Of a stretch of DNA of 64,000 nt, positions 1 to 64,000 are shown piece after piece. Position 1 is the first letter of the stretch. Each line of letters opens with the position of its first letter. The stretch comes from Alphaproteobacteria bacterium. Its GTDB lineage: Bacteria > Pseudomonadota > Alphaproteobacteria > JAQWUY01. Under the pieces are notes generated by a model. The model ran no database searches. It had not been told where the DNA came from and worked only from the letters and a program-made list of their open reading frames with translations. Location: assembly GCA_029250225.1 (NCBI GenBank), contig JAQWUY010000016.1:1-64000 (forward strand), written 5' to 3'. The translations under genes were made by a program, and so were the position numbers.

Positions 1-7
1 TTTTATT

Positions 8-1426
8 TTATTTTTTTTTGATTTTACGAGGTTTCGTCATATTTTCTGGGCTTAGAATATCATCTATTTCTTTTTTAGATAATAATTTTTCTGCTAGTAC
101 GATATCGCGAACACTTTCATTTTTTTCAATTGCTTGTTTTGCGATTCTTGTTGCATTTTCATAGCCAATATATGGGTTTAGAGCGGTGATAATACCGATT
201 GAGTTATTCACTTGTTCTTTACAAATTTCTTTGTTTACAGTGATACCGTTGATACATTTTTCCGTAAGGCTTTTTATTCCTTGTGTTAACATATTTAATG
301 ATTTCAATATATTAAATGTAATGATTGGTTCCATTGCATTTAATTGCAATTGTCCCGCTTCGGCTGCTAGTGTTACGGTAAGGTCATTACCGATTACTTG
401 GAATGCTATTTGATTTACCACTTCTGGAATAACAGGGTTAACCTTACCAGGCATAATTGATGAACCTGGTTGTACAGGTGGTAAATTAATTTCATTTATA
501 CCGGTACGAGGCCCTGATGATAATAATCGCAAGTCATTACAGATTTTTGATAATTTTACTGCATTACGCTTTAATATACTGCTGAATGTTACAAATGCCC
601 CCATATCTGATGTAGCTTCGATCAGGTTACGAGCGCGGAACATTTCGATATCTGCAATTCGAGTTAATTCATCAATAACTAAGTCACAATATTCAGGGTC
701 TGAATTAATACCTGTGCCAACTGCGGTAGCACCCATATTTATTTCTGTGAATGATTTAATTGAATTTTTCACTACTCCGATATCTTCTTTGATAGTTGCT
801 TTCCAGCCGTTGAATTCTTGCCCCAATGTGATTGGCACGGCATCTTGCATTTGAGTTCTGCCCATTTTTATTATGTCAGAAAATTCAATTGATTTTTGTT
901 TTAATGCATATGACAAATCATAAAGAGAATCTAGATATCTTTTATGACTTAAAATAATACTAAGTCTTACCGCGGTTGGGTATGCATCGTTTGTTGATTG
1001 TGATAGATTAACATCATTGTTAGGGTGTAGATGTTGATAATCGCCACGGTTATGGCCCATTATTTCCAATCCTCGGTTTGCGATTACTTCGTTAGCATTC
1101 ATATTTGTTGATGTGCCAGCACCGCCTTGCACCATATCAACAATAAAATGTCCGTGCCATTTTCCTGATATTATTTCATCACAAGCACTTTTGATTGCTT
1201 CACATTTTTTCTTTTGCAATATCCCTAATTTAAAATTGGCAATTGCAGCGGCTTTTTTAACCATTGCAAGGGCTATAATTAATTCAGAGTAATGTTTTAA
1301 TTTTGTATTGGTTATTTTAAAGTTTTCTTTTGCGCGAAGCGTTTGTATGCCATACAAGGCCTTGTCTGGGATTAATCTTTCACCTAGTAAGTCTTTTTCT
1401 TTGCGGGTTGCGGTCGTGTTATTCAT
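8..1426 (-). CDS. aspA: aspartate ammonia-lyase
   Basis: Aspartase deaminates L-aspartate to fumarate and ammonia in the cytoplasm, feeding the TCA cycle. The protein has the fumarase/aspartase superfamily signature GSSIMPGKVNP at about residue 318, followed by VIPEV, which fits aspartase better than class II fumarase. Upstream are TSTNMNANEV and SQSTNDAYPTA, the other substrate-site segments. The frame extends upstream to a TTG at 1462, but the ATG at 1426 is preferred because AAAGG lies upstream and family members start near here. That gives 472 residues, normal for the family. The C-terminus is a short lysine-rich tail. It is transcribed leftward and no partner gene is visible. Confidence 0.93.
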   Translation of the reverse strand: MNNTTATRKEKDLLGERLIPDKALYGIQTLRAKENFKITNTKLKHYSELIIALAMVKKAAAIANFKLGILQKKKCEAIKSACDEIISGKWHGHFIVDMVQGGAGTSTNMNANEVIANRGLEIMGHNRGDYQHLHPNNDVNLSQSTNDAYPTAVRLSIILSHKRYLDSLYDLSYALKQKSIEFSDIIKMGRTQMQDAVPITLGQEFNGWKATIKEDIGVVKNSIKSFTEINMGATAVGTGINSDPEYCDLVIDELTRIADIEMFRARNLIEATSDMGAFVTFSSILKRNAVKLSKICNDLRLLSSGPRTGINEINLPPVQPGSSIMPGKVNPVIPEVVNQIAFQVIGNDLTVTLAAEAGQLQLNAMEPIITFNILKSLNMLTQGIKSLTEKCINGITVNKEICKEQVNNSIGIITALNPYIGYENATRIAKQAIEKNESVRDIVLAEKLLSKKEIDDILSPENMTKPRKIKKK

Positions 1427-1663
1427 TTTGTGTAAGCCTTTATGACAATTTAAATATTTCAATACGATTATAATTTTACGATATAGTTTGCAATAATCTT
1501 AACTTTTTTACTTTAAAAACGAGTATAAAATTACTAACAACTTAATTTTACTTATAACAAAGTTTTTTTTGTCGTGCAAGTACTGAAATCACACAATATT
1601 TTTTAATTGGTAATAATATAAATTTTTATATAATTTATTGTTTTTTATGGATAAATTATTTTA

Positions 1664-2338
1664 TTATCCACGAGCTCCGAATATTGCAGAGCCAATTCTT
1701 ACGCACGTTGCGCCTAAATCAATTGCAATAGGGTAGTCTGTGGACATTCCCATTGATAATTTTTGCAGATTATTACGCATTGCTATTTTTCTTAGTAAGG
1801 CAAAATGAACTGATGGGTTTTCATCAGCTGGTGGGATACACATTAACCCGACAATATTTAAGCCCATTTCTTTGCATTGGGTTATTATTTTGTCTGCGTC
1901 TTGTTCTAGCACTCCGTTTTTTTGTGCTTCGGCTCCTGTATTTACTTGAATATAAATCTGTGGATTCCAATTTTCGTTTTTGTCGATATGTTTTTTTATT
2001 TCGTTAGCTAGTTTTATGTTGTCGAGTGTGTGAATAACATCAACTAGATTAGGTAAATATTTCACTTTGTTTGTTTGCAAGCCACCAATTAGATGAAGTT
2101 CAATATTTTGATATTCAGATTTTAAGTCGATCCATTTATCACGGCATTCTTGTACTTTGTTTTCACCAAAAATACGGTGTCCTGTATCTAGTGCTATTTT
2201 AATATCATCAATAGGAAATGTTTTTGAAACCGCTATTAAATCAACATTATCATCTTGTCTTAGTGCGCGAGTTTTATATTTTTCGATTTCTGATTTAATT
2301 TGTTGTATATTTTGCTGAATAATTTTATTTTTATCCAT
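1664..2338 (-). CDS. yggS: YggS/PROSC-family pyridoxal phosphate homeostasis protein
   Basis: This is a single-domain alanine-racemase-fold protein that binds PLP and is known in the family to buffer PLP and amino or keto acid pools without an established enzyme activity. The PLP lysine is K39 in the AVSK motif. The C-terminal SMGMSTDY and GATCVRIGSAIFG segments form the phosphate-binding end. At 224 residues it is full length. It is the downstream member of a leftward run that begins with the Nfu-like gene, 15 bp after the glucosaminidase start side. Confidence 0.92.
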   Translation of the reverse strand: MDKNKIIQQNIQQIKSEIEKYKTRALRQDDNVDLIAVSKTFPIDDIKIALDTGHRIFGENKVQECRDKWIDLKSEYQNIELHLIGGLQTNKVKYLPNLVDVIHTLDNIKLANEIKKHIDKNENWNPQIYIQVNTGAEAQKNGVLEQDADKIITQCKEMGLNIVGLMCIPPADENPSVHFALLRKIAMRNNLQKLSMGMSTDYPIAIDLGATCVRIGSAIFGARG

Positions 2339-2353
2339 TTTAATTTTTCCGTA

Positions 2354-3325
2354 TTATTCTTGTAATTTATAATTATCGTAACGAGTAAGATTGTTTTTAT
2401 TTATCATTGATTTGATTTTTTTAACATAAATTTCTCGCTCTTGGGAATAATTTGTTAATCCGTTGGCAAGTTTTATACTTGATAAAGGTTTATTTAACTT
2501 AATTAAAGAATAACGAATTTTTCTTAGTTCATTATATGCATTATTACGATTTAAATTTGCCATATATGCTTGCATAGATTGATAAGGCGAAGAGAAAGAT
2601 TTAATACTGTGAGTTTTACCAGCATCGCGATTAGTCGGCATTAATTTATTCTTTTCAGTTTTATCAAATGTCCATTGTCCAAACAGGGCATTACCTGTTA
2701 CGGCGAACCTTGATGTTCCCCAACCGCTTTCTACTATTGCTTGGGCAAGAACAAGAGATATAGGGATAGGCTGTATTTTTATTTTTAATTGTTTAAGCAT
2801 TTCAGGGATTTTAGCTTGGTTATATTTTACATTAAATTCAGTTCCGAAACTTTTAAGGTTGTTAATATCATTAACAGATAGTTTTTTGCCTATTTTATAT
2901 TTTTTTTCTATATCTATTAATAATTCTTTTTTTATATTAATATTTTGATTGATATCAATGGCCATAGGTAGCATTAATTTAATAAATATCTCTTTTTTTA
3001 AATTCGCATCTTTTATATTTTTTAAATCGCTCGGCATTTTGTTTGGTTGAATTCTAGGGACTGAATTATTTTTTAAATTATAATTGTATTTATCAAATTC
3101 TTTTATTACAGCGCTTACATTTTTTGCATTAAAATAATTTAATTTATTTTTAATAATCTTATTTTCATTTTTTTGAACTAGTTGTTTAGTTTTTTGCGGA
3201 GGATTTTTTAATTTAAATAGTAAGTTAGGATTATTAGCAAAATAATTATATACTAATGCAATAGATACAACAGCAAAAACCCAAGGCAACATATTTTTAT
3301 TAAGCATAATTTTTTTTAATGACAT
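2354..3325 (-). CDS. Bax/FlgJ-type glucosaminidase, membrane anchored
   Basis: This is a predicted peptidoglycan hydrolase. Residues 13-30 form one hydrophobic segment that should anchor it in the inner membrane facing the periplasm. A lysine- and asparagine-rich linker follows. The C-terminal half (about 185-310) is a glucosaminidase domain with AQAIVESGWGTSR, where E199 is the expected catalytic acid, and NALFGQW just after it, as in Bax and FlgJ. The stop of the upstream Nfu gene overlaps this start by one base (TAATG), so the two are probably translated together. The substrate is inferred from the family; its biological role is unknown. Confidence 0.82.
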   Translation of the reverse strand: MSLKKIMLNKNMLPWVFAVVSIALVYNYFANNPNLLFKLKNPPQKTKQLVQKNENKIIKNKLNYFNAKNVSAVIKEFDKYNYNLKNNSVPRIQPNKMPSDLKNIKDANLKKEIFIKLMLPMAIDINQNINIKKELLIDIEKKYKIGKKLSVNDINNLKSFGTEFNVKYNQAKIPEMLKQLKIKIQPIPISLVLAQAIVESGWGTSRFAVTGNALFGQWTFDKTEKNKLMPTNRDAGKTHSIKSFSSPYQSMQAYMANLNRNNAYNELRKIRYSLIKLNKPLSSIKLANGLTNYSQEREIYVKKIKSMINKNNLTRYDNYKLQE

Positions 3326-3891
3326 TATTTTGCTCTTACTTCTTTTACCTCTGGGATATAATATTTTAACATATTTTCAACCCCCATTTTTAATGTTGCG
3401 GTTGATGATGGACAACCATCACAAGCCCCTAACATTGATAAATATACAATACCATCATCGTATTTGTGGAAAATGATATCACCGCCATCCTGAGCTACCG
3501 CTGGGCGAACTCTGGTGTCTAGTAATTCTTTTATTTGCATAACTATTTCATCATCACCGGCATTAGTAGTTTTTTCTTCTTGTTCTTTTGGTAATTCTGA
3601 ATCTGTTGAAATAATAGCTTCACCAGAATTGAAAAATTCAATCATAACGCCTAGTAATGTTGGTTTTAAATTTACCCACTGTATATCATCTGATTTAGTT
3701 ACAGATATAAAATCCTTGCCAAGGAAAACACCGATAACACCGTTTACTTCAAATAATTTTGTTGCAAATGGTGATATTTCTTTCGCATCATCAGCAGTTT
3801 GGAAATTAGCAGTTCCTTTGTCTAAAACTTTACACTCTGGTATAAATTTTAAAGTTGCTGGGTTGGGTGTTTGTTCCGTTTGTATAAACAT
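3325..3891 (-). CDS. Nfu-type iron-sulfur scaffold protein
   Basis: This protein carries Fe-S clusters to target enzymes. The N-terminal Nfu_N domain (about 1-88) begins with the typical FIQTEQTPNPATLKFIP. The C-terminal NifU-like domain (about 115-185) holds the CxxC cluster motif at C157 and C160 in GACDGCPSS. An acidic linker joins them. This 188-residue, two-domain form is the common alphaproteobacterial and mitochondrial NFU1 type. A clear AGGAA precedes the ATG. It is the first gene of a leftward run with the glucosaminidase and yggS, which are functionally unrelated. Confidence 0.93.
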   Translation of the reverse strand: MFIQTEQTPNPATLKFIPECKVLDKGTANFQTADDAKEISPFATKLFEVNGVIGVFLGKDFISVTKSDDIQWVNLKPTLLGVMIEFFNSGEAIISTDSELPKEQEEKTTNAGDDEIVMQIKELLDTRVRPAVAQDGGDIIFHKYDDGIVYLSMLGACDGCPSSTATLKMGVENMLKYYIPEVKEVRAK

Positions 3892-3952
3892 ATTTTTCCT
3901 ATCTATCCTATTAATTTATTAACATATACATGTAAAATCAATATTTTTTAAC

Positions 3953-4531
3953 TTATGCAAGTCCTTCGTGATATGATATTTTACTAGGCATTATACCATT
4001 TTTATTCAATATTGTATACCACATAGTATCACATTTATTACTAAACACTACTTCTTTTGTGGCGGGTAAGGTTAACCATAAATTATGTTTTATTTCTTGT
4101 TCTAGTTGTCCTTTTGACCAACCTACATGCCCCAGTGCTATTTTGCATTGTTTTGGCCCTTTATTTCTTGCTATTTTTTGCAATATATTAATGGTTGTTG
4201 TGACATTAAAAAGTTCATTTATGTTTGCTGTTTCTTTTTCTTTGTATGTGGTGTCGTGTAATATGAAGCCTTGTTCTATATTGACAGGCCCGCCCATATA
4301 TATTCTTGGATTATTACTATCGGCATCTGTGTTTGCCATTTCAATTTGCATTAATAATTCATTAAGGGTTAATTTTGTTTCATATTTATTTAATATTAAT
4401 CCCATTGCGCCACTTTTATCGTGAGCACAAATTAATATACAAGATTTATTAAACATATTGTTTGATTGTTCAGGACTTGATAATAACAGCCTGCCTGTTA
4501 AATATCCATTATGAGTATTGTTTTTTTTCAT
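3953..4531 (-). CDS. YqgE/AlgH family protein (UPF0301)
   Basis: This conserved cytoplasmic protein has no firmly known activity. It carries the family opening LTGRLLLSSPEQ, then ILICAHDKSGAMGLILNK (about 31-49), YMGGPVNIEQGFILH and the GWSKGQLEQEI segment near residue 140. At 192 residues it is full length. Its ATG lies only 21 bp from the divergently oriented DsbD-like gene, so at least one promoter must sit inside the opposing coding sequence. No convincing ribosome site precedes the ATG. Confidence 0.9.
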   Translation of the reverse strand: MKKNNTHNGYLTGRLLLSSPEQSNNMFNKSCILICAHDKSGAMGLILNKYETKLTLNELLMQIEMANTDADSNNPRIYMGGPVNIEQGFILHDTTYKEKETANINELFNVTTTINILQKIARNKGPKQCKIALGHVGWSKGQLEQEIKHNLWLTLPATKEVVFSNKCDTMWYTILNKNGIMPSKISYHEGLA

Positions 4532-4552
4532 TTTATAAGGTAAATTAAGCCT

Positions 4553-6301
4553 ATGGGTTTAGTAATTAAAAAGATAAAAATATTTAAATTGTTAATTGTT
4601 TTATTATTTTCTTCAATTTTCAATTTATCATATTCTTATCAACAGCCCAATTCTACTAGCATATGGAGTAAAAGTAAATACGCTAATGTTAGAATTATTT
4701 CATCGGTTGAAAATTACGGTAATGAGGCTGATATACTACTTGGCCTTGAATTCAAATTAAAAGATAATTGGAAAATATACAGTAAAGATTCTGGTGATGC
4801 AGGATTGCCCCCGCTTTGGATTGACAAGGCTTCAAAAAATCTAATAATATCTGAATGGAATTATCCAACCCCAGTCGATTTTGAATATAATGATATAAAA
4901 ACAAAAGGGTATGAAGACAAGGTTATATTCCCGTGGCGAATGGATATAATCGATAATACAAAACCCGTAAAAATTGATGGTATTGTTGAATATTATGCTT
5001 GTAATAATAAAATCAATTTATGTGTTGTTCAGCAAGCAAAACTAAACTTAGAAATTCCAGCTAATGATTTAAAATTAAGTAACAACTTAGATAAAATTTT
5101 ATTATATCAACAAGATAGTAATACAAACATTTTCATCATTATGCTTATTGCTATTATTAGCGGGTTGATATTAAATATAATGCCTTGTGTGTTGCCTATT
5201 ATATCAATTAAATTAATGGTATTTAGAAATACAAAAAATGATACTGATGTCAAAATAAATTCTATTTTCTTTTCCTTAGGAATAATAACGGTATTTTTTA
5301 TAATAGCATTATTTTTAATTACATTACGCTTCGTCGGTGTCGGCTTAGGTTGGGGATTCCAATTCCAAAACCCAATGTTTTTACTGTTTATGTCCTTTTT
5401 ATTATTAATAATGGGTGTAAATATGCTAGATGTATTTGAAATAAGTAACCTTGGCAGAATATCAAAATATATACCGGTTGGTAAAAAAGAAATAACTAAA
5501 TCATTTTTCAGCGGGGTGGTTGCAACCTTAATTGCAACTCCTTGTTCTGCACCTTTACTAAGTGTATCGTTAGGTTGGGCAATATTGTTAGAATGGTATT
5601 TAGGGTTGCTGATATTTATCTTTATGGGAATCGGTATGGCATTGCCTTATTTATTATTTGCAATATATCCTAAAATTATTTCTTATATTCCTAGGTCTGG
5701 ACGATGGAATTTTAGATTCAAGCAATTAATGGGAGTTTTACTGATAATTAGTGGATTGTTCTTTGCTTGGGTAAATAAAATAAATTTCGATGATATTTCA
5801 AATATTATTTTTGTTATTATATTTTTCTTCATCGTACTTATTTTAAGGTCAAAGAATAATAGTATATTAAAAATATTGGTTCTGTTGTTAGCTGTGATAT
5901 CTATGTTTGCGGTTGCATCTAAGCAAAAATCAAAAATTCAAATGAGCCAAGCTTATCAAATCAGTGCGCCTTGGGTTAAATTTAAAAAACAAGATATAAA
6001 AAAACATCTATCAGAAGGAAAAACAGTAATTGTCGACATTACAGCTAATTGGTGTATTTCTTGTAAAATAAATAAAATTACTACATTTAAAAATCCTGAT
6101 GTAATAAAAAAATTAAGTCAAAAAAATATAGTTGCAATGCGTGGTGATTGGACAGATAGAAATAATAGTATATTATTATATTTAAATTCTTATAATAGAT
6201 TTTCAATACCATTTATAGCTGTTTATAGCCCGCAGTCCTCAGAAGTAAAAATATTACCAAGTATATTAAAACCTAATGATATCATAAAAAATTTGCCATA
6301 A
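4553..6301 (+). CDS. DsbD/ScsB-like thiol:disulfide reductase
   Basis: This membrane electron carrier should pass reducing power from cytoplasmic thioredoxin to periplasmic thiols. A signal or anchor helix lies at about 8-28. An N-terminal periplasmic domain with C150 and C157 follows. Next comes a multi-helix DsbD core (about 195-455) with the paired cysteines C212 (IMPCVLP) and C331 (ATPCSAP). The C-terminal thioredoxin domain has CISC at C501 and C504. The order matches DsbD and ScsB. At 582 residues it is near normal length. The ATG follows AAGGT at 10 nt. Periplasmic partners are not encoded next to it. Confidence 0.88.
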   Translation: MGLVIKKIKIFKLLIVLLFSSIFNLSYSYQQPNSTSIWSKSKYANVRIISSVENYGNEADILLGLEFKLKDNWKIYSKDSGDAGLPPLWIDKASKNLIISEWNYPTPVDFEYNDIKTKGYEDKVIFPWRMDIIDNTKPVKIDGIVEYYACNNKINLCVVQQAKLNLEIPANDLKLSNNLDKILLYQQDSNTNIFIIMLIAIISGLILNIMPCVLPIISIKLMVFRNTKNDTDVKINSIFFSLGIITVFFIIALFLITLRFVGVGLGWGFQFQNPMFLLFMSFLLLIMGVNMLDVFEISNLGRISKYIPVGKKEITKSFFSGVVATLIATPCSAPLLSVSLGWAILLEWYLGLLIFIFMGIGMALPYLLFAIYPKIISYIPRSGRWNFRFKQLMGVLLIISGLFFAWVNKINFDDISNIIFVIIFFFIVLILRSKNNSILKILVLLLAVISMFAVASKQKSKIQMSQAYQISAPWVKFKKQDIKKHLSEGKTVIVDITANWCISCKINKITTFKNPDVIKKLSQKNIVAMRGDWTDRNNSILLYLNSYNRFSIPFIAVYSPQSSEVKILPSILKPNDIIKNLP

Positions 6302-6393
6302 ATGTAAATATTATATACAATTAAATTGTTGTATAAATAAAAAATTATAGTATAAAAGCAAAATTAACTTTATTAAATAATTAGGGCGGTTTA

Positions 6394-7542
6394 ATGTTTG
6401 GCAAAGATTATAAAAAATACTTTTTATTAGATGATAATATCATAAATATAAATAACGGTAGTTTTTCATCGGTACATAACGATGTTTACAAAAAATCTGA
6501 AAAAATTCGTTTTGATATAATGAGTAATATTTCCAAGTTTAAAATGGAAGCTGATGAACATATTGCAAAAAGCCAAAGTATATTAGGAAAATATATAAAT
6601 ACCAATCCTAACAATATTGCTTTTACAAGTTCAACAACTGAAAGTTTAAATGCTGTATTAAGGTCTATTATATTTATGGCAGGTGATGAAATTGTTGTTG
6701 ATGCGGATATTTATCCAACAACAATGCGAATATTGGAATTTGTTTGCGGTCGTGCCGGAGCAAGAATAAACAAAGTGCACATTCCAATTAATTCAGATGA
6801 AAATACGGTATTGGATAAATACGATTTAGCAATTAATCCTAGAACTAGATTATTAGTAGTAGAAGATATTAAAGCTATTGATGGTTTAAAAAACCCATTA
6901 AAAAAGATAATCCCAATATTTAAAGATATGGATATACCAATTCTTGTCGATGGAGCACATAGTGTAGGTATGATTGATTTAAATGTTGATGAATTAGGGG
7001 TTGATTGGTATTTAGGTTGTTGTCATAAGTGGTTATTATCTGCAAAAGGTGCAGGTTTCATTGTAACTGAGCCACATAATCACAGTATGATGCGTTCAAT
7101 GCGAATTAGTTATACTTATGAAAAACCTTATCCGCACAGATTCCATTGGGTTGGGACTAATGATTATACTCCTTGGTTAACAATAGGCTTAGGAATTGAT
7201 GTAATTAATGAACTAGGTCAAGAAAATATTAGTAATTATTGTAATGATTTAGTTATACAAGCTGGTAAATTAATGTCGAAAGAGTTTGGTGTTGATTATT
7301 CTATACCAAGTTCTTTGTCAACATATATGACTGTTGTAAAATTACCTAAAAAATTACAAGATAAAAAAATCGGTGTAGAAAAATTACAAGAAATATTTTT
7401 TAATAATGGGTTTAACACAAAAATTGTTTTAATAGATAATGTTAAATACATAAGAATATCTGCATATATTTATAACGATATAACAGATTATGAAAAATTC
7501 TGTGATGTAGTCTCTAAACTATGTGATAATAAATTAATTTAG
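6394..7542 (+). CDS. class V aminotransferase (isopenicillin-N epimerase-like)
   Basis: This is a fold-type I PLP enzyme. Visible parts are ITNG-like loop residues around FTSSTTESLNAV (about 78-90), the PLP-aspartate stretch LVDGAHSVGMIDL (about 186-198) and the lysine-bearing CHKWLLSAKGAGF near residue 211. It resembles the CefD and selenocysteine lyase-like branch rather than IscS, because it lacks a mobile cysteine loop with SGSACSSG. The exact reaction cannot be read from the sequence. AGGGCGG precedes the ATG. Its stop overlaps that of convergent hemA by 4 bp. Confidence 0.83.
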   Translation: MFGKDYKKYFLLDDNIININNGSFSSVHNDVYKKSEKIRFDIMSNISKFKMEADEHIAKSQSILGKYINTNPNNIAFTSSTTESLNAVLRSIIFMAGDEIVVDADIYPTTMRILEFVCGRAGARINKVHIPINSDENTVLDKYDLAINPRTRLLVVEDIKAIDGLKNPLKKIIPIFKDMDIPILVDGAHSVGMIDLNVDELGVDWYLGCCHKWLLSAKGAGFIVTEPHNHSMMRSMRISYTYEKPYPHRFHWVGTNDYTPWLTIGLGIDVINELGQENISNYCNDLVIQAGKLMSKEFGVDYSIPSSLSTYMTVVKLPKKLQDKKIGVEKLQEIFFNNGFNTKIVLIDNVKYIRISAYIYNDITDYEKFCDVVSKLCDNKLI

Positions 7543-8735
7543 CAATTTTTAAAAGCATCTTGAATAGCACAAGATAACTTTTCCACCATATCCTTGCTGT
7601 GTAATGGACTAGGCGATATTCTTAGTCGTTCAGTACCTTTTGCAACGGTTGGGTGATTAATTGATTGTACATAAATATTATGTTTTTCTATTAGCATATT
7701 GCTCATATCCAAGCATTTTTTGGAATTACCAACCATTACAGGAACTATATGAGAATCTGAGTCCATAATTGGAATTCCTTTTTTAATGAATGTTTCTTTT
7801 ATGTGCTTTGCAATATTTTGTAATTGAGTGCGTTCTTGTTTGGCACCTTTTAGGTGTAAAATGCTTTGTGTTGCACCTTTTGCCACGACAGGGGGTAGTG
7901 AGGTTGTAAATATAAAGCCATTACCAAATGAACGCACGAAATCAGTAATTTCTTTTGAACTTGCCATAAAACCACCTACTTGTGCAACGGCCTTTCCAAG
8001 AGTACCTTGGATTATATCAATTTCACCCATCAAGCCTAAGCTTTCGGCAACACCGGCTCCGTTATCACCATATAATCCGACTGCGTGAACTTCATCAACA
8101 AATGTTAAGGCATTATATTTTTTTGCAACTTTTATTATATCTTCGATTGGTGATATATTCCCATTCATCGAATATATAGATTCAAAGACGATAATTTTTG
8201 GTGCATTAGGGTCATCTTTTTTTATTAATTCTTCTAAGTGCTTAACATCATTATGCCTAAAAATTCTTTTTTCTGCACGACTTCTTCGTATTCCTTCGAT
8301 TATGGAATTATGATTCATCGCATCACTGTATATAATACAGTTCGGGATTTTTTCCCCAAGTGTTGATAAAATTGTAAAGTTTGCTACCCAACCAGATGTA
8401 AAAACTAGTGCCGACTCTTTTTGCATCCAATTTTTGATTGTTTCTTCAAGTTCTTGGTGATACACAGTAGAGCCAGAAATATTTCTTGTTCCACCTGCAC
8501 CGGTAGCGGTGTTTTTAATTGTTTCACACATAGCTTCTGATACAGTTTCATTTTGTCCCATTGCCATATAGTCATTAGAACACCAAACTGTAATCTCTTT
8601 TGTGTTACCGTTTTTATCAGTATATTCACATATCGGGTATTTACCTTTAATGCGGTGAATATAATTAAAATAGCGATAGTTATTGTTTTGTTTTAATTTT
8701 TTTATACTATCTTTAAAAAATTCATTATAATTCAT
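7539..8735 (-). CDS. hemA: 5-aminolevulinate synthase
   Basis: This enzyme condenses glycine and succinyl-CoA to 5-aminolevulinate, the first heme precursor, by the Shemin pathway typical of Alphaproteobacteria. Diagnostic stretches are GAGGTRNISGST (about 79-90), the DEVHAVGLYG segment near 214 and the PLP lysine K248 in QGTLGKAVAQ. At 398 residues it has the usual bacterial length. AGGAAG precedes the ATG, and a TTGATT-17-TAAAAT promoter is visible upstream. KBL is the nearest alternative, but the extended N-terminal YNEFFKDSI region and the ISGS motif favour ALAS. Confidence 0.95.
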   Translation of the reverse strand: MNYNEFFKDSIKKLKQNNNYRYFNYIHRIKGKYPICEYTDKNGNTKEITVWCSNDYMAMGQNETVSEAMCETIKNTATGAGGTRNISGSTVYHQELEETIKNWMQKESALVFTSGWVANFTILSTLGEKIPNCIIYSDAMNHNSIIEGIRRSRAEKRIFRHNDVKHLEELIKKDDPNAPKIIVFESIYSMNGNISPIEDIIKVAKKYNALTFVDEVHAVGLYGDNGAGVAESLGLMGEIDIIQGTLGKAVAQVGGFMASSKEITDFVRSFGNGFIFTTSLPPVVAKGATQSILHLKGAKQERTQLQNIAKHIKETFIKKGIPIMDSDSHIVPVMVGNSKKCLDMSNMLIEKHNIYVQSINHPTVAKGTERLRISPSPLHSKDMVEKLSCAIQDAFKNC

Positions 8736-8763
8736 TTTATCTTCCTATTGTATATATGTCTTT

Positions 8764-8792
8764 ATTTTAAACCATTTAAATGATACAATCAA
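8764..8792 (-). promoter_or_regulatory. candidate sigma70-type promoter of hemA
   Basis: On the minus strand, TTGATT (8787-8792) is followed after 17 nt by TAAAAT (8764-8769), about 30 bp before the hemA ATG. The spacing is ideal and no other gene uses this strand here. No regulator site was identified. Confidence 0.5.
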
Positions 8793-8841
8793 GCATATAT
8801 AATATTGGATATAATGATTATATAATATTGAAAATAAATAA

Positions 8842-9957
<1,116 letters not shown>

Positions 9958-9962
9958 TTATT

Positions 9963-10604
9963 ATGAAAAATTTATTTATATATTACCTAGTTGTTTTTTA
10001 TTTAAGAGTTGTAAAACTCACTACACTTTGGGATGTGATTAACAAGGGTGACAAGGATAATGCAAACCTTTTTATTGTTTGGCATAATCGCACATTGATT
10101 TGTTTGTTAGGAATTGATAAAGTTGTTGGTAATGATAAGTTAAATTCGATTGTTTCGCCTAGTAAAGATGGTGAGTTTCTTTCTGATTTAATGGCTAGTT
10201 TTGGACATAAGGTTATACTTTCTTCGCAGGAATCCGGAACTGGTATGAAAGGATTAAAAACAGCGATAAGTCTATTACATCAAGGCAAGAAAGTTGTTAT
10301 AACTCCTGATGGTTCAAGAGGGCCAAGATATCATTTAAAAAAAGGAACAGGGTTTATATTGAAAAAATCGGCTAGTAGGTATTATATTTTTTCACTTAAT
10401 TTCAAACGCCGTATATTAATGAATTCTTGGGATAGACTGATAATCCCAACACCATTTAACCGTGGTGTTATTATGGGTGAATATTTTGATTTTGATGATA
10501 GTAAATCTGTTGATGAATTGAATATTATAATTGAAAAAAAATTAATAGAATTATCAGTTAAGGCTGATAAATACTTTAATCACAAACCAATTGAAAGGGC
10601 ATAA
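9963..10604 (+). CDS. DUF374 lysophospholipid acyltransferase-like protein
   Basis: This is a short member (213 residues) of the DUF374 family, related to LpxL-type and lysophospholipid acyltransferases. It shows VWHNRTLICLLG (about 39-50), SPSKDGEFLSDLM near 62 and ITPDGSRGPRYHLKKG near 118, which are the conserved blocks. The first 20 residues are hydrophobic, suggesting membrane association. It is followed after 3 bp by waaA and then lpxK, the usual alphaproteobacterial lipid A/Kdo grouping. A role in lipid A or envelope lipid acylation is inferred from that setting. Confidence 0.85.
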   Translation: MKNLFIYYLVVFYLRVVKLTTLWDVINKGDKDNANLFIVWHNRTLICLLGIDKVVGNDKLNSIVSPSKDGEFLSDLMASFGHKVILSSQESGTGMKGLKTAISLLHQGKKVVITPDGSRGPRYHLKKGTGFILKKSASRYYIFSLNFKRRILMNSWDRLIIPTPFNRGVIMGEYFDFDDSKSVDELNIIIEKKLIELSVKADKYFNHKPIERA

Positions 10605-10607
10605 TTA

Positions 10608-11858
10608 ATGAGATTTTATAGTGTTTATAAATTTATATTTCTTGTTTGTAAGCCACTATTAAAATATATATTAAATTATCGTGTGAAAAAAGGTAAAGAA
10701 GACCCAAATCGTTACATAGAGAAAATGGGAATTCCTTCAAAGCAACGACCCGCTGGTAAAATAATATGGATTCACGCTGTAAGTGTTGGGGAAAGTGTAT
10801 CAACACTGTCATTAATCAATCAACTAGAAAAAAATGGTTATACAGTATTATTAACAACGAGTACTTTATCATCAGCAAAATTGATGGAAAAAAGATTGCC
10901 GGAAACTGTAATACATCAATATTACCCGTATGATGTTAATAAATGGGTGAAAAGATTTGTTGCACATTGGCAACCTGAAATTGCTATTATGATAGAATCT
11001 GAACTATGGTTTAATATGCTAGAAGAGTTAAAAAGAAATAATATAAAAGTACTTTTATTTAATGCTAGAATGAGCCAAAGCACTATAAAAAGATGGTCAT
11101 TTATGCCATTTATCGCAAAAGAACTTTTTTCATACTGTGCTTATATATCGACACAGACACATTATTACAAAAATATTATTCAAAGGTTTGCAAAGTGTAA
11201 AGTTGAAACATTCGGTAATTTAAAAAATACAGCACCACCCTTGCCTTTCGATAACAACCAATTAGATTTATTAAAACAAGATATAGGTAATCGTAATATG
11301 TGGGTTGCTGTGTCCACGCATAAACAAGATGAAAGTTTTATTGAGCCAATTCTAGGTAGAATTTACAATAATCATAAAAATTTATTAACTATAATAATAC
11401 CTAGACATCCGGAAAGACTAGATGAATTATTAACTAAGTTCAAAGATTATAAAATATCAATTCGTTCAAGACGAGAAAAAATTACAAAAGATACTCAGAT
11501 ATACATAGTAGATACGATAGGCGAAGTTGGGCTATTTCTTTCTTTAACTAATATTTGTTTTGTTGGTGGGGCTTGTGGCGGTGGATACGGTGGGCATAAT
11601 CCACTAGAACCAGCAAAATTAAACAATGCTATTATACAAGGTTTTGATACTTCTAATTTTGCTGAAATAACAATGCAATTAAGTAACAATAATGGACATA
11701 TTATTGTCAATGATTCTGAGGAATTATATACTAACTTAGATAATTTAATAAGTGATAAAAAACTAGTTAAAAAATACAGTGATAATGCTCACAAGGTTAT
11801 ATCACTACAAAATACCGTAATTGAAAAACTAGTAGAAAAGGTTGAGGAATATATATAA
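10608..11858 (+). CDS. waaA: 3-deoxy-D-manno-octulosonic acid (Kdo) transferase
   Basis: This inner-membrane GT-B glycosyltransferase transfers Kdo from CMP-Kdo to lipid A precursor. Visible features are the N-terminal hydrophobic anchor (about 4-22), WIHAVSVGE (about 54-62) containing the catalytic glutamate, ESELWFNML near 126, and the C-terminal GGHNPLEPA nucleotide-sugar site near 327. At 416 residues it is full length. Its TAA stop overlaps the lpxK ATG (TAATG), so translation is probably coupled. How many Kdo residues it adds cannot be told from sequence. Confidence 0.95.
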   Translation: MRFYSVYKFIFLVCKPLLKYILNYRVKKGKEDPNRYIEKMGIPSKQRPAGKIIWIHAVSVGESVSTLSLINQLEKNGYTVLLTTSTLSSAKLMEKRLPETVIHQYYPYDVNKWVKRFVAHWQPEIAIMIESELWFNMLEELKRNNIKVLLFNARMSQSTIKRWSFMPFIAKELFSYCAYISTQTHYYKNIIQRFAKCKVETFGNLKNTAPPLPFDNNQLDLLKQDIGNRNMWVAVSTHKQDESFIEPILGRIYNNHKNLLTIIIPRHPERLDELLTKFKDYKISIRSRREKITKDTQIYIVDTIGEVGLFLSLTNICFVGGACGGGYGGHNPLEPAKLNNAIIQGFDTSNFAEITMQLSNNNGHIIVNDSEELYTNLDNLISDKKLVKKYSDNAHKVISLQNTVIEKLVEKVEEYI

Positions 11859-12793
11859 TGAAACATATGAAAGATATAAATATAACAAGTTTATTATTAC
11901 TGCCAATTTCAATAATATACGGATTGTCTATTTTTTTATACAACCTTTTAGCGGTTTCTTATAAATCAAAAATTAGGGTGGTATGTGTTGGTAATATTAC
12001 AATGGGTGGCACAGGTAAAACACCAGTTGCAATAAACTTAATTCATAAATTTAAAAAATCCGGATATAAAAATATAATAGTCGTATCCAGAGGGTATAAA
12101 GGAAGCATAATTGAACCGACATTAGTTGATTTAAAAAAACATAAAGTTCAACAAGTTGGTGATGAGCCATTAATAATAGCAAAATATACAAAGGTGGTTG
12201 TTGCAAAAAACAAAAAAGCAGGGGTTAAATATGCTGAATCACTAGGTGCAGATATGATAATACTAGATGATGGATTGCAAAACCCAACAGTTAAAAAAGA
12301 TAAGACAGTAGTTGTTGTTGATGGTTATAAGGGTTTTAGTAATAATTTAGTATTCCCATCTGGTGAAAAGCGAGAGTTTATTTTTAATCGCCTTAAAAAT
12401 GCTAATGCTATTGTAGTTACAGGTATTCGCGGTGATATTTATAAAACCTTGCAAGATAAATACGGCGATAAAGTATATTTTGCTAGTTTTGAAGTTGAAA
12501 AAAAACCATTTAGTGATAATCAATCAGTTGTTGCCTTTTCAGGTTTGGGTAATAACGAAAAATTCTTTGAAACGGTTAGGAAATGCTCTTATCCAATTAG
12601 AGCGAAGCTTTCATACCCAGATCATTACCAATACACTGACAAAGACCTAGAAGACCTGCACGGAATTGCTGGAAAAGCCCTAGCGAAACTTATCACCACA
12701 GAAAAAGATTTTGTAAGATTAAGTAAAAAACAAAAACAAAATATTACACCATTATTAATAAAGATTGTATTTGATAAAGAAATTAATCTTTAA
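11858..12793 (+). CDS. lpxK: tetraacyldisaccharide 4'-kinase
   Basis: LpxK phosphorylates the 4' position of the lipid A disaccharide at the inner membrane. The P-loop GNITMGGTGKTPVA lies at about 45-58, after an N-terminal hydrophobic helix. VSRGYKG near 82, DDGLQNP near 146 and the C-terminal ITTEKDFVRL segment are LpxK hallmarks. The protein is 311 residues, slightly short of the usual 320-350. It ends 11 bp inside the convergent TlpA-like gene. Confidence 0.94.
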   Translation: MKHMKDINITSLLLLPISIIYGLSIFLYNLLAVSYKSKIRVVCVGNITMGGTGKTPVAINLIHKFKKSGYKNIIVVSRGYKGSIIEPTLVDLKKHKVQQVGDEPLIIAKYTKVVVAKNKKAGVKYAESLGADMIILDDGLQNPTVKKDKTVVVVDGYKGFSNNLVFPSGEKREFIFNRLKNANAIVVTGIRGDIYKTLQDKYGDKVYFASFEVEKKPFSDNQSVVAFSGLGNNEKFFETVRKCSYPIRAKLSYPDHYQYTDKDLEDLHGIAGKALAKLITTEKDFVRLSKKQKQNITPLLIKIVFDKEINL

Positions 12794-13280
12794 ACGGTTG
12801 TACTATATTATCAATTAGTTTTGGACTTTGCCAAGGCATACTTAAAAATATATATTTTGATATTACTACTTTGTCTTTTACCGCAACTGTAATCGGTAAC
12901 CCAGTTGTTTCAAACTGTTGTAATGCATCATACATATTTGCACGATATGTTAAAGTATTTTCAGGTAATTTGTGTTTCTTAAAAAACTTTTTTATTGCTT
13001 TTGGATTGCGATCTACATTTATTAATATTAGTTGCACACCCTTAATATTCATTTGTTTTTCAGTAGCTATAAAGTTTTTCATTTCTGTCACACAAGAAGT
13101 ACACCAAGATGCCCAGAAACTTACTAAATAGTTACCTTTTTCCTTTATCGGATTAACTATATTACCATTAATATCTGTTATTTCAATTTTCGGAAAATCA
13201 TATTTTGATTCCGGCCTTGCATTAGAAAAAGCCAAAGACGGCAATATTAAAAATATAACCAATAGAATTTTTTTCATCAT
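12783..13280 (-). CDS. TlpA-like periplasmic thioredoxin
   Basis: A cleavable signal peptide (about 1-19, ending in SLAFS) is followed by a thioredoxin-like domain with the active-site pair WASWCTSC (C60 and C63). In TlpA-type proteins this pair reduces cysteines of periplasmic copper chaperones or cytochromes. It begins one base inside the stop of the SCO gene, and a PCuAC gene lies just upstream, so a role in reducing SCO for CuA assembly of cytochrome oxidase is a reasonable inference. A CcmG/ResA-type role is the alternative. Length is 165 residues. Confidence 0.85.
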   Translation of the reverse strand: MMKKILLVIFLILPSLAFSNARPESKYDFPKIEITDINGNIVNPIKEKGNYLVSFWASWCTSCVTEMKNFIATEKQMNIKGVQLILINVDRNPKAIKKFFKKHKLPENTLTYRANMYDALQQFETTGLPITVAVKDKVVISKYIFLSMPWQSPKLIDNIVQPFKD

Positions 13281-13882
13281 TATTTACCAAGTTTTTTAAT
13301 TATTAAATCAATTGCTAGTTCAGGTTTAATCGTATGAGCTATTTGCATTTTATATTTACCCTTTTCATCAACCACATACAAGTATATAGGGTGTATCATC
13401 GTGTATAAATTATTTTCAATGTCACCGTATTTTGAATACTCAATTTTGAAGTTTTTACCCATTTTATCTATATTTTTTTGACTACCTGTTAAGGCAATTA
13501 TTCTATCGTGAAATATTCCCTTTATATAATCGGAAAGTATTTCAGGACTGTCACGATTAGGGTCGATTGTAATAAATACGGCATTGTAATTCTGAGCGTA
13601 ATCTTTGCCGTACTTTTCTTCTAGTACTTCGAGCATACCTGTTAATGTAGCAAGTGTTACGGGGCAAATATCAATACAATTTGTATATCCAAAACCTACT
13701 ATATACCTTTTTCCTAATAAGTCTTTGTCTGAAAATGGTTTATTATCCATATCAACCAAATTAAATTTTGGATTAACTTTATCAATTGATTGTTCTTTAA
13801 AATACTTAAAGGTTTCAGTTTGCGATAAGAAGTAAAAAATACCAATAAAAATAGATAAAAATATTACAACCTTACGCATCAC
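13280..13882 (-). CDS. SCO1/SenC copper chaperone
   Basis: This membrane-anchored periplasmic copper protein is needed for the CuA site of cytochrome c oxidase. It has an N-terminal helix (about 4-20), the copper motif CxxxCP with C69 and C73 in GYTNCIDICPVT, and the third ligand H164 in TMIHPIY. All metal ligands are present. At 200 residues it is full length. It lies between the PCuAC gene (7 bp upstream) and the TlpA-like gene, forming a three-gene leftward copper-delivery set. Confidence 0.94.
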   Translation of the reverse strand: MMRKVVIFLSIFIGIFYFLSQTETFKYFKEQSIDKVNPKFNLVDMDNKPFSDKDLLGKRYIVGFGYTNCIDICPVTLATLTGMLEVLEEKYGKDYAQNYNAVFITIDPNRDSPEILSDYIKGIFHDRIIALTGSQKNIDKMGKNFKIEYSKYGDIENNLYTMIHPIYLYVVDEKGKYKMQIAHTIKPELAIDLIIKKLGK

Positions 13883-13889
13883 TTAAACC

Positions 13890-14348
13890 TTAATCGTAAT
13901 AATTATAATCTTTTTTGTTATTTGCTTTATGTGATTTTTTTGCAGTTAACATAACATCTACTTTACCGTGGTTTTTAAAAATCAATGTTACATTGTATTT
14001 TTGTCCAGAGACAATATTTTCTTTTAACCCCATAAACATTAGGTGATTTCCACCTTGTTGTAGTTTAATTGTTTTATTATCAGGAATAGATATAGATTTG
14101 ATTTTCATCATTTTAGCATTTGATTCTGAATCTATTTTCACAGTGTGAATTTCACTTCTTTTAGCAAATTTTGTTTTCACACCTATTAATGTATCATCAA
14201 ATCCAGTATTGTTTTTAATGTTAAGAAATGCACCAGTCATTTGACCTCGTTTTGCTTTTATCCAGCCATCGCTTATTGACATTTCGCCTGCGAATGCACT
14301 TGTAAGTAATCCTAATAAGAATAATTTTATAAATATTAACTTTTTCAT
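13890..14348 (-). CDS. PCuAC periplasmic copper chaperone
   Basis: A signal peptide (about 1-20, ending in AFA) precedes a cupredoxin-like DUF461 domain. The Cu(I) ligands H68, M80, H102 and M104 are visible, giving H-x11-M-x21-H-x-M, very close to the canonical spacing. Family members hand copper to SCO or to cytochrome oxidase directly. A short histidine/lysine-rich tail (SHKANNKKDYNYYD) could add metal binding. It is first in the run with SCO and TlpA-like genes, which supports the assignment. Confidence 0.93.
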   Translation of the reverse strand: MKKLIFIKLFLLGLLTSAFAGEMSISDGWIKAKRGQMTGAFLNIKNNTGFDDTLIGVKTKFAKRSEIHTVKIDSESNAKMMKIKSISIPDNKTIKLQQGGNHLMFMGLKENIVSGQKYNVTLIFKNHGKVDVMLTAKKSHKANNKKDYNYYD

Positions 14349-14397
14349 TGTTGAGCCCCTTGTTTAATTTTCCACTGTTCAATTAATTGTAGTTGAT

Positions 14398-15237
14398 TTA
14401 AAAATTAAAATCAACATTTTTACCAGTTGGATTTAACCCAAGTTCAATACCGGTTAGTAATGCCGGATCAAGTCGTTTATCATACCAATTAATACGCCAG
14501 TCAAGATGAGGACCAGTTGAGCGACCAGTTGTTCCGATTGCTCCAATTTTTTGTCCTTGTTTTAATTCTTGTCCAACTTTTACATATATTTTTTGCAGGT
14601 GTAGATATGCGGTATTTATACCTTTACCGTGTTCTATTATAATTGTTTTTCCTGAATAAAAGTTATTTTCTTGTATCATTATAACTTTTCCATTTTGTGG
14701 GGCAATAACAGGCGTACCTGTTTTATTAGCATAATCAATTCCATAATGTGGAAATTTTGGTTTTCCATTTAATATTCTTCTAGAACCATAAACCCCAGTT
14801 ATTTTTCCTTTTGTTGGGTGTACCCATTTTTTAGTAAAATACAATTTATCAGTTTTAATTTTACGAGATTTTTTTATTTCATCATTTTCTTTTTTTATTC
14901 TTTTCAGCAAGCTCTTAGGTGGATTAACTTTTTTATTTGGCAATCCATTTATTCTTTGCTCCAAGTATTTTCGTTGTTGAACATCAAAGTAATATGTTTC
15001 ATTGTTAACTTTTAATTTCATTTTTTTCGGGGCTGATCTATGTAATCCAATTACAAAAATTCCATCTTTACCTGTTGTTTCGCTTATTCCATCAAACACT
15101 ATTTTTGAGTTTGGTTTTGCCTTACCAACAAGCATAGCTCCTTGTACTGCATCACCGTACAATTCAAAACTATGTGCATTTATAGGAAACAGTAATAATA
15201 AAAATATGGATATGATTTTATTTTTTAATTTCTGCAT
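14398..15237 (-). CDS. M23-family (LytM-like) peptidase
   Basis: This is a predicted periplasmic peptidoglycan endopeptidase. A signal peptide lies at about 3-24. The M23 domain (about 150-270) has the zinc motif HxxxD in HYGID near residue 164 and GPHLDWRINW near 232; the second histidine of the classical HxH is replaced by Asp, a variant I recall as common in alphaproteobacterial relatives. The frame begins at an ATG at 15249, but the ATG at 15237 has GGAG six bases upstream. It overlaps the end of xseA by 20 bp, implying coupling. It could be an activator-type or a catalytic enzyme. Confidence 0.88.
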   Translation of the reverse strand: MQKLKNKIISIFLLLLFPINAHSFELYGDAVQGAMLVGKAKPNSKIVFDGISETTGKDGIFVIGLHRSAPKKMKLKVNNETYYFDVQQRKYLEQRINGLPNKKVNPPKSLLKRIKKENDEIKKSRKIKTDKLYFTKKWVHPTKGKITGVYGSRRILNGKPKFPHYGIDYANKTGTPVIAPQNGKVIMIQENNFYSGKTIIIEHGKGINTAYLHLQKIYVKVGQELKQGQKIGAIGTTGRSTGPHLDWRINWYDKRLDPALLTGIELGLNPTGKNVDFNF

Positions 15238-16552
15238 CAGCATCTCCATCTTGAAATCTTATTGAAATATTTTGTTGGGCTTTTAATTGGCTTTTTGTCT
15301 TAATTACATTATTTTTTTCATCAAAAACTATACTAAAACCTCGACTTAGAGTTTTTTTAAATGAATAGCTTTCTAGTAATGATGAATTATTTTGCAAAAT
15401 ATTTTTTTTATTAATAAAAATTTGTTTAAAAAATACTTTTTTGTTTTTATCGTAATTTTCTAGCCTATCGTAATATTGATTAATAATAACAATAGGTTTT
15501 TTTAACATTGAATATAATAATTTACTCTTGTTATGTTTATTAGATATTATATTTTTTATACTGTGGTTTTTTCTGATATTAACTTCATTAAGTTTTTGGC
15601 TTTTATTATTAATAAATGTTTGTAGATTAGGTGTTTTGTTAACAATCTTTTCAAGATTTAATTGCTTCTTAGAAAGCTTATTTTCTAGCGAATTGTTTAA
15701 TCTGTTATGAATATCTTTGATTATACTTAATAAATCATTACGAACTGGCACAACTAATTCCGCAGCACCGGTTGGGGTAGGCGCCCTTAAATCCGCGACA
15801 TAGTCTATTAATGTATAATCTGGTTCGTGACCCACAGCCGAAATAATAGGAATATCACTTGCAAAAACAGCTCTGGCTATTTCTTCTGAATTAAATTCCC
15901 ATAAATCTTCTATGGAACCGCCACCCCTAGCAACTATTATTACATCAGGTCTAGAAAAACCTTGCGGGGGATTATTAAAAAATTCAATGGCTTTTACTAT
16001 ATCATATCTTGCCCCTTCACCTTGAACTTTCACAGGGTATAGTTGAATAGGGGTTGGAAACCTATCGTTAATACGATGCATAATATCGTGTATTACAGCT
16101 CCTGTTTGACTAGTTATAACGCCTATAAGTTTGGGCATTCTAGGAATAGGCTTTTTATGCTCAGGATTAAATAAACCTTCGGCTTGTAATTTTGCTTTTC
16201 GTTGTTCTAGTTGTTTTAATAATGCACCAATACCAGCGTGTTTGATATTTGATATGTTTAATTGATAAGTTGAATTTTTATCGTAAGTTGTTATTTTCCC
16301 CGTAGCTATTACTTCCATTCCTTCTTCTGGTGTTATATCTAGATTAGGGACATTAAATTTCCAACAAGTTGCTCTGATAGATGAGTTTTCATCTTTTAAT
16401 GTCATATACATATGGCCACTTGCTCTGTGGAGTGTTAGGCCGGATATTTCACCTTTTATTGCCACACTATAAAAATTATCTTCTACTAATTTCTTAATAG
16501 ATTTTGATATTTCGCTAACTGAAAATTCTTTTGTTTGGTTTGTCATATTCAT
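15218..16552 (-). CDS. xseA: exodeoxyribonuclease VII large subunit
   Basis: XseA with XseB degrades single-stranded DNA. The N-terminal OB-fold (about 5-100) contains ASGHMYMTLKDE. The catalytic domain includes GVITSQTGAVIHD near 146, VARGGGSIEDLWEFN near 208 and SAVGHEPDYTLID near 240. A long lysine- and asparagine-rich coiled coil (about 270-400) follows, then a C-terminal cap with LSRGFSIV. At 444 residues it is full length. AGGAA precedes the ATG. xseB is not in this window. Confidence 0.96.
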   Translation of the reverse strand: MNMTNQTKEFSVSEISKSIKKLVEDNFYSVAIKGEISGLTLHRASGHMYMTLKDENSSIRATCWKFNVPNLDITPEEGMEVIATGKITTYDKNSTYQLNISNIKHAGIGALLKQLEQRKAKLQAEGLFNPEHKKPIPRMPKLIGVITSQTGAVIHDIMHRINDRFPTPIQLYPVKVQGEGARYDIVKAIEFFNNPPQGFSRPDVIIVARGGGSIEDLWEFNSEEIARAVFASDIPIISAVGHEPDYTLIDYVADLRAPTPTGAAELVVPVRNDLLSIIKDIHNRLNNSLENKLSKKQLNLEKIVNKTPNLQTFINNKSQKLNEVNIRKNHSIKNIISNKHNKSKLLYSMLKKPIVIINQYYDRLENYDKNKKVFFKQIFINKKNILQNNSSLLESYSFKKTLSRGFSIVFDEKNNVIKTKSQLKAQQNISIRFQDGDADAEIKK

Positions 16553-16637
16553 AATATTCCTAAATTATCATTTTAAATAAATATTTTCTATAAAAAAAAT
16601 GTGTTAAAAATAATATTGTTATGTTAAATTATTTTAT

Positions 16638-17612
16638 ATGATTGAAATGATAATTAAAATATCAAATGTGATTTTACCAATCTTTATATTAATGGGTATT
16701 GGTGCTGTTTGTTATTATAGAAAAACCCTTGATACTAGAACAAATAATCAATTAAAGTCATTAACCTATAATTTTACTATGCCTGTAATGTTATTTTATT
16801 TTATGACAAAGACAGATGGTCAAATAATTAGTTATTCTTATGTCTTTTTAATTGTTGCATACTGTATAATAGTAACTGGAATAGCTTTCTTAATAAATCA
16901 TAAATACTTTACAAAAAACAACAAGGAAACCGCGATTGCATCACTTAGTTGGATATTTTCCAATAGTGCATATATCGGATTGCCAATGTCATTTCTAGCA
17001 TTTGGTCAAAAAGGTTTGGAACCTGCAATTATAATTACCGTTGTTTATACGATTGTTTTTTTATTCCTTACATTGTTTTTATCAAATATTGATGATTTGA
17101 TTAAATCAAAAAAAATACTTATGAGCTTTATTATGGGCTTGTCTAAAAAAATATTTTTATCCCCAATTATTTTTGGCCCTATACTAGGTTTGATATTTGC
17201 AATTTATCAAATTAAATTACCACAATTTATTGATTACTCTTTATCATTGGTTGCTAATACAAATATGGGGCTAGCTTTAATTGTTATAGGTTTTAGTATT
17301 GTTAGTATTTTAAATGAACAAAACAAAAAAAGTATGAAAGTTCTTTGGCGCGAAATTATATGTCTAAATTCTTTTAAATTAATTTTATGCCCATTAGTTG
17401 CATTTTTAATTATTTATAGCTTTGATTTCAATATAATTTGGAAATCAGTATTCATACTACAATCTTCACTAGCAACAGGTTTGATAAGTTATATTGTCGC
17501 TAGCAATGCAAAAGTCTATGAAGGCCGTTGTGCTTTTGCTATACTAAGTAGTACAATTTTTTCATTAGTTACACTACCGATACTGATTGGCCTCTTGTTT
17601 GCTTGGAATTAA
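16638..17612 (+). CDS. AEC (auxin efflux carrier) family transporter
   Basis: This is a polytopic inner-membrane protein of 324 residues with about ten hydrophobic helices in the five-plus-five arrangement of the AEC/BASS fold. The family opening ILPIFILMGIGAVCYYRK and the ISWIFSN-like FSNSAYIGLPMSFLAFG segment near 108 support it. Members export or import dicarboxylates, malonate or amino acids; the substrate cannot be told. It stands alone between divergent xseA and co-directional pdxH. Confidence 0.85.
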   Translation: MIEMIIKISNVILPIFILMGIGAVCYYRKTLDTRTNNQLKSLTYNFTMPVMLFYFMTKTDGQIISYSYVFLIVAYCIIVTGIAFLINHKYFTKNNKETAIASLSWIFSNSAYIGLPMSFLAFGQKGLEPAIIITVVYTIVFLFLTLFLSNIDDLIKSKKILMSFIMGLSKKIFLSPIIFGPILGLIFAIYQIKLPQFIDYSLSLVANTNMGLALIVIGFSIVSILNEQNKKSMKVLWREIICLNSFKLILCPLVAFLIIYSFDFNIIWKSVFILQSSLATGLISYIVASNAKVYEGRCAFAILSSTIFSLVTLPILIGLLFAWN

Positions 17613-17644
17613 GTTAACAATCTATTAAGTATGAAATAATAAAA

Positions 17645-18241
17645 ATGTTTGATAATAAAAATCCAATTGATGTTTTTAAAATGTGGTTAGACGAAGCTAC
17701 AAAAACAGAAATAAATGATCCTAATGCAATGGCAATCGCGACTGTTGATGAAAAAGGAATTCCACAAAATAGAATGGTTTTATTAAAAGATATTGTTGGC
17801 GAAGATTTAGTTTTTTATACTAATAAAAACAGCCAAAAAGCTAAGGCAATGAAAGCTAATAAAAATGTTGCCGTTTTATTTCATTGGAAATCACTTTCTC
17901 GTCAGGTTCGCATAACAGGTGTTGTTGAGTTTGCTGATAAAGATAATGATCAAGAATACTTTTCATCTCGTTCTACTATGTCACGACTAGGGGCAATTGC
18001 TTCTAAACAATCACAAGTATTAGCAGACAAGAAAATATTAATCGATAAGGTAGATGAATTGAAGAAGGAATATTCAGATTTAGAAGATAAAAAAATACCT
18101 TGTCCAGAATATTGGGGCGGATATAAAATAAAACCTAATAAAATTGAACTTTGGATGGACGGTGAAAATCGTCTGCACGATAGGTTTGAATACACCAAAG
18201 ATAAAAATAATAATTGGGTAGGTTCAAGGTTATACCCTTAA
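17645..18241 (+). CDS. pdxH: pyridoxamine 5'-phosphate oxidase
   Basis: PdxH oxidises PNP or PMP to PLP with FMN. It shows the N-terminal block NAMAIATVDEKGIPQNRMVLLKD split by the FMN site (about 27-50), the FYTNKNSQKAKAM stretch, HWKSLSRQVRITG (about 80-92) and the C-terminal signature IELWMDGENRLHDR (about 166-179), which is nearly the textbook motif. At 198 residues it is full length. Its stop overlaps convergent prfB by 4 bp. Confidence 0.96.
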   Translation: MFDNKNPIDVFKMWLDEATKTEINDPNAMAIATVDEKGIPQNRMVLLKDIVGEDLVFYTNKNSQKAKAMKANKNVAVLFHWKSLSRQVRITGVVEFADKDNDQEYFSSRSTMSRLGAIASKQSQVLADKKILIDKVDELKKEYSDLEDKKIPCPEYWGGYKIKPNKIELWMDGENRLHDRFEYTKDKNNNWVGSRLYP

Positions 18242-19347
18242 CTTTTTATACCTTTTGATTTTAGAGCAAGTACTGCCTCCATAAAACTATCTAACTCACC
18301 ATCAAGCACACCTGTGGTATTGCTTGTTTCTATGTTAGTTCTTAAATCTTTAATCATTTGATATGGGTGTAATACATAAGAACGAATTTGATGCCCCCAA
18401 CCAATATCTGTTTTTTGTTCGTGTTCTTTATTCGCTTGTTGCTCTTTTTTTTGTAATTCAATTTCATATAACTTTGCTTTTAACATTTTCATCGCTTCAT
18501 CACGATTTTTATGTTGGCTTCGTTGGTTTTGACATTGAACGACAACTTTACTTGGAATATGGTGAATTCGCACGGCACTGTCGGTTGTGTTTACATGTTG
18601 TCCACCTGCACCTGATGCACGATATGTATCTATCTTTAAATCTTTTTCTTTTATCTCAATATTAATATCGTTATCAATTTCTGGATAAACCGCCACAGAA
18701 CAAAACGAAGTATGACGACGAGCTGAACTGTCAAAAGGTGAAATACGAACTAACCTGTGTACACCTTGTTCAGTTTTTGCCCAACCATATGCATTTTCAC
18801 CTTTTATATGAATAGTCGTTGATTTTATCCCAGCTTCTTCACCATTTGACTGTTCAATAACCTCTGTTTTAAAACCACGCGAATTTGCCCATCTACTATA
18901 CATTCTAAGAACCATATTAGCCCAATCACAGCTTTCTGTTCCACCAGCTCCGGCATTTATTTCTAGAAAACAATTGTTACCGTCAACTTCACCACACAAA
19001 AGAGCTTCTAGTTGGACTATGCGAGATTTTTCTTGTAACGATATAATAGATTTTTCAGCATCGTTAATTAAACCCTTATCATTTTCTTGTTCTGCCATTG
19101 ATAATATTTCAAGGTTATCATCTAGTGAATCTTTTAAATTATTATAAGAATTTATTTTTCTCTCTATTATTGATTTTTCCTGCATTATTTTTTGAGCTTT
19201 TTCCGGATTATCCCAAAAATCTTTTTGCAATGATATTGCTTCTAATTCTTTTAATTTATTATTTGCTTTATCCCAATCTATTGATTTTTTTAATAAATCA
19301 AGAGATGAATTAATTTGATTAATTATTTTTTCTATTTCTGATTTCAT
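18238..19347 (-). CDS. prfB: peptide chain release factor 2
   Basis: RF2 releases nascent chains at UGA and UAA stops. The SPF tripeptide that selects these codons is in VRISPFDSSARRH, and the GGQ peptidyl-hydrolysis motif is in ASGAGGQHVN near residue 250. The reading frame is continuous through the early region where many bacteria carry a programmed +1 frameshift. The frame extends to 19374, but the ATG at 19347 (MKSEIEK) avoids overlap with the upstream mrcA stop and leaves 4 bp. That gives 369 residues. Confidence 0.96.
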   Translation of the reverse strand: MKSEIEKIINQINSSLDLLKKSIDWDKANNKLKELEAISLQKDFWDNPEKAQKIMQEKSIIERKINSYNNLKDSLDDNLEILSMAEQENDKGLINDAEKSIISLQEKSRIVQLEALLCGEVDGNNCFLEINAGAGGTESCDWANMVLRMYSRWANSRGFKTEVIEQSNGEEAGIKSTTIHIKGENAYGWAKTEQGVHRLVRISPFDSSARRHTSFCSVAVYPEIDNDINIEIKEKDLKIDTYRASGAGGQHVNTTDSAVRIHHIPSKVVVQCQNQRSQHKNRDEAMKMLKAKLYEIELQKKEQQANKEHEQKTDIGWGHQIRSYVLHPYQMIKDLRTNIETSNTTGVLDGELDSFMEAVLALKSKGIKS

Positions 19348-19351
19348 TTTA

Positions 19352-21820
19352 TTAGTATACATCATCAAGACCAATTGTGCTTTGATCTTTAATTTTTTTG
19401 TTTCTTGTTGTTGGTTCGGTTCCAGGTGCGAATGCTTCTGTTTGTATGTATTTAGTGTTACTATCAGCTTTTAATCCAGTTTGTTTGTCGATTTTTACAA
19501 ATCTTACACCCTCTGGAATTCTAAACGGTATTTTTGGTAAAATACTTTTAGCACGAATAAAGAATTCTTTTATTGTAGGTACTGCAACAGATGCTCCTGT
19601 TTCTTGACGCCACCAATTATATTTTTTGGTTGGAGGTTGGAAACCTAGTTTAGTTGGATTATCAAAACCTAGATATGTGCCAACAACTAAATCAGGGGTT
19701 ACAGCAATAAACCAAGAATCTTTGTTGTCATTTGTCGTACCTGTTTTTCCAGCTATTGGCATATTTAATTTCTTTAATTCTCTACCACTACCATTTTTAA
19801 CAACACCTTCTAGCATTGTAATAATTTGATATGATGGTATTGGGTTTGCTACTTGTTTTCTATTGTTTTGTATTATTGGCATACTTTCACTTATAACAGA
19901 ACAATTATCACATTTTTGTTTGTTATGCCTAAATACAATTTTCCCATACCTGTTTTGTATACGGTCAATTAGACTAGGCTCTATGTATTTTCCACCATTT
20001 ACCAGCATAGAATATGCAGTTGTCATTCTTAATAATGTTGATTCACCAGCACCCAATGCAAAAGATAAATAACTAGGTGGATTATCCATAATATTGAAAT
20101 CGTCAAATGTTTTTGCGACTTTTTCCATATCAACACTTTGTGCTAATCTAACAGTCATAAGGTTTCTTGATTTTTCAAGCCCTGTACGCATTAAACTATA
20201 ACCATAAAACTTCTTAGAAAAGTTTCTTGGCTTCCATTTTTCACCATTTTCTAGTGTTAAAACAAACGGTGCATCTAGCAACATTGTAGCAGGCGTTTTA
20301 CCATTTTCTAGTGCGGTTAAATAAACAAATGGTTTTATTGCTGAACCCGTTTGTCTTTTTGCTTGTGTGGCACGGTTAAATTTACTTGTTTTAAAATCCC
20401 AACCACCAGACATAGCCAGAACTCTTCCCGTGTGTGGGTCCATTACAACCATTGCTCCGTTGATTAATGGAACTTGTGTAAGTTCGTATCTATTTTTATT
20501 TTTTTCAAGTAAAATAACATCACCAACATTTAAAACATCACTCATAACTTTTGGTTTGTTTCCAGCTCGTTTTTTATAATATTTTCTTGCCCATTTGACT
20601 GATGCAAACCCAAGTTTGATTTTTTTATCATTTTTAAATATTACTGTTGCTGAATCACTTCCTATTGTCAGAACTAATGCTTGTTTCCAATTTTCCTGCG
20701 AACCAGCAATAACCTGTATTTTTTTAAATATTTCTATCTGTTTATTTACTTTATATTTACCAAGATTTATTATACTTCCACGATATCCGTGCCTGCGGTC
20801 ATATTTTTTTATACCTGCTTTTAAAGCTTGAGTTGCGATTTTTTGATAATCAGAGTTTAATGTAGTATGGATCGATAATCCGCCACCGTATAAATCGTTG
20901 TCTCCAAATTTTTTATGGACTGTGCGACGAGCCTCTTCTAAAAAGTAATCAGATTCAATAGTTTCTAAATCTTTACCTCTCATTGCATCAAGAGGTAATT
21001 TTTTATTTTTTTCTAAATCTTCTTTACTAATATATCCCTCTTCAAACATTCTTGTTAATACCCAATTACGGCGTATTATTGCTCGTTTTGTTTTTCTAAT
21101 GGGGTGATAGTTATTTGGTGCCTTTGGTAGTGCAGCTAGATATGCTATTTGTGCGTAATTTAATTTAGATGGCGGTAGATTGAAATATCTCATACTAGCG
21201 GCTCCGATTCCATAAGCACCACGACCTAAATATATTTGATTTAGATATAATTCTAGAATTCTTTTTTTACTAAACATTCTTTCAATTCTTAATGCCAATA
21301 TTGCTTCTTTTATTTTTCTTGTGAGAGTTCTTTCATTTGTTAAAAAGAATTGCCTTGTAACTTGTTGCGTAATGGTAGAGGCACCAATAATTCTTTTATT
21401 TTGTATTATTCGCATCACATTATCTACTATTGCACGACTAAGAGCAATTCCATCAACCCCAGCGTGAGAATAGAAATTTTTATCTTCTGTTGCAATAAAT
21501 GCTTGTTGGATTTTCTTTGGTATACTGTCTATGGGTATAAAAACACGGCGTTGACGAGAATACTGTGTCATCAGGCTTCCATCAGCAGAATAAACTCTTG
21601 ATGAAACAGGTGGTTCGTATTCTTTCAATACGGTATAATCTGGTAAATCTCTACCGTATAAAAATACTAATAATGAAAAACCTATTGTGATAGAGAAAAT
21701 GAAAAATAAAGCTATACTTAAAATTCTATTAATCCATTTTTTATTGTATAGTCTTTTGTTGTTTTTGTTATCAACATTAACCATTTTTTCTGGAATTATA
21801 TCATCTGGCTTTTTTTTCAT
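19352..21820 (-). CDS. mrcA: bifunctional penicillin-binding protein 1A
   Basis: This inner-membrane enzyme polymerises and crosslinks peptidoglycan. One membrane helix lies at about 33-53. The GT51 glycosyltransferase domain (about 85-260) has ATEDKNFYSHAGVD, with the catalytic glutamate, and QQVTRQFFL. An OB-like insert follows. The transpeptidase has the active serine in GSAIKPF near 485, an SxN equivalent, and the KTG motif in AGKTGTTNDNKD near 688. At 822 residues it is typical. It lies between amiC and prfB in the order common in Alphaproteobacteria. Confidence 0.95.
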   Translation of the reverse strand: MKKKPDDIIPEKMVNVDNKNNKRLYNKKWINRILSIALFFIFSITIGFSLLVFLYGRDLPDYTVLKEYEPPVSSRVYSADGSLMTQYSRQRRVFIPIDSIPKKIQQAFIATEDKNFYSHAGVDGIALSRAIVDNVMRIIQNKRIIGASTITQQVTRQFFLTNERTLTRKIKEAILALRIERMFSKKRILELYLNQIYLGRGAYGIGAASMRYFNLPPSKLNYAQIAYLAALPKAPNNYHPIRKTKRAIIRRNWVLTRMFEEGYISKEDLEKNKKLPLDAMRGKDLETIESDYFLEEARRTVHKKFGDNDLYGGGLSIHTTLNSDYQKIATQALKAGIKKYDRRHGYRGSIINLGKYKVNKQIEIFKKIQVIAGSQENWKQALVLTIGSDSATVIFKNDKKIKLGFASVKWARKYYKKRAGNKPKVMSDVLNVGDVILLEKNKNRYELTQVPLINGAMVVMDPHTGRVLAMSGGWDFKTSKFNRATQAKRQTGSAIKPFVYLTALENGKTPATMLLDAPFVLTLENGEKWKPRNFSKKFYGYSLMRTGLEKSRNLMTVRLAQSVDMEKVAKTFDDFNIMDNPPSYLSFALGAGESTLLRMTTAYSMLVNGGKYIEPSLIDRIQNRYGKIVFRHNKQKCDNCSVISESMPIIQNNRKQVANPIPSYQIITMLEGVVKNGSGRELKKLNMPIAGKTGTTNDNKDSWFIAVTPDLVVGTYLGFDNPTKLGFQPPTKKYNWWRQETGASVAVPTIKEFFIRAKSILPKIPFRIPEGVRFVKIDKQTGLKADSNTKYIQTEAFAPGTEPTTRNKKIKDQSTIGLDDVY

Positions 21821-21831
21821 TTATTTATCAT

Positions 21832-23034
21832 CTAATTTTGTAATGGATATTTTTCATAATATTGAATTAATGATTTTGTTAATACATTAGCAAACCTTTT
21901 TCGCCAATTTTTGCTATTTAAATTTTTTATATCGTATTTATTAGACATATATCCTGCTTCAATTAATATACTAGGTATATTAGGGGATTTTAATACAGCA
22001 AATCCGGCAAATCTGTGTGGTCTTCTCAACAATTTTATCTTATTATACTTTGCAACTTTAATCAAATAATTTGTTAATTCAGATGCTGAATTCATAACAT
22101 TATTTTGTGTTAAATCAATTAAAATACCTTTTGTGTCATCTTCGTTTTTTAAACTAGAACCACTAATCATTTCATCAAAAGCATTCTCTTTTCTTGCAAG
22201 TTTTGCTGCTTCTCGGTCTGATGCTTTATTTGACAATGTATATATACTCATTCCGCGAACAGAAGATTTTGAGTGTTTGTCAGCGTGAATAGATATGAAA
22301 AAATCTGCTTGTCTTTTTTCAGCTATTCGGTATCTAGTTCTAAGTGGAATATAAATATCACGACTTCTTGTTAATCCTACATTAAATTTCCCAGTAGCTT
22401 TTAATGTTTTATAAACTTCTTGTGCAATTGCTAATGTAACGCGTTTTTCATAATATCCACCAATGCCGATTGCCCCTGCATCTGGTCCACCGTGTCCAGC
22501 ATCAAGAATTATTAAAGGTTTTCCTGATTTTTTAATTGGTTGAGATATTTTGTCGAGTTCTTTTTTCTGTGCAATTTTACTTTTTCTTTCTAGTGAACTC
22601 CATAAATCAGATTTTATTGATTTTTGATTTTTATGCTCATTTTTTGATGCTTTAATAATATCAATAACTAATTTTTTACTATCTTTTTTATATTGTAAAA
22701 CTTTTTTGATTTTTATGGGATATTTTAAATCAATTACCGTACGGCTTACATTTGGACTAAAAGTACCAGTTCGTATAGAACGGATTGCACCTTTTTTATA
22801 CAGAGTTTCCGGAGCTAATTTTGTTTTAAAATCCGTCGTATCAATCACTAATCTATATGGATTTCTAAGATTAAATATATTGTATTGTACATTTTTATTA
22901 AAATCTAGAACAATTCTTGTGGTAATTTTACTAATTCCAACGCGGATATCTTTTAATATGATATCACTTGAAAAGGCCTTGGTGCTTAGTGTAAGGCTTA
23001 GTATAATGATTATTTTACTTATTATTTTTTTCAT
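21832..23034 (-). CDS. amiC: N-acetylmuramoyl-L-alanine amidase (AMIN + Amidase_3)
   Basis: This periplasmic zinc amidase cleaves septal peptidoglycan. A signal peptide (about 1-22, ending SSD) is followed by an AMIN targeting domain (about 25-125), a lysine-rich linker and an Amidase_3 domain (about 170-390) with ILDAGHGGPDAGAIG, IHADKHSKSSVRG and the late glutamate in ILIEAGYMSN. The frame extends upstream to 23088, but the ATG at 23034 begins directly with the signal peptide. That gives 400 residues. Gene symbol is by family resemblance. Confidence 0.92.
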   Translation of the reverse strand: MKKIISKIIIILSLTLSTKAFSSDIILKDIRVGISKITTRIVLDFNKNVQYNIFNLRNPYRLVIDTTDFKTKLAPETLYKKGAIRSIRTGTFSPNVSRTVIDLKYPIKIKKVLQYKKDSKKLVIDIIKASKNEHKNQKSIKSDLWSSLERKSKIAQKKELDKISQPIKKSGKPLIILDAGHGGPDAGAIGIGGYYEKRVTLAIAQEVYKTLKATGKFNVGLTRSRDIYIPLRTRYRIAEKRQADFFISIHADKHSKSSVRGMSIYTLSNKASDREAAKLARKENAFDEMISGSSLKNEDDTKGILIDLTQNNVMNSASELTNYLIKVAKYNKIKLLRRPHRFAGFAVLKSPNIPSILIEAGYMSNKYDIKNLNSKNWRKRFANVLTKSLIQYYEKYPLQN

Positions 23035-23494
23035 AGTATTAAATTTTTTCGATTCTCTGTAATTATAGTTTTGCCAAAATATTGACAATATGTAAATTAT
23101 TTTTTATTTTTGTTGTTATTTTTGCAAATATTATGTAATATTTTCATTGGTACATAAATAAATTTTATTGGGTGGTTAAACCTTGTAATTAAAGGATTTT
23201 TTTCAATCCTAATTGAGTAAGGATAATTAAAGTAAAATTTTTGTATTGTTGGTAAAATTTATAACTTAGGTTATTTAATTTTGGTATAGTGAATATTTTT
23301 GACTTTATATTTTGAAGTCAATACTTGTGTGAATATAAATAATAGGCTAGTTGGAATGACTATTTTTAGAAATTTATCTCTGTTAAAAGAATTATTGTTA
23401 ATATAATTCTGATAATTCATATATTTACTTTTTTCTATACAATTTAATAACTTATTAGTAAGCCCTTAAAATTATTGGGTAATTAGGAGTAATT
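23035..23494. promoter_or_regulatory. long non-coding region between amiC and rne (rne leader)
   Basis: This 460 bp gap contains no ORF of note. A good rightward promoter, TTGACA (23082-23087), 17 nt, TATTTT (23105-23110), would give an rne leader of about 375 nt. A second option is TTGACT (23299-23304) with TACTTG (23322-23327). That -35 is one arm of a perfect 7-bp inverted repeat, TTGACTT (23299-23305) and AAGTCAA (23315-23321). Short hairpins such as AGGATT/AATCCT near 23200 also occur. In E. coli the rne 5' leader mediates autoregulation; the same role here is inference. Confidence 0.5.
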
Positions 23495-25636
23495 ATGGTT
23501 AAAAAAATGTTAATAGACGCAACACACAACGAAGAAACAAGAGTTGTAGTTGTAGAAGGCAATAAAATAGAAGAATATGATTTTGAAACTGAATCAAAAA
23601 AACAATTAAAAGGTAATATTTACTTGGCTAGTGTAACAAGGGTTGAACCATCGTTACAAGCAGCATTTGTTGAATATGGTGGAAATCGTCAAGGATTTCT
23701 TGCATTTAGTGAGATACATCCAGATTATTATCAAATCCCAGCTGAAGATCGTCAACAACTAGAACAAGAGTTGAAACAAGGAGAGGTTCCTGAGACTGAT
23801 GAAGATGAAGCAGATTCTGATATTGAAGATTTAGGTGGCGACGAAGAAGATATTCAAGAAAAAACAAAAAAAACTCGTTCTTACTTCAAACGAAATTATA
23901 AAATTCAAGAAGTTATTAAAAAAAGACAAGTAATATTGATCCAAGTTCTTAAAGAAGAACGAGGAAATAAAGGTGCTGCTCTTACAACATATCTATCAAT
24001 TGCTGGACGCTATTGTGTGTTGATGCCTAATACATCACGAGGTGGTGGTGTAAGTCGTAAAATTACAAATCAGCAAGATCGAAAAAGATTAAAAGATATA
24101 TTAGATTCAATTGATAAACCTGATGATGTTGGGGTTATAATTCGTACTGCTGGTGAAGGTCGTTCGAAACTTGAAATAAAAAGAGATTATCAATATGCAT
24201 TTAATTTATGGGATAAAATTCGTGATTTAACTCTTAAATCAATATCACCTGCACTAATTAACGAAGAGTCTAGTCTGATTCATCGAGCAATTCGTGATAT
24301 TTATAACAAGGATATAGAAGAGGTAATAGTAACAGGTAAAGAAGGATATAAGATAGCTAAGTCATATATGCGTGAACTAACTCCATCACATGCAAAAAAA
24401 GTTATTCAGTATAAAGATGATAACATTCCGTTATTCCAAAGGTATCAAGTTGAAATACAAATTTCACATATTTACGATCACCAAGTTAATTTACCTAGCG
24501 GTGGGTCAATAGTGATAAATCAAACCGAAGCATTAGTTGCTATTGATGTAAACTCTGGTCGTTCTATTAAAGAAAGAAACATTGATGAAACAGCTGTTAA
24601 AACTAATTTAGAGGCAAGTGAAGAGATTGCTCGTCAATTACGACTTCGTGATATGGCAGGATTAGTTGTAATTGATTTTATCGATATGGAAAACAACAGT
24701 TCAAATATTCAAGTAGAAAAAAGATTAAAAGATGCACTTAGGAGTGATAGAGCTAGAATTAAAATCAGTAGAATTTCTAAGTTTGGTTTATTGGAAATGT
24801 CACGACAAAGATTACGAGCTAGTCTTATAGAGGCAACATCTTTTGCTTGTCCAAGTTGTGGAGGCAGTGGTGTGATTCCATCAACTGAGGTTGCATCAAT
24901 GATGGTTCTTCGTAATATAGAAGAAGAAGCATTGCGTCGTCGTTCAAAAATTATTGGAGTTAATGTCCCAACAGATGTTGGTATGTATTTATTAAATAAT
25001 AAAAGACGAGCGATTTCTAATATTGAAAAATCTTTTGAAATTAGTATTTCAATTACATTGGCTGATTATATGGTTGCCCCAAAATATGAAATTACTCGTT
25101 GTGATGAAAATGGTGATCTTATTGTTATAGGTGGCGGAAACGAACACCGTAACGAACACCGTAACGAACACCGTAATGAACACCGTAATGAACACCGTAA
25201 TGAACACCGTAATGAACACCGTAACGAACACCGTAACGAACACCGTAACGAAAACCGTAACGAACACCGTAACGAAAACCGAAATCGTAAAAATCATAAA
25301 AAGAATAATGATACTCAAAATAATAGTATGCAAGGCGATAATTCACAAAATTCTAATGATGCAGAAAAAGAGAATGATAATTCGCATAATAAAAATAAAA
25401 ACCGAAATCGCCGCCGATTTAATAAGAAATTTAAAGATAATAAAGATTTGAATGAAAATTCTGATATTAAAGAAATTGGTATCCAAATTGCAGATAAAAA
25501 AGAGCAATTTAGCAAAGAAGAAGAAGTTGAGAAAAAAGTAGCTAAGAAAAAGCCGACTAAAAAGAAATCAAAGATTAAAAAGTCATTAGCTAAAAAATCG
25601 AAACCAAATAAAAGCGATATAGACGAACAAACATAA
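23495..25636 (+). CDS. rne: ribonuclease E/G family endoribonuclease
   Basis: RNase E is the main mRNA-decay and rRNA-processing endonuclease. The N-terminal catalytic half holds an S1 RNA-binding domain interrupted at about 95-125 by a very acidic insert, a feature I associate with alphaproteobacterial enzymes. The two catalytic aspartates are in VAIDVNSGRS (near 349) and VVIDFIDM (near 389). The zinc link is CPSCGGSG near 453. After about residue 545 the C-terminus is low complexity: twelve NEHR-type tetrapeptides (549-596), then a basic, lysine-rich tail ending at 713. AGGAG precedes the ATG. Confidence 0.95.
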   Translation: MVKKMLIDATHNEETRVVVVEGNKIEEYDFETESKKQLKGNIYLASVTRVEPSLQAAFVEYGGNRQGFLAFSEIHPDYYQIPAEDRQQLEQELKQGEVPETDEDEADSDIEDLGGDEEDIQEKTKKTRSYFKRNYKIQEVIKKRQVILIQVLKEERGNKGAALTTYLSIAGRYCVLMPNTSRGGGVSRKITNQQDRKRLKDILDSIDKPDDVGVIIRTAGEGRSKLEIKRDYQYAFNLWDKIRDLTLKSISPALINEESSLIHRAIRDIYNKDIEEVIVTGKEGYKIAKSYMRELTPSHAKKVIQYKDDNIPLFQRYQVEIQISHIYDHQVNLPSGGSIVINQTEALVAIDVNSGRSIKERNIDETAVKTNLEASEEIARQLRLRDMAGLVVIDFIDMENNSSNIQVEKRLKDALRSDRARIKISRISKFGLLEMSRQRLRASLIEATSFACPSCGGSGVIPSTEVASMMVLRNIEEEALRRRSKIIGVNVPTDVGMYLLNNKRRAISNIEKSFEISISITLADYMVAPKYEITRCDENGDLIVIGGGNEHRNEHRNEHRNEHRNEHRNEHRNEHRNEHRNEHRNENRNEHRNENRNRKNHKKNNDTQNNSMQGDNSQNSNDAEKENDNSHNKNKNRNRRRFNKKFKDNKDLNENSDIKEIGIQIADKKEQFSKEEEVEKKVAKKKPTKKKSKIKKSLAKKSKPNKSDIDEQT
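25139..25282 (+). repeat. 12-bp tandem repeat inside rne (12 units)
   Basis: Twelve in-frame copies of a 12-bp unit, aaYgaacaccgt, encode N-E-H-R (ten copies) or N-E-N-R (units 10 and 12). Units 4-7 all carry aat and the others aac, so variants are clustered, as expected from slippage or unequal exchange. The repeat is richer in GC than its surroundings. Confidence 0.97.
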
Positions 25637-25665
25637 TTTGTATTGTTTAATTAGAGTTAGGTAAA

Positions 25666-26979
25666 ATGAGAATTAAAATTTATATATTTGCTATTTATTT
25701 ATTTATGTCACCTGTTTTTGCAAATGCAGGGATAGTAAGAGATGTAGAGACAGAAAGAGCATTTAAACTATTTAATAAAGATGTAGAAAAATATATGGGT
25801 TATAAAAATGGTGATATTCAACATCGTTTGATAATAAATGATCAATTTAATGCTATGGTAAAAGGCGGTAAGAATGTATTTTATAATTCTGGTCTTATAC
25901 TTAAAATAAAAAATGTTGGTCAATTTATTGCTGTTTCTGCACACGAACTAGCTCATATCAAAAATGGTGATTTAAATAAATTGATGGTAGCAAAAAACAA
26001 GGCCGAGAATTTAAATTCTTATGGAATCGGGATTTCGGTTTTAGGTGGACTTCTTTCAAACTCTACTGATGTTACTATGGGGGGTTCTATGCTTTCTGGA
26101 CAAGTTGCAGGCAGAAGTTTTGTAGGTTATATTCGTGGCCAAGAAAAAGCTGCTGATGCATTGTCGTTGGAGGCTTTTAAAAAATTAAAATATTCACCTA
26201 TAGGTGTCGTTAAAGTACAAGAATTAATGTTAGAGCGAGAAGGCATTGTTTCGAAAAAAGCTGAATATGTCCGTACTCACCCAACTAGTGAAAATAGGTT
26301 AAAAGTTGCTAAGTCAGCATTAGAAAAATCACCTTATAAAAATAACAAATTTCCGAAAAAATTGCGTGATACTTTTTTAAGAGTTCAGGCAAAATTATTT
26401 GGTTACACAAAAGATCGCCGAGAAGTTTATAATAAGTATCCTGTATCAGATAAATCTGATTTAGCTAGGTATGCTAGGGCAATGAATTATTATTCTAATC
26501 AAAAATTTAAACAAGCTATTTTTGAAATAGAACAATTATTGAAAAAAAATCCCGATGATATTTTTTATCAAGAAAATAAAGCTGTATTTTTATCTGCTTT
26601 AGGCAATCATAAAAAAGCTATCAAAATATATGAAAAAATTCTTAAAAAAAATCGTAAAGAGGATATGTTTTGGATAGAATACGGAAGAATATTAATAGAA
26701 GAAGGAAGTAAAGAAAGCTTAAAAGATGCAGAGTACGCTTTGTTAAAGGCAAGATTTTTAAATCCAGATGAATTATATTTATATCGTATTATGATTGGGC
26801 TTTATAGTAAAACCAAACAAGAAGGAAAAAGGTTATTAGCATCTTCTGAATCAATGTTATTACAAGGAAACAAGATGGCATTTGATTTAGCAAAACAAGC
26901 ACAAAAAAAACTAAAGAAAAATTCTCCAGAATATATAAGAGCCGGCGATATAATATCTATGATGAACAATAAAAAATGA
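25666..26979 (+). CDS. M48-family metalloprotease with TPR repeats (BepA-like)
   Basis: A signal peptide (about 1-21, ending ANA) targets it to the periplasm. The M48 peptidase domain has the zinc motif HELAH at 93-97, with the third ligand likely the glutamate in GQEKAADALS near 158. From about 265 to 430 there are helical TPR-type repeats rich in lysine. This domain order matches BepA/YfgC, which handles outer-membrane protein assembly and quality control. At 437 residues it is slightly shorter than E. coli BepA. Its stop overlaps the sfsA start by 4 bp (ATGA). Confidence 0.88.
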   Translation: MRIKIYIFAIYLFMSPVFANAGIVRDVETERAFKLFNKDVEKYMGYKNGDIQHRLIINDQFNAMVKGGKNVFYNSGLILKIKNVGQFIAVSAHELAHIKNGDLNKLMVAKNKAENLNSYGIGISVLGGLLSNSTDVTMGGSMLSGQVAGRSFVGYIRGQEKAADALSLEAFKKLKYSPIGVVKVQELMLEREGIVSKKAEYVRTHPTSENRLKVAKSALEKSPYKNNKFPKKLRDTFLRVQAKLFGYTKDRREVYNKYPVSDKSDLARYARAMNYYSNQKFKQAIFEIEQLLKKNPDDIFYQENKAVFLSALGNHKKAIKIYEKILKKNRKEDMFWIEYGRILIEEGSKESLKDAEYALLKARFLNPDELYLYRIMIGLYSKTKQEGKRLLASSESMLLQGNKMAFDLAKQAQKKLKKNSPEYIRAGDIISMMNNKK

Positions 26980-27680
26980 AGTTTGAAAATAAATTGATAG
27001 AAGGAACCTTAATCAAAAGATATAAAAGGTTTTTAGTTGATGTAGAGTTAAACGATGGAAATGTTGTGACTGCACATTGTGCTAATTCCGGTTCAATGAT
27101 GAGTTTGTTAGAAGATGGTAATAAAGTCTTGCTATCACCAAATACTAACCCAAAAGCAAAACTTGATTGGCGTTGGGAAATAGTAGATGTTGGATCATCA
27201 TTAGTTGGTATTAATACTTCACGACCTAATTATATAGTCGAAGAAGGAATTTTAAATGGCACTATAAAACAGCTTTCAGGTTATGACAATTTAAGGCGAG
27301 AAGTTAAGTATGGTAATAATTCAAGAATTGATATTTTATTAGAAAAAATTATGGAACCGAGTTGTTATGTAGAGGTAAAGAATGCTACTTTGTGTCGTGA
27401 AAAAGGTGTTGTCGAATTTCCAGATGGAGTTACTGCAAGGGGTGCAAAACATTTAGCTGAATTATCAGATATGGTTAAACAAGGTAGTCGTGCGGTGATG
27501 ATATATTTGGTAAATCGTACAGATTGCAAAAAATTTCGTATTGCAAAAGATATCGACAATAATTATTATAATGAATTTTTAAAGGCCATTGATAATGGTG
27601 TAGAAATGTTAGCATATAATGTTAATATCAATAAAAATGAAATATATACTAATAATATAGTTGAAATAGATAAAGGTTAA
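26976..27680 (+). CDS. sfsA: SfsA family protein
   Basis: SfsA proteins have an OB-fold plus a PD-(D/E)xK-like nuclease fold; the E. coli protein binds DNA and influences maltose genes. The sequence shows the family stretch VTAHCANSGSMMSLLEDG (about 29-46), SRIDILLE near 113, CYVEVKNATL near 126, FPDGVTARGAKHLAEL near 143 and MIYLVNRTDC near 171. At 234 residues it is full length. Translation is probably coupled to the upstream protease and it leads into map after 2 bp. Confidence 0.94.
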   Translation: MKFENKLIEGTLIKRYKRFLVDVELNDGNVVTAHCANSGSMMSLLEDGNKVLLSPNTNPKAKLDWRWEIVDVGSSLVGINTSRPNYIVEEGILNGTIKQLSGYDNLRREVKYGNNSRIDILLEKIMEPSCYVEVKNATLCREKGVVEFPDGVTARGAKHLAELSDMVKQGSRAVMIYLVNRTDCKKFRIAKDIDNNYYNEFLKAIDNGVEMLAYNVNINKNEIYTNNIVEIDKG

Positions 27681-27682
27681 AA

Positions 27683-28489
27683 ATGAGTGAACATTTTGAA
27701 GATAAAATAAAAATATATGGGCAAGATGCAATCGAGCCAATGGAAAAAGCCGGAAAGCTAGCTGCGCGAGTTCTTGATTTTATCACTCCTTATGTAAAAG
27801 TAGGTGTATCTACCGGTGAGTTAGATAAAATGATGCACGAATATATAATTGATAATGGTGCTACTCCGGCACCGCTTAATTATCGAGGTTATCCAAAAGC
27901 AACCTGTATTTCGATTAATCATGTAATATGTCACGGAATACCTGATTTTAATCGATTTTTAAAAGCAACTGATATGTTAAATATTGATGTAACTGTTGTC
28001 CTTGATGGTTGGTATGGCGATACTTCACGAATGTTTTATGCCGATGAAAAAAAGGCGCCAGTCAAGGCAAAAAAATTAACAGAAATAACTTATGAATGTT
28101 TATATCGCGGTATTGATATGGTAAAATCAGGTAATACATTCGGTGATATTGGTTATGCAATCCAAAATTATGCTGAAAGTCAGGGCTGTTCAGTTGTAAG
28201 AGATTTTGTTGGACACGGTATAGGGCGTAATTTCCACGAAGCTCCAAATGTGTTTCATTACGGTAAAAAGGGTCAAGGTAAAGAATTAAAAGAGGGTATG
28301 ATTTTTACTATTGAACCTATGATAAATTTAGGTGGATACGAAGCAAAAATACTAGACGATGGTTGGACTGCTGTAACTCGTGATAAATCATTATCAGCAC
28401 AAGCAGAACATACTTTAATGGTTGTTAAAGATGGTTGCAAAATATTTACTGAATCAGAAAAAGGTTTTACTAAGCCACCATATAACTAA
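27683..28489 (+). CDS. map: methionine aminopeptidase type I
   Basis: Map removes the initiator methionine from nascent proteins. The dinuclear metal ligands are visible in order: aspartates in DVTVVLDGWYGDTSRMF (about 104-120), histidine in GHGIGRNFHE near 178, and glutamates in IEPMINLG near 212 and AEHTLMV near 241. At 268 residues it has the standard type Ia length without a zinc-finger extension. It lies within the sfsA-map-radC run, with a 2 bp gap from sfsA and 16 bp to radC. Confidence 0.97.
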   Translation: MSEHFEDKIKIYGQDAIEPMEKAGKLAARVLDFITPYVKVGVSTGELDKMMHEYIIDNGATPAPLNYRGYPKATCISINHVICHGIPDFNRFLKATDMLNIDVTVVLDGWYGDTSRMFYADEKKAPVKAKKLTEITYECLYRGIDMVKSGNTFGDIGYAIQNYAESQGCSVVRDFVGHGIGRNFHEAPNVFHYGKKGQGKELKEGMIFTIEPMINLGGYEAKILDDGWTAVTRDKSLSAQAEHTLMVVKDGCKIFTESEKGFTKPPYN

Positions 28490-28505
28490 TTAATTAGGTT
28501 AAGTC

Positions 28506-29186
28506 ATGTGTGATCAAAATTATTATCAAGGGCATCGTGAAAGATTGCGCCAAAGATTCGTTAAAGATATGGGTGCGTCTATGGCGGATTATGAATTATT
28601 AGAGCTTGTTCTTATGTATTCTATTTCTCGCAAAGATGTAAAACCTATTGCAAAGTCTTTATTAAAAGAATTTGGTAATATATCTGCTGTAATTGGTGTT
28701 GATATCGAAGAATTAATGAAAGTAAAAGGTGTTGGCAAAGAAACCGCTACTTTAATTAAATTGTTGCAAACTATAGCAGGCCTTGCAGCAAAAACTGAAA
28801 TGCGAAAATCTCATATACTATCTACTTGGGATAAATTAATAGAATATTGTACAATTCATATGGCACATAAAAGCATAGAACAATTTCGTGTAATATTCCT
28901 TGATACTCGTAACAGAATTATATGTGACGAAGAACAAACAAAAGGTAGTGTTAATCAAACAAGTATCTATCCGAGAGAAGTTGCAAAAAGAGCATTGTCA
29001 TTAAATGCTACTGCTGTGATATTGGTTCATAATCACCCAAGCGGAGATCCAAAACCATCACAAGCTGATATTGATATGACAAATAAAGTTGATGTAGTTT
29101 TACAATCATTGGATATTAAATTACACGACCATTTAATTATTGGTAAAGAAGATATAATTTCTTTTAAAAGTACGGGTTTATTATAG
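28506..29186 (+). CDS. radC: RadC/DUF2466 family JAMM protein
   Basis: It has an N-terminal helix-hairpin-helix region (about 45-85, with VKGVGKETATLIKLL) and a C-terminal JAMM domain with HNHPSGDPKPSQAD near 178, the metal-binding HxH and late Asp being present. Despite the name, a DNA-repair function has not been upheld for the family, so the cellular role is uncertain. At 226 residues it is full length. It is the last gene in the run starting with the M48 protease. Confidence 0.95.
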   Translation: MCDQNYYQGHRERLRQRFVKDMGASMADYELLELVLMYSISRKDVKPIAKSLLKEFGNISAVIGVDIEELMKVKGVGKETATLIKLLQTIAGLAAKTEMRKSHILSTWDKLIEYCTIHMAHKSIEQFRVIFLDTRNRIICDEEQTKGSVNQTSIYPREVAKRALSLNATAVILVHNHPSGDPKPSQADIDMTNKVDVVLQSLDIKLHDHLIIGKEDIISFKSTGLL

Positions 29187-29270
29187 AACTTTATTTTTAA
29201 TTTTATTTGATATATAATTACATAACCAATCTATGTAAATGACTAAAAATAGATAATTAAGGACTTAATT

Positions 29271-31016
29271 TTGAATAAATATCGTAAATATAAAGATTCA
29301 TACAGTGTAAAAAGATTAATCAATATTTATGTAAAAAAACATAAAACTAGACTCTTTATTGCTATAATTTGTATATTGGTTATTTCTGCTAGTACAGCTT
29401 TTCAAGTTAAAATACTTCAACCATTGATAGACAAAGCATTGGGAAGCAATAATATTTCATATTTGGTTATAATATCATTATTATTATTATTTACTGGTGT
29501 TTTGCGTGCTTTTGGAATGTATATAAATTCAATATTTATGCAAAAAATTAACTTTTTCGTGTTGCGAGACATACAGCTTGATATATACAAATCTTTGATT
29601 AAATCAGATATTTCTTACCTAGAAAAAAACGGAACTTCAAGGCATATGACAAGATTTACAACAGATTTGGCAAATATAAGCGGATTAATAAATGATTTTT
29701 TCGTTACTTCTGTTAAAGAGGGTTTTACTACTATATTTATGTTAGGTATTATGTTTGGTATTAGTCCAATTATGACTATTGCGGCTTTTGTTATTATTCC
29801 AGTATTTTTAATACCCATTATAAAATTAGCCAAGAAACTCGAACTTTTATATCTAGAAAACTTTGAACAAGCTGGATTAATGTCTTCAACAATCGATGAT
29901 ACATTAAAAGGCGTTCGTGAGGTAAAATCTTATAATATCCATAATTTTGTAATTAATTGGGTTGGAGAATATTTTAATAAAATTGCAAACCTTTCGTATA
30001 AAGGTAGTAGATATGCTTCAATGTCAAGACCAATTATGGAATTATCTATTTCTTTAATGATGTCGTTAGGGACTCTTTGGGGCGGTTATATGGTAGTTAA
30101 GGGAAAACTTACAGTCGGAGCATTAATATCTTTCTATACTGCTTTAATTGCCGTTCAAAAACCATTAAAAGGTTTAGCAAATTTGAATATAACTTTAAAA
30201 TCAGGAATTGCATCATTAAAAAGAATATACGAGATAATTGATAAAGAACCAAAAATTAAAGATATTAAGAATGCAAAAGAACTAGTCGTTAAAAAAGGTG
30301 AAATTCAAATTCAAAATGTAAATTTTACATATGAAAAAAATAATTATATACTAGAAAATATTAATATAGATATACCTGCTGGCTCGTCAGTAGCAATAGT
30401 TGGTTCAAGCGGTTCTGGAAAATCTAGTTTGATTAATTTGATTAATCGTTTTACTGATGTTACTAGCGGTAAAATAAAAATTGATGGAATTGATATCAAA
30501 ACTGTAACTCAAGAATCTTTGCATAAAAACATAGCAGTAGTTGGACAAAATCCATCTTTGTTTAACACTACAATCCGTGAAAACTTATTATTTGGTAATT
30601 TAGAAGCAACTGATTATCAATTGATTGAAGCATTAAAGCAAGCTTCGGCTTGGGATTTTGTTAGAAATAGCAAGAAAGGTCTAGACACTATGGTTGGTGA
30701 AAGAGGTCTTCAATTATCTGGCGGACAAAGACAAAGAATTTCCATTGCTAGAGCTTTTTTAAAGTCATCTCCTATTTTAATATTGGACGAGGCGACATCG
30801 GCTCTTGATACGAAATCTGAAAAAGAAATATTAAAAACGCTAGATAAATTAAAACAAGGGCGAACAACGATTACGATAGCACATCGTATTTCTACAATTA
30901 TGAATGCTAATAAAATATTCGTTTTACAAGATGGGCATATTGTGGAATCCGGTACTCATAAACAATTAAAATCTAAAAACGGTATATATTCGGAATTAAG
31001 TAGAGATATTAAATAA
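29271..31016 (+). CDS. MsbA-like ABC transporter (fused permease and ATPase)
   Basis: This is a type I ABC exporter half-transporter that works as a homodimer in the inner membrane. Six hydrophobic helices span about 30-310. The ATPase domain has Walker A GSSGSGKSS near 379, signature LSGGQRQR near 483 and Walker B ILILDEATSALD near 503. It starts at TTG, with AAGGA seven bases upstream (29259-29263); no ATG gives the conserved N-terminus. Lipid A or phospholipid flipping is plausible because lpxK and waaA are present elsewhere, but the substrate is not shown by sequence. Confidence 0.88.
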   Translation: MNKYRKYKDSYSVKRLINIYVKKHKTRLFIAIICILVISASTAFQVKILQPLIDKALGSNNISYLVIISLLLLFTGVLRAFGMYINSIFMQKINFFVLRDIQLDIYKSLIKSDISYLEKNGTSRHMTRFTTDLANISGLINDFFVTSVKEGFTTIFMLGIMFGISPIMTIAAFVIIPVFLIPIIKLAKKLELLYLENFEQAGLMSSTIDDTLKGVREVKSYNIHNFVINWVGEYFNKIANLSYKGSRYASMSRPIMELSISLMMSLGTLWGGYMVVKGKLTVGALISFYTALIAVQKPLKGLANLNITLKSGIASLKRIYEIIDKEPKIKDIKNAKELVVKKGEIQIQNVNFTYEKNNYILENINIDIPAGSSVAIVGSSGSGKSSLINLINRFTDVTSGKIKIDGIDIKTVTQESLHKNIAVVGQNPSLFNTTIRENLLFGNLEATDYQLIEALKQASAWDFVRNSKKGLDTMVGERGLQLSGGQRQRISIARAFLKSSPILILDEATSALDTKSEKEILKTLDKLKQGRTTITIAHRISTIMNANKIFVLQDGHIVESGTHKQLKSKNGIYSELSRDIK

Positions 31017-31018
31017 CA

Positions 31019-31339
31019 ATGAAAATAATCGTGACTGATTTCGATGGCAACAAGCACGAACTAGAAGCCCTTGAAGGCTGGCGTGCTATGGAAGTGATTC
31101 GTGATTGGGATTTACCAATAAAAGCTGAATGTGGTGGTTGTTGTTCCTGTGCAACTTGCCATGTTTATGTTGATGATAAATGGCTAGATAAATTACCTGA
31201 ACCAACAGACGAAGAAATTGAAAGACTAGATGATGCATTTGATGTTGAGGATAATTCAAGGCTTTCTTGTCAAATAATTTTAAATAGTGATTTAGACGGC
31301 TTAGAGTTACAAATGGCTCCTAGTTCAGAAAAAGATTAA
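31019..31339 (+). CDS. 2Fe-2S ferredoxin (adrenodoxin/FdxB type)
   Basis: This small electron carrier has the cluster ligands C-x5-C-x2-C in ECGGCCSCATCHVYV (about 38-52) and a fourth cysteine in RLSCQIIL near 82. The motif and the acidic surface DEEIERLDDAFDVEDNSRL match the vertebrate adrenodoxin and bacterial FdxB branch, used in Fe-S assembly or P450 reduction. It starts 2 bp after the exporter stop and has 106 residues. A P450 or Isc partner is not adjacent; the SUF genes at 60-64 kb or the ferredoxin reductase at 8.9 kb may connect to it. Confidence 0.93.
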   Translation: MKIIVTDFDGNKHELEALEGWRAMEVIRDWDLPIKAECGGCCSCATCHVYVDDKWLDKLPEPTDEEIERLDDAFDVEDNSRLSCQIILNSDLDGLELQMAPSSEKD

Positions 31340-31344
31340 TTTAA

Positions 31345-31374
31345 TTGACTTATTAGTTGTTTTTTTTGTATAAT
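31345..31374 (+). promoter_or_regulatory. candidate secA promoter
   Basis: TTGACT (31345-31350), an 18 nt spacer and a perfect TATAAT (31369-31374) lie about 37 bp before the secA ATG and just after the ferredoxin stop. This is one of the clearest sigma70-type matches in the window and separates secA from the exporter-ferredoxin transcript. Confidence 0.65.
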
Positions 31375-31411
31375 AATGCTTGTAATTTTAAATAAAACAA
31401 ATGGTTAATCA

Positions 31412-33928
31412 ATGATTTCTTCTATATTAAAATCTGTTCTTGGAACATCAAACCAAAGATTTATAAAATCTTTGCAAAAAACAGTTGATAAAATCAATTC
31501 ATATTCTGATGACTATAAAAATCTAAAAGATAATGAAATTAAAAACAAAACAGAAGAATTTAAGAAAAGATTTAAAGATGGACAAAGCTTAGACGACATT
31601 TTGCCAGAAGCTTTTGCCCTTGTTCGTGAAGCATCGGTGCGTGCAATTGGTCTAAGACATTATGATGTACAATTAGTTGGTGGGATTATTTTACACCAAG
31701 GCAAGATTGCTGAAATGCAAACAGGTGAAGGTAAGACACTAGTTGCGACATTACCCGTTTATTTAAATTGTTTAACAGGCGATAGTGTTCATTTAGTAAC
31801 AGTTAATGAATATCTTGCGAAACGAGATGCTGAATGGATGGGCAAAATTTATGAGTTGTTAGGTTTAACAACCGGCATAATTATTCCCAATATGACCGAC
31901 GAAGACAAAAAGCAGGCATATTCTTGTGATGTTGTTTACGGAACTAATAATGAATTTGGTTTTGATTTCTTGCGCGATAACCTAAAATTAAGTCTTGATG
32001 AAATGGTGCAAAAAAAGCATAGTTTTGCGATTGTTGATGAGGTTGACTCAATTTTAATTGATGAAGCTCGTACTCCTCTTATTATTTCAGGGCCAAGCGA
32101 AGATTCATCTGAACTTTATAAAGTTGTGAATAATATAGTTTGTAATTTTGATAAAAAATATATTGATATTGATGAAAAATCAAAAAATGCAACACTTACC
32201 GAAGATGGTATGTCGGAAATGGAAAAATTAATATCATCAGCAAGCCTTATGCAAGAAGGTTCGTTATATGATAATCAAAATATTCATATATTGCATCACA
32301 TCAATCAATCAATCAAAGCACATTTTGTATATGTATGTGAAAAAGATTACATAGTAGAAGATGGGCAGATTATAATTATTGATGAATTTTCTGGACGAAA
32401 AATGCAAGGTCGTCGCTATGGGGAAGGTTTACATCAAGCCATAGAAGCAAAAGAAGGCGTGAAAATTGCTTCTGAAAATCAAACCTTAGCATCAATTACA
32501 TTCCAGAATTATTTCCGTATGTATGAAAAACTTTCAGGAATGACTGGTACTGCACTTACAGAAGCAAATGAATTCGAAGAAATATATAATTTGAAATGTG
32601 TTGCAGTTCCAACTAATGTTCTCGTAAAAAGAATTGATAACGAAGATGATGTTTATCGCACAAGTAACGAGAGAGATGAAGCTGTAATCGAACAAGTAAT
32701 AAAATGTCAGGAAAAAGGGCAACCTGTATTACTTGGTACAGCTAGTATAGATAAATCTGAGCATTTTTCTAAATTAATGAAAAAAGCAAAAATAAAACAT
32801 AATGTCTTAAATGCTAAAAACCACGAAAAAGAAGCAGAAATTATTTTAAATGCTGGTTTAAAAGGTGCTGTTACAATTGCTACTAATATGGCAGGCCGTG
32901 GTACAGATATTAAATTGGGTGGTATTGATGCTACTGATAAACAAAGAAAATCAGTTCTTGATTGTGGCGGGTTATATGTATTAGGTACTGAACGACACGA
33001 ATCAAGACGCATTGATAATCAGCTAAGGGGGCGTTCTGGTCGCCAAGGTGATTTTGGTGAAACTAAGTTCTTCTTGTCTCTAGAAGATGATTTAATGCGT
33101 ATTTTTGGTTCTAGCCGTCTAGATAAATTATTGCAAAAAATGGGGATTGAGCAAGGCGAAGCTATAACTCATCCGTGGGTAAGTAAAGCTCTTGCAAAGG
33201 CTCAGCATAAAGTAGAGGGTTATAATTTTGAAATTCGTAAGCAATTGATAAAATATGATGATGTTACAAATGAACAGCGTCGTGCAATGTTTAATCTTAG
33301 AAAAGGTTATATGACAAGCACAGAAATATTTAATGATTTTGATGAAATTAGGTATAATGTGTTGGAAGATTTAGTTTCAAGTTGTATCCCAGAAAAATCT
33401 TTGCCTAATCAATGGGATATTGAACGATTAAAATATGAATCTTTCCGATTATTCGCTGTTAATATCGATGATAATTTTATTAATTCTGATGGTGTTGATG
33501 CTCAGGCAATATTTACAAATATTAAAAATCAATCTGATGAAATCATTACTAAAATAAGAAAATATGATAATGATAGTGTTGCACAAATTACATCTAGCAT
33601 TATGATACAAATACTTGATAATTGTTGGAAAGAACACTTGTTGCAAATGGATTATCTAAGACAAGGTATTGGTCTTAGAGCTTACGGACAAAAAGATCCT
33701 TTGAACGAGTACAAGAATGAATCTTATACATTATATGAAACATTCTTGAATCATGGTTATAGTATGATGACACAATATATAAGTCATTTAGAAATAGAAG
33801 ATAACACACAACAACAATTACCTAGTCAAGGTGCAAAAGCACCAGAAAATATACCAGAAGTAGGAAGAAATAAACCTTGTCCTTGTGGTAGTCAAAAAAA
33901 GTATAAACATTGTTGTGGTAAAAGATAA
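31412..33928 (+). CDS. secA: preprotein translocase ATPase SecA
   Basis: SecA drives Sec-dependent export through SecYEG. Visible are QLVGGIILHQGKIAEMQTGEGKTL with Walker A (about 80-110, read in parts), the DEAD-like VDEVDSILIDEARTPLIISG stretch near 210, TNMAGRGTDIKLGG near 493, and LRGRSGRQGD near 537. The C-terminus has the zinc/SecB-binding motif CPCGSQKKYKHCC. At 838 residues it is slightly shorter than E. coli SecA but complete. The ribosome site is weak. Confidence 0.98.
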   Translation: MISSILKSVLGTSNQRFIKSLQKTVDKINSYSDDYKNLKDNEIKNKTEEFKKRFKDGQSLDDILPEAFALVREASVRAIGLRHYDVQLVGGIILHQGKIAEMQTGEGKTLVATLPVYLNCLTGDSVHLVTVNEYLAKRDAEWMGKIYELLGLTTGIIIPNMTDEDKKQAYSCDVVYGTNNEFGFDFLRDNLKLSLDEMVQKKHSFAIVDEVDSILIDEARTPLIISGPSEDSSELYKVVNNIVCNFDKKYIDIDEKSKNATLTEDGMSEMEKLISSASLMQEGSLYDNQNIHILHHINQSIKAHFVYVCEKDYIVEDGQIIIIDEFSGRKMQGRRYGEGLHQAIEAKEGVKIASENQTLASITFQNYFRMYEKLSGMTGTALTEANEFEEIYNLKCVAVPTNVLVKRIDNEDDVYRTSNERDEAVIEQVIKCQEKGQPVLLGTASIDKSEHFSKLMKKAKIKHNVLNAKNHEKEAEIILNAGLKGAVTIATNMAGRGTDIKLGGIDATDKQRKSVLDCGGLYVLGTERHESRRIDNQLRGRSGRQGDFGETKFFLSLEDDLMRIFGSSRLDKLLQKMGIEQGEAITHPWVSKALAKAQHKVEGYNFEIRKQLIKYDDVTNEQRRAMFNLRKGYMTSTEIFNDFDEIRYNVLEDLVSSCIPEKSLPNQWDIERLKYESFRLFAVNIDDNFINSDGVDAQAIFTNIKNQSDEIITKIRKYDNDSVAQITSSIMIQILDNCWKEHLLQMDYLRQGIGLRAYGQKDPLNEYKNESYTLYETFLNHGYSMMTQYISHLEIEDNTQQQLPSQGAKAPENIPEVGRNKPCPCGSQKKYKHCCGKR

Positions 33929-33950
33929 ATTTATTATAAAGGAAATTAAA

Positions 33951-34778
33951 ATGAAAAAAATATTACTATCTATGTCGTTGGTTGGATTTTTAGTTGGTAG
34001 CTCAAATGCCAAACCAATTAGTTTAAAACCAGATCATAAATTAGGTGAGGTTAATGGTGAAAAGTTTTATGTGATAGATTGGAAAACTGAATTTTTATCT
34101 GCTGATCCACAAATAAAAAAACAAGGGGAAGATAAAGTATTTATTCCACTAAGAAATTCTATTATTGAAAAAATGGCAGTAAGTGGAATTGCAAAAAAAG
34201 AAAATATAGATAAGACAGATGCATATAAAGCTGAAATTCGTAAAGCTGAACGAGATATTTTAACTCGTATGTATTTTGAGAAGAAAATACAAGGAAAAAT
34301 ATCAAAAGCAGATTTACAAAAAGAATACAGAGAATTCAAAAAAGAATTTGAAAAAGGTTCAGAAGTTAAAGCTCGTCATATTTTAGTTAAAAGCAGAACT
34401 GAAGCAGATAAAATATTGAAATCATTAAAATCTGGAAATGATTTTGCAACACTTGCTAAAAATCATTCAAAAGGACCATCTGCAAAAAATGGTGGTGATT
34501 TGGGATGGGTTGTTCCTGGTCAAATGGTACCTAAATTTGAAAAAGAATTATTTAGCTTAAAAGATGGAAAAATATCTAAAAAACCTGTTAAAACTCAATT
34601 TGGTTGGCATATTGTTAAACGTGAAAAATCTCGTAAATTAAAAGTTGCTAAGTTTGATGATGTTGAAAATTATTTGTTTGAAAGAATAAAACAAAAACAA
34701 ATAATAAAAGTATTAAGCTCAGCTATTAAAAAAAGTAAAATTGTTGTTTACGATGAAAAAGGTAAACCTGTTAAATAA
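33951..34778 (+). CDS. periplasmic parvulin-type peptidyl-prolyl isomerase
   Basis: A signal peptide (about 1-20, ending SNA) precedes an SurA/PrsA-like helical chaperone part and a parvulin domain (about 120-225) with ARHILVKSRTEAD, AKNHSKGPSAKNGGDLGWV and TQFGWHIVK. It should help fold exported proteins. The frame begins upstream at 33885 inside secA, but the ATG at 33951 has AAAGGA directly before it and starts the signal peptide, giving 275 residues. It sits immediately after secA. Confidence 0.92.
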   Translation: MKKILLSMSLVGFLVGSSNAKPISLKPDHKLGEVNGEKFYVIDWKTEFLSADPQIKKQGEDKVFIPLRNSIIEKMAVSGIAKKENIDKTDAYKAEIRKAERDILTRMYFEKKIQGKISKADLQKEYREFKKEFEKGSEVKARHILVKSRTEADKILKSLKSGNDFATLAKNHSKGPSAKNGGDLGWVVPGQMVPKFEKELFSLKDGKISKKPVKTQFGWHIVKREKSRKLKVAKFDDVENYLFERIKQKQIIKVLSSAIKKSKIVVYDEKGKPVK

Positions 34779-34798
34779 TATTAGGATTATATAAATTA

Positions 34799-35236
34799 AT
34801 GTTAACTAATGTACTAGTTTCAGCTGTTGTATTAGTCGATAAAAATAAAAAAATCTTAATGACAACTCGTCCATCAGGAAAAAAATTGTCAGGTTTCTGG
34901 GAATTTCCTGGTGGTAAGGTTGAATGTGGTGAAAACTCTTGTCAAACAGCCGTGCGTGAATTGAAAGAAGAGATTTTAGTACTAGTTAATGAAACCGACC
35001 TAGAATTATTTGATACTTTAAAGCATAATTATGATGGGCTTAATTTTGAAATAGCTGTTTTCATTTGTCATAACTGGAAAGGTGATATCAAACCTCAGGA
35101 AAACCAATTATATAAATGGTTTGAATTAAATGAAATTGATTATAATAAAATTCTTCCTGCTAATGTAAAAATTATTAAAAAAATTTACGATTTTTTACAG
35201 CAAAATAACATAAATAAAATTCAACATAAAACATAA
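34799..35236 (+). CDS. MutT-like Nudix hydrolase
   Basis: This probable nucleotide pyrophosphohydrolase sanitises 8-oxo-dGTP. The Nudix box GGKVECGENSCQTAVRELKEE spans about 39-59 and is complete up to the final hydrophobic position, where the usual Gly after the EE pair is Ile. The opening VSAVVLVDKNKKILMTTRPSGK and the QLYKWFELNEI segment near 107 are typical of MutT. At 145 residues it is normal. It follows the parvulin gene by 20 bp. Confidence 0.88.
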   Translation: MLTNVLVSAVVLVDKNKKILMTTRPSGKKLSGFWEFPGGKVECGENSCQTAVRELKEEILVLVNETDLELFDTLKHNYDGLNFEIAVFICHNWKGDIKPQENQLYKWFELNEIDYNKILPANVKIIKKIYDFLQQNNINKIQHKT

Positions 35237-35339
35237 AATTTTAAGAATTTAAGTTATTATTTAATAATGTTCTTGATAAGTGCATTATTTGTGTAGTATC
35301 AATATGTTAACATAAAGTTTTTTGTTGTTGAAGGATAGT

Positions 35340-36818
35340 ATGAAAGATAAATATAAATCAACTAAATATATAAAAGATGTATCAAAAGATGTTAAGCGTC
35401 TTAATGAACTAAACGAAGCAAGAAACAGTTTAATGCGTAGTTATACACCAATTATGCTAGCATTTATGTTTTTAGTATTAGTTGGTGTTATGGTTTCAAG
35501 CATTATGGGAGCCGATTCTTCTTCAATAATTTATATTATAACTGGTATAATGTGTGGCTATATGGCACTTAATATTGGTGCCAATGATGTGGCTAATAAT
35601 GTTGGTCCTGCTGTTGGTTCTAAGTCTATTACAATGCTAGGTGCGGTTATACTTGCCGCTATATTCGAAGTTGTAGGTGCATTTGTTGCCGGTGGTGATG
35701 TAACAAATACTATTTCAAAAGGAATTATTAGTGTTGATGAAAATATGGATTCTTCAATATTTATAATTACTATGTTTTCTGCATTATTTGCTGCTGCTTT
35801 TTGGTTGAATTTAGCAACTTGGGTTGGTGCGCCAGTATCTACGACACACTCCATTGTTGGCGGTGTTATGGGTGCAGGCATTATGTCATTAGGCTTTGAT
35901 GTTGTGAATTGGACAAAAATATCTAGCATAGCTGCTTCTTGGGTAATATCACCTTTTACATCAGGTATTATATCGGCATTATTTTATTTTGCTTTAAGGC
36001 ATTTAGTATTAAAGCGAAAAGATAAAATTGCATCAGCACGATTTTGGGTGCCTATATATATTGCTATTATGTCGTCCGGCTTTACAATGTATCTTATGAT
36101 TAAAGGGTTAAAGAAAATCATTAAATTTGATGGTTCTTTTGTGTTAATTTCAGGTGTATTTGCCTTTATATTAGCTATATTTTTAATGCGTCCCGTAATT
36201 TCAAGATTATCAAGAGAAATGGAAAATACAGCTCATAATGTATCAAAATTATTCCAATGGCCGTTGATTGTTTCCGCATCATTATTATCATTTGCACACG
36301 GTGCAAACGATGTCGCAAATGCAATTGGCCCTCTTGCTGCTATTGTATCAGTTGCTGATACCGGTGTTATTAGTGTAAAAGCAGGTATTCCAATCTGGGT
36401 AATGTTTATCGGTGCAATGGGTATTTCTGTTGGTTTATTACTGTTTGGCCCTAAACTTATTCGTGAAGTTGGGGAAAATATTACTCGCCTTGACCGCGTT
36501 CGTGCTTCTTGCGTAGCTTTATCGGCGGCATTAACAGTACTTGTTGCATCTTGGCTAGGATTGCCAGTTTCATCAACTCATATTGCTGTTGGTGGCGTTT
36601 TTGGTATTGGTTTATACCGTGAATGGGTTGATTATATAAAGCGTAAATCTTTGAAACAAGACGAAGATGCAAAACATCTATCAAAACGCAAATTAGTTCG
36701 TCGTAAAGCACTAATAACAATCGCATCTGCTTGGGTTATTACAGTCCCAGCTTCTGCCTGTTTATCAGCAGGCATATACTTAATAATTTCTAATACTAAC
36801 TTTATTAATCTGTTTTAA
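35340..36818 (+). CDS. PiT-family inorganic phosphate transporter
   Basis: This is a low-affinity phosphate/cation symporter of the inner membrane with about ten helices. The inverted-repeat signatures GANDVANNVGPAVGSK (about 80-95) and AHGANDVANAIGPLA (about 320-334) are both present, as are PVSTTHSIVGG and PVSSTHIAVGG. A charged N-terminal extension of about 35 residues precedes the first helix. The frame opens at a TTG at 35322, but the ATG at 35340 lies just after AAGGA. The stop overlaps that of the convergent methyltransferase by 4 bp. Confidence 0.94.
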   Translation: MKDKYKSTKYIKDVSKDVKRLNELNEARNSLMRSYTPIMLAFMFLVLVGVMVSSIMGADSSSIIYIITGIMCGYMALNIGANDVANNVGPAVGSKSITMLGAVILAAIFEVVGAFVAGGDVTNTISKGIISVDENMDSSIFIITMFSALFAAAFWLNLATWVGAPVSTTHSIVGGVMGAGIMSLGFDVVNWTKISSIAASWVISPFTSGIISALFYFALRHLVLKRKDKIASARFWVPIYIAIMSSGFTMYLMIKGLKKIIKFDGSFVLISGVFAFILAIFLMRPVISRLSREMENTAHNVSKLFQWPLIVSASLLSFAHGANDVANAIGPLAAIVSVADTGVISVKAGIPIWVMFIGAMGISVGLLLFGPKLIREVGENITRLDRVRASCVALSAALTVLVASWLGLPVSSTHIAVGGVFGIGLYREWVDYIKRKSLKQDEDAKHLSKRKLVRRKALITIASAWVITVPASACLSAGIYLIISNTNFINLF

Positions 36819-37819
36819 TTATTAATAACTCTTTTTATTTCTGTTGCTATTCTTTTAACAACTGGAATTACAACTGAATTTCCTACTTGTTTATATAAAT
36901 GAGATTGTGCTAAGTCTAATGGAATATTGAAATTTTTTGGGAATCCTTGAAAATTAAAACATTCTCTAGGTGTTAATTTCCTAATTCCCTTGTCTGTTTT
37001 TATAATCGGTACATTATGTCCGCCTGTTCCCATATTTGCTGTTAATGTAGGGCAAACATTTGATTTATTTTCTCTAACATAAACTCTTCTATATTGATAT
37101 ATAGAATTTCTTGATTTAACAGATTCTAATAATAGAGGGTATATTTTACTATTTTGTTTATAATAATGTTTATCTTCAACACTGTTTTCATCAATCATAT
37201 CCTGTATGTTTAATTCTCTTTTAATAGGCTCTGGAATCTTAAAATTACTTGTTTTTTCGCCGCCTTTTGCTTCATTACGGAATCCAACAATATATATTCT
37301 TTCCCTTGTTTGTGGAATATTACCATAATCTTTTGAATTTAAAATAAAAGGAATAAATGAATATCCTAAATCTTCTTCTAGAGTTTTTTGAATAACTTTT
37401 AATGTATTACCCTTATCGTGGCCTTTTAAATTTTTTACATTTTCTAATAAATAAGATTTTGGTTTTAATTTATCAATAAATCTAGCAGTTTCAAAAAATA
37501 AATTACCTCTATCATCATCAAATCCTTTTCTATATCCCGCAACAGAAAAGGCTTGGCAGGGAAAACCAGAAGTTATTATATCAACCTCTAAATTATCATC
37601 TGGTTCTATTTTATGTACATCTTGTTCTATTAGATTGGTATTAGGAAAATTTAATTTATATGTTTTACAAGCTTTATCGTCAATTTCATTCGCCCAAGAA
37701 ATATCAAAACCCGCCTGTTTAAAAGCAGAACATATACCGCCAATACCTGAAAACATACTACCAACTGTTAATTTTGACAATTTTACCCCATTCTTACCTA
37801 AAGGTAGTTGTAAATGCAT
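36815..37819 (-). CDS. DNA (cytosine-5)-methyltransferase of a type II R-M system
   Basis: It methylates cytosine in a short DNA site. Motifs appear in the standard order: I (GSMFSGIGG, about 21-29), IV with the catalytic PCQ (SGFPCQAFSVAGYRKG, near 86), VI (LLENVKN near 130), VIII (QTRERIYIVGF near 170), the target-recognition region (about 215-280, with TLTANMGTGGHN), IX (RKLTPRECFNFQGFP) and X (YKQVGNSVVIPV). At 334 residues it is complete. It is divergent from the controller gene and faces pit. The site GCNGC is suggested only by the neighbour's resemblance to Bsp6I. Confidence 0.95.
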   Translation of the reverse strand: MHLQLPLGKNGVKLSKLTVGSMFSGIGGICSAFKQAGFDISWANEIDDKACKTYKLNFPNTNLIEQDVHKIEPDDNLEVDIITSGFPCQAFSVAGYRKGFDDDRGNLFFETARFIDKLKPKSYLLENVKNLKGHDKGNTLKVIQKTLEEDLGYSFIPFILNSKDYGNIPQTRERIYIVGFRNEAKGGEKTSNFKIPEPIKRELNIQDMIDENSVEDKHYYKQNSKIYPLLLESVKSRNSIYQYRRVYVRENKSNVCPTLTANMGTGGHNVPIIKTDKGIRKLTPRECFNFQGFPKNFNIPLDLAQSHLYKQVGNSVVIPVVKRIATEIKRVINN

Positions 37820-37833
37820 TTTTAAGAACTATA

Positions 37834-37848
37834 TTCTCACAATAAGAA
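37834..37848. promoter_or_regulatory. possible controller-protein operator
   Basis: A small imperfect dyad, TTCT (37834-37837), 7 nt, AGAA (37845-37848), sits in the 57 bp between the divergent methyltransferase and XRE genes. Controller proteins of R-M systems usually bind such dyads there. The match is short and may be chance. Confidence 0.25.
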
Positions 37849-37876
37849 ATATATAAATTAAATACAAGGAAATAAT

Positions 37877-38089
37877 ATGTCTATTTTACATAAAATAGTG
37901 GCAGATAATATAGAAGAAAAAAGAAAAGAAATAGGCTTAAGTCAAGAGCAACTATCTTTAAATAGTGGTTTAAATAAAGCTTATGTTGGACATATTGAAA
38001 GACTATATAAAAAACCAAGTCTTGAAACATTAGAAAAAATTTCAAAAGCATTAAATATAAAATTAATAGATTTACTAGGAGATTGTTAG
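37877..38089 (+). CDS. XRE-family controller (C) protein
   Basis: This 70-residue protein is almost entirely an HTH_3 domain, with the helix-turn-helix in LSQEQLSLNSGLNKAYVGHI (about 21-40) and the family end LEKISKALNIKLIDLL. Such small proteins next to a restriction gene usually time endonuclease expression after methylase. AAGGA precedes the ATG, and one base separates its stop from the endonuclease ATG, so the two should be co-transcribed. Confidence 0.88.
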   Translation: MSILHKIVADNIEEKRKEIGLSQEQLSLNSGLNKAYVGHIERLYKKPSLETLEKISKALNIKLIDLLGDC

Positions 38090-38090
38090 A

Positions 38091-38663
38091 ATGAAAAGAA
38101 TTAAAAAAGATTTATCTTTAAAAGATGGTAAAACAACAGCATCTTTAGATATATATGATGATGATAAAACGGAATTGTTAGAATTATATAGATCTTGGAA
38201 AAATGCTTCAGAACTATCGTTAAAATTAGGGGGAAGAAAAATAAACTTGCCTGAAGCTCTATCTGAGGGAGCTTTTTGTCATTTTAAAAAAGTAGGAAGG
38301 TTATTTTCTTGTACAGGAAATGTTAATAGGTCTTTTGATTGTGTTGATTATAATAATGAAAAAGATGGTTATAATATGAGAATACAAGTTAAAGCTTCTA
38401 GTGTAGAAAATGATTTAACTTCTTTCGGACCAAGTTCTAAATGGGACGAAATATATTTCTGTGATTTTAGTAGGTTGGACGGTACTTTTGATGTTTATTT
38501 AATTCCTAACGAGTTAATATATAATTATAAGGTCAATTCAAATCAAACAATGCAAGACCAACAGAGACAGGGTAGAAGACCAAGAATGAGTCTTAAATCC
38601 TTAATAAAAGATAATAATATTATTCCTTTACATAATTTTGATTTTGAATTAGATAAAAAATGA
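38091..38663 (+). CDS. probable type II restriction endonuclease, Bsp6I-like
   Basis: This 190-residue protein follows the controller and faces away from the methyltransferase, the usual place for the restriction enzyme. A PD-(D/E)xK-like core is visible: SFDCVDYNNE (about 81-90), then MRIQVKASS (about 96-104), giving a Q-x-K in place of E-x-K. FGPSSKWDEIYFCDFSRLDG (about 112-131) resembles what I recall of Bsp6I-type enzymes, which cut GCNGC. The family link is from memory and not searched. Its stop overlaps the next ATG (ATGA). Confidence 0.7.
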   Translation: MKRIKKDLSLKDGKTTASLDIYDDDKTELLELYRSWKNASELSLKLGGRKINLPEALSEGAFCHFKKVGRLFSCTGNVNRSFDCVDYNNEKDGYNMRIQVKASSVENDLTSFGPSSKWDEIYFCDFSRLDGTFDVYLIPNELIYNYKVNSNQTMQDQQRQGRRPRMSLKSLIKDNNIIPLHNFDFELDKK

Positions 38664-39322
38664 AAAAAATGTTTATAAATAAAATAAACATAATGATAAA
38701 AAATTATATTTTTATTATTATTGTGTTGTTTAATGTATTATGTTTTTACGGATTATATTATTTTTTTGAATGTGGTAATCTTAAAGACTATCTATCAAAT
38801 TATGGACTGTTATTAACTTTAATATTTGCTATATCAATATCTTATATCAATAATACAATCAATAATATAAGAGAGCAATCAAAATTTGCTTTTGAAAAGT
38901 CAATAGGTACAGTGACTAAAGCATTTAATTTGATAGATGATAATGGAATAATATTTAAAAAGTATAACTGGTCAAATCTTGCTCAAGAAATTAAAATAAT
39001 TAATGAATTAAATCAAGATATTATTTTGAATTCACATAGAAAAACATATACAAACATATGTAAATTACTCTCAGATAAATATGATTTATATAAAATATTC
39101 CGAAATGAGTATTATTATGAGGATGAAACTATGGATCAAATTCTAAAAGAACATGATAAAAATGATCTTATAAATAAAGACGATTTACTAATTGTATACT
39201 CATTTATAGAACATTTTAAAGAAGAAAATGTAAATAGTATTAAGTTCGAAGAACTAAATAATATAGAAGCAGAGAACCAAGAATTAGGATATTATTTTAA
39301 TTATATATCTAGTAAATCTTAA
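38660..39322 (+). CDS. unrecognised two-helix membrane protein in the R-M cassette
   Basis: I do not recognise this protein. It has a lysine-rich start, two hydrophobic helices (about 14-36 and 45-64) and a cytoplasmic or soluble helical part (about 65-220) rich in charged residues, with repeated Asn, Asp, Lys and Tyr. There are no clear catalytic motifs. It overlaps the endonuclease stop by 4 bp, so it is translated from the same message, and its stop abuts the gyrB stop with no gap. It may be an accessory or effector of the cassette, or a passenger. Confidence 0.75.
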   Translation: MKKMFINKINIMIKNYIFIIIVLFNVLCFYGLYYFFECGNLKDYLSNYGLLLTLIFAISISYINNTINNIREQSKFAFEKSIGTVTKAFNLIDDNGIIFKKYNWSNLAQEIKIINELNQDIILNSHRKTYTNICKLLSDKYDLYKIFRNEYYYEDETMDQILKEHDKNDLINKDDLLIVYSFIEHFKEENVNSIKFEELNNIEAENQELGYYFNYISSKS

Positions 39323-41796
<2,474 letters not shown>

Positions 41797-41844
41797 GTAA
41801 AAACGGACATTTTATGCATTTTAAAATTGTTATTTTTCAATGGG

Positions 41845-42975
41845 TTAGGTGTGTGAATTGACTATATTTTTTTCAATATGAAAATGCAGTAGATTTTTGT
41901 TAATTTCGGCAAATTTTTTATATTCTGTTGCAGTATACCAAACTTGTGGATTTAATTCGGTTATATTTTCAAATAATGCGGTTAATTTTTCATTATCTAG
42001 GTGTGCGCAAACCTCATCAAGTAGTAATATTGGCATTAATCCGGTATCTAGTTTTTGCATTTGTAAATTGCCTAAAATAATACGAATTAATAGGCTTTTT
42101 TGTTCGCCGGTTGAACATAAATTCGCAGATATGTTTTTTTCTAGATTTGTTGCGATTATATCAGACTTGTGTACACCGATTTCCGCTCCGCCTGTAATGG
42201 TATCTTGTGGGCGAGATGATTTAAGGTGTTGTATGAATTTATCTTCTGTATCAGAAGCAGAAAAATTACTTAACCAATTTTCAATTACTCCGTCACATTT
42301 TAGTATTGAACTTGGGAAAGGTTTTAAAGGTTTTGATATAAATTCATTTAATCTTTCTATGATATTCATTCTGCTTGATGCAATAGCAACACCACGATTA
42401 GCAATATCTTTTTCCATAGCAGATAACCATATATCGTCGTCTATTCCATTTTTTAACGCATTAGAGCGATTTCTTAGTGACTTTTCATATGCTGATATTC
42501 TTCCTGAGTGAGCAGGGTCGTAACCAAAAATAATCCTATCGATAAATTTACGGCGATTTGATGGGTTTTCAATCCATAGTCTATCCATTTGTGGAGTTAG
42601 AAAAACACAAGATAAATAATCGCTTAGTGTGTTTTGATTTGTAAAAACACCATTTATTTTTACAGCTCGACGATTTGGATTTTTTTCATTAAAGCCTGTG
42701 CCGATTGATGTTTTTCCAACCATAGTATTACATTCAGAAGAAATGCCCCAAATACCATCACTGTTTTGTTTTATGAAATCTTTTGTTGTTGCTCGCCTTA
42801 TTCCAGAACCGGGGGTTAATAACGATATAGCTTCTAGTATATTAGTCTTTCCAACCCCATTATTTCCTGTAATAATGACTGAATTTTGACCTATATTAAT
42901 ACTCGTAGATTCATAATTACGGAAGTTAGTAAGATTTAAGTTTTCTACAAAAAGGGCGGAATTATCAAGTATCAT
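41845..42975 (-). CDS. recF: DNA replication and repair protein RecF
   Basis: RecF is an SMC-like ATPase that loads recombinase at single-strand gaps. Walker A is GNNGVGKTNILEAISLL (about 33-49), the signature region is STGEQKSLLIRI (near 290) and Walker B is PILLLDEVCAHLD (near 318). At 376 residues it is full length. It lies 28 bp after dnaN and about 107 bp before gyrB. Confidence 0.96.
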   Translation of the reverse strand: MILDNSALFVENLNLTNFRNYESTSINIGQNSVIITGNNGVGKTNILEAISLLTPGSGIRRATTKDFIKQNSDGIWGISSECNTMVGKTSIGTGFNEKNPNRRAVKINGVFTNQNTLSDYLSCVFLTPQMDRLWIENPSNRRKFIDRIIFGYDPAHSGRISAYEKSLRNRSNALKNGIDDDIWLSAMEKDIANRGVAIASSRMNIIERLNEFISKPLKPFPSSILKCDGVIENWLSNFSASDTEDKFIQHLKSSRPQDTITGGAEIGVHKSDIIATNLEKNISANLCSTGEQKSLLIRIILGNLQMQKLDTGLMPILLLDEVCAHLDNEKLTALFENITELNPQVWYTATEYKKFAEINKNLLHFHIEKNIVNSHT

Positions 42976-43003
42976 TGTTTTCGCCTTTTTTATAATATAT
43001 TAA

Positions 43004-44104
43004 CTATACACGCATTGGCATTAATACATATAATGCATTTTTATTATCTGTATTTTTAATAATCGACGGTGAAGAGCTATCTTTCAGTTCAAATATCATT
43101 TCACTGTTTTTTATTTGGTTTGCAATATCGTTTAAATATCTAGCATTAAAACCTATTTCAAGTTCTTTACCCTTGTATTCAACTTCAACTTCATCTGATG
43201 CTGTGCCAAGTTGTGGCGTTGAGGCAAATAATTTTAACATACCATTGCCGATAGTTACTTTTATAGGTGCCATTTTACTATCTGATAGTGTGGCAACTCT
43301 TTCCACAGCTTCGGAAAATAAATTACAATTAACTCTTAATTTTATGTCATTGCCTTGTGGGATTACTCTTTTGTAATCCGGGAAAGTGCCATCAACTAAT
43401 TTAGATGTAATTGTAGTTGAATTTAACTGAAATTTAATTCTGTTTTCTGATAAATTAACTTGTACATCTGAATCTGTTTGTTCTAGTAATTTATACAATT
43501 CATTAATAGCTTTTTTAGGAACAATAATACCTGGCATACCTTTTGTTGCAGATGGTGCCACTGTTTCAGCTTTTGCAAGGCGATGTCCATCAGTTGCAAC
43601 AGCTCTTAGTACGCCGTCTATCTCGTGGAAATATATTCCATTTAGGTAATAGCGAGTTTCTTCATTAGAAATTGCAAAACGAGTATTTTCAATTAAATCA
43701 AGTAATTCGTTTGAACCTATTTCAAATGAAAATGGCATTTCTCCGCCGGTCATTACTGGGAATTCATCGGCAGGTAAACTTGGCAATTTAAACTGAGAGC
43801 GTCCGGCAGAAATTAAGATATTATCATCATCTAGTTCTACTGATATTTGAGCTCCTTCGGGTAATTTTTTTATTATATCAAATAGGGGGCCGGCCGGTAT
43901 TGTCGTAGAGCCATCAGATACGGATTGTATTTCCGTTGATGCAAATATCGCAATATCCATATCAGTACCTGTAATAGATAAAATACCTGATTTTGCTTCT
44001 ACCATAATGTTATTTAGAATCGGAATAGTGTTACGGCGTTCAACAACAGATTGTGTAGAGCCTAAAGTGTTGATAAAATTATTCTTTTCAATACTAAATT
44101 TCAT
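43004..44104 (-). CDS. dnaN: DNA polymerase III beta sliding clamp
   Basis: DnaN forms the dimeric ring that tethers polymerase III. The three-domain clamp is indicated by the opening MKFSIEKNNFINTLG, then ERRNTIPILNNIMVEA, YLNGIYFHE near 150, LVDGTFPDYKRVIP near 239 and the C-terminal YVLMPMRV. At 366 residues it is standard. It follows dnaA by about 92 bp. Confidence 0.98.
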   Translation of the reverse strand: MKFSIEKNNFINTLGSTQSVVERRNTIPILNNIMVEAKSGILSITGTDMDIAIFASTEIQSVSDGSTTIPAGPLFDIIKKLPEGAQISVELDDDNILISAGRSQFKLPSLPADEFPVMTGGEMPFSFEIGSNELLDLIENTRFAISNEETRYYLNGIYFHEIDGVLRAVATDGHRLAKAETVAPSATKGMPGIIVPKKAINELYKLLEQTDSDVQVNLSENRIKFQLNSTTITSKLVDGTFPDYKRVIPQGNDIKLRVNCNLFSEAVERVATLSDSKMAPIKVTIGNGMLKLFASTPQLGTASDEVEVEYKGKELEIGFNARYLNDIANQIKNSEMIFELKDSSSPSIIKNTDNKNALYVLMPMRV

Positions 44105-44196
44105 TTTTTCCTACCTATTTAAATTTATAATTTTAATTCTAGTAAATATTAACATAATCTACGATATAATGTAAAATATTATTATATTACATTGAT

Positions 44197-45540
44197 TTAT
44201 TTAATGTGCCTTTTTAATGATAAAATGTCGTTTGATATTTTATCATCGCTTGATATCATTTCTTCAACACGATTTATTGCGTGTAATACGGTTGTGTGGT
44301 CGCGATTAAACTTTTTCCCTATTTCGGGTAAGCTATTAGTTGTAAGTTCTTTGCATAACCATATTGCAATTTGGCGAGGTCTAGCTATTTCGCGGTTGCG
44401 ACGCGATGAATTTAAATCTTTCATTTGAATCTTAAAGTAATCACTTACTACTTTCTTGATGTCATCGATAGTAATCTTGCGTCTTGATTTTTGTAGTAGG
44501 TCTTCTAGTATTTGTGAAATACTTTCGACATCCATTACTTGCCCGTTCATAGATGATGAATAAGCTATTATACGATTTAATGCACCTTCCAATTCGCGCA
44601 TATTTGAATCAATGCTTGTGGCAAGGTATTGAATTATTTCTTGGTTTAAGTCGTATCCTAGCATTTTTGATTTTTGTTTTAATACAAAACATCTAAGTTC
44701 ATAGTTTGCTCGTTTTATTTCGGTAACTATTCCACCGCTGAAACGCGATATAATTCGTTCGTCAAAATTTTCTAGGTATGACGGTGCGACATTTCCACTT
44801 ATTATAATTTGACAACCACGACTCATTAAATCATTGAATGTATGGAAAAATTCTTGCTGAGTTGATATTTTCCCCGACATAAACTGTATATCATCAACCA
44901 ATAATACATCAACACTTCTTAAATCGTTTTTAAATGCAGTAATATCTTGATTGCGAATAGCATTGATGAATTTAGTTGCAAATCTTTCTGCTGATAAATA
45001 TATAATTTTCTTTGTTGGGCTATTCTCACGGATATTTGATGCTATTGCGTGCAATAGGTGGGTTTTTCCAAGACCTACACCACCACATATATATAGTGGG
45101 TTAAATATAGCTGAAAAGTTTGAAACTTGTTGTGATGCTTGAAACGCAAATTTATTTGTTTCATTAACAACAAAATTATTAAATGTGAATTTAGGGTCAA
45201 GATATAATTCATCAGTTATATCGGTTTCACTTATTGGTGTGTCATCTAAATCATTACTATAAATAGAGTCAGTATCTAGAACAAGATTTACCCCTATTAA
45301 ACCTATTTCTTCTTGTAACCATAATTGTTGTATACGCGGTAAATAATTATTACAAATAAATTGTTCTAATGATGAATTAGAACAAGCTAAAATAAGCATT
45401 TTATTTTCTGATATTGACTTTACTTTTATTTTACTTAGCCAAGATTTATGCGCTGTGTTTCCAAATTCAGAGCGTAGTGTGGATAATATTCTACGCCATC
45501 TGTTATTCAACTCATTGTATTGCATGTTTAATACAGACAT
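44197..45540 (-). CDS. dnaA: chromosomal replication initiator DnaA
   Basis: DnaA opens the origin. Domain I is at the N-terminus (about 8-80). The AAA+ domain has Walker A CGGVGLGKTHLLHAI near 155 and Walker B LLVDDIQFMSG near 218. The C-terminal DNA-binding signature is FNRDHTTVLHAINRVE (near 416). The frame extends to a TTG at 45555; the ATG at 45540 with AAGGG upstream is preferred and gives 447 residues. It heads the leftward dnaN-recF-gyrB series. Confidence 0.97.
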   Translation of the reverse strand: MSVLNMQYNELNNRWRRILSTLRSEFGNTAHKSWLSKIKVKSISENKMLILACSNSSLEQFICNNYLPRIQQLWLQEEIGLIGVNLVLDTDSIYSNDLDDTPISETDITDELYLDPKFTFNNFVVNETNKFAFQASQQVSNFSAIFNPLYICGGVGLGKTHLLHAIASNIRENSPTKKIIYLSAERFATKFINAIRNQDITAFKNDLRSVDVLLVDDIQFMSGKISTQQEFFHTFNDLMSRGCQIIISGNVAPSYLENFDERIISRFSGGIVTEIKRANYELRCFVLKQKSKMLGYDLNQEIIQYLATSIDSNMRELEGALNRIIAYSSSMNGQVMDVESISQILEDLLQKSRRKITIDDIKKVVSDYFKIQMKDLNSSRRNREIARPRQIAIWLCKELTTNSLPEIGKKFNRDHTTVLHAINRVEEMISSDDKISNDILSLKRHIK

Positions 45541-46060
45541 TTTTTCCCTTATCAATCAAACTTGGTATTTATATTTATTTTTTGATATTTTTAATATTTA
45601 TCTAATATTTTTGATATCTAAATAATCATACTATCTCTTTTTATTTTTAGATAGATTATATTTTTTTAAAAATTGTTTTTTTTCATATTGAAAATATTTT
45701 TTTATTAAAACCGAATCAATTTTTTAGTGGTAGTTTACCCATCGTAATACTATATATAGTTATGCTTATTTTTTGTGCAAAATATGACTTAAAATTATTT
45801 TTAATTTTATAATTTTAGTAAAATTTTTTTTTTAAAATATCAAATCATTATTGAATAATAGTTTTATAAATTTATACAATATAGAATAGGATAAAATACA
45901 TTATAAAAAAATATCCTTTCTATTTTTGTTCTGGTGGAAATTACGAATCACTAAAATTTTTTTTCTTATTTATATTATATAAAATAAAAAGCTAATCATA
46001 ATAGTTATATGATTAGCTTTTTTATCAATCTATAATTCTAATTATAGATACAAAGGTAAA
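45541..46060. other. 520 bp AT-rich gap between dnaA and rpsT; possible oriC
   Basis: No ORF of note. The region is extremely AT-rich and holds the 12-bp palindrome ACTATATATAGT (45749-45760), a plausible leftward dnaA promoter TTGATT (45714-45719), 17 nt, TATTTT (45691-45696), and the rpsT terminator at its right end. By eye I find no TTATNCACA DnaA box on either strand. Being next to dnaA it is a candidate origin, but many alphaproteobacterial origins lie elsewhere. Confidence 0.35.
45986..46022 (-). terminator. rho-independent terminator of rpsT
   Basis: A perfect 15-bp stem (45986-46000 and 46008-46022) with a 7-nt loop has its core AGCTAATCATA flanked by A5 and T5, so it could work in both directions. 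It lies about 38 bp after the rpsT stop, reading leftward. Confidence 0.85.
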
Positions 46061-46321
46061 TTACATAGATTTTACTTTTGTATTTAAACGAGAAATTTTT
46101 CTAGATGCAGTATTTTTTCTCATTACGCCTTTTTTAACAGCAATGTGTAATTCAGACATAGTTGATGAAAATACCTCAGAAGCATTCTTTTTATCGCCAG
46201 ATGAAATAGCTTCTTCTAACTTACGAACAAAAGTGTGAACACGACTGCGTATTGGACGGTTGCGTGCTGTTCTTGTTTCTGTTTGTTTATTTCTCTTTTT
46301 TGCAGATTTAATATTTGCCAT
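46061..46321 (-). CDS. rpsT: 30S ribosomal protein S20
   Basis: S20 is a small basic primary binder of 16S rRNA. The classic start MANIKSAKKRNKQTE begins at the ATG at 46321; the longer frame to 46396 has no support. KKGVMRKNTASRKISRL near the C-terminus is the family signature. It is 86 residues long. Its position upstream of dnaA on the same strand is typical of Alphaproteobacteria. Confidence 0.97.
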   Translation of the reverse strand: MANIKSAKKRNKQTETRTARNRPIRSRVHTFVRKLEEAISSGDKKNASEVFSSTMSELHIAVKKGVMRKNTASRKISRLNTKVKSM

Positions 46322-46364
46322 ACTAATTTTCCCAATTTCTATAAAATGTGTAAATTTAAGTAGT

Positions 46365-46393
46365 CTTTTACGATATATATTAGCAAGAGTCAA
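46365..46393 (-). promoter_or_regulatory. candidate rpsT promoter
   Basis: On the minus strand, TTGACT (46388-46393) is followed after 17 nt by TAAAAG (46365-46370). The -35 is good and the -10 is weak; overlapping TATATA at about 46374-46380 is too close to the -35 to serve. Confidence 0.35.
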
Positions 46394-46500
46394 CAAAAAT
46401 TATGAAATAACCTTATTTTAAAAAGAATAGTGAGTATTGTGTTGTAAATAAATCCTAGATAAAAAAGTTATTATATTAATGATAAATCACCAATAATTTA

Positions 46501-47241
46501 TTAGTAGATTACTTTTGTTAGGTATAATCCGTGCGCTGGGGCAAGTGGCCCGCCTTGGTTTCGGTCTTTTGCATCAAGGCATTTTTGTACATCTTCCTTG
46601 TTCCATTTACCGTAACCAACTCTAAACAATGCACCAGTAATATATCTTACTTGATTGTGTAGGAATGATTTTGCTCCACATTTTATGTGTATTTCGTTAC
46701 CTATTTCTTCTACACTTAAATAATCAAGTGTTCGGATTGGTTGTTGATGTTTAGCGTGGCTAGCACGAAATGTTGTAAAATCGTGTGTTCCTATTAATAT
46801 TTTTCCTGCTTCGGCCATTTTTTTAACATCAAGTTCATAACCGCCTGTATGCCAAACATTTTTGCGGTTAAATGTTAGTGGAGCTCTGCGGTTTGATATT
46901 CTATAAATATATTGTCGTTGTTTTGCATCAAAGCGAGCATTAAAATCATCTCGTACTTTTTCGGCGTTGATTATTGAAACATCTTCATTCCATAGGTAAT
47001 GGTTTAAAGCTTTTTCCATTTTATATTTGTCAAAATTACTTTCTACATCAAAATGAGCAATTTGTCCTGTTGCATTAACACCGCTATCAGTTCGTCCTGC
47101 TCCTTGAATTGTGATTTTTTTATTAAACAATTTTTCAAGGGCGTTTTCAATTTCCCCTTGTACAGTTTTTTGTTCTGGTTGAATTTGCCAGCCTGAGTAT
47201 TTAGCACCAGCATATTCAATTGTTATTTTCCATCTTGCCAT
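46501..47241 (-). CDS. truA: tRNA pseudouridine(38-40) synthase
   Basis: TruA modifies U38-U40 in tRNA anticodon arms. It has the opening KITIEYAGAKYSGWQIQ, the catalytic aspartate in GAGRTDSGVNATGQ (about 52), and the FLHNQVRYITGALFRVG block near 196. At 246 residues it is full length. AGGAAA precedes the ATG. It is monocistronic as far as can be seen, with a roughly 180 bp gap to rpsT that I find otherwise empty. Confidence 0.96.
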   Translation of the reverse strand: MARWKITIEYAGAKYSGWQIQPEQKTVQGEIENALEKLFNKKITIQGAGRTDSGVNATGQIAHFDVESNFDKYKMEKALNHYLWNEDVSIINAEKVRDDFNARFDAKQRQYIYRISNRRAPLTFNRKNVWHTGGYELDVKKMAEAGKILIGTHDFTTFRASHAKHQQPIRTLDYLSVEEIGNEIHIKCGAKSFLHNQVRYITGALFRVGYGKWNKEDVQKCLDAKDRNQGGPLAPAHGLYLTKVIY

Positions 47242-47482
47242 TTATTTTCCTCATACTATGGTATAAAGTATAATTATTAATTAGATTCTCTAATAAAGAA
47301 CTTTTTTAGATAATTTATTTTGCTCTGTTTTTTATGTTAATATTTGTTGTTAGCATTTTAAGATAGTTATACTTTTTTTTAATTTTAAATCAAGTATATT
47401 TTTCAAATTTTATCTTTTTAGTTATTGATTTAAATGTTACATTGGGCAAATATTTTTTTAATATATTTTTGGGAATAAAATA

Positions 47483-48136
47483 ATGATAAATAATAAAGAT
47501 ATGGAATTTGCTGAATATATTCCAAAACAAGACATAAAAAACTTAGTAATAATGTTACACGGTTATGGGGCAGATAAAAATGATTTAATCGGCTTGGCTT
47601 CACATCTAGGAAAAGATCTACCAAATACGGCTTTTATATCACCAGATGCAATCCAACCTTGTGAAATTGGTTTCGGCAGGCAATGGTTTTCAATTGGTAG
47701 TGCAGATGAAAATGAAACATATGATAAACTAGAAAATGCTTCTTTGTATATTAATGAATTTATTAAGCAACAACTAAAACGATTTAATTTAAGTCCTGAT
47801 AAGGTTGCATTGGTAGGTTTTTCACAAGGTACTATGTTGTCATTGCATATTGCACCAAGACAAAATAAACAATTTGCTTGTGTTGTTGGTTTTTCCGGAA
47901 TTTTAGTTGGTTGTGATGTTTTAGCTGAAAAGTGTAAGACAAAACCGCCTATTTGCTTAATTCACGGTGATGCTGATGAAATTGTTGATGTTAAATTTAC
48001 AAAACTTGCACGAGATTGTTTAACTGAAAATAATTTTGTTGTTGAAGATTTAATTTGTTCTGGATTAGGACATTCAATTAATCATGATGGATTATCATTT
48101 GCGACTAAGTTTTTACAAAAGCATTTAATAAAATAA
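47483..48136 (+). CDS. phospholipase/carboxylesterase family hydrolase
   Basis: This alpha/beta-hydrolase of 217 residues belongs to the acyl-protein thioesterase/YpfH type. It shows LVIMLHGYGADKNDLIG (about 23-38), the nucleophile elbow GFSQGTM (serine near 115), and catalytic Asp and His in HGDADEIVD (about 164) and GLGHSIN (about 196). The natural ester substrate is unknown. It ends 6 bp before the convergent cobT stop. Confidence 0.88.
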   Translation: MINNKDMEFAEYIPKQDIKNLVIMLHGYGADKNDLIGLASHLGKDLPNTAFISPDAIQPCEIGFGRQWFSIGSADENETYDKLENASLYINEFIKQQLKRFNLSPDKVALVGFSQGTMLSLHIAPRQNKQFACVVGFSGILVGCDVLAEKCKTKPPICLIHGDADEIVDVKFTKLARDCLTENNFVVEDLICSGLGHSINHDGLSFATKFLQKHLIK

Positions 48137-48142
48137 TTAAAA

Positions 48143-49981
48143 TTATTTTTTATTATCATCAAATAAGTTTATCAACTCACCCATCATTACATCGGCTAGA
48201 TTTTCAGCATTTGCGATTGTGACGGCATTTTTATAATACCTTGTTACATCGTGGCCTATGCCTATTGCAACTAAATCAATTTTTGAATTGTTTTCAATTA
48301 AATCAATCATATCTCTTAGGTTGCGTTCTAAGTAATTGCTTTGATTATGGCTTAATGTTGCATCATCAACAGGGGCACCATCAGATATTACCATCAATAT
48401 TTTACGGTCTTCATTTCGGTTTTTTAACCTGTTAAATGCCCATTTTAAGGCTTCACCATCAATATTTTCTTTTAATAATCCTTCTTTTAACAATAAACCG
48501 AAGCTTTTTCGGTTGCGGTTATAATTCTCATCAGCAGACTTATATATTATATGGCGTAAATCGTTTAACCTTCCTGGGTTTTCTGGGCGTCCTTTTTCTT
48601 CCCATTGTTTGAAACTTTGACCGCCTTTCCAATTTAGCGTTGTAAAGCCCAGAACTTCTACTTTTACCCCGCATCTTTCAAGTGTACGGGTTAAAATATC
48701 AGATGTCATAGCTGCAATAGAAATTGGTCTTCCACGCATTGAACCTGAATTATCTATGAGTAATGTTACAACTGTATCTTTGAATTTTGAATTATCTTCT
48801 TGTTTGAAAGAAAGTGATTGTAACGGGTTTGTCACAACTCTGGTAAGTTTTGCTGAATCTAGCAATCCTTCTTCTAAATCGAATTTCCAAGATCTTAATT
48901 GTTGTGCTTGTAATTTTCGTTGTAATCTGTTTGCTATACGGGAAATTAAGGTATTATATGTTTCTAGAATTTTGTCTAGTTTTTCCCTTAATTGATTTAA
49001 TTCTGTATCATCGACAATATCTCGGGCATTTTCAATTATATCGAATTTTGTTGTATATGCTTTATAATTAGGGCTGTAATTAAAATTATCTTGATTGTGT
49101 TTTGTATTTGAAACCGTTTCTTCTGTGTAGTTATCGCTTTCTGAATCGCTATCATTTGAATCATCATCTTCACTTTGCTCACCAGCTTCGCTTTGGCTGT
49201 CATTTAAATCCTTAGATTCTTCTTTTGTATTTTCAACATCGTCATTGTTATTGTTATCTTTACTTGTTTCATTCTCTCTTTGTTGTTCGTTATCGTGTTC
49301 ATCATCACTATCATCGTGTTCATCAAAACTAGAATCATTATCAAGTGCTTTTAAGATTTTTTTTACGGTTTTTGCAAATTCTTGTTGGTTATCAATACAT
49401 TTTGATAGCTCATCAAGTGCAGATTGTAATTTTTCTGTATTCTTTTTACTATGCAACTCTAATAATGATTGTGTGCATTTAGGGGGTGTTTTATCTGAGA
49501 ATTTTTGTCTTGCTAGTAATCTAACAGTTTCCGCCCAACCATTTTCACCCAAGTGAACAGCACTTGTTGCAATGTCCATTTTTTCATATCTATTATCAAG
49601 AGCCTTGTCTATATTTTTTGATGCACCTTTGTATAGATTACTACCCATTGCTTCTATTCTTGCATCTTCTAGGGCATTAAATAACATTGCGTGATTTTCA
49701 TCACTAGGGCGATTTTGGCGGTGTATTTTTTCATCGTGGAATCTATATTTAAAAGCACTGAAATCTGCTTCGCCTCTTGCAACATCAAGCCCGTTTTTAG
49801 AAGTGTTTTCCATATTAGGCAAGCGAATATTTTTTTCCAAGTTTGTAGCTTGATTATTTGCCCCAAATGATATTTTTACATCTTTTTCTTTCGCGATTGC
49901 TCGATAGGTTGCACAAATTCTATTTTCAATAGAATCCTGACTTTCATTTAATACAGGGGTATAAGTTTTTTCTTCGTCCAT
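48143..49981 (-). CDS. cobT: CobT-like cobaltochelatase subunit with VWA domain
   Basis: CobT works with CobS and CobN to insert cobalt in aerobic cobalamin synthesis. The N-terminal part has [15 protein letters not shown] and [14 protein letters not shown] very acidic, Asn/Ser-rich low-complexity stretch runs at about 215-300. The C-terminal VWA domain has the metal-ion site [13 protein letters not shown] near 410 and ISDGAPVDD near 533. At 612 residues it matches CobT. It begins 3 bp after cobS. CobN is not in this window. Confidence 0.9.
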
Positions 49982-49984
49982 ATA

Positions 49985-50950
49985 TTATATCTTTAACTCT
50001 CGTCCAAAGCATCTTTGATAATATTCACTGATTATTGTGCGTTCAGTTTCATCACATTTGTTAAGGAAAGAAACACGGAATGAATAATCTATGTCTTCGT
50101 TAAATATTTTTGCATTTTCCACCCAAGATAAAATAGTTCGCGGTGACATAACAGTTGAAATATCACCATTAACAAAACCTTGTCTTGTTAAATCGGCAAT
50201 AGATATCATATTTTGATATATTTTATCGTCAAGTTGATTATCGAATTTACTTTTAACGATATTTAATTCTTGATTATTAGGTAAATAATTTAATGTACAA
50301 ACAATATTCCATCTATCCATTTGTGCTTGGTTAATAGGTTGTGTCCCATAATACATACCGGTTGTATCACCTAGTCCAACTGTATTAGATGTTGCAAATA
50401 AACGGAAATTAGCGTGCGGATTGATTACCTTATTCTTGTCAAGTAAAGTTAATTTACCTTGTTCTTCTAATATTCTTTGAATCACAAACATAACATCAGG
50501 ACGACCGGCATCGTATTCATCAAATACTAATGCAACTGGATTTTGTAGCGCCCAAGGCAAAACACCTTCTTTAAAATCGGTTATTTGTTTTCCATCTTTT
50601 AATACGATTGCATCTTTACCAATTAAATCAATTCTTGAAATATGACTATCTAGGTTAATGCGAACACAAGGCCAATTAAGACGGGCTGCTACTTGTTCAA
50701 TATGCGAAGATTTACCTGTCCCGTGATATCCTTGTATCATTACACGGCGATTATGTGTAAATCCGGCTAGGATTGCTTTTGTTGTATCATTATCAAAAAC
50801 ATAATTTTTATCAATATCTGGCACTAATTGTGATTTTTTTGAAAATGCAGGAATTGTCCCCTCTGTATCTATGTTGAATACTTCTTTGATATTAACTGTT
50901 GTATCTGGTGATGTTATACCAATTTCATCAGAGATAGAAAAACTAGACAT
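49985..50950 (-). CDS. cobS: CobS-like cobaltochelatase AAA+ subunit
   Basis: CobS is the MoxR-like AAA+ partner of CobT. Walker A is QGYHGTGKSSHIEQ near 74, Walker B is ALVFDEYDAGRPD near 139, and the sensor region includes FATSNTVGLGDTTGMY near 186. It is 321 residues long. AGGAA precedes the ATG. Pairing with cobT gives high confidence in the complex type, but whether it serves cobalt chelation depends on CobN elsewhere. Confidence 0.92.
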   Translation of the reverse strand: MSSFSISDEIGITSPDTTVNIKEVFNIDTEGTIPAFSKKSQLVPDIDKNYVFDNDTTKAILAGFTHNRRVMIQGYHGTGKSSHIEQVAARLNWPCVRINLDSHISRIDLIGKDAIVLKDGKQITDFKEGVLPWALQNPVALVFDEYDAGRPDVMFVIQRILEEQGKLTLLDKNKVINPHANFRLFATSNTVGLGDTTGMYYGTQPINQAQMDRWNIVCTLNYLPNNQELNIVKSKFDNQLDDKIYQNMISIADLTRQGFVNGDISTVMSPRTILSWVENAKIFNEDIDYSFRVSFLNKCDETERTIISEYYQRCFGRELKI

Positions 50951-51051
50951 TTTATATATTCCTACTTTTATGTTAATTGTTATTTTTGATTATAATATAT
51001 TATCAATTATAATATATCAATAATAGAATAAAATTGCATCAATAAAGACAT

Positions 51052-51357
51052 TTATTTTTTTAATAATTCTTCTTCTAATTTAATAGATTTGTCTATTAAA
51101 TCTGCGTAAAATGATTTAATAAGTTCAATATTAATTCCAGAATTTACAGCATTTTCAATATTTCGATTCATTACTTGGTCTACACGATCTTGTAAGTGTG
51201 CAGGTATATTGTATTGTTTTTTAATTTTTGCAACTTGTTTTATTATTTCAAATCTTTTAGATATTAATTCAATGATATCATCATCTAAATTGTCAATTTG
51301 TATTCTGTGGTTATTTAATATTTTTTGAATTTCAGTTCTGTCTTGTAATTTATTCAT
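51052..51357 (-). CDS. chorismate mutase, AroQ class
   Basis: This 101-residue all-helical protein converts chorismate to prephenate. It has the AroQ opening IDNLDDDIIELISKRFEIIKQVAKIK in part (about 22-45) and the downstream QDRVDQVMNR segment (about 55-64) carrying active-site residues. It is a stand-alone monofunctional form. It is upstream of cobS on the same strand, with a 101 bp gap that I find empty. Confidence 0.88.
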   Translation of the reverse strand: MNKLQDRTEIQKILNNHRIQIDNLDDDIIELISKRFEIIKQVAKIKKQYNIPAHLQDRVDQVMNRNIENAVNSGINIELIKSFYADLIDKSIKLEEELLKK

Positions 51358-51400
51358 AATACATCTTTGTAATTTTTTAATTGTTTTTTAAATAGTTTTC

Positions 51401-51430
51401 TTGTTATTATTTTAGATATATGATTATAAT
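51401..51430 (+). promoter_or_regulatory. candidate promoter of the phoH-ybeY pair
   Basis: TTGTTA (51401-51406), an 18 nt spacer and a perfect TATAAT (51425-51430) lie about 39 bp before the phoH ATG. Confidence 0.55.
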
Positions 51431-51468
51431 AACTTATAGATATAATTTTAGTAAAATTAACATAACAA

Positions 51469-52443
51469 ATGACAAAAAACCATAAAATAGTAATAGAATT
51501 CGAAAACAATCGTATATTGCCAGTTGTTTTCGGGCATCACAACGATAACATAATTTACATTGAACAAGAATTAAACACAACTATTAATAATAGGGGCGGT
51601 GTTTTATATATTTCTGGTCATAAAGATGATGTTACAAAAACAAGAACAGTTGTTGATTTCTTGTATAATAAAGCAATTGAAAATAATGATTTAAAAAAAG
51701 CTGATGTGGAAACAGCAATCAGATTTTGCCTAGAACAAAAAAATTTACCAGATGATTGTAATAGTTCTAGTATTGTTACACCTAAAAAAACTATTTCTTC
51801 ACGCTCGCCGAAACAAATTGAATATATTGATAATATGCAAAAAAACACTTTATCATTTGGTATTGGTCCAGCAGGAACAGGTAAAACATACCTTGCCGTG
51901 GCACAAGGAATTAGTATGTTGTCATCTGGATTAGTTGATAAAATTATAATTACTAGACCGGTTGTAGAAGCTGGTGAAAATTTAGGTTTTTTACCTGGCG
52001 ATTTAAAAGAAAAGGTTGATCCTTATTTACGCCCAATATACGATGCTTTTTATGACTGTATGGATGGTGAAATTGTTAATCGCAAATTGGAAAACAATGA
52101 TATTGAAATTGCTCCACTTGCATATATGCGCGGTCGTACATTAAAAAATGCTTTCGTGATTTTAGATGAGGCTCAAAATACAACAACTATGCAAATGAAA
52201 ATGTTTTTGACTAGATTAGGGCAGAATACTAAAATGGTAATAACAGGTGATATTTCACAAGTTGATTTAGCAAAAAATGTAGATTCAGGATTAGTTCAAG
52301 CAATGAATATTTTATCAGGAATAGATGATATTAGTATATCACTATTTACATCAAAAGATGTTGTAAGGCATAAATTGGTGGGCGAAATTGTTAAAGCATA
52401 TGAACATAAAGAAAAAAAATCTTCTAATAAAAATGATAAATAA
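51469..52443 (+). CDS. PhoH-like ATPase
   Basis: This P-loop ATPase is often linked to RNA metabolism together with YbeY. An N-terminal KH-like part (about 1-90) precedes Walker A GIGPAGTGKTYLAVA near 135 and Walker B AFVILDEAQNTT near 229, both typical of PhoH. RPVVEAGENLGFLPGDL lies between them. It is 324 residues long and ends in a lysine-rich tail. It overlaps ybeY by 11 bp. Confidence 0.94.
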   Translation: MTKNHKIVIEFENNRILPVVFGHHNDNIIYIEQELNTTINNRGGVLYISGHKDDVTKTRTVVDFLYNKAIENNDLKKADVETAIRFCLEQKNLPDDCNSSSIVTPKKTISSRSPKQIEYIDNMQKNTLSFGIGPAGTGKTYLAVAQGISMLSSGLVDKIIITRPVVEAGENLGFLPGDLKEKVDPYLRPIYDAFYDCMDGEIVNRKLENNDIEIAPLAYMRGRTLKNAFVILDEAQNTTTMQMKMFLTRLGQNTKMVITGDISQVDLAKNVDSGLVQAMNILSGIDDISISLFTSKDVVRHKLVGEIVKAYEHKEKKSSNKNDK

Positions 52444-52918
52444 AATCACCCCCGAAATTATTTATAAATCTGATGCTTGGAAAAAATATGATGATATTGA
52501 ACAAGTGGTGAAAGATTCTTGTTCTACGGTTATTTCTCATTTTGATATTAAAAATTCTGAGGTTTCAGTGGTTTTAGCAGATGATAAATTTGTAAAAGAA
52601 TTAAATAAAAAATACCGTCATAAAGACAAACCTACGAATGTTTTATCTTTTCCTGCAATGGATGAATATAATATGGAAAACATTGAACAACTAGGCGATA
52701 TAATAATTGCATTTGAAACAACAGCACAAGAGGCAAAAAACCAAAACAAAAAATTTATTAATCACTTTACACATTTGACTGTGCACGGATTATTACATTT
52801 GTTGGGATATGACCATATGGAAAAAAAACAGGCTGAAGAAATGGAAGAGCTAGAAAAAACCATTTTATTAGAGATGGGAATTGATGACCCATACGAAGGT
52901 GCGGATTTGATAGGTTAA
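52433..52918 (+). CDS. ybeY: endoribonuclease YbeY
   Basis: YbeY is a zinc RNase for 16S rRNA maturation and ribosome quality control. The zinc motif H-x3-H-x5-H is in TVHGLLHLLGYDHM. PTNVLSFPAMDEY and LGDIIIAFET precede it. The frame begins at 52388 inside phoH, but the ATG at 52433 leaves only an 11 bp overlap and gives 161 residues, the usual length. Coupled translation with phoH is likely. Confidence 0.95.
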   Translation: MINKITPEIIYKSDAWKKYDDIEQVVKDSCSTVISHFDIKNSEVSVVLADDKFVKELNKKYRHKDKPTNVLSFPAMDEYNMENIEQLGDIIIAFETTAQEAKNQNKKFINHFTHLTVHGLLHLLGYDHMEKKQAEEMEELEKTILLEMGIDDPYEGADLIG

Positions 52919-52925
52919 ATTATAC

Positions 52926-52954
52926 TTGTCAAAAAAATAAAATTAAAATATGAT
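52926..52954 (+). promoter_or_regulatory. candidate internal promoter for the CorC-like gene
   Basis: TTGTCA (52926-52931), 17 nt and TATGAT (52949-52954) lie about 38 bp before the CorC-like ATG, so this gene may be transcribed on its own as well as from the phoH promoter. Confidence 0.4.
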
Positions 52955-52992
52955 TATATTATCATTATAAGATTAAGGAATAAATCAAAGAA

Positions 52993-53853
52993 ATGAGTGA
53001 ATACCTCTCGAAAAAAGTTAAAAAAATGGCATCTGTTATATCTGCCATTAAATCAAAAATTACTAAAAATAAAAATCGTGGAATTAGAGAAAATCTAGAA
53101 TACTTACTACAACAGCACGAAAACAGAAAAACCCCATTGCAAGAAGACGAACGCCGACTAATCAGTAATATTTTGATTATTGGTAATAAAACAGTTAATG
53201 ATATTATGGTTCCGCGTTCTCTAATTAGTGCTATTGATGTTAATATGCCATTGCAAAAAGCAGTAGAAAAAATTACTAAGAATCCGCATTCAAGATATCC
53301 GGTTTACGACAATAGTTTAGATAATATTGTTGGTATGGTTCACGTTAAAAGTGTTTTGTCATCAATAGTCAATAATATTAAACCTAATTTTAATGATTTA
53401 ATGCACAATATTATATTTGTTGTGCCAAGTATGAATGTAATTGATCTAATGTTAAAAATGCAGATTGAAAAATTACATATTGCAATTGTTGTTGATGAAT
53501 TCGGCGGTGTTGATGGTTTAGTAACCATTGAAGATGTAGTAGAAGAAATTGTTGGTAACATTGATGATGAACACGATGTAAAGCCTGTTTTATATAAAAA
53601 GGGAGACGGCGGAAAAATAATAATAGACGCACGCCTTAAACTAGAAGAACTAGAAGGTAAATTAGGCGATATACTTAGTGAAGAAGAGCGTCAAGAAGAT
53701 ATCGATACAGTAGGTGGCTTGTTGGTTTATCTACTAGGCAGGGTTGCCTCAAAAGGCGAGGTTGTATTGCACGAAAATTCAGGTATAAAGTTTGTTGTTT
53801 TGAAATCGAACCCGAGACGAATAAAAACAATTGAAATTATAAAACCAAAATAA
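52993..53853 (+). CDS. CorC/TlyC-type CBS-domain protein
   Basis: This cytoplasmic protein has two CBS domains (about 70-195, with NDIMVPRSLISAID and IAIVVDEFGGVDGLVTIEDVVEEIVG) and a C-terminal CorC_HlyC domain (about 205-286, with DTVGGLLVYLLGRV). It lacks the membrane DUF21 domain, as in CorC. Family members are linked to magnesium/cobalt efflux; some were named hemolysins. It follows phoH-ybeY in the usual order, though the apolipoprotein acyltransferase gene lnt often found next is absent here. It is 286 residues long. Confidence 0.9.
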   Translation: MSEYLSKKVKKMASVISAIKSKITKNKNRGIRENLEYLLQQHENRKTPLQEDERRLISNILIIGNKTVNDIMVPRSLISAIDVNMPLQKAVEKITKNPHSRYPVYDNSLDNIVGMVHVKSVLSSIVNNIKPNFNDLMHNIIFVVPSMNVIDLMLKMQIEKLHIAIVVDEFGGVDGLVTIEDVVEEIVGNIDDEHDVKPVLYKKGDGGKIIIDARLKLEELEGKLGDILSEEERQEDIDTVGGLLVYLLGRVASKGEVVLHENSGIKFVVLKSNPRRIKTIEIIKPK

Positions 53854-53981
53854 TAAAAATACTAATTTTTTGTTAGTATTATCTTATAATATTTATTACT
53901 TTTAAATTATACTAAAATATAATATAATTATTGTATGAAATGTAACTTTTAAGCGGTTATTATAATTATTTAGGAAAAAAT

Positions 53982-54641
53982 ATGTCAAAAAATATACTTA
54001 TATCTCCGTCTATATTAGCTAGTGATTTTTCAAAGTTAGGCGAAGAAATAACTGCACTTGATAAAGCTGGTGCTGATTGGATGCATATTGATGTTATGGA
54101 TGGACATTTTGTTCCTAATATATCTTTTGGTGGCTGTGTTTTAAATGCTATTAAACCGTATACTAAAAAAACTATGGATACTCATCTTATGATTAATCCA
54201 GTTCAGCCGTATATTGATGATTTTGTTAAATCTGGTTCAGATATTATTTCTGCTCATATTGAAACCCCACATATTCATAGTACATTACAAAAAATTAAAA
54301 GCCACAAAATAAAAGCTGGTGTTGTATTGAATCCAGGAACACCAGCTAGTGCAATCTTGCCTGTAATCGAATTAGTTGATTTAGTATTAGTAATGACGGT
54401 AAATCCAGGCTTTGGCGGACAAAAATTTCTATATGATCAATTGGATAAAATTTACGAAATTCGTGAAATTATCGATACTTGTTCGCGTCACATTGATTTA
54501 CAAGTTGACGGCGGAATTACTTTTGAAACTGCACCCCTTGCGATTGAAGCCGGTGCAAATGTGTTAGTTGCAGGAACAGCAACCTTTAAAGGTGGTGTTG
54601 ATGCATATGCGGATAATATATCTAAACTGCGTGGAGGATAA
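53982..54641 (+). CDS. rpe: ribulose-phosphate 3-epimerase
   Basis: Rpe interconverts ribulose 5-phosphate and xylulose 5-phosphate. The TIM barrel shows SPSILASDFSKLGEE, DWMHIDVMDGHFVPN, LVLVMTVNPGFGGQKF and DLQVDGGI, with the metal His and Asp ligands in place. At 219 residues it is full length. AGGAA precedes the ATG. The 128 bp gap upstream holds a weak 8-bp hairpin (53858-53865 and 53873-53880) but no clear terminator. Confidence 0.97.
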   Translation: MSKNILISPSILASDFSKLGEEITALDKAGADWMHIDVMDGHFVPNISFGGCVLNAIKPYTKKTMDTHLMINPVQPYIDDFVKSGSDIISAHIETPHIHSTLQKIKSHKIKAGVVLNPGTPASAILPVIELVDLVLVMTVNPGFGGQKFLYDQLDKIYEIREIIDTCSRHIDLQVDGGITFETAPLAIEAGANVLVAGTATFKGGVDAYADNISKLRGG

Positions 54642-54646
54642 TTTAC

Positions 54647-56254
54647 ATGCAATTAAATATTAGTAAAATTGGTGTTAAGATAGTAATAAATTCACCATTC
54701 TTATATACTAATATGGTTAGTCCACTTAAAATTGAAGATGATTTGTCAAAAACTCCATCTTTCTGGATAGGTGATGCACAAAAAGGTAATGAAATCCTAC
54801 GAGGTATTTTTAACTGGGACGAAATAAAAGAGATAGAAGAACTAGAAGAACTAGGCTTAGAATGCCCTTGGGATCACAAAAAACCTTCGCATTCGTGGCT
54901 AGAATATGCTCATTCTTTTGAATGGATTTATGATGTGCGCGCAACTAGTACTTCTATATCGCAAGAAAGAAGCGTTGATTGGGTTGAAAAATGGCTTAAA
55001 AAATATGAAAAAGTTAAACAACCAATATGGCGTAGTGATATTGTCGCAAGAAGACTAAGTAGTTGGTTGGCAAATTTCAATTATATAACATCAAATATGA
55101 ACAAAAGAGCTAATGATGCTTTCATAGAGTCAATATCTATGCATATTGGGCATTTAATTTTTACCAATTCTTATGATTGCACCACAGAACAACAAAAATT
55201 AACTGCTAAGCGAGGATTAATTATCGGATTATTAGCTAGTAACAATAAAACGGTCGATGTTAAATTTCACCTAAATGAATTTTATCAGATTTTAGAAGAT
55301 AATTTAAACGGTGATGGTATGAATAAGTTTCGTAATATACCGGTTCAAGTTAGTTTTGCAAAAGATGCGTTTATGGTTCAATCTATGTTAAATAAATTAT
55401 CTATTAATTCGCCGGATTCTTTAGATGATTCAATTGTTAAAATATTATCAGTATTAAAAGTATTTACTTGTTCAGACGGCAGTTTTGCACATTTTGCTGG
55501 TGCTGGTGGCTCGTTACATTATTTGAAGCAAATATTAAATCGTTATGCTAGAAAAATATATAATACAACAAAACTAGAAGAAACTGGTTTTTATAATGTT
55601 AATGCCGGCAAAACGCAGGTGTTATTTGATTGTAGTAATCGTTCTGAAACAATTTATGATGATGCTGGGATATTAAGTTTTGAAATGAATCACTCTAAAC
55701 AAAGAATTTTTGCCAATTGCGGTTATTATAAAAATTTAGATACTCCTATGTATAATGCTTGTAAAAACACAGCGGCTCATAATACTATTACTGTTAATAA
55801 TTACAATGCATTATCAATCGGTAATCGTTCGCGTATTACAAAAGTAAAAGGCTCGTTAATAAATGATAAAGGTTGGTCGTTATTACAAGGTAGTCACGAT
55901 GGATTTGAAAAAATTACTAATAGTTTATTGAAAAGAGTAATTGCGATTAATGAAAACGGAACCGAAATTATAGGTGAAGATTCATTTGAACGATTAGTTG
56001 GTATACACGATATTACTTCTAGGTTTCATTTACACCCAGATGTAAAAGTTTCGATTTTATCTTCTAAGCACGAAGCAATGCTACAAGTTGGAAAACAAGG
56101 TTGGAAATTTAAAATAGAAGGTGGCAAATTATCCCTACAACCAAGTTTCTTTGTTGATGCACAAGGAAATAGCCGTAAAACAAATCAATTAGTATTTGAA
56201 ACCAAATCAATATCACAATATGTTACTATGCGTTGGCATATTTCGTTGCAATAA
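54647..56254 (+). CDS. heparinase II/III-family protein
   Basis: This 535-residue protein has an alpha/alpha-barrel N-terminal part and a C-terminal beta domain in which SFEMNHSKQRIFANCGYY (about 342-359), AAHNTITVNNYNA (about 377-389) and RFHLHPDV (about 458) match the heparinase II/III domain. No signal peptide is visible. Alphaproteobacteria commonly carry a relative just before purH, as here, and its substrate is unknown. It begins 5 bp after rpe. Confidence 0.85.
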   Translation: MQLNISKIGVKIVINSPFLYTNMVSPLKIEDDLSKTPSFWIGDAQKGNEILRGIFNWDEIKEIEELEELGLECPWDHKKPSHSWLEYAHSFEWIYDVRATSTSISQERSVDWVEKWLKKYEKVKQPIWRSDIVARRLSSWLANFNYITSNMNKRANDAFIESISMHIGHLIFTNSYDCTTEQQKLTAKRGLIIGLLASNNKTVDVKFHLNEFYQILEDNLNGDGMNKFRNIPVQVSFAKDAFMVQSMLNKLSINSPDSLDDSIVKILSVLKVFTCSDGSFAHFAGAGGSLHYLKQILNRYARKIYNTTKLEETGFYNVNAGKTQVLFDCSNRSETIYDDAGILSFEMNHSKQRIFANCGYYKNLDTPMYNACKNTAAHNTITVNNYNALSIGNRSRITKVKGSLINDKGWSLLQGSHDGFEKITNSLLKRVIAINENGTEIIGEDSFERLVGIHDITSRFHLHPDVKVSILSSKHEAMLQVGKQGWKFKIEGGKLSLQPSFFVDAQGNSRKTNQLVFETKSISQYVTMRWHISLQ

Positions 56255-56296
56255 AACACAAAAAACATTAGCATGTACTTAATTTAAGGAAAACAT

Positions 56297-57856
56297 ATGA
56301 CAAAGATACAACGAGCCTTAATATCCGTTTCTGATAAAACAGGTATTGTAGAATTTGCAAAAAGCTTAGCAAAGCATAAAATACAAATATTATCAACAGG
56401 TGGCACTGCTAAAACATTAAAAGAAGCAGGTGTTATAGTTACTGATGTATCAAAACACACAGAATTTCCTGAAATTCTTGATGGAAGAGTTAAAACATTA
56501 CACCCTAAAATACACGCTGGTATTTTAAGTGTTCGTGATAACGATAAACATAATATAGCACTGGAAACGCAAAATATATCTAATATTGATATGGTGGTTG
56601 TAAATCTTTACCCGTTTGCTGAAACCGTAAAAAAAGGTGCTGATTATGATGAATGTATTGAAAATATTGACATCGGCGGGCCTGCTATGGTGCGAAGCTG
56701 TGCTAAAAACCATAAATATACCACTATTGTTACAAACCCCAATCAATATGATTTGGTATTACAAGAAATAAATTACAATATGGGTGAAACAACATATGAA
56801 ATGCGTAAATCACTAGCCATAGAAGCATTTTCACATACAGCAGAATATGACTTAAATATTGCAAATTGGTTTTCAAAACAAAACGAACAAAAAATTCCAA
56901 CTAAGATATTTAATGTTGCTAATTTAAAGAATGAATTGCGTTACGGTGAAAATCCTCATCAAAAAGCGGTATTATATAGTTTCGACAATGATAATATTGG
57001 GATAATAGGAGCCAAGAAACTACAAGGTAAAGAACTGTCATATAACAATATAAACGATGCTGATAGTGCATTTGAAATCGTTTATGAATATGATGAACCT
57101 GCTTGTGTGATAATTAAACATGCTAATCCTTGTGGGATAGCGATTGGTGATAATGCAAAAGATGCTTGGGAAAAAGCTCTGTCTTGCGACCCTGTATCGG
57201 CTTTTGGCGGTATAGTTGCATTTAATTGTGAAGTGAAAGAAGATTTAGTACAAGCATTAGGCGATATATTCCTAGAAGTTATTGTAGCCCCAAGTTTTAG
57301 CGAAGAATTTTTAAATTCTGTTAAGTTACGCCAAAATTTAAGATTATTAGAAACTGGTGCAGTTGAAAATAAAAAACAAGATTCAAATATGATTAAATAT
57401 ATTTCGGGTGGATTGTTAATTCAATCTAAGGATAATGCAAAAATTAGTAAAGATGATTGTCGCGTTGTGACAAAAACTCAACCAACTGAACAACAATGGA
57501 ATGATTTAATGTTTGCTTGGAAATCAGTAAAAAATGTAAAATCTAATGCTATTGTTTATGCGAAAAACGGCAAGTCCATTGGAATAGGTGCAGGACAAAC
57601 AAGTCGTGTAGATTCTGCCGTTATCGGAGCAAAAAAAATAAAATCATTTTTTGATGCAAAACAAGATACAAAGGGCATTGTTGTAGCTAGTGATGCATTT
57701 TTCCCATTCGCTGATGGGTTGCAGGTATGTATCGATGCTGGTATTAGTGCAGTTATTCAACCAGGTGGCTCAGTAAATGATGAAGAAGTTATAAAATGTG
57801 CTGATAAAGCAGGCATAGCGATGATATTTACAGGGATGAGACATTTTAAACATTAA
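56297..57856 (+). CDS. purH: bifunctional AICAR transformylase/IMP cyclohydrolase
   Basis: PurH carries out the last two steps of IMP synthesis. The N-terminal cyclohydrolase part has RALISVSDKTGIVEFA and LSTGGTAKTLKEAG; the transformylase part has LRYGENPHQKA (about 214), KHANPCGIAIG (about 274) and SDAFFPFADG (about 470). At 519 residues it is full length. AAGGA precedes the ATG. Confidence 0.97.
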   Translation: MTKIQRALISVSDKTGIVEFAKSLAKHKIQILSTGGTAKTLKEAGVIVTDVSKHTEFPEILDGRVKTLHPKIHAGILSVRDNDKHNIALETQNISNIDMVVVNLYPFAETVKKGADYDECIENIDIGGPAMVRSCAKNHKYTTIVTNPNQYDLVLQEINYNMGETTYEMRKSLAIEAFSHTAEYDLNIANWFSKQNEQKIPTKIFNVANLKNELRYGENPHQKAVLYSFDNDNIGIIGAKKLQGKELSYNNINDADSAFEIVYEYDEPACVIIKHANPCGIAIGDNAKDAWEKALSCDPVSAFGGIVAFNCEVKEDLVQALGDIFLEVIVAPSFSEEFLNSVKLRQNLRLLETGAVENKKQDSNMIKYISGGLLIQSKDNAKISKDDCRVVTKTQPTEQQWNDLMFAWKSVKNVKSNAIVYAKNGKSIGIGAGQTSRVDSAVIGAKKIKSFFDAKQDTKGIVVASDAFFPFADGLQVCIDAGISAVIQPGGSVNDEEVIKCADKAGIAMIFTGMRHFKH

Positions 57857-57868
57857 TGGTATGTAGTT

Positions 57869-58207
57869 ATGGCTTATGTAGTTGGTGAAAATTGTATTAA
57901 ATGTGTGTACTCCGATTGTGTTGATGTATGCCCCGTTGATTGCTTTTATGTGGGCGAAAATATGTTGGTTATCAATCCCGATGAATGTATCGATTGTGGT
58001 GTTTGTGAACCAGAATGCCCAGCTGAAGCCATTTTCCCAGACACAGATGAAAGAGCCGAGCCTTGGATGGAGTTAAATCGTGAATTTTCCGAAATATGGC
58101 CTAATATATCAGAAAAAAGAGATGCTCTTCCTGATGCCGATGAATGGAACGGCAAAGAAAATAAATATTCCGAACACTTTTCTAAGGAAGCCGGTGAAGG
58201 CGATTAA
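57869..58207 (+). CDS. fdxA: 7Fe-type ferredoxin (FdxA family)
   Basis: This seven-iron ferredoxin of 112 residues has an N-terminal [3Fe-4S] and a [4Fe-4S] cluster. The first cysteine set is in [18 protein letters not shown] (about 9-26) and the second in [16 protein letters not shown] (about 40-55). The acidic C-terminal tail is typical of FdxA. Electron donors could include the ferredoxin reductase at 8.9 kb. It lies 12 bp after purH, and its stop is followed within 3 bp by the first of two duplicated non-coding units. Confidence 0.93.
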
Positions 58208-58209
58208 TA

Positions 58210-58357
58210 GGTATGCATTAAATGCATACCAGACTTTACCTTATATCTATTTACAATATGGTACAGTATTGGTATAAGATAATTATCTTAAAGAACTTTT
58301 TGTATTTAAGACTCCCTGTTCAAACTTGCTAGGCTCTTATGAGCCTAGCTTTTTTTT
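58210..58357 (+). ncRNA. duplicated terminator-ended unit, copy 1 (candidate sRNA or fdxA 3' UTR RNA)
   Basis: This roughly 148 bp unit has no ORF. It begins with a perfect 9-bp hairpin, GGTATGCAT (58210-58218) and ATGCATACC (58222-58230). A dyad AAGATAATTATCTT follows near 58276-58290, then a short unpaired CTCCC-containing stretch, and a strong intrinsic terminator. It is repeated 240 bp downstream with four substitutions over about 140 bp. As it starts 3 bp after the fdxA stop, it could be a 3'-UTR-derived RNA. The RNA call is inference; the repeat and the terminator are directly visible. Confidence 0.5.
58328..58357 (+). terminator. intrinsic terminator of copy 1 / fdxA
   Basis: A perfect GC-rich 9-bp stem (GCTAGGCTC at 58328-58336 and GAGCCTAGC at 58341-58349) with loop TTAT is followed by eight T. 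It works rightward only; there is no T run on the other side. Confidence 0.93.
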
Positions 58358-58449
58358 ATTTTTTGAGAATTTTAACAATAGAAATAATGTTATGTATTTA
58401 TACTTAATGGTTTTTTCGTATTAAGTTATATTTTCTTCTTATAAAACTC

Positions 58450-58596
58450 GATATGCATCAAATGCATACCAGACTTTACCTTATATCTATTTACAATATG
58501 GTACGGCATTGGTATAAAATAATTATCTTAAAGAACTTTTTGTATTTAAGACTCCCTGTTCAAACTTGCTAGGCTCTTATGAGCCTAGCTTTTTTT
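58450..58596 (+). ncRNA. duplicated terminator-ended unit, copy 2 (candidate sRNA)
   Basis: This is the second copy of the 58210 unit. The first hairpin is shortened to TATGCAT/ATGCATA plus a mismatch, and the central dyad AAGATAATTATCTT loses a pair through a g-to-a change, while the single-stranded CTCCC stretch and the terminator are unchanged. Unlike copy 1 it is preceded by 92 bp of intergenic DNA, so if transcribed independently it needs its own promoter, for which I see only weak AT-rich options. It ends 3 bp before the convergent dusA stop. Confidence 0.5.
58568..58596 (+). terminator. intrinsic terminator of copy 2
   Basis: Same 9-bp stem and TTAT loop as copy 1 (58568-58576 and 58581-58589), followed by seven T. 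It faces the dusA 3' end and reads rightward. Confidence 0.93.
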
Positions 58597-58599
58597 ATT

Positions 58600-59574
58600 T
58601 TAATTTGTAAATTCAAGAGCTTTCTTAACTACATCTGTTGTAGTATCTTTATCAAACATATTTTCACTTAAATAGCGACGAAATGCTTTACCGCCTTTTT
58701 GTGAATGGAATATCCCCATAAGGTGTTTTGCCATTGTGCTAATAGGGGTGCCTTGTTTAGCTTGTGTATCCATATACTTAATGTATTCTAAAATAACTTC
58801 TTGTCTTGATAATATTTCATTATGTTCATTAAATAATATATTGTCGATATTGTGTAATACATCATATGGTGTTTGGTATGCACTTCGACCAATCATTGCT
58901 CCATCGACAAATTGTAAGTGTTGTTTTACTTGCTCTAAGTCTGTTATTCCGCCGTTTATTATTATTTTTAATTCAGGGAAATCTTGTTTTAGTTTATAAA
59001 CATAATCATATTTTAGAGGTGGTATTTGACGGTTTTCTTTGGGGCTTAATCCTTTTAAAATAGCAACTCTGGCGTGGACTATAAATGTTTTACATTTTGT
59101 TTTGTTCGCAACTATATCAACAAAAGACTTAACATTTTCATATTTATCATTATTATCAACACCAATACGATGTTTTATTGTCACTTCTTTGTCTGTATTG
59201 TTGGCCATTGCGTTCAAGCAATCCACAACTAGATCGGGTTCTTGCATCAATATTGCGCCAATTTTTCCATTTTGTACGCGTTCAGATGGACAACCAACAT
59301 TTAAATTTATTTCATCATAGTTATAATTTGTGCAATGTTTTGTTGCCGTTATTAGCTCATCTACATTTGAACCCCCTAGTTGCACAGCAATAGGGTGTTC
59401 AGATTCATTGTATTTTAAGTGTTTATCTACATCGCCGTATGTTAATGCGGGTGCGGTAACCATTTCAGTATATAGTAATGATTTTTTTGACATAATTCTA
59501 GCTAGAACGCGATAATGCCTATCTGTCCATTCCATCATCGGAGCTATGCTAAATGTTCTATCTATACTTCCCAT
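58600..59574 (-). CDS. dusA: tRNA-dihydrouridine synthase A
   Basis: DusA reduces uridines 20/20a in the tRNA D-loop using FMN and NADPH. It has SIAPMMEWTDRHYR, LNVGCPSERVQNG with the catalytic cysteine (near 96), VKHRIGVDN-like IKHRIGVDNNDKYE and INGGITDLEQV. The DusA-specific C-terminal HLMGIFHSQKGGKAFRRYLS is present. The frame extends to a TTG at 59586; the ATG at 59574 is preferred, giving 324 residues. Confidence 0.95.
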   Translation of the reverse strand: MGSIDRTFSIAPMMEWTDRHYRVLARIMSKKSLLYTEMVTAPALTYGDVDKHLKYNESEHPIAVQLGGSNVDELITATKHCTNYNYDEINLNVGCPSERVQNGKIGAILMQEPDLVVDCLNAMANNTDKEVTIKHRIGVDNNDKYENVKSFVDIVANKTKCKTFIVHARVAILKGLSPKENRQIPPLKYDYVYKLKQDFPELKIIINGGITDLEQVKQHLQFVDGAMIGRSAYQTPYDVLHNIDNILFNEHNEILSRQEVILEYIKYMDTQAKQGTPISTMAKHLMGIFHSQKGGKAFRRYLSENMFDKDTTTDVVKKALEFTN

Positions 59575-59633
59575 ATTAAACCACAATCTTTTTATTTTGA
59601 TTTACAATATTAATACAATGCAAGAAAATCAAA

Positions 59634-60287
59634 TTATATTGGTAATTCTTCTTCTTTTATTTCACCAATATAATCTTCGATAGATTTTGAAAGATTTTGC
59701 TCTTTTCCTTTAAAGAAATGATCTATGTCTTTGAATCTATCATATGCTACTTTTACATTGCGTTGTGCATTTAATTTATCAACTAATTTATCAACTTCTT
59801 CAACGGGAACGACAGAGTCACCTTCGCCTTGAATTATTAATCCGCTAGTAGGGCAAGGTGTTAAGAATGAAAAATCAAACATATTTACTGGTGGAGCAAC
59901 AGCTACAAAATTTGTAACCTCTGGGCGACGCATTAATAGTTGCATTGCAATCCAAGATCCGAATGAAAATCCAGCAATCCATATTTCATTTACACCCTCG
60001 TTTTGTGATTGTAACCAATCTAGCGCACAAGCAGCATCTGCTAGTTCACCTTCACCATCTGAAAATCCGCCTTGCGATTTACCTACTCCGCGGAAATTAA
60101 ACCTTAGTGTAGAAAACCCAGCATTAGCAAATGTATGAAACATTGTATATATTACTTTGTTATTCATTGTTCCACCGTGTTGTGGGTGTGGATGTAAAAT
60201 TAGAACGATAGGAGCATTTTCTCTGTTATTTTTCTTGTAAACACCTTCTATTCGTCCATCTGGACCATTAAAAATTATTTCTGGCAT
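59634..60287 (-). CDS. alpha/beta hydrolase (COG2945-like)
   Basis: This 217-residue alpha/beta-fold hydrolase has LILHPHPQHGGTMNNKV (about 29-45), FRGVGKSQGGFSDGEGE (about 66-82), the nucleophile elbow GFSFGSW (serine near 107) and a late Asp/His pair in QGEGDSVVP and DIDHFF. Its substrate is unknown. Relatives often sit next to the SUF cluster in Alphaproteobacteria, as it does here divergently, so the neighbourhood may reflect function. Confidence 0.85.
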   Translation of the reverse strand: MPEIIFNGPDGRIEGVYKKNNRENAPIVLILHPHPQHGGTMNNKVIYTMFHTFANAGFSTLRFNFRGVGKSQGGFSDGEGELADAACALDWLQSQNEGVNEIWIAGFSFGSWIAMQLLMRRPEVTNFVAVAPPVNMFDFSFLTPCPTSGLIIQGEGDSVVPVEEVDKLVDKLNAQRNVKVAYDRFKDIDHFFKGKEQNLSKSIEDYIGEIKEEELPI

Positions 60288-60302
60288 ATTGTGACCTTTT
60301 TA

Positions 60303-60331
60303 TTGATTTAGTAATTTGTGTTTGTTATACT
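60303..60331 (+). promoter_or_regulatory. candidate SUF operon promoter
   Basis: TTGATT (60303-60308), 17 nt and TATACT (60326-60331) lie about 80 bp before the small leader ORF. Spacing is ideal. No IscR- or RirA-like operator is recognisable by eye. Confidence 0.5.
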
Positions 60332-60418
60332 GGTTTAAACATTAATTTAGTACTATTACACATTTTTTTTTAAAAACCAATTAAAATCTTATAACATATT
60401 GAAATAAAAGGCTTTTTT

Positions 60419-60556
60419 ATGAGTATTAAAAATGATATTGATTCTGTTGCATTTTATGCTTGTTCCACTAGTTGGTTCGAGGCAGTTTTTTGCTATCCAT
60501 TTTTTCAAGTAGCTATAAGTAGTTATTTGTGGGGTTATAATGGTTTACTTAGATAA
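60419..60556 (+). CDS. candidate 45-residue ORF in the SUF leader
   Basis: An ATG with AAAAGG seven bases upstream opens a 45-residue frame that ends 17 bp inside the first cysteine desulfurase gene. The peptide is hydrophobic and aromatic, with two cysteines (C15 and C25) and the stretch SWFEAVFCYPFFQVAISS, so it might be a small membrane protein or a regulatory leader peptide coupled to the downstream start. I recognise no family. Chance is not excluded for an ORF this short. Confidence 0.45.
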   Translation: MSIKNDIDSVAFYACSTSWFEAVFCYPFFQVAISSYLWGYNGLLR

Positions 60557-61640
60557 TAACGCTTCTATGGTGCCTTATGGCGAGGTATTGGAAGCATTGA
60601 ATGAAAATATTAAAAACAGTTTTAATGCGGGATCTGTTCACACAATGGGCAGAAATTCCAGAGCAAAAATTGAAAAAGCTAGATTAAAAATTGCTGATAT
60701 GATGGGTTGTAATGCCGAAGATGTACTTTTTACAAGTGGTGCAACTGAATCTAACAATATTGCTATTATGGGTGGCGGTGAAACTATTGCTCTTGTAGGT
60801 GCATTGGAACACCCTAGTGTTTTAAATGTTCACCCGAATACTCATATAATACCAGTTGATAGAAACGGTATTGTTGACTTAGAATTTATAGAAAACTTTT
60901 TAAAAGATAAAAAAGCAGGTGATGTTTTAGTTTCTGTTATGTATGCATCGCACGAAACCGGCACACTTCAACCTATAAAGGCAGTTGCTAAAATATGTGC
61001 TAAATATATGCAACGCTTTCACGTTGATGCCGTTCAAGGTGCAGGAAAAAGAAAAATAGATTTTATTAGTTCAGGTGCTAATTCTATGTCAATCACGGCT
61101 CATAAAATTGGTGGTGTGCAAGGTGTCGGTGCATTAATTTATAATCGAGCATTGAATTTAAATCCTTTAATGCGTGGCGGTGGGCAAGAAAAACAAATGC
61201 GCCCTGGTACAGTAAATGTTGCCGGTTGTGTTAGTTTTGGTGTTGCTTGCGATATATGCGTTGAAACAATGGACGAAAAAACAGAAAAACTTGATTATTT
61301 AAGGGATTATATGGAAAGCGAGATAACAGCTAGATGTCCTCGTGTTGAAATTGTTGCAAAAGATGTTGATAGGCTTACAGGAACTAGTAGAATTATTATG
61401 CCTAATGTTAATTCTGAAAAACAAGTAATGTTTATGGATTTAAAAGGTATATGTGTGGCATCGGGTTCTGCTTGTTCATCGGGTGTAGTCAAGGAATCAG
61501 GCGCCTTGCGAGCAATGGGTTATGATAAAAGCTGTATCGGTTCATCAATTCGTATTGGAATGAGTTTTGCTACGAACAAAGATGAAATAGATGAATTTAT
61601 AAAAATATATTGTGATATGTACGACAAAATGGCAAAGTAA
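60540..61640 (+). CDS. cysteine desulfurase (IscS/NifS class), first copy
   Basis: This PLP enzyme takes sulfur from cysteine for Fe-S cluster assembly. It has the family opening MVYLDNNASMVPY, the catalytic His in GALEHPSVL (about 89), the PLP lysine in SITAHKIGGVQG (about 187) and the mobile sulfur-carrying cysteine in VASGSACSSG (near 313). At 366 residues it lacks the longer C-terminus of IscS. GGGG precedes the ATG. It heads the SUF run and is followed after 4 bp by a paralogue. Confidence 0.92.
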   Translation: MVYLDNNASMVPYGEVLEALNENIKNSFNAGSVHTMGRNSRAKIEKARLKIADMMGCNAEDVLFTSGATESNNIAIMGGGETIALVGALEHPSVLNVHPNTHIIPVDRNGIVDLEFIENFLKDKKAGDVLVSVMYASHETGTLQPIKAVAKICAKYMQRFHVDAVQGAGKRKIDFISSGANSMSITAHKIGGVQGVGALIYNRALNLNPLMRGGGQEKQMRPGTVNVAGCVSFGVACDICVETMDEKTEKLDYLRDYMESEITARCPRVEIVAKDVDRLTGTSRIIMPNVNSEKQVMFMDLKGICVASGSACSSGVVKESGALRAMGYDKSCIGSSIRIGMSFATNKDEIDEFIKIYCDMYDKMAK

Positions 61641-61644
61641 TATT

Positions 61645-62772
61645 ATGAGTATTATTTATCTAGATAATTTTGCCTCAACACCTGTTGATAAAGAAGTTTT
61701 GCAAGAAATAAACTATGTTATGCAAAATAATTTTGCAAATCCGCATTCTGTGAGTCACGAATTAGGCTGGGAATGTAACGACATAATAGATAATGCAAGA
61801 CTTAAAGTTGCTAAGTTAGTTGGTGCAAAGTCGAATAATGTAATATTTACTAGTGGTGCGACTGAATCAAATAATACGCTTATAAAGTGTCTTAAATACA
61901 ACAATAATAAAAAAACTATTTTAGTATCCGAGATTGAACACCCTTGTGTGTTACAAAGTGCTAAATTTATGGAAAAACACGGATTTAGTGTTAAATATAT
62001 CCCTGTTGATAGTGTTGGGCGTATCAATATGGATAAGTTTCGTGAATTACTTGATGATACAGTTGCTTTGGTAAGCATTATGTTAGTAAATCACGAAATC
62101 GGTACAATCCAAGATATAAAAGCTATATCTGATATGACTCATTCCGTTAATGCCTTATTGCATTCAGATTGTGCCCAAGCTATTGGAAAAATCGATATTG
62201 ATATGGAAACTATGGGAATTGATGCGATTAGTATTTCAGGACATAAATTTTATGCTTCGAAAGGTATTGGTGCTTTAATTTGCAATGAAAAAGTAGATAT
62301 AGTTTCATTAATCGATGGTGGCGGACAAGAAAAAAGTATACGCTCCGGCACACTGCCTACTCCGCTGATAGCAGGTTTGGGCAAGGCTTGTGAATTAGCA
62401 GAAAAAAACCTTGCTGATGATATTGTAGAAATTTCTAAGTTAAGAGATTATATGGAATCCGAATTATTGCAAAAAATACCTAATTCTAAATCTTTGGGTG
62501 ATGCCAAAAATCGTATATCAGGTAGTATCAATTTATATGTTCCAAATATTTATACAGATGATTTTTTTGTTAATTTACAAGGAGTTGCTATTTCATCTGG
62601 TTCTGCTTGTGCTTCTGCGGGTAAAAAAGCCTCAAATGTTTTACAAGCAATAGGAATTTCTCCGAAAGTTGAAGCATTATCGATGCGAATATGTATTTCG
62701 AATAAAAATACAAAAAATGAAATAGATATAGCTATTAAAAATATAGTCTCAGCAATAGATAAAACTAAATAA
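61645..62772 (+). CDS. cysteine desulfurase (IscS/NifS class), second copy
   Basis: A paralogue of the preceding gene, clearly diverged. It has YLDNFASTPVDKEV, His in SEIEHPCVL (about 100), the PLP lysine in SISGHKFYASKGIG (about 205) and the sulfur cysteine in ISSGSACASAGKKAS (near 328). All catalytic residues are present. The frame extends to 61612 inside the previous gene, but the ATG at 61645 (MSIIYLDN) is preferred, giving 375 residues. Confidence 0.93.
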   Translation: MSIIYLDNFASTPVDKEVLQEINYVMQNNFANPHSVSHELGWECNDIIDNARLKVAKLVGAKSNNVIFTSGATESNNTLIKCLKYNNNKKTILVSEIEHPCVLQSAKFMEKHGFSVKYIPVDSVGRINMDKFRELLDDTVALVSIMLVNHEIGTIQDIKAISDMTHSVNALLHSDCAQAIGKIDIDMETMGIDAISISGHKFYASKGIGALICNEKVDIVSLIDGGGQEKSIRSGTLPTPLIAGLGKACELAEKNLADDIVEISKLRDYMESELLQKIPNSKSLGDAKNRISGSINLYVPNIYTDDFFVNLQGVAISSGSACASAGKKASNVLQAIGISPKVEALSMRICISNKNTKNEIDIAIKNIVSAIDKTK

Positions 62773-62788
62773 AATATACCTAAATAAC

Positions 62789-62817
62789 TTGATTTATATT
62801 ATAGTTTTAGTTATAAT
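62789..62817 (+). promoter_or_regulatory. candidate promoter of the Rrf2-sufB segment
   Basis: TTGATT (62789-62794), 17 nt and a perfect TATAAT (62812-62817) lie about 38 bp before the Rrf2 ATG, so the regulator and sufB probably have their own transcript. AAGGTAAGGA is the ribosome site. Confidence 0.65.
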
Positions 62818-62855
62818 GTGGTCTACTCTATTTAATTGTAAGGTAAGGATTTATA

Positions 62856-63287
62856 ATGATTAAAGTGTCAAAAATGGCTGATTATTCAGTTGTTATGCTG
62901 TCTTGTTTTGTAGCTGGAACAGTAGGTCAAATTTGGTCGGCTAACGATATATCTAGCAAGACACATTTGCCTTTGCCTACGGTTGCAAAAATATTGAAAC
63001 TACTAGTTAAAGGTGAGGTTTTGACTTCTCATCGTGGTGTACAAGGTGGATATAGTTTAGAAAGATATTCTGACGAAGTTACGGTCTATGACATAGTAAA
63101 GGCTATTGACGGTCCTATTGCTTTGACTGCTTGTGTTGATGATAGTGATGATTGTTCTTCTCAACCTATTTGTCCTATGAGTGGTGGTTGGGATACATTA
63201 AATTCAAAAATAAGAAAATCTTTTGAAGAGGTGACTTTGCGTGATATTGCATCACCTGTTGATTTTATTACTGGTTACGATAAATAA
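62856..63287 (+). CDS. Rrf2-family Fe-S regulator of the SUF cluster
   Basis: This 143-residue winged-helix protein has an Rrf2 HTH (about 22-60, with HLPLPTVAKILKLLVKGEVLTSHRG in part) and three cysteines, C-x7-C-x5-C, in CVDDSDDCSSQPIC (about 89-102), positioned to bind a cluster as in IscR/SufR-type sensors. It lies directly before sufB with a 14 bp gap. Autoregulation of the operon is inferred. Confidence 0.92.
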   Translation: MIKVSKMADYSVVMLSCFVAGTVGQIWSANDISSKTHLPLPTVAKILKLLVKGEVLTSHRGVQGGYSLERYSDEVTVYDIVKAIDGPIALTACVDDSDDCSSQPICPMSGGWDTLNSKIRKSFEEVTLRDIASPVDFITGYDK

Positions 63288-63301
63288 GGAATAATTAATT
63301 A

Positions 63302-64000
63302 ATGCCTGCTACAGAAGAAACTATTGAACAAGTTAATAAACTTGGTAAAGAAAAATATAAATACGGCTTTGTTTCTGATATTGAATCGGAAACTTTCCCT
63401 ATTGGTTTAGACGAGGATGTCGTTCGTAGAATTTCGGCTAAAAAACAAGAGCCTGAATGGATGCTTGAACATCGTTTAAAAGCTTTTAAGCTTTGGAAAG
63501 AAATGGAAGAGCCTGAATGGTTAAAACCAATCTACGAAAAAGTTAATTATCAGGATTTGGCTTATTATTCATCGCCTGTTCAAAAAGAAAAACCTAAGTC
63601 TTTGGACGAGGTTGACCCTAAGTTATTGGAAGTTTATGAAAAACTTGGTATTCCTTTGCGAGAGCAAGAAATTTTAGCAGGTGTTGAAGGTGCAAAACCA
63701 ATAGCGATTGACGCTGTATTTGATTCTGTATCTGTTGGAACGACTTATAAGGAAACTTTAAAAGAAGCAGGTGTTATATTTTGCCCAATCAGTGAAGCTA
63801 TCAAAGACTATCCGGATTTAGTTAAAAAGTATTTTAGTTCTGTTGTTCCGATTTCGGATAACTTCTTTTCTGCTTTAAATTCTGCGGTATTTACAGATGG
63901 TTCATTTGTTTATATTCCAGAAGGGGTTGATTGTCCTATGGAATTATCAACATATTTCCGAATTAATGCTGAAAACACGGGTCAGTTTGAAAGAACATTA
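63302..64000 (+). CDS. sufB: Fe-S assembly protein SufB, partial (continues past the window)
   Basis: SufB is the scaffold subunit of the SufBCD complex. The first 233 codons are present and in frame to the last base. Conserved blocks seen are [18 protein letters not shown] (about 10-27), [19 protein letters not shown] (about 46-64), VGTTYKETL near 137 and [17 protein letters not shown] near 205. AAGGA precedes the ATG at 63302. The cluster cysteines and the C-terminus are beyond the window; sufC, sufD and sufS are expected next. Confidence 0.94.

Follow-up and report, generated by a model that had tools for sequence, protein, structure and literature searches.

In rhizobia, Agrobacterium and Brucella, where most studies of them have been made, LsrB/VtlR and the AbcR sRNAs (small RNAs) control the uptake of nutrients and the interaction with the host. 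The sRNAs encoded downstream of trxB-lsrB/vtlR in A. tumefaciens and S. meliloti are AbcR1 and AbcR2 (PMC7486931, PMC8844928). Both the consensus of the LsrB/VtlR box, GCAT-N3-TG-N3-T, and its position have been described (PMC8844928, PMC7486931), and in the S. meliloti abcR1 promoter the published box lies at -61 to -49 (PMC8844928). The SmelC671/Sm84 family, in turn, has a single-stranded CUCCCUGU flanked by variable hairpins, of which the one on the 3′ side is the terminator (PMC3927594), and Sm84 gives a band of approx. 80 nt (PMC2573895). Here we compare with these systems a duplicated non-coding unit from an alphaproteobacterial genome of 1.2 Mb, found in a stretch of 64000 nt with a GC content of 30.6%, which we refer to as the window.

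Architecture of the duplicated unit

Two copies of a unit of approx. 145 bp lie 240 bp apart between fdxA and dusA, at 58212–58356 and 58452–58596, and are 96% identical over 150 nt. They differ by exactly four substitutions (copy 1/copy 2: 58219 T/C, 58265 A/G, 58267 T/C and 58278 G/A), whereas the CTCCC motif (at 58312 and 58552) and the terminator are identical in both, with a U-tract of 8 T in one and 7 T in the other. No further copy is found in the 1.2 Mb genome. The 90 bp separating the copies are unrelated sequence and the upstream boundaries of the copies differ, which makes an assembly stutter look unlikely. Whole units fold far better than their shuffles (z values of -5.6 and -4.1). 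With the unit as query, BLASTN over 58 genomes gave nothing beyond chance matches in AT-rich sequence, 18–35 nt long, and at the gathering threshold no Rfam family matched within the window.

These results agree with an earlier note on this DNA as regards the repeat, its four changes and the unchanged CTCCC and terminator; its account of the upstream half of the unit has to be revised. That note took the hairpin at 58210–58230 to be the 5′ end of an RNA of 120–150 nt and placed the changes in the stems and loops of RNA hairpins. The palindrome lies upstream of a promoter located inside the unit, and therefore is most likely an operator dyad in the DNA, outside the RNA. The upstream 70 bp or so are better explained as this promoter together with a LysR-type operator, which leaves an RNA of approx. 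73 nt. One substitution falls in the dyad centre (58219), two in the promoter spacer and one on the final position of the -10 box (58278). As all four precede the predicted start and none is in the predicted RNA, both copies would make the same RNA. Each unit is thus best read from its sequence as a complete small-RNA gene, with an operator-like dyad, a sigma-70-like promoter and a predicted RNA of approx. 73 nt (Table 1).

Table 1 Features of the two units and the flanking genes, in window coordinates
Feature	Position	Strand	Remarks
fdxA	57869–58207	+	
Copy 1 operator-like dyad, GGTATGCATTAAATGCATACC	58210–58230		Core ATGC-N7-GCAT at 58213–58227; contains LysR-type T-N11-A
Copy 1 LsrB/VtlR box match, one mismatch	58224–58236	+	-61 to -49 from predicted start
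Copy 1 promoter, TTTACA-17-TATAAG, sigma-70-like	58250–58278	+	-10 box ends at 58278; sequence inspection
Copy 1 predicted sRNA, approx. 73 nt	58285–58357	+	Start predicted; end is terminator U-tract
Copy 1 hairpin 1, UCUUAAA...UUUAAGA, U-rich loop	58286–58311	+	Folding; covariation in relatives
Copy 1 single-stranded linker, CUCCCUGUUCAAACUU; anti-Shine–Dalgarno core CUCCCUGU	58312–58327	+	
Copy 1 intrinsic terminator	58328–58357	+	9-bp stem, 8 T; first terminator after fdxA
Copy 2 operator-like dyad, ATGC-N7-GCAT	58453–58467		
Copy 2 LsrB/VtlR box match, one mismatch	58464–58476	+	-61 to -49 from predicted start
Copy 2 promoter, TTTACA-17-TATAAA, sigma-70-like	58490–58518	+	Sequence inspection
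Copy 2 predicted sRNA, approx. 72 nt	58525–58596	+	Same as copy 1 up to U-tract
Copy 2 anti-Shine–Dalgarno core, CTCCCTGT	58552–58559	+	
Copy 2 intrinsic terminator	58568–58596	+	
dusA	58600–59586	-	

We infer transcription and its exact start from these elements. In both copies the promoter agrees with the sigma-70 consensus at 10 of 12 bases and has a 17-nt spacer; it rests on inspection because the automatic promoter scan, which listed neither copy, accepts only a T as sixth base of the -10 box. Both promoter and start are predicted, in a genome that is AT-rich, with the start set approx. 7 nt past the -10 box and good to a few bases. Hairpin 1 reads in full UCUUAAA-GAACUUUUUGUA-UUUAAGA and has the loop UUUUU, and the 73-nt stretch has no ATG ahead of the terminator.

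On the opposite strand, copy 2 is faced by the end of dusA at 58600 (region 58440–58600, minus strand). Since this strand has no U-tract until a weak palindrome at 58471–58449, transcripts of dusA may extend over copy 2 in antisense, ACAGGGAGU included. We also considered the dyad as a minus-strand terminator of dusA and rejected this, as a weak U-tract follows at copy 2 only and copy 1 would be left unexplained. Two tandem, slightly overlapping cysteine-desulfurase-like genes (NifS/IscS type) are located beyond dusA, at 60540–61640 and 61612–62772.

Relatives of the predicted RNA across the Alphaproteobacteria

A covariance search, as proposed in the earlier note, was carried out in 385 genomes of the class with a model built from the predicted RNA (R1); at a cut-off of E≤1 it found relatives in 50 of them, own genome counted, the best foreign match scoring 47.6 bits (E 7.5e-6). 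Common to the matches are a hairpin, in its most frequent form ACGUCUCCCAGACGU, then GAAGCCUCCCUGUU-A-ACUUG and finally the terminator. When 25 relatives were aligned, double-sided compensatory changes were seen in all 11 tested pairs; 83.6% of cells pair, compared with 65.7% in shuffles, and the covariation score is 0.43, compared with 0.155 in shuffles, none of 500 being as good. Sliding the partners by one base lowers this score to 0.14–0.18. The relatives thus keep both helices by compensatory change, which upholds the proposal in the earlier note of a twin terminator-ended sRNA with an exposed anti-Shine–Dalgarno CUCCC. The conserved core of the relatives is CUCCCUGU; its invariance in the alignment is partly a matter of selection, because the 25 rows were chosen by a CTCCCT pattern, and covariance-model matches taken without that filter have the same core in most rows. 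Most relatives also carry CUCCCA in a loop, which the window RNA lacks.

Tandem arrays recur among the relatives, with three copies each in G167 and G341. These triple arrays of related sRNAs lie downstream of lsrB (locus L115 of G167, 1500–2100; locus L121 of G341, 987–1575); within them hairpin 1 has diverged while CCUCCCUGUUAGACUUGCC is constant, and most copies have a dyad-like site of their own. The relatives at L117, L118, L122, L126, L133, L137 and L141 are not linked to lsrB, and those at L118, L137 and L141 (G239, G005 and G320) have an extra CACCUCCCUGUACCU hairpin loop approx. 100 nt upstream. The relative at L116 (G104, 1477–1549) adjoins a tyrosine integrase gene and an int-alpA RNA (RF02996) instead of lsrB, and is possibly carried by a mobile element or serves as the integration site of one.

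Linkage to lsrB and the operator-like dyad

Most R1 matches sit 150–260 nt downstream of a LysR gene which begins MDWDKLRIFHAVAEAGSFTHAGE and itself follows a thioredoxin reductase gene, i.e. the gene order upstream of most relatives is trxB-lsrB/vtlR. In a reverse search of 115 genomes we took the 30 lsrB loci with the highest scores, which are not a random draw, and found a downstream CUCCCU...terminator sRNA in 22 of them. The dyad was present at 17 of these 22 loci and at none of the eight loci that have no such sRNA.

The motif ATGC-N7-GCAT occurs upstream of the sRNAs in 15 of 29 relatives, other spacings in at most two, and shuffles gave a mean of 0.08 and a maximum of 1. In 12 of the 15 the LsrB/VtlR box fits the 3′ half of the dyad with no more than one mismatch, compared with 21% of GCAT sites at the same loci. 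In the window, both boxes read GCATACCAGACTT, one mismatch from the consensus, and their predicted position coincides with the published one in the S. meliloti abcR1 promoter; the dyad of copy 1 is centred at approx. -65 from the predicted start, and the palindrome of copy 2 equals the core of that of copy 1. An extended form, TATGCAT-N3-ATGCATA, is found in this genome only at the two window copies, and with 30 occurrences the shorter ATGC-N7-GCAT is by itself not specific.

A single lsrB orthologue (C18:35435–36304; 43% identity over 289 aa) is present in the window genome; it lies on a different contig from the sRNAs, is followed by glyQ and has no such sRNA beside it. It is the one LysR-type (PF00126) gene found in the genome. 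Given a LysR-type operator at both sRNAs and a single LysR gene, LsrB is the obvious candidate activator. In addition, the genome encodes hfq.

The closeness of copy 1 to fdxA suggests a different origin, namely an sRNA derived from the fdxA 3′ UTR and cut by RNase E from a purH-fdxA transcript, for which SorX and CcsR of Rhodobacter are models and in which the palindrome would be an RNA hairpin of the UTR. The fdxA stop at 58207 is 3 bp before the dyad and the next terminator belongs to copy 1, the entire unit has a good fold in which the palindrome forms a hairpin, and 3′-UTR-derived CUCCC sRNAs are known (PMC8625941). We nevertheless hold this origin to be unlikely, since copy 2, which has no upstream gene of its own, still keeps dyad and promoter, since the dyad is conserved ahead of the sRNAs of relatives as a DNA motif of fixed spacing, and since 80 fdxA loci from other Alphaproteobacteria showed no such sRNA.

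Candidate targets

The core CUCCCUGU is complementary to ACAGGGAG, a Shine–Dalgarno-like sequence. A search for CAGGGAG in 817 kb (68% of the genome) gave three sites, of which two are complements of the sRNA genes and the third is the glyA ribosome-binding site. The latter, which reads AACAGGGAGT (G000 C14:86000; locus L210, 6000, minus strand), contains AACAGGGAGU at -14 to -5 and offers ten continuous pairs with the sRNA seed, making glyA, by complementarity, a good single candidate target. We rejected glyA as a conserved target, as the site is found in one of 29 genomes, this one, and is absent from the 28 others. Duplex energies calculated over the same 68% of the genome were no better than those of shuffled seeds.

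Such unremarkable energies would suit a decoy or sponge, an RNA titrating another sRNA or an RNA-binding protein and not acting on mRNAs. The related alphaR8 sRNAs of Caulobacter (core UUUCCUCCCU) are titrated by a sponge RNA (PMC12559287), so pairing between sRNAs is real in this class. A decoy role appears improbable to us, however, because the C-rich seed is complementary to the Shine–Dalgarno sequence and relatives in the AbcR position have ribosome-binding sites as their targets (PMC8844928, PMC5461406). The strong intrinsic terminators and the tandem duplication might also suggest a plain terminator that was duplicated, or a dispersed repeat, without any function as RNA. This is very improbable given only two copies in the genome, a seed and two helices conserved across orders with compensatory changes, and a promoter and operator inside the duplicated unit.

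Proposed function and wider meaning

We consider it likely that the two units are twin LsrB-controlled anti-Shine–Dalgarno sRNA genes, a relocated, shortened and single-seed version of the lsrB-linked (AbcR-position) sRNA. Against this reading count the unlinked lsrB, the missing loop CUCCCA, a length below that of AbcR1/2, the relatives that are not lsrB-linked, the unremarkable duplex energies, the glyA site that is not conserved and the promoter left unlisted by the scan.

On this reading, the two tandem paralogous genes would encode one trans-acting small RNA. We infer LsrB binding at the dyad, at approx. -65/-61, from where the protein would activate the sigma-70 promoter in response to a signal that is probably redox or metabolic state, by analogy with rhizobia. 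Transcription would stop at the Rho-independent terminator of each gene, and Hfq would be loaded through the U-tail and the A/U-rich linker of the RNA. With its CUCCCUGU seed exposed, the RNA would then pair with G-rich ribosome-binding sites, putative targets on which translation would be blocked. The duplication may give a higher dosage or, through the promoter differences, slightly separate expression of an unchanged RNA.

Two points are new: across the class the lsrB-linked sRNA has a CUCCCUGU form that comes with an N7 dyad, and this genome has a shortened, duplicated and relocated version of that form. These data suggest that regulator, operator and CUCCCUGU sRNA have been conserved together, as a unit, in much of the Alphaproteobacteria. 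We put forward, more tentatively, a class-wide LsrB-CUCCCUGU sRNA module that is not modelled in Rfam and may be ancestral to rhizobial AbcR1/2 and perhaps to Sm84, SorX and alpha-r8; in the present genome it might have lost its place beside lsrB, been duplicated and been reduced to a 73-nt RNA with one seed, under the control of the lone LysR protein in trans. The analysis supplies a testable operator signature (ATGC-N7-GCAT) and a seed, and a minimal version in a single-LysR genome is a simple system for the core role of the module.

Comparison with known sRNA families

The earlier note could assign no known family. This stands in that no Rfam family is reached at threshold, but position, operator and core motif connect the RNA with the LsrB-AbcR module as well as with sRNAs of the CUCCCUGU (SmelC671/Sm84) type. 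The Rfam models of ar15, suhB and SorX also stayed below threshold on the relatives tested, SorX coming closest with 44.9 of 46.6 bits. SorX (RF02784) and the CcsR/cuckoo RNAs of Rhodobacter share the order hairpin-CUCCC-terminator with the window copies, each of which scored 21.4 bits against the SorX gathering threshold of 46.6, but are processed from the 3′ UTRs of other genes, unlike our preferred reading of the window copies. The alpha-r8/suhB/MmgR RNAs and Caulobacter SisA-D (RF00519) are similar in size (approx. 77 nt) and in having a hairpin, CUCCCU and a terminator, but differ in core (UUUCCUCCCU) and usually adjoin an FGase gene. The window copies scored 23.4 and 20.9 bits with this model, below its gathering threshold of 41, and we discarded the matches of the suhB search over the own genome as unrelated terminators.

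AbcR1/AbcR2 (alpha-r15, Rhizobiales) have LsrB/VtlR as activator and, in dependence on Hfq, repress mRNAs of ABC transporters. The covariance model of this family (RF02345) gave no match at E≤10 in 58190–58620, and over 58 genomes of the class it was silent, no positive control ringing either. AbcR RNAs are 114–121 nt long with two seeds, CUCCUCCC and UUCCCCUC (CUCCCA and GUUCCC in Brucella), whereas the window RNA has one CUCCCUGU-core seed, with UUUUU and not a second anti-Shine–Dalgarno motif in the loop of hairpin 1; it is identical in both copies, and these are unlinked from lsrB. Because Rfam model, lsrB linkage and second seed all differ, we do not file the RNA as AbcR (ar15). By the published description it matches SmelC671/Sm84 (ReC71) in core and layout; the defining study places that family in Rhizobiales only and gives no regulator or target (PMC3927594), and it is not reported beside lsrB. 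With AbcR1/AbcR2 the window RNA shares the order trxB-lsrB-sRNA, as seen in its relatives, the predicted LsrB box upstream of a sigma-70 promoter in both copies, the succession of hairpin, single-stranded anti-Shine–Dalgarno stretch and terminator, the frequent tandem pairing and an Hfq in the genome. By analogy, its mechanism should resemble that of AbcR1, i.e. LsrB-activated and Hfq-assisted pairing at ribosome-binding sites.
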